Source: Candidatus Chloroheliales bacterium (lineage in GTDB: Bacteria; Chloroflexota; Chloroflexia; QHBQ01). Taken from it: 5,905 nt of DNA. Made by a program: the position numbers and the translations under genes. The first letter of the stretch is position 1. Each line of letters opens with the position of its first letter. The stretch lies in the NCBI GenBank assembly GCA_003243865.1, contig QHBQ01000343.1:1-5905 (forward strand). Reading direction: 5' to 3'. Positions 1-5,905 of this stretch are shown piece after piece. The notes beneath the pieces were generated by a model that ran no database searches, was not told the DNA's origin, and saw only the letters and a list, made by a program, of their open reading frames with translations.

Positions 1-667
1 TATGCACCAACTGCAAGGTGCGCGGATTAAAATCGCCATAGGGGAAGCGGAAGTAGGGGCGCGGGTCTACGCCGGTAACGTTGCGGATTTCCTGTTCCGC
101 GCTGGTAATCTCGCCGAATACCTGCGTATCACTGAGCACCCTGGGCAGGTGCAGGTGGTTGTAGGTATGGTTGGCGATGTCGTGACCATCGGCAGCAATC
201 GCCCGCGCCGCAGCAGAGTTGTCGGCCACCCACTTGCCGGTCAGAAAGAAGGTGATGTGCAGCCCGCGCTGACGCAGCGCCTGCAGGATGGCGGGAATGT
301 TGCCCGCCCCGCTGCCTGCGTCGAAGGTAATCGCCACCTCGTGCTTGCCCTTTGGCCCGCGCACGATCTGGCGGATGCCGCTCACCGGCACCAGCGTGCT
401 GCCAGCCGTGGCCGGTGACTTGACGGGCAGCGGAGTTGCTATGTGGGTAGCAAATGCTCGTGGCTGCGGTGTCGCTATCGCGCCTGACTCCGCAGTTACC
501 ATCGGCGCGGGCGGACTGGCGAGCGGTTCAGTTGGCACTACTGCTGCCAGCGACGGTGGGGTTGGGGTTACAGGCGGCGGCTTGGGCAGCATATCCAGCG
601 CGGTGCAGGAGGTTAGCAGCAGTGCCATGACTGCCAGGGACAGAAGTTGGCTGCTGAGGCCGCGCAT
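1..667 (-). CDS. Polysaccharide deacetylase (NodB-type) lipoprotein, 3' end beyond the window
   Basis: This reads leftward from an ATG at 667-665 and stays open to the edge (222 codons). The family are metal-dependent carbohydrate esterases (CE4) that remove N- or O-acetyl groups from peptidoglycan or other polysaccharides. Residues 1-21 form a lipoprotein signal peptide: MRGL, a hydrophobic core, then lipobox L-T-S-C with Cys21 to be lipidated. The protein is therefore expected on the outer face of the membrane. A Pro/Thr/Ala-rich linker (about 28-95) precedes the NodB domain. Visible motifs are ITFDAG (113-118), HTYNH (167-171, metal histidines) and RFPYG (207-211). Motif 1 has TFDAG where the classical form is TFDDG, so the second Asp, normally a metal ligand, is Ala. 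The start is supported by GAAAGGG five bases upstream and by the signal peptide, which an internal Met14 start would destroy. The gene lies downstream of the tRNA terminator, so it probably has its own promoter, which I could not find. Confidence 0.93.
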   Translation of the reverse strand, partial: MRGLSSQLLSLAVMALLLTSCTALDMLPKPPPVTPTPPSLAAVVPTEPLASPPAPMVTAESGAIATPQPRAFATHIATPLPVKSPATAGSTLVPVSGIRQIVRGPKGKHEVAITFDAGSGAGNIPAILQALRQRGLHITFFLTGKWVADNSAAARAIAADGHDIANHTYNHLHLPRVLSDTQVFGEITSAEQEIRNVTGVDPRPYFRFPYGDFNPRTLQLVH

Positions 668-725
668 GGTCGCCCTTTCTAGTTGCTTAGGCGCGCGTAG
701 GACCGTGCGGCACACGCCTTACGCT

Positions 726-758
726 AAAAAGATTGCCCAGCGCGGGTGCGGCTGGGCA
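726..758 (-). terminator. Intrinsic terminator downstream of tRNA-Val
   Basis: Read on the minus strand, an 8-bp stem TGCCCAGC / GCTGGGCA (plus 751-758 and 734-741) with a 9-base GC-rich loop is followed by ATC and a run of five T (plus 726-730). It sits 34 bases beyond the tRNA 3' end and before the deacetylase gene. It should end the tRNA transcript and separate the two genes. Confidence 0.8.
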
Positions 759-791
759 GACGTGGCAGAGCGAAAGCGCATCAAAAATGGG

Positions 792-865
<74 letters not shown>

Positions 866-885
866 CTGGCGTTTTTCGCTGGCCT

Positions 886-914
886 ATTATAACACTTTTA
901 TAATGCGATTGCAA
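886..914 (-). promoter_or_regulatory. Sigma70-type promoter for tRNA-Val
   Basis: On the minus strand there is TTGCAA (-35, plus 909-914), a 17-base spacer and a perfect TATAAT (-10, plus 886-891). Transcription should start near 879, about 14 bases before the tRNA 5' end. The -10 box is one arm of a perfect 7-bp inverted repeat, ATTATAA-N5-TTATAAT (886-904). Confidence 0.85.
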
Positions 915-927
915 GGCTGCACCTGCC

Positions 928-956
928 TTGTCAGCCACGCACTAATCTGTTATACT
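928..956 (+). promoter_or_regulatory. Sigma70-type promoter for the DUF309 gene
   Basis: TTGTCA (-35, 928-933) and TATACT (-10, 951-956) are separated by exactly 17 bases, and each box matches consensus at five of six positions. The start point should be near 963, giving a leader of about 32 bases. A 6-bp inverted repeat, CTAATC (942-947) and GATTAG (958-963), brackets the -10 box and could be an operator; that is only a guess. This promoter is divergent from the tRNA promoter, with 13 bases between the two -35 boxes. Confidence 0.8.
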
Positions 957-994
957 GGATTAGCACGCACAGTGAGCGCGTGCGATGATGTCTT

Positions 995-1447
995 ATGCCT
1001 GAACTTCCACCCACCTTCAATGGCCGACCGACCACCTGGCAGCAAGGCGAAGCGGTTGGCCCCAGCCCCACCTGTGGCGATCAGCCCCCCGCTGCGTTGC
1101 GGCATGGCATCGCGCAGTTCAATCGCGGCGAGTATTACCAGTGCCACGAAACGCTGGAGGATGCCTGGAAGGCGGAACGCACGCCGATTCGCCAGCTTTA
1201 TCAAGGCATCCTACAGATCGGCGTTGCCCTCCACCACCTCCGCTACGGCAACTACGTCGGGGCGAGTAAGCTGCTGGTGTTGGGCCTCGGCTACCTGCGT
1301 GGTTTCAGCCCTGCCTGTTTGGGCGTGGATGTGGCTAAACTGATTAGCGATGCTGAGTTGGTGCAGGCGCGGCTGCACCAACTCGGCGCAGCGGCAATCG
1401 GCGAGTTCGATCAATCCACCTTTCCCACTATTTCACTGGCGGAATGA
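995..1447 (+). CDS. DUF309 domain-containing protein
   Basis: A 150-residue protein, in the usual size range for this small helical family of unknown biochemical function. The DUF309 signature spans about residues 36-95. It comprises FNRGEYYQCHETLEDAW (42-58, with His51, Glu52 and Trp58 of the HE..W motif), then LYQGILQ (68-74), ALHHLRYGN (78-86) and GA (89-90) before a hydrophobic helix. Residues 1-30 are Pro-rich and probably disordered. No signal peptide or membrane segment is seen, so it should be cytoplasmic. The ATG at 995 is the first possible start, because an in-frame TGA lies at 986-988. No clear Shine-Dalgarno sequence precedes it and the predicted leader is short. A strong promoter lies at 928-956. 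The family call is firm; the function is unknown. Confidence 0.92.
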   Translation: MPELPPTFNGRPTTWQQGEAVGPSPTCGDQPPAALRHGIAQFNRGEYYQCHETLEDAWKAERTPIRQLYQGILQIGVALHHLRYGNYVGASKLLVLGLGYLRGFSPACLGVDVAKLISDAELVQARLHQLGAAAIGEFDQSTFPTISLAE

Positions 1448-1455
1448 ACCATAGG

Positions 1456-1488
1456 CCCCTCCCCAAAGGGGGAGGTTGGGTGGGGGAG
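1456..1488 (+). repeat. C-rich/G-rich palindromic intergenic repeat, copy 1
   Basis: It starts nine bases after the DUF309 stop. CCTCCCC (1458-1464) and GGGGAGG (1469-1475) form a 7-bp stem with a 4-base loop, followed by TTGGGTGGGGGAG. The layout (C-rich arm, loop, G-rich arm, TTGGG) recurs in the next two intergenic spaces. No T-run follows, so it is not a standard intrinsic terminator. Confidence 0.75.
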
Positions 1489-1520
1489 TATGGTGCATCA
1501 AGCGTGGCAATAAGCAGCCA

Positions 1521-1583
1521 GGGCGAACAGCAGTTCGCCCCTACAGACCAACATTTCCGTAAGGGCGAACCGTTGTTCGCCCT
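1521..1583. repeat. Two tandem GGGCGAAC hairpins
   Basis: Hairpin 1 is GGGCGAAC (1521-1528), loop AGCA, GTTCGCCC (1533-1540). Hairpin 2 is AGGGCGAAC (1562-1570), loop CGTT, GTTCGCCCT (1575-1583). The arms are identical in both copies while the loops differ, and the copies are 42 bases apart. This looks like a dispersed short palindromic repeat. It lies 50-113 bases before the next gene, with no T-run after either stem. The remainder of 1489-1633 shows no gene. Confidence 0.85.
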
Positions 1584-1633
1584 GAATTGACGGCCACTGA
1601 CCTTCCAACTTTGCTTTCAGCGAAAGGCAAATC

Positions 1634-2530
1634 ATGGACAGCTATTATTACCGCAGCAGCCGCTATCGGATGTTCGACGATTACAGCGAACCGTTCGGCT
1701 GGTGGGGCGGCCACTGGTCGCCGCCGGTACCGCTCAGTGTCATCCAGATCATCGAGTCGGGCAGCATGAACGCGCGGATGGTTGCGCTCGCTTGGTTGAT
1801 GATCGAGCGGCACAACAGCCTGATGTTCGCCTCGGAGCCGCCGATGGCGGGCAAGACTACCACGATGACCGCCTTCATTGACTTCATCCCCCGCGACCAG
1901 CGCCGCATCTATCTGCGCGGGATGTATGAGAGCTTCCAGTTCGAGGAGGATGGCAAGGGCCAGCCCCCCAACTCCTGGCTGCTAGTCAACGAGTTCAGCA
2001 ACCACCTGCCCACTTACCTGTGGGGACCGAAGGCGAGTCGCGCCTTCAGCCTGCTCGAAGAAGGCTACTGCCTGGGCGGCACGATGCACGCTGACAGCGC
2101 CGAGGAGGCGGTTGCCCAGTTGCACCACGAACTAGGTGTCTCCGACGAGGAGCTTGCCCAGCTTGGCCTGCTGTTCATCGTGCGAATGTACAACACCCGT
2201 ACTGGTCGCCCCATCCGCGATGAGTACGAGATGCCCTACGGCTCGAACGCAGTGCTGCGCCGCGTCGCCACCGGCCATCTGCTCTCGCTCGGTGACGACG
2301 GCAAGCTCAAGCTCAATCTGTTCACCCGCTGGGAGCGCACTGGCGACCACCACAACCTTACCCTCGAACCGCACCTGCCGCTGTTCGCTGCCCGCACCGG
2401 CCTTAGCGTGGAGCGGGTCATCGCCGAACTCGACAAGCGCGAACAGTATCTCACCGAACTATGCGCCAGGGGTATCCACTCCATCTCCGCCGTGCGCGAG
2501 GCGATTGACCGATTTAGGCATGAGGCATGA
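1634..2530 (+). CDS. Stand-alone catalytic core of a FlaI/CpaF/VirB11-type secretion ATPase
   Basis: A 298-residue P-loop ATPase resembling the C-terminal half of type II/IV secretion, pilus and archaellum ATPases. Residues 1-30 are Tyr/Trp-rich and unlike anything I recognise. From 36 on, the pattern follows archaeal-type members: IIESGSMNARM, then Walker A EPPMAGKT (68-75), TTTMTAFIDFIP (75-86), Walker B WLLVNE (115-120) with Glu120, and a histidine box GTMHADSAEEA (149-159). The tail has the family pattern GLSVERVIAELDKREQYL (256-273). Oddities: the first Walker A glycine is Glu68, the acidic Asp box after the P-loop is replaced by IYLRG (92-96), and the family's N-terminal domain is absent (members are usually well over 340 residues). 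AAAGG six bases before the ATG supports the start. The stop lies inside a 7-bp tandem repeat, so the last residues RHEA come from that repeat. Cytoplasmic; the partner is unknown. The next two genes suggest a shared machine, which is inference. Confidence 0.85.
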   Translation: MDSYYYRSSRYRMFDDYSEPFGWWGGHWSPPVPLSVIQIIESGSMNARMVALAWLMIERHNSLMFASEPPMAGKTTTMTAFIDFIPRDQRRIYLRGMYESFQFEEDGKGQPPNSWLLVNEFSNHLPTYLWGPKASRAFSLLEEGYCLGGTMHADSAEEAVAQLHHELGVSDEELAQLGLLFIVRMYNTRTGRPIRDEYEMPYGSNAVLRRVATGHLLSLGDDGKLKLNLFTRWERTGDHHNLTLEPHLPLFAARTGLSVERVIAELDKREQYLTELCARGIHSISAVREAIDRFRHEA

Positions 2531-2543
2531 GGCATGAGGCATG
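2516..2543. repeat. AGGCATG tandem repeat, four copies, across a stop codon
   Basis: Four perfect head-to-tail copies of AGGCATG (2516-2522, 2523-2529, 2530-2536, 2537-2543). The secretion-type ATPase gene ends inside it, reading AGG CAT GAG GCA TGA, with the stop at 2528-2530. The unit length is not a multiple of three. The reading frame nevertheless ends within the first 15 bases, so gaining copies, or losing one, would leave the protein unchanged. Confidence 0.95.
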
Positions 2544-2556
2544 AGTGTTGCAAAAA

Positions 2557-2670
2557 CCCCCCAGTGGTGGAAATCTCTCCCTCTACTACTAAGCCCCCAG
2601 CGGGGGTTGGGGGAGAAATCTCGCCTCCTCTACTACTAAGCCCCCAGCGGGGGTTGGGGGAGAAATCTCG
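2557..2670. repeat. 44-bp direct repeat with CCCCC/GGGGG palindrome, plus a degenerate third copy
   Basis: Two identical 44-base copies (2580-2623 and 2627-2670) lie 47 bases apart. Each contains CTACTACTAAG, then a CCCCC-AGC-GGGGG hairpin (2594-2606 and 2641-2653), TTGGGGG and AGAAATCTCG. A degraded copy, CCCCCCAG...AAATCTC (2557-2577), precedes them. These are the same C-arm/G-arm/TTGGG type of element as at 1456 and 4159. A small open frame through here encodes only repeat sequence and is not called. Confidence 0.9.
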
Positions 2671-2694
2671 AAGCGACGACCATGTTTATCGCAA
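2670..2694 (+). promoter_or_regulatory. Shared upstream motif, copy 1 (GAAGCG-N6-ATGTTTATCG)
   Basis: GAAGCG (2670-2675), six bases, then ATGTTTATCGCAA (2682-2694), 54 bases before the start of the AAA+ gene. Nearly the same arrangement recurs at 4239-4262, 66 bases before the vWA gene. It may be a regulatory site or the conserved edge of the neighbouring repeat family. I cannot decide which, and no convincing -35/-10 pair is visible here. Confidence 0.4.
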
Positions 2695-2748
2695 GCACGA
2701 ATATCTAACTTACTAATCACTCAAACTGTGAAGGGAGCAATAAACAAA

Positions 2749-4146
2749 ATGGCCCATTCAGCCAAAACACTAGGTGAACTGAAAGCACAAGGCTACAAGC
2801 CACTCAGCGTTAAAGAGGAGCTACGCAAGAACCTTATTGAGAAGATTCGCAACGGCAACGAGATTTTCCCCGGCATCATCGGCTATGAGGATACCGTCAT
2901 TCCCCAGGTCGAAAACGCAATCATGTCCGGGCAGGACATCGTGATGCTCGGTGAGCGCGGCCAGGCTAAGACCCGTATCGCCCGCAGCCTTATCAACCTG
3001 CTCGACGAAGAGATCCCCGTCATTCGCGGCACCGAACTGAACGATGACCCCTTCAATCCGGTCTCCGCGCTGGGGCGGCAGATCCTGACCGAGTGCGGCG
3101 ACGATACCCCGATTGACTGGCTGCCGCGCGAGGCCCGCTACGGCGAGAAGCTCGCCACCCCCGACATCACCATCGCCGACCTGATCGGTGAGGTTGACCC
3201 GATCAAAGTGGCCGAGGGTCGCTACCTCTCCGATGAACTGACCATCCACTACGGGCTGGTGCCGCGCACCAATCGCGGCATCTTCTGCCTCAACGAATTG
3301 CCCGACCTGGCCGAGCGTATTCAGGTGGGGATGCTCAACATCATGGAGGAGCGCGACGTGCAGATTCGCGGCTATAAGGTGCGCCTTGACCTTGACCTGT
3401 TCGTGATCGCTTCGGCCAACCCTGAAGACTACACCAATCGCGGGCGCATCATCACCCCGCTGAAAGACCGCTTTGGCAGCGAGATCCGCACCCACTATCC
3501 GCGCACTATCCAGCACGAGATTGACATCATGGAGCGCGAGTCGGCGCAGTACATCACCGACGGCTACAGCGTGGCCGTTCCTGCCTACATGAAGGAGATC
3601 GTCGCCGAGCTAACCCACCTCGCCCGCCGCAGCCCCGACATCAACCAGCGCAGCGGCGTCAGCGTGCGGGTCAGCATCGCCAACTATGAGAACCTGGTCA
3701 GCCACGCGCTACTCCGCGCGGTGCGTCTCAACGAGAAGCAGGCCGCCCCGCGCATCAGCGATCTGCCCAGCGTGGTAGCTAGCACTCTCGGCAAGGTGGA
3801 GTTGGAGAGCAGCGGCGATGGCCGCGAGGAGAAGGTGGTGGACAAGCTGATGCAGGGCGCGGTGCTCAACGTCTTCAACCGCTACTTCAACGCCGGTCAT
3901 TTCGAGGACATCGTGCGCGGCTTCGAGAGTGGTCAGCGCATCGAGACCGGCGACCTGATGCCCACAATGGAGTACGTCAAGCAGGCGTCGAGTATCGAGG
4001 GGCTGAAGAACGCGCTAGGCAAGCTCAACGCCCACGGCAACCCCGCCGCCATCGCCAGCGCCGTCGAGTTCGTGCTGGAGGGCTTGCACCTCAACCGTCG
4101 CCTCAACAAGGACAAGGCCGAGGGCCGCGCCCGCTACCGCCGCTAA
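2749..4146 (+). CDS. MoxR/Mg-chelatase-like AAA+ ATPase
   Basis: A 465-residue AAA+ ATPase of the MoxR/ChlI (helix-2-insert) branch. In sequence: Walker A GERGQAKT (68-75, the G-x-x-G-x-A-K-T form typical of MoxR), Walker B IFCLNE (178-183) in the string NELPDLAERIQV, sensor 1 Asn224 in SANPEDYTN, a likely arginine finger at Arg241 in PLKDRF, and sensor 2 Arg307 in RSGVSVRV. A helical C-terminal region follows, with a basic tail. Asn182 replaces the usual Walker B Asp; as I recall this is normal for the NELPDL subgroup. The family assembles into rings that remodel partners using ATP, commonly with a vWA protein encoded alongside, as here. I prefer ATG 2749 to an in-frame GTG at 2728: AAGGGAG lies 11 bases before the ATG and nothing like it precedes the GTG. 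The 218-base gap upstream is filled by repeats. Cytoplasmic. Annotation pipelines may label it magnesium chelatase or sigma-54-interacting, but no chelatase partners are seen. Confidence 0.93.
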   Translation: MAHSAKTLGELKAQGYKPLSVKEELRKNLIEKIRNGNEIFPGIIGYEDTVIPQVENAIMSGQDIVMLGERGQAKTRIARSLINLLDEEIPVIRGTELNDDPFNPVSALGRQILTECGDDTPIDWLPREARYGEKLATPDITIADLIGEVDPIKVAEGRYLSDELTIHYGLVPRTNRGIFCLNELPDLAERIQVGMLNIMEERDVQIRGYKVRLDLDLFVIASANPEDYTNRGRIITPLKDRFGSEIRTHYPRTIQHEIDIMERESAQYITDGYSVAVPAYMKEIVAELTHLARRSPDINQRSGVSVRVSIANYENLVSHALLRAVRLNEKQAAPRISDLPSVVASTLGKVELESSGDGREEKVVDKLMQGAVLNVFNRYFNAGHFEDIVRGFESGQRIETGDLMPTMEYVKQASSIEGLKNALGKLNAHGNPAAIASAVEFVLEGLHLNRRLNKDKAEGRARYRR

Positions 4147-4158
4147 ACCAACGCCGAT

Positions 4159-4234
4159 CCCCTCTCCCCACCAGGGAGAGGGGGTTAGGGTACTTCCCCC
4201 TCTCCCCACCGGGGGAGAGGGTTGGGGAGAGGGG
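4159..4234. repeat. Two tandem C-rich/G-rich hairpin repeats with a G-quadruplex-like run
   Basis: Hairpin 1 is CCCCTCTCCC (4159-4168) with GGGAGAGGGG (4174-4183), loop 5, followed by GTTAGGG. Hairpin 2 is CCCTCTCCCC (4198-4207) with GGGGAGAGGG (4212-4221), loop 4, followed by TTGGGGAGAGGGG. Both stems are 10 bp and perfect, with equivalent sequences 38 bases apart. They lie just after the AAA+ gene stop, and no T-run follows. Four G-runs at 4211-4234 fit the G3+N1-7 quadruplex pattern on the coding strand. Confidence 0.88.
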
Positions 4235-4238
4235 TGGT

Positions 4239-4262
4239 GAAGCGCACCAATGTTTATCGTAA
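4239..4262 (+). promoter_or_regulatory. Shared upstream motif, copy 2 (GAAGCG-N5-ATGTTTATCG)
   Basis: GAAGCG (4239-4244), five bases, then ATGTTTATCGTAA (4250-4262). The 13-base part differs from copy 1 at 2682-2694 by one base. As in copy 1, it directly follows a G-rich repeat tail and precedes a gene by some 60 bases. Confidence 0.4.
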
Positions 4263-4328
4263 CTGCTATATTCACAGAGTAATGACATATTAGAGATTTG
4301 TCCAGGGTTATAGAAACGAGGCTTAATT

Positions 4329-5905
4329 ATGAGCGAAGATAGATACCCCGGCTGGCAGTATTCCAACTGGGACGGCAGCCAGGAGATTAACCCATTCGAT
4401 GCCGACGCGCTGATGGAGCAGATGTCCGACGAGTTGCTCGCAGAGGGCGACATCTGGCGGGCGCTGCGCCAGATGCAGCAGTGGGGCGCGCAAGGGCCGA
4501 ACGGTGAGCGTATCGAGGGCTTGCAGCAGATGATGGAGCGGCTACGCGAGCAACGCAAGGCCCGCCAACGCGCCTACAATATGGACTCGGTGATGGACGA
4601 CATCCGCCAGAAGCTGGGGCAGATCGTCGAAGCCGAGCGGGCTGGCATCCAGCGCCGCGTTGATGAAGCGCGAGACGATACCCAGCAAGGTCAGCAAGGA
4701 CAACAAAATCAGCAGGGTCAGCAGGGCGAGCAGCCCGACTTTAGCAAGCTGCTCGAAAAGATGGCCCAGCGCAAGCAGGACTTCCTCAACCAACTGCCGC
4801 AGGATGTTCCCAGCCAGATTCAGCAGCTATCCGACTATGAGTTCATGGACACCGACGCCCGCCAGCAGTTCCAGGAGCTGCTCGATATGCTCAAGCAGCA
4901 GGTGATGCAGGCGCAGTTCCAGGGCATCCAGCAGAGCATCAAGGACATGACCCCCGAAGACCTGGCCGCCATCCGCGAGATGGTCAAGGACCTCAACCAG
5001 ATGCTGCAGCAGCGGGCCAGCGGTATCGAACCCGACTTCCAGGCGTTCAAGGAGAAGCATGGTCACTTCTTCCCGCCGGAGATAAACAGCCTCGACGAAC
5101 TGATGCAGTATCTGCAAGAGCAACGGGCGCGGATGCAGGCGATGCTCAACAGTATGTCCGCCGAGCAACGTGCCGAGTTGCAGCAGATGATGGATCAACT
5201 GCTGCAAGATGACCGCCTCGCCTGGGACCTTGCCCAAATGGGCGCCTACCTCGACATGATGATGCCGATGGAAGCTGACGGCTATCGCTTCAGCGGCAGC
5301 CAATCACTGTCGCTAGATCAGGCCATGGACCTGATGGGCCAGTTGCAGGGCATGGATCGGCTCGAAGAGCAGATGCGCGAGGCGCAGTACACTGGCGACC
5401 TGAGCGAGATAGACGCCGACCAGTTGGCCGATCTGCTCGGCCCTGACATGAAGAACCGCCTGGACCAGCTGCAGTCGCTGACCAAGATGCTGGAGGAGGC
5501 GGGCTACATCGAGAAGAAGGGCGACCGCTACGAGCTAACTCCGCGCGGCATTCGGCGCATCGGTCAGAAGGCGCTGCACGACATCTTCGCCCAGCTACGC
5601 AAAGATCGTTTCGGCAACCACGAGGCCCAGAAGCGCGGTGTAGGCGGCGAACGCACCGACGATACCAAGCGTTACGAGTTTGGCGACCCCTTCCTGCTCG
5701 ACCTGAAGAAGACCATCATGAACGGAGTGGAGCGGGTAGGCAAGGGCAGCCCCCTTCAGCTTGCCCCTGAAGATTTCGAGGTCTATCGCACCGAACTGAT
5801 GACCCAATCCTCCACCGTGCTGATGGTGGACATGAGCCGCTCGATGGTGCTGCGCGGCTGCTTCGCCGCCGCCAAGAAGGTTGCGCTGGCGCTCAACAGC
5901 CTGAT
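4329..5905 (+). CDS. vWA domain protein with long Gln-rich helical N-terminus, partner of the AAA+ ATPase; 3' end beyond the window
   Basis: Open from ATG 4329 to the edge (525 codons visible). GAGG seven bases upstream supports the start. Residues 1-135 are charged and helical, ending in a QQG-rich tract (119-135). Residues about 136-350 are rich in Gln, Met and Leu and look like long amphipathic helices or coiled coils. Residues about 374-420 resemble a winged helix (LEEAGYIEKKGDRYELTPRGIRRIG). A conserved-looking stretch RYEFGDPFLLDL (448-459) follows, then the vWA domain begins: TVLMVDMSRSM, with MIDAS residues Asp501, Ser503 and Ser505, followed by an AAKKVALAL helix. No signal peptide or membrane segment is visible, so it is probably cytoplasmic. 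The intact MIDAS implies metal-dependent binding of a target. With the MoxR-like ATPase upstream, it should act as the adaptor or substrate-recognition half of a remodelling machine; the substrate is unknown. The remaining MIDAS loops lie outside the window. Confidence 0.93.
   Translation, partial: MSEDRYPGWQYSNWDGSQEINPFDADALMEQMSDELLAEGDIWRALRQMQQWGAQGPNGERIEGLQQMMERLREQRKARQRAYNMDSVMDDIRQKLGQIVEAERAGIQRRVDEARDDTQQGQQGQQNQQGQQGEQPDFSKLLEKMAQRKQDFLNQLPQDVPSQIQQLSDYEFMDTDARQQFQELLDMLKQQVMQAQFQGIQQSIKDMTPEDLAAIREMVKDLNQMLQQRASGIEPDFQAFKEKHGHFFPPEINSLDELMQYLQEQRARMQAMLNSMSAEQRAELQQMMDQLLQDDRLAWDLAQMGAYLDMMMPMEADGYRFSGSQSLSLDQAMDLMGQLQGMDRLEEQMREAQYTGDLSEIDADQLADLLGPDMKNRLDQLQSLTKMLEEAGYIEKKGDRYELTPRGIRRIGQKALHDIFAQLRKDRFGNHEAQKRGVGGERTDDTKRYEFGDPFLLDLKKTIMNGVERVGKGSPLQLAPEDFEVYRTELMTQSSTVLMVDMSRSMVLRGCFAAAKKVALALNSL
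4683..4733 (+). repeat. Gln/Gly codon repeat inside the vWA gene
   Basis: These 17 codons encode QQG-type repeats (QQGQQGQQNQQGQQGEQ) built from near-repeats of CAGCAAGGT. The in-frame tract probably forms a flexible linker between helical regions and may vary in length between strains. Confidence 0.85.

What the first reader, a model, noticed from the sequence alone, without database searches (positions are those of the whole stretch)
1634..5905. Secretion-ATPase core encoded beside a MoxR/vWA pair
A MoxR-like AAA+ ATPase with a vWA protein is a known pairing. Here it is preceded, in the same direction, by a P-loop ATPase of the FlaI/CpaF/VirB11 superfamily with no visible pilin, prepilin peptidase or membrane platform gene. 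The three could form one complex with two different ATPases, or the secretion-type ATPase could be a regulator or substrate of the MoxR/vWA machine. The role is inference; the gene order and motifs are directly visible.
Basis: partly seen in the sequence, partly recalled or inferred. Interest (0 to 1): 0.72.

Follow-up and report, generated by a model that had tools for sequence, protein, structure and literature searches.

The report
Pilus-motor core joined to AAA+/vWA machine
A cut-down relative of pilus and secretion motors, which has lost parts those motors need, is encoded beside a protein-remodelling AAA+/vWA pair in many Chloroflexota bacteria, and is more likely a partner of that pair than a pilus motor.

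Summary
The window carries three genes in one direction: a 298-aa FlaI/GspE-type ATPase core, a ChlI/MoxR-type AAA+ ATPase and a vWA protein that the window cuts off. The first belongs to a family (here T2L) whose named members are Chloroflexota. Among 36 loci whose T2L has an N-terminal WWG motif (window included), the AAA+ gene starts within 2 kb downstream on the same strand in 29 (within 300 bp in 27). A second subfamily (45 loci) is never beside the pair. In 400 Chloroflexota genomes, 86 of 94 with T2L have the AAA+ gene, against 90 of 306 others; the pilus/secretion platform T2SSF shows no such tie (59 of 94 against 223 of 306), and 34 T2L genomes lack it even when every candidate is scored. 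T2L keeps Walker A, the Walker B Glu and the His box, but lacks the N-terminal domain and has no conserved Arg at the arginine-finger site of PilT/VirB11 motors; two operon members have lost the P-loop too. Best reading: a repurposed NTP-binding adaptor, switch or client of the AAA+/vWA machine, not a secretion motor. Function is inferred; co-occurrence is not kinship-corrected.

The parts
1634..2530 (+). T2L: 298-aa FlaI/GspE-type ATPase core (C-terminal ATPase half only)
1691..1738 (+). N-terminal PxxWWGxxWxxPxPxS motif (residues 20-35); its WWG marks the subfamily that is mostly operon-linked
   Evidence: conserved columns; WWG in 36 of 107 loci, in 0 of 45 group-B loci
1835..1861 (+). Walker A (EPPMAGKTT; K74 at 1853-1855)
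   Evidence: G73 and K74 invariant in A1 and A5
1928..1930 (+). E99, at the same distance from the Walker A Lys (25 residues) as the Mg-coordinating Asp-box Glu of CpaF
   Evidence: Glu in 76 of 88 rows
1988..1999 (+). NExS motif with Walker-B-type Glu E120
   Evidence: E120 in 87 of 88 rows, the other a gap
2081..2092 (+). His box TMHA (H152)
   Evidence: H152 invariant in A1 and A5
2749..4146 (+). ChlI/MoxR-type AAA+ ATPase, 465 aa from the likely start ATG 2749 (the mechanical ORF starts at GTG 2728)
4329..5905 (+). vWA protein, N-terminal 525 aa; cut by the window end (a 94%-identical relative has 683 aa)
5829..5843 (+). MIDAS loop DMSRS of the vWA domain
   Evidence: sequence; MIDAS residues invariant in the 14 rows of A3

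Best explanation
T2L is a repurposed core of an archaeal-type GspE/FlaI pilus ATPase that now works as a third, lineage-specific component of a conserved ChlI/MoxR-type AAA+ - vWA remodelling machine in Chloroflexota. Shown by computation: the fold (predicted model), the retained NTP-site residues, the missing N-terminal domain and arginine-finger site, the gene order, and the co-occurrence. Inferred: T2L binds NTP but does not drive a hexameric rotary motor. It acts as a nucleotide-dependent adaptor, switch or client that the AAA+/vWA pair engages and remodels or resets, any hydrolysis being stimulated in trans. In lineages with a P-loop-less T2L only the adaptor role would remain. The final target of the machine is unknown.
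For: Operon: the AAA+ gene starts within 2 kb downstream on the same strand in 29 of 36 WWG-type loci (window included; 27 of 36 within 300 bp) and in 5 of 71 others; 11 have a 4-bp overlap. T2L-linked AAA+ genes fall in several places of the AAA+ tree (4 changes, at least 2 forced by supported branches). In L131 the vWA gene instead lies just upstream of T2L on the same strand. Co-occurrence: 86 of 94 T2L genomes have the AAA+ gene against 90 of 306 others, odds ratio 25.8; for T2SSF 59 of 94 against 223 of 306, odds ratio 0.63, p 0.07; with all candidates scored 34 of the 35 T2SSF-less T2L genomes still have none. Anatomy: model pLDDT 92.1, aligned to residues 202-500 of archaeal GspE at 2.2 A over 245 residues. 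Walker A Lys to Asp-box Glu is 25 residues in T2L and CpaF; Asp-box Glu to Walker B Glu is 21 instead of 45; the column that answers to CpaF arginine finger R347 by spacing is never R/K in 88 rows. L100 and L101 keep the operon place without Walker A Lys, Walker B Glu and His-box His.
Against: Group-B homologues (45 loci) are never beside the pair; 39 of 45 have a histidine phosphatase gene upstream and 28 of 45 a glycosyltransferase gene downstream, so T2L can have another setting. Five WWG-type loci with room downstream (L121, L127, L134, L137, L139) are also unlinked. Co-occurrence is not corrected for kinship, and group B is one clade of the AAA+ tree. Eight T2L genomes have no AAA+ match even at E<=1e-10 with all candidates scored. 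T2L distances follow those of the AAA+ protein (r 0.81) less closely than vWA does (0.94), and the T2L-vWA correlation given AAA+ is only 0.10 (32 loci): no sign of coevolution beyond common inheritance. 90 AAA+ genomes have no clear T2L hit, so the pair can do without it. Arg or Lys stands in about 40% of rows at two nearby columns (105 and 113), so a displaced arginine finger is not excluded for part of the family. Unlinked divergent T2L paralogues occur in six genomes that carry the operon. No complex was modelled; no biochemistry was found.
Confidence: 0.5

Rival explanations
1. Co-regulation only: T2L has its own task (for instance a nucleotide-sensing or nucleotide-handling role, as its histidine-phosphatase/glycosyltransferase setting in group B might hint) and shares a transcript with the AAA+/vWA pair without physical contact.
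For: 45 group-B loci lie away from the pair in another conserved setting; unlinked divergent paralogues exist in six operon-bearing genomes; coevolution signal no stronger than common inheritance; 8 of 94 T2L genomes without the AAA+ gene.
Against: The gene order is kept over deep divergence and in several clades, with a 4-bp overlap in 11 loci; 40 of 44 group-B genomes still have the AAA+ gene; other arrangement in L131.
Confidence: 0.25
2. T2L is a motor or regulator of a type IV/Tad pilus or secretion system encoded elsewhere in the genome, and the AAA+/vWA pair regulates that system, as proposed for archaeal T4P loci.
For: Fold and ancestry; 31 of 32 tested genomes with the operon encode T2SSF, and 31 of 32 a prepilin peptidase, elsewhere; a vWA/GvpN-like pair is linked to thaumarchaeal T4P loci (PMC4858521, passages).
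Against: 34 of 94 T2L genomes have no T2SSF match at E<=1e-3 with all candidates scored, among them 29 group-B genomes that have the AAA+ gene; N-terminal domain and arginine-finger site missing; two operon members without P-loop; nearest platform or peptidase gene on the same contig about 180 kb away. The T2SSF-less genomes are nearly all of the unlinked subfamily, so this weighs less for the linked one.
Confidence: 0.1
3. A conflict (defence-like) system of the MoxR-vWA ternary kind, with T2L in place of the VMAP or iSTAND third component.
For: Same plan: MoxR + vWA + a third NTPase that can be inactive (PMC7159879).
Against: No effector domain by Pfam on the L001 and L115 vWA proteins; the precomputed Pfam entries of the 120 listed vWA homologues are nearly all the same few families; the AAA+ protein is highly conserved (67% mean column identity in 14 rows) and has one match in 172 of 176 genomes at 1e-80 (at most 4 candidates scored), unlike diversifying systems; one marginal PADLOC hit only (E 0.0093).
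Confidence: 0.06
4. The pair is a metal chelatase or insertase, and T2L is its target or a cofactor-loading NTPase.
For: Nearest solved relatives of the AAA+ protein are ChlI subunits; NorQD inserts metal with an AAA+/vWA pair (PMC13036017 abstract).
Against: No Cys among the invariant or nearly invariant T2L columns listed. A conserved metalloenzyme neighbour was not looked for systematically.
Confidence: 0.09

Closest known systems
Archaeal GspE (2oap/2oaq) and archaellum motor FlaI (4ihq, 4ii7)
   Different: N-terminal domain (about 200 residues) absent; by my count on the alignment about 22 residues, with the arginine-finger helix, are missing between Asp box and Walker B; the IED of the Asp box is replaced (RG in the window; that Arg is absent from group B); an extra conserved NExSxHLPxYxWG stretch; no pilus gene beside it.
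Tad pilus motor CpaF/TadA (8rjf, 9e24)
   Different: Lacks the domain with arginine fingers R217 and R223, and has no conserved Arg at the R347 position.
MoxR-vWA ternary systems (VMAP, iSTAND, FtsH, beta-propeller; PMC7159879)
   Same: A MoxR-type AAA+ and vWA core with a third component that may be an NTPase, even an inactive one.
   Different: The third component is a GspE/FlaI core; no effector domains on the two vWA proteins scanned.
vWA (arCOG02900) + GvpN-like ATPase linked to thaumarchaeal T4P loci (PMC4858521)
   Same: A MoxR/GvpN-type ATPase and vWA gene pair linked to loci with a secretion ATPase.
   Different: There a pilus locus is present; here only a truncated ATPase core. Sequence kinship of the two pairs was not tested.
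NorQ-NorD, RavA-ViaA, Mg-chelatase I-D
   Same: AAA+ ATPase with a vWA partner (abstracts; for Mg-chelatase recalled).
   Different: No GspE/FlaI-type third gene is mentioned in the abstracts seen (NorQD, RavA-ViaA).

Membership tests
PilT/VirB11-like secretion ATPase motors | Walker A GKT/S, Walker B Glu, His-box His | tested here: met
   K74 and H152 invariant, E120 in 87 of 88 rows of A5; lost in the divergent relatives L100 and L101
PilT/VirB11-like secretion ATPase motors | N-terminal domain carrying arginine fingers (R217, R223 in CpaF) | tested here: not met
   73 residues precede the Walker A Lys, against 336 and 349 before Walker A in two full-length Chloroflexota relatives (stop-to-stop frames, so upper bounds; a third to fifth fetched region did not fit the search pattern); structural match starts at residue 202 of GspE
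PilT/VirB11-like secretion ATPase motors | Arginine finger of the C-terminal domain (R347 in CpaF, 10 residues before Walker B Glu) | tested here: not met
   Column 110 is Gln in the window, gap in 39 and Asp in 29 of 88 rows, never R/K; segment of 21 against 45 residues. R/K in about 40% of rows at columns 105 and 113, so a displaced Arg is not excluded in part of the family
PilT/VirB11-like secretion ATPase motors | Platform protein (T2SSF) in the genome and the locus | tested here: not met
   Genome: absent from 34 of 94 T2L genomes, present in 31 of 32 operon-type genomes. Locus: never within 180 kb on the same contig in those 32
MoxR/ChlI-clade AAA+ ATPases | AAA+ domain of the clade | tested here: met
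   AAA_5 and Sigma54_activat over cut-off, AAA_3 and Mg_chelatase just under; ChlI best in PDB
MoxR/ChlI-clade AAA+ ATPases | Place in a named MoxR subfamily (MRP, RavA, CGN, YehL and others; recalled) | not tested
   No subfamily tree was built
vWA co-factors with MIDAS | DxSxS, Thr and Asp of MIDAS | tested here: met
   D502, S504, S506, T565, D593 (L001 numbering) invariant in 14 rows; only DMSRS lies inside the window
MoxR-vWA ternary conflict systems (Kaur et al. 2020) | Third component VMAP, iSTAND or FtsH, or a beta-propeller on vWA | tested here: not met
   Third gene is GspE/FlaI-type; no beta-propeller on two vWA proteins scanned
MoxR-vWA ternary conflict systems (Kaur et al. 2020) | Variable effector domains fused to the vWA protein | tested here: not met
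   None by Pfam on the L001 and L115 proteins; other members only by the precomputed Pfam column

The most novel reading that the evidence does not exclude
A pilus-motor ATPase core was stripped of its motor parts and became a nucleotide switch or client of an AAA+/vWA remodelling machine: a further kind of MoxR-vWA three-part system, specific to Chloroflexota as far as named hits show, in which two unrelated P-loop ATPases work on one complex and the second can decay to a pseudo-ATPase.
Probability: 0.35. Interest if true: 0.68.

Novelty: new variant of a known kind. Interest (0 to 1): 0.52.

Why it matters
Targets of many MoxR-vWA pairs are unknown (recalled). A conserved third gene gives this subtype a testable partner. 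It would also show a secretion-motor ATPase core re-used outside secretion, and it flags an annotation trap: one source names a T2L member 'flagellar protein FlaI'.

Tried and rejected
Pilus or secretion locus nearby: PF00482 and PF01478 in 32 genomes; nearest on the same contig about 180 kb (G128); in most genomes these genes are on other contigs, and some T2L contigs are only 5-12 kb, so absence there says little. In G293 a full-length GspE-type ATPase gene lies about 24 kb from an unlinked T2L; not pursued.

Hidden degenerate T2L upstream of the AAA+ gene: looked for in 40 further AAA+ loci (20 of group-B genomes, 20 of genomes without a clear T2L hit); only L181 gave a hit. In these 40 a vWA gene lies beside the AAA+ gene in 36 (20 of 20 and 16 of 20).

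Histidine phosphatase as a general partner: conserved upstream of group-B T2L and present after vWA in L001, but the clustering put no other operon locus in that family; left as a side observation.

Defence system: one marginal PADLOC hit. Coevolution of T2L with vWA beyond that with AAA+: none seen. Fusions: of four T2L frames over 460 aa sent to Pfam, only L083 had another domain, an aldo/keto reductase. Weaker structural matches below the GspE/FlaI/CpaF/PilT group were not followed.

Limits and dropped rows: the T2L search scored at most 6, the AAA+ search at most 4 and the T2SSF search at most 10 candidates per genome, so some absences may be misses; I rechecked 35 T2SSF-less and 8 AAA+-less T2L genomes with all candidates scored (G286 gained one T2SSF match at 7.8e-8; nothing else changed). 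The odds ratios are from the first counts. Completeness of the genomes is not shown. One search had 209 of 400 genomes at E<=1e-3; I kept the 94 whose best match was about 1e-18 or better and dropped 115, many of whose listed matches look like full-length GspE-type ATPases (match only to residues 25-87, frames of 400-590 aa). For the motif and gene-order table I kept loci with T2L E<=1e-12 and dropped L097, L108, L110, L111, L112 (107 rows left). 'Linked' means same strand, AAA+ start within 2 kb downstream; in L122 (1.5 kb), L088, L089 (0.85 kb), L090 and L081 (0.4-0.5 kb) a gene between is possible. L181 was labelled linked by hand for the tree. Starts of ORFs are mechanical. Column counts are on 88 chosen homologues (A5). 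Both T2L homologue searches list only the best 120 rows, and the second scored only 8000 candidates.

Literature searched for a published link. Seen: passages of PMC4858521, PMC7159879 (plus its sections 7 and 20) and PMC12019362; abstract and outline of PMC13036017; others only as listings with the start of the abstract. In these listings and passages I met no description of a GspE/FlaI-type gene with MoxR-vWA in bacteria.
Full report
What is there. The window has a DUF309 gene, then three genes on the + strand: a 298-aa P-loop protein (called T2L here), a AAA+ ATPase and a vWA protein cut by the window end. No whole genome is held for the window, so I worked from relatives. The nearest, L001 (JANXYP010000363.1, a Chloroflexi MAG), has DUF309, T2L (89% identical), AAA+, an extra 342-aa gene, vWA (688 aa) and then a histidine phosphatase; reading its listed frames by eye I saw no pilus gene over 19.7 kb.

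The family and its neighbours. Homologue searches gave 229 (E<=1e-3) and 432 (E<=1e-5) proteins, 120 listed each time. Where a source names the organism in the listed rows it is Chloroflexota (Chloroflexia, Dehalococcoidia, Limnocylindria and unplaced); most rows have no name. Of 400 Chloroflexota genomes I kept 94 with a clear hit. Neighbourhoods of 107 loci, window included, fall into three sets. Group A (36 loci) has an invariant WWG near the N-terminus; the AAA+ gene starts within 2 kb downstream on the same strand in 29 (27 within 300 bp; 11 with a 4-bp overlap). Of the seven others, L128 ends near a contig edge, L131 has vWA directly upstream, and five (L121, L127, L134, L137, L139) are unlinked. 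Group B (45 loci) lacks WWG and is never beside the pair; 39 have a histidine phosphatase gene upstream and 28 a glycosyltransferase gene downstream. Group C (26 divergent loci) has the AAA+ gene within 2 kb downstream in five, two of which (L100, L101) have lost the P-loop Lys, Walker B Glu and His-box His.

Co-occurrence. The AAA+ gene (E<=1e-80) is in 176 of 400 genomes: 86 of 94 with T2L and 90 of 306 others (odds ratio 25.8). The eight T2L genomes without it stay without it at E<=1e-10 with all candidates scored. Of 44 group-B genomes 40 have the AAA+ gene; in the 20 whose locus I fetched it lies beside vWA. T2SSF (E<=1e-8) is in 282 of 400: 59 of 94 with T2L and 223 of 306 others (odds ratio 0.63, p 0.07). 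That search scored at most 10 candidates per genome, so I repeated it with all candidates on the 35 T2L genomes without a match: 34 of 35 still have none at E<=1e-3, G286 has one at 7.8e-8. Thus T2L follows the AAA+ gene and not the pilus platform. Kinship is not corrected for, so the p-values overstate the case, and most T2SSF-less genomes (32 of 35 in the first count) are of the unlinked group B. In a tree of 73 AAA+ proteins the T2L-linked ones need four changes (two forced by supported branches), so linkage was gained or lost more than once; group B is one clade. Tree distances of T2L, AAA+ and vWA correlate in 32 loci (T2L-AAA+ 0.81, T2L-vWA 0.79, AAA+-vWA 0.94), but T2L-vWA given AAA+ is 0.10, so there is no extra coevolution signal.

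How it may work. In NorQD a finger of the vWA protein enters the AAA+ pore and the ring twists a linker to enable metal insertion (PMC13036017, abstract). I propose, as inference, that the T2L-bearing pair works alike and that T2L supplies an NTP-bound surface that the vWA protein or AAA+ ring engages. Without its own arginine fingers T2L would hold NTP until a partner triggers release or hydrolysis. The P-loop-less members suggest that binding to the partner, not hydrolysis, is the shared need. The final target is unknown.

Comparison. Kaur et al. 2020 (PMC7159879, two sections and passages) describe four MoxR-vWA ternary systems, with VMAP, inactive STAND, FtsH or a beta-propeller. The present set fits the plan but not the third components, and the two vWA proteins scanned carry no effector domain. 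Makarova et al. 2016 (PMC4858521, passages) report a vWA/GvpN-like pair linked to thaumarchaeal T4P loci; that is the nearest published link between such a pair and a secretion ATPase that my searches showed, and it involves pilus loci. I therefore rate this a new variant of a known kind.

Verdict. Its claim of a functional unit is supported for one subfamily and weakly for the whole family; the secretion reading is not supported.

Noticed in passing
window 790-865 (-): tRNA-Val (anticodon CAC) upstream of the operon.
   Followed up: no
window 2580-2670: Two exact 44-nt direct repeats, 47 bp apart, between T2L and the AAA+ gene; by eye similar C/G-rich stretches lie near 1455 and 4160-4235.
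   Followed up: no
L001 11745-12773: 342-aa gene without Pfam hit, with hydrophobic stretches by eye, between the AAA+ and vWA genes; absent from the window.
   Followed up: partly
L035-L079: Group-B T2L sits after a histidine phosphatase gene (39 of 45) and before a glycosyltransferase gene (28 of 45); the one glycosyltransferase scanned also hits Pfam GT4-conflict. L001 has a histidine phosphatase gene right after vWA.
   Followed up: partly
L100, L101: T2L relatives without P-loop Lys, Walker B Glu or His-box His keep the operon place before AAA+ and vWA.
   Followed up: partly
L131 and L091: T2L beside vWA without the AAA+ gene in the fetched stretch: same strand just downstream of vWA in L131, opposite strand in L091.
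   Followed up: no
L083 4099-6027 (-): Aldo/keto reductase and a T2L-like part in one open frame, perhaps a fusion.
   Followed up: no
L092, L094, L096, L098, L099, L103: Divergent, unlinked T2L paralogues in genomes that also carry the operon (G173, G165, G301, G376, G252, G125).
   Followed up: no
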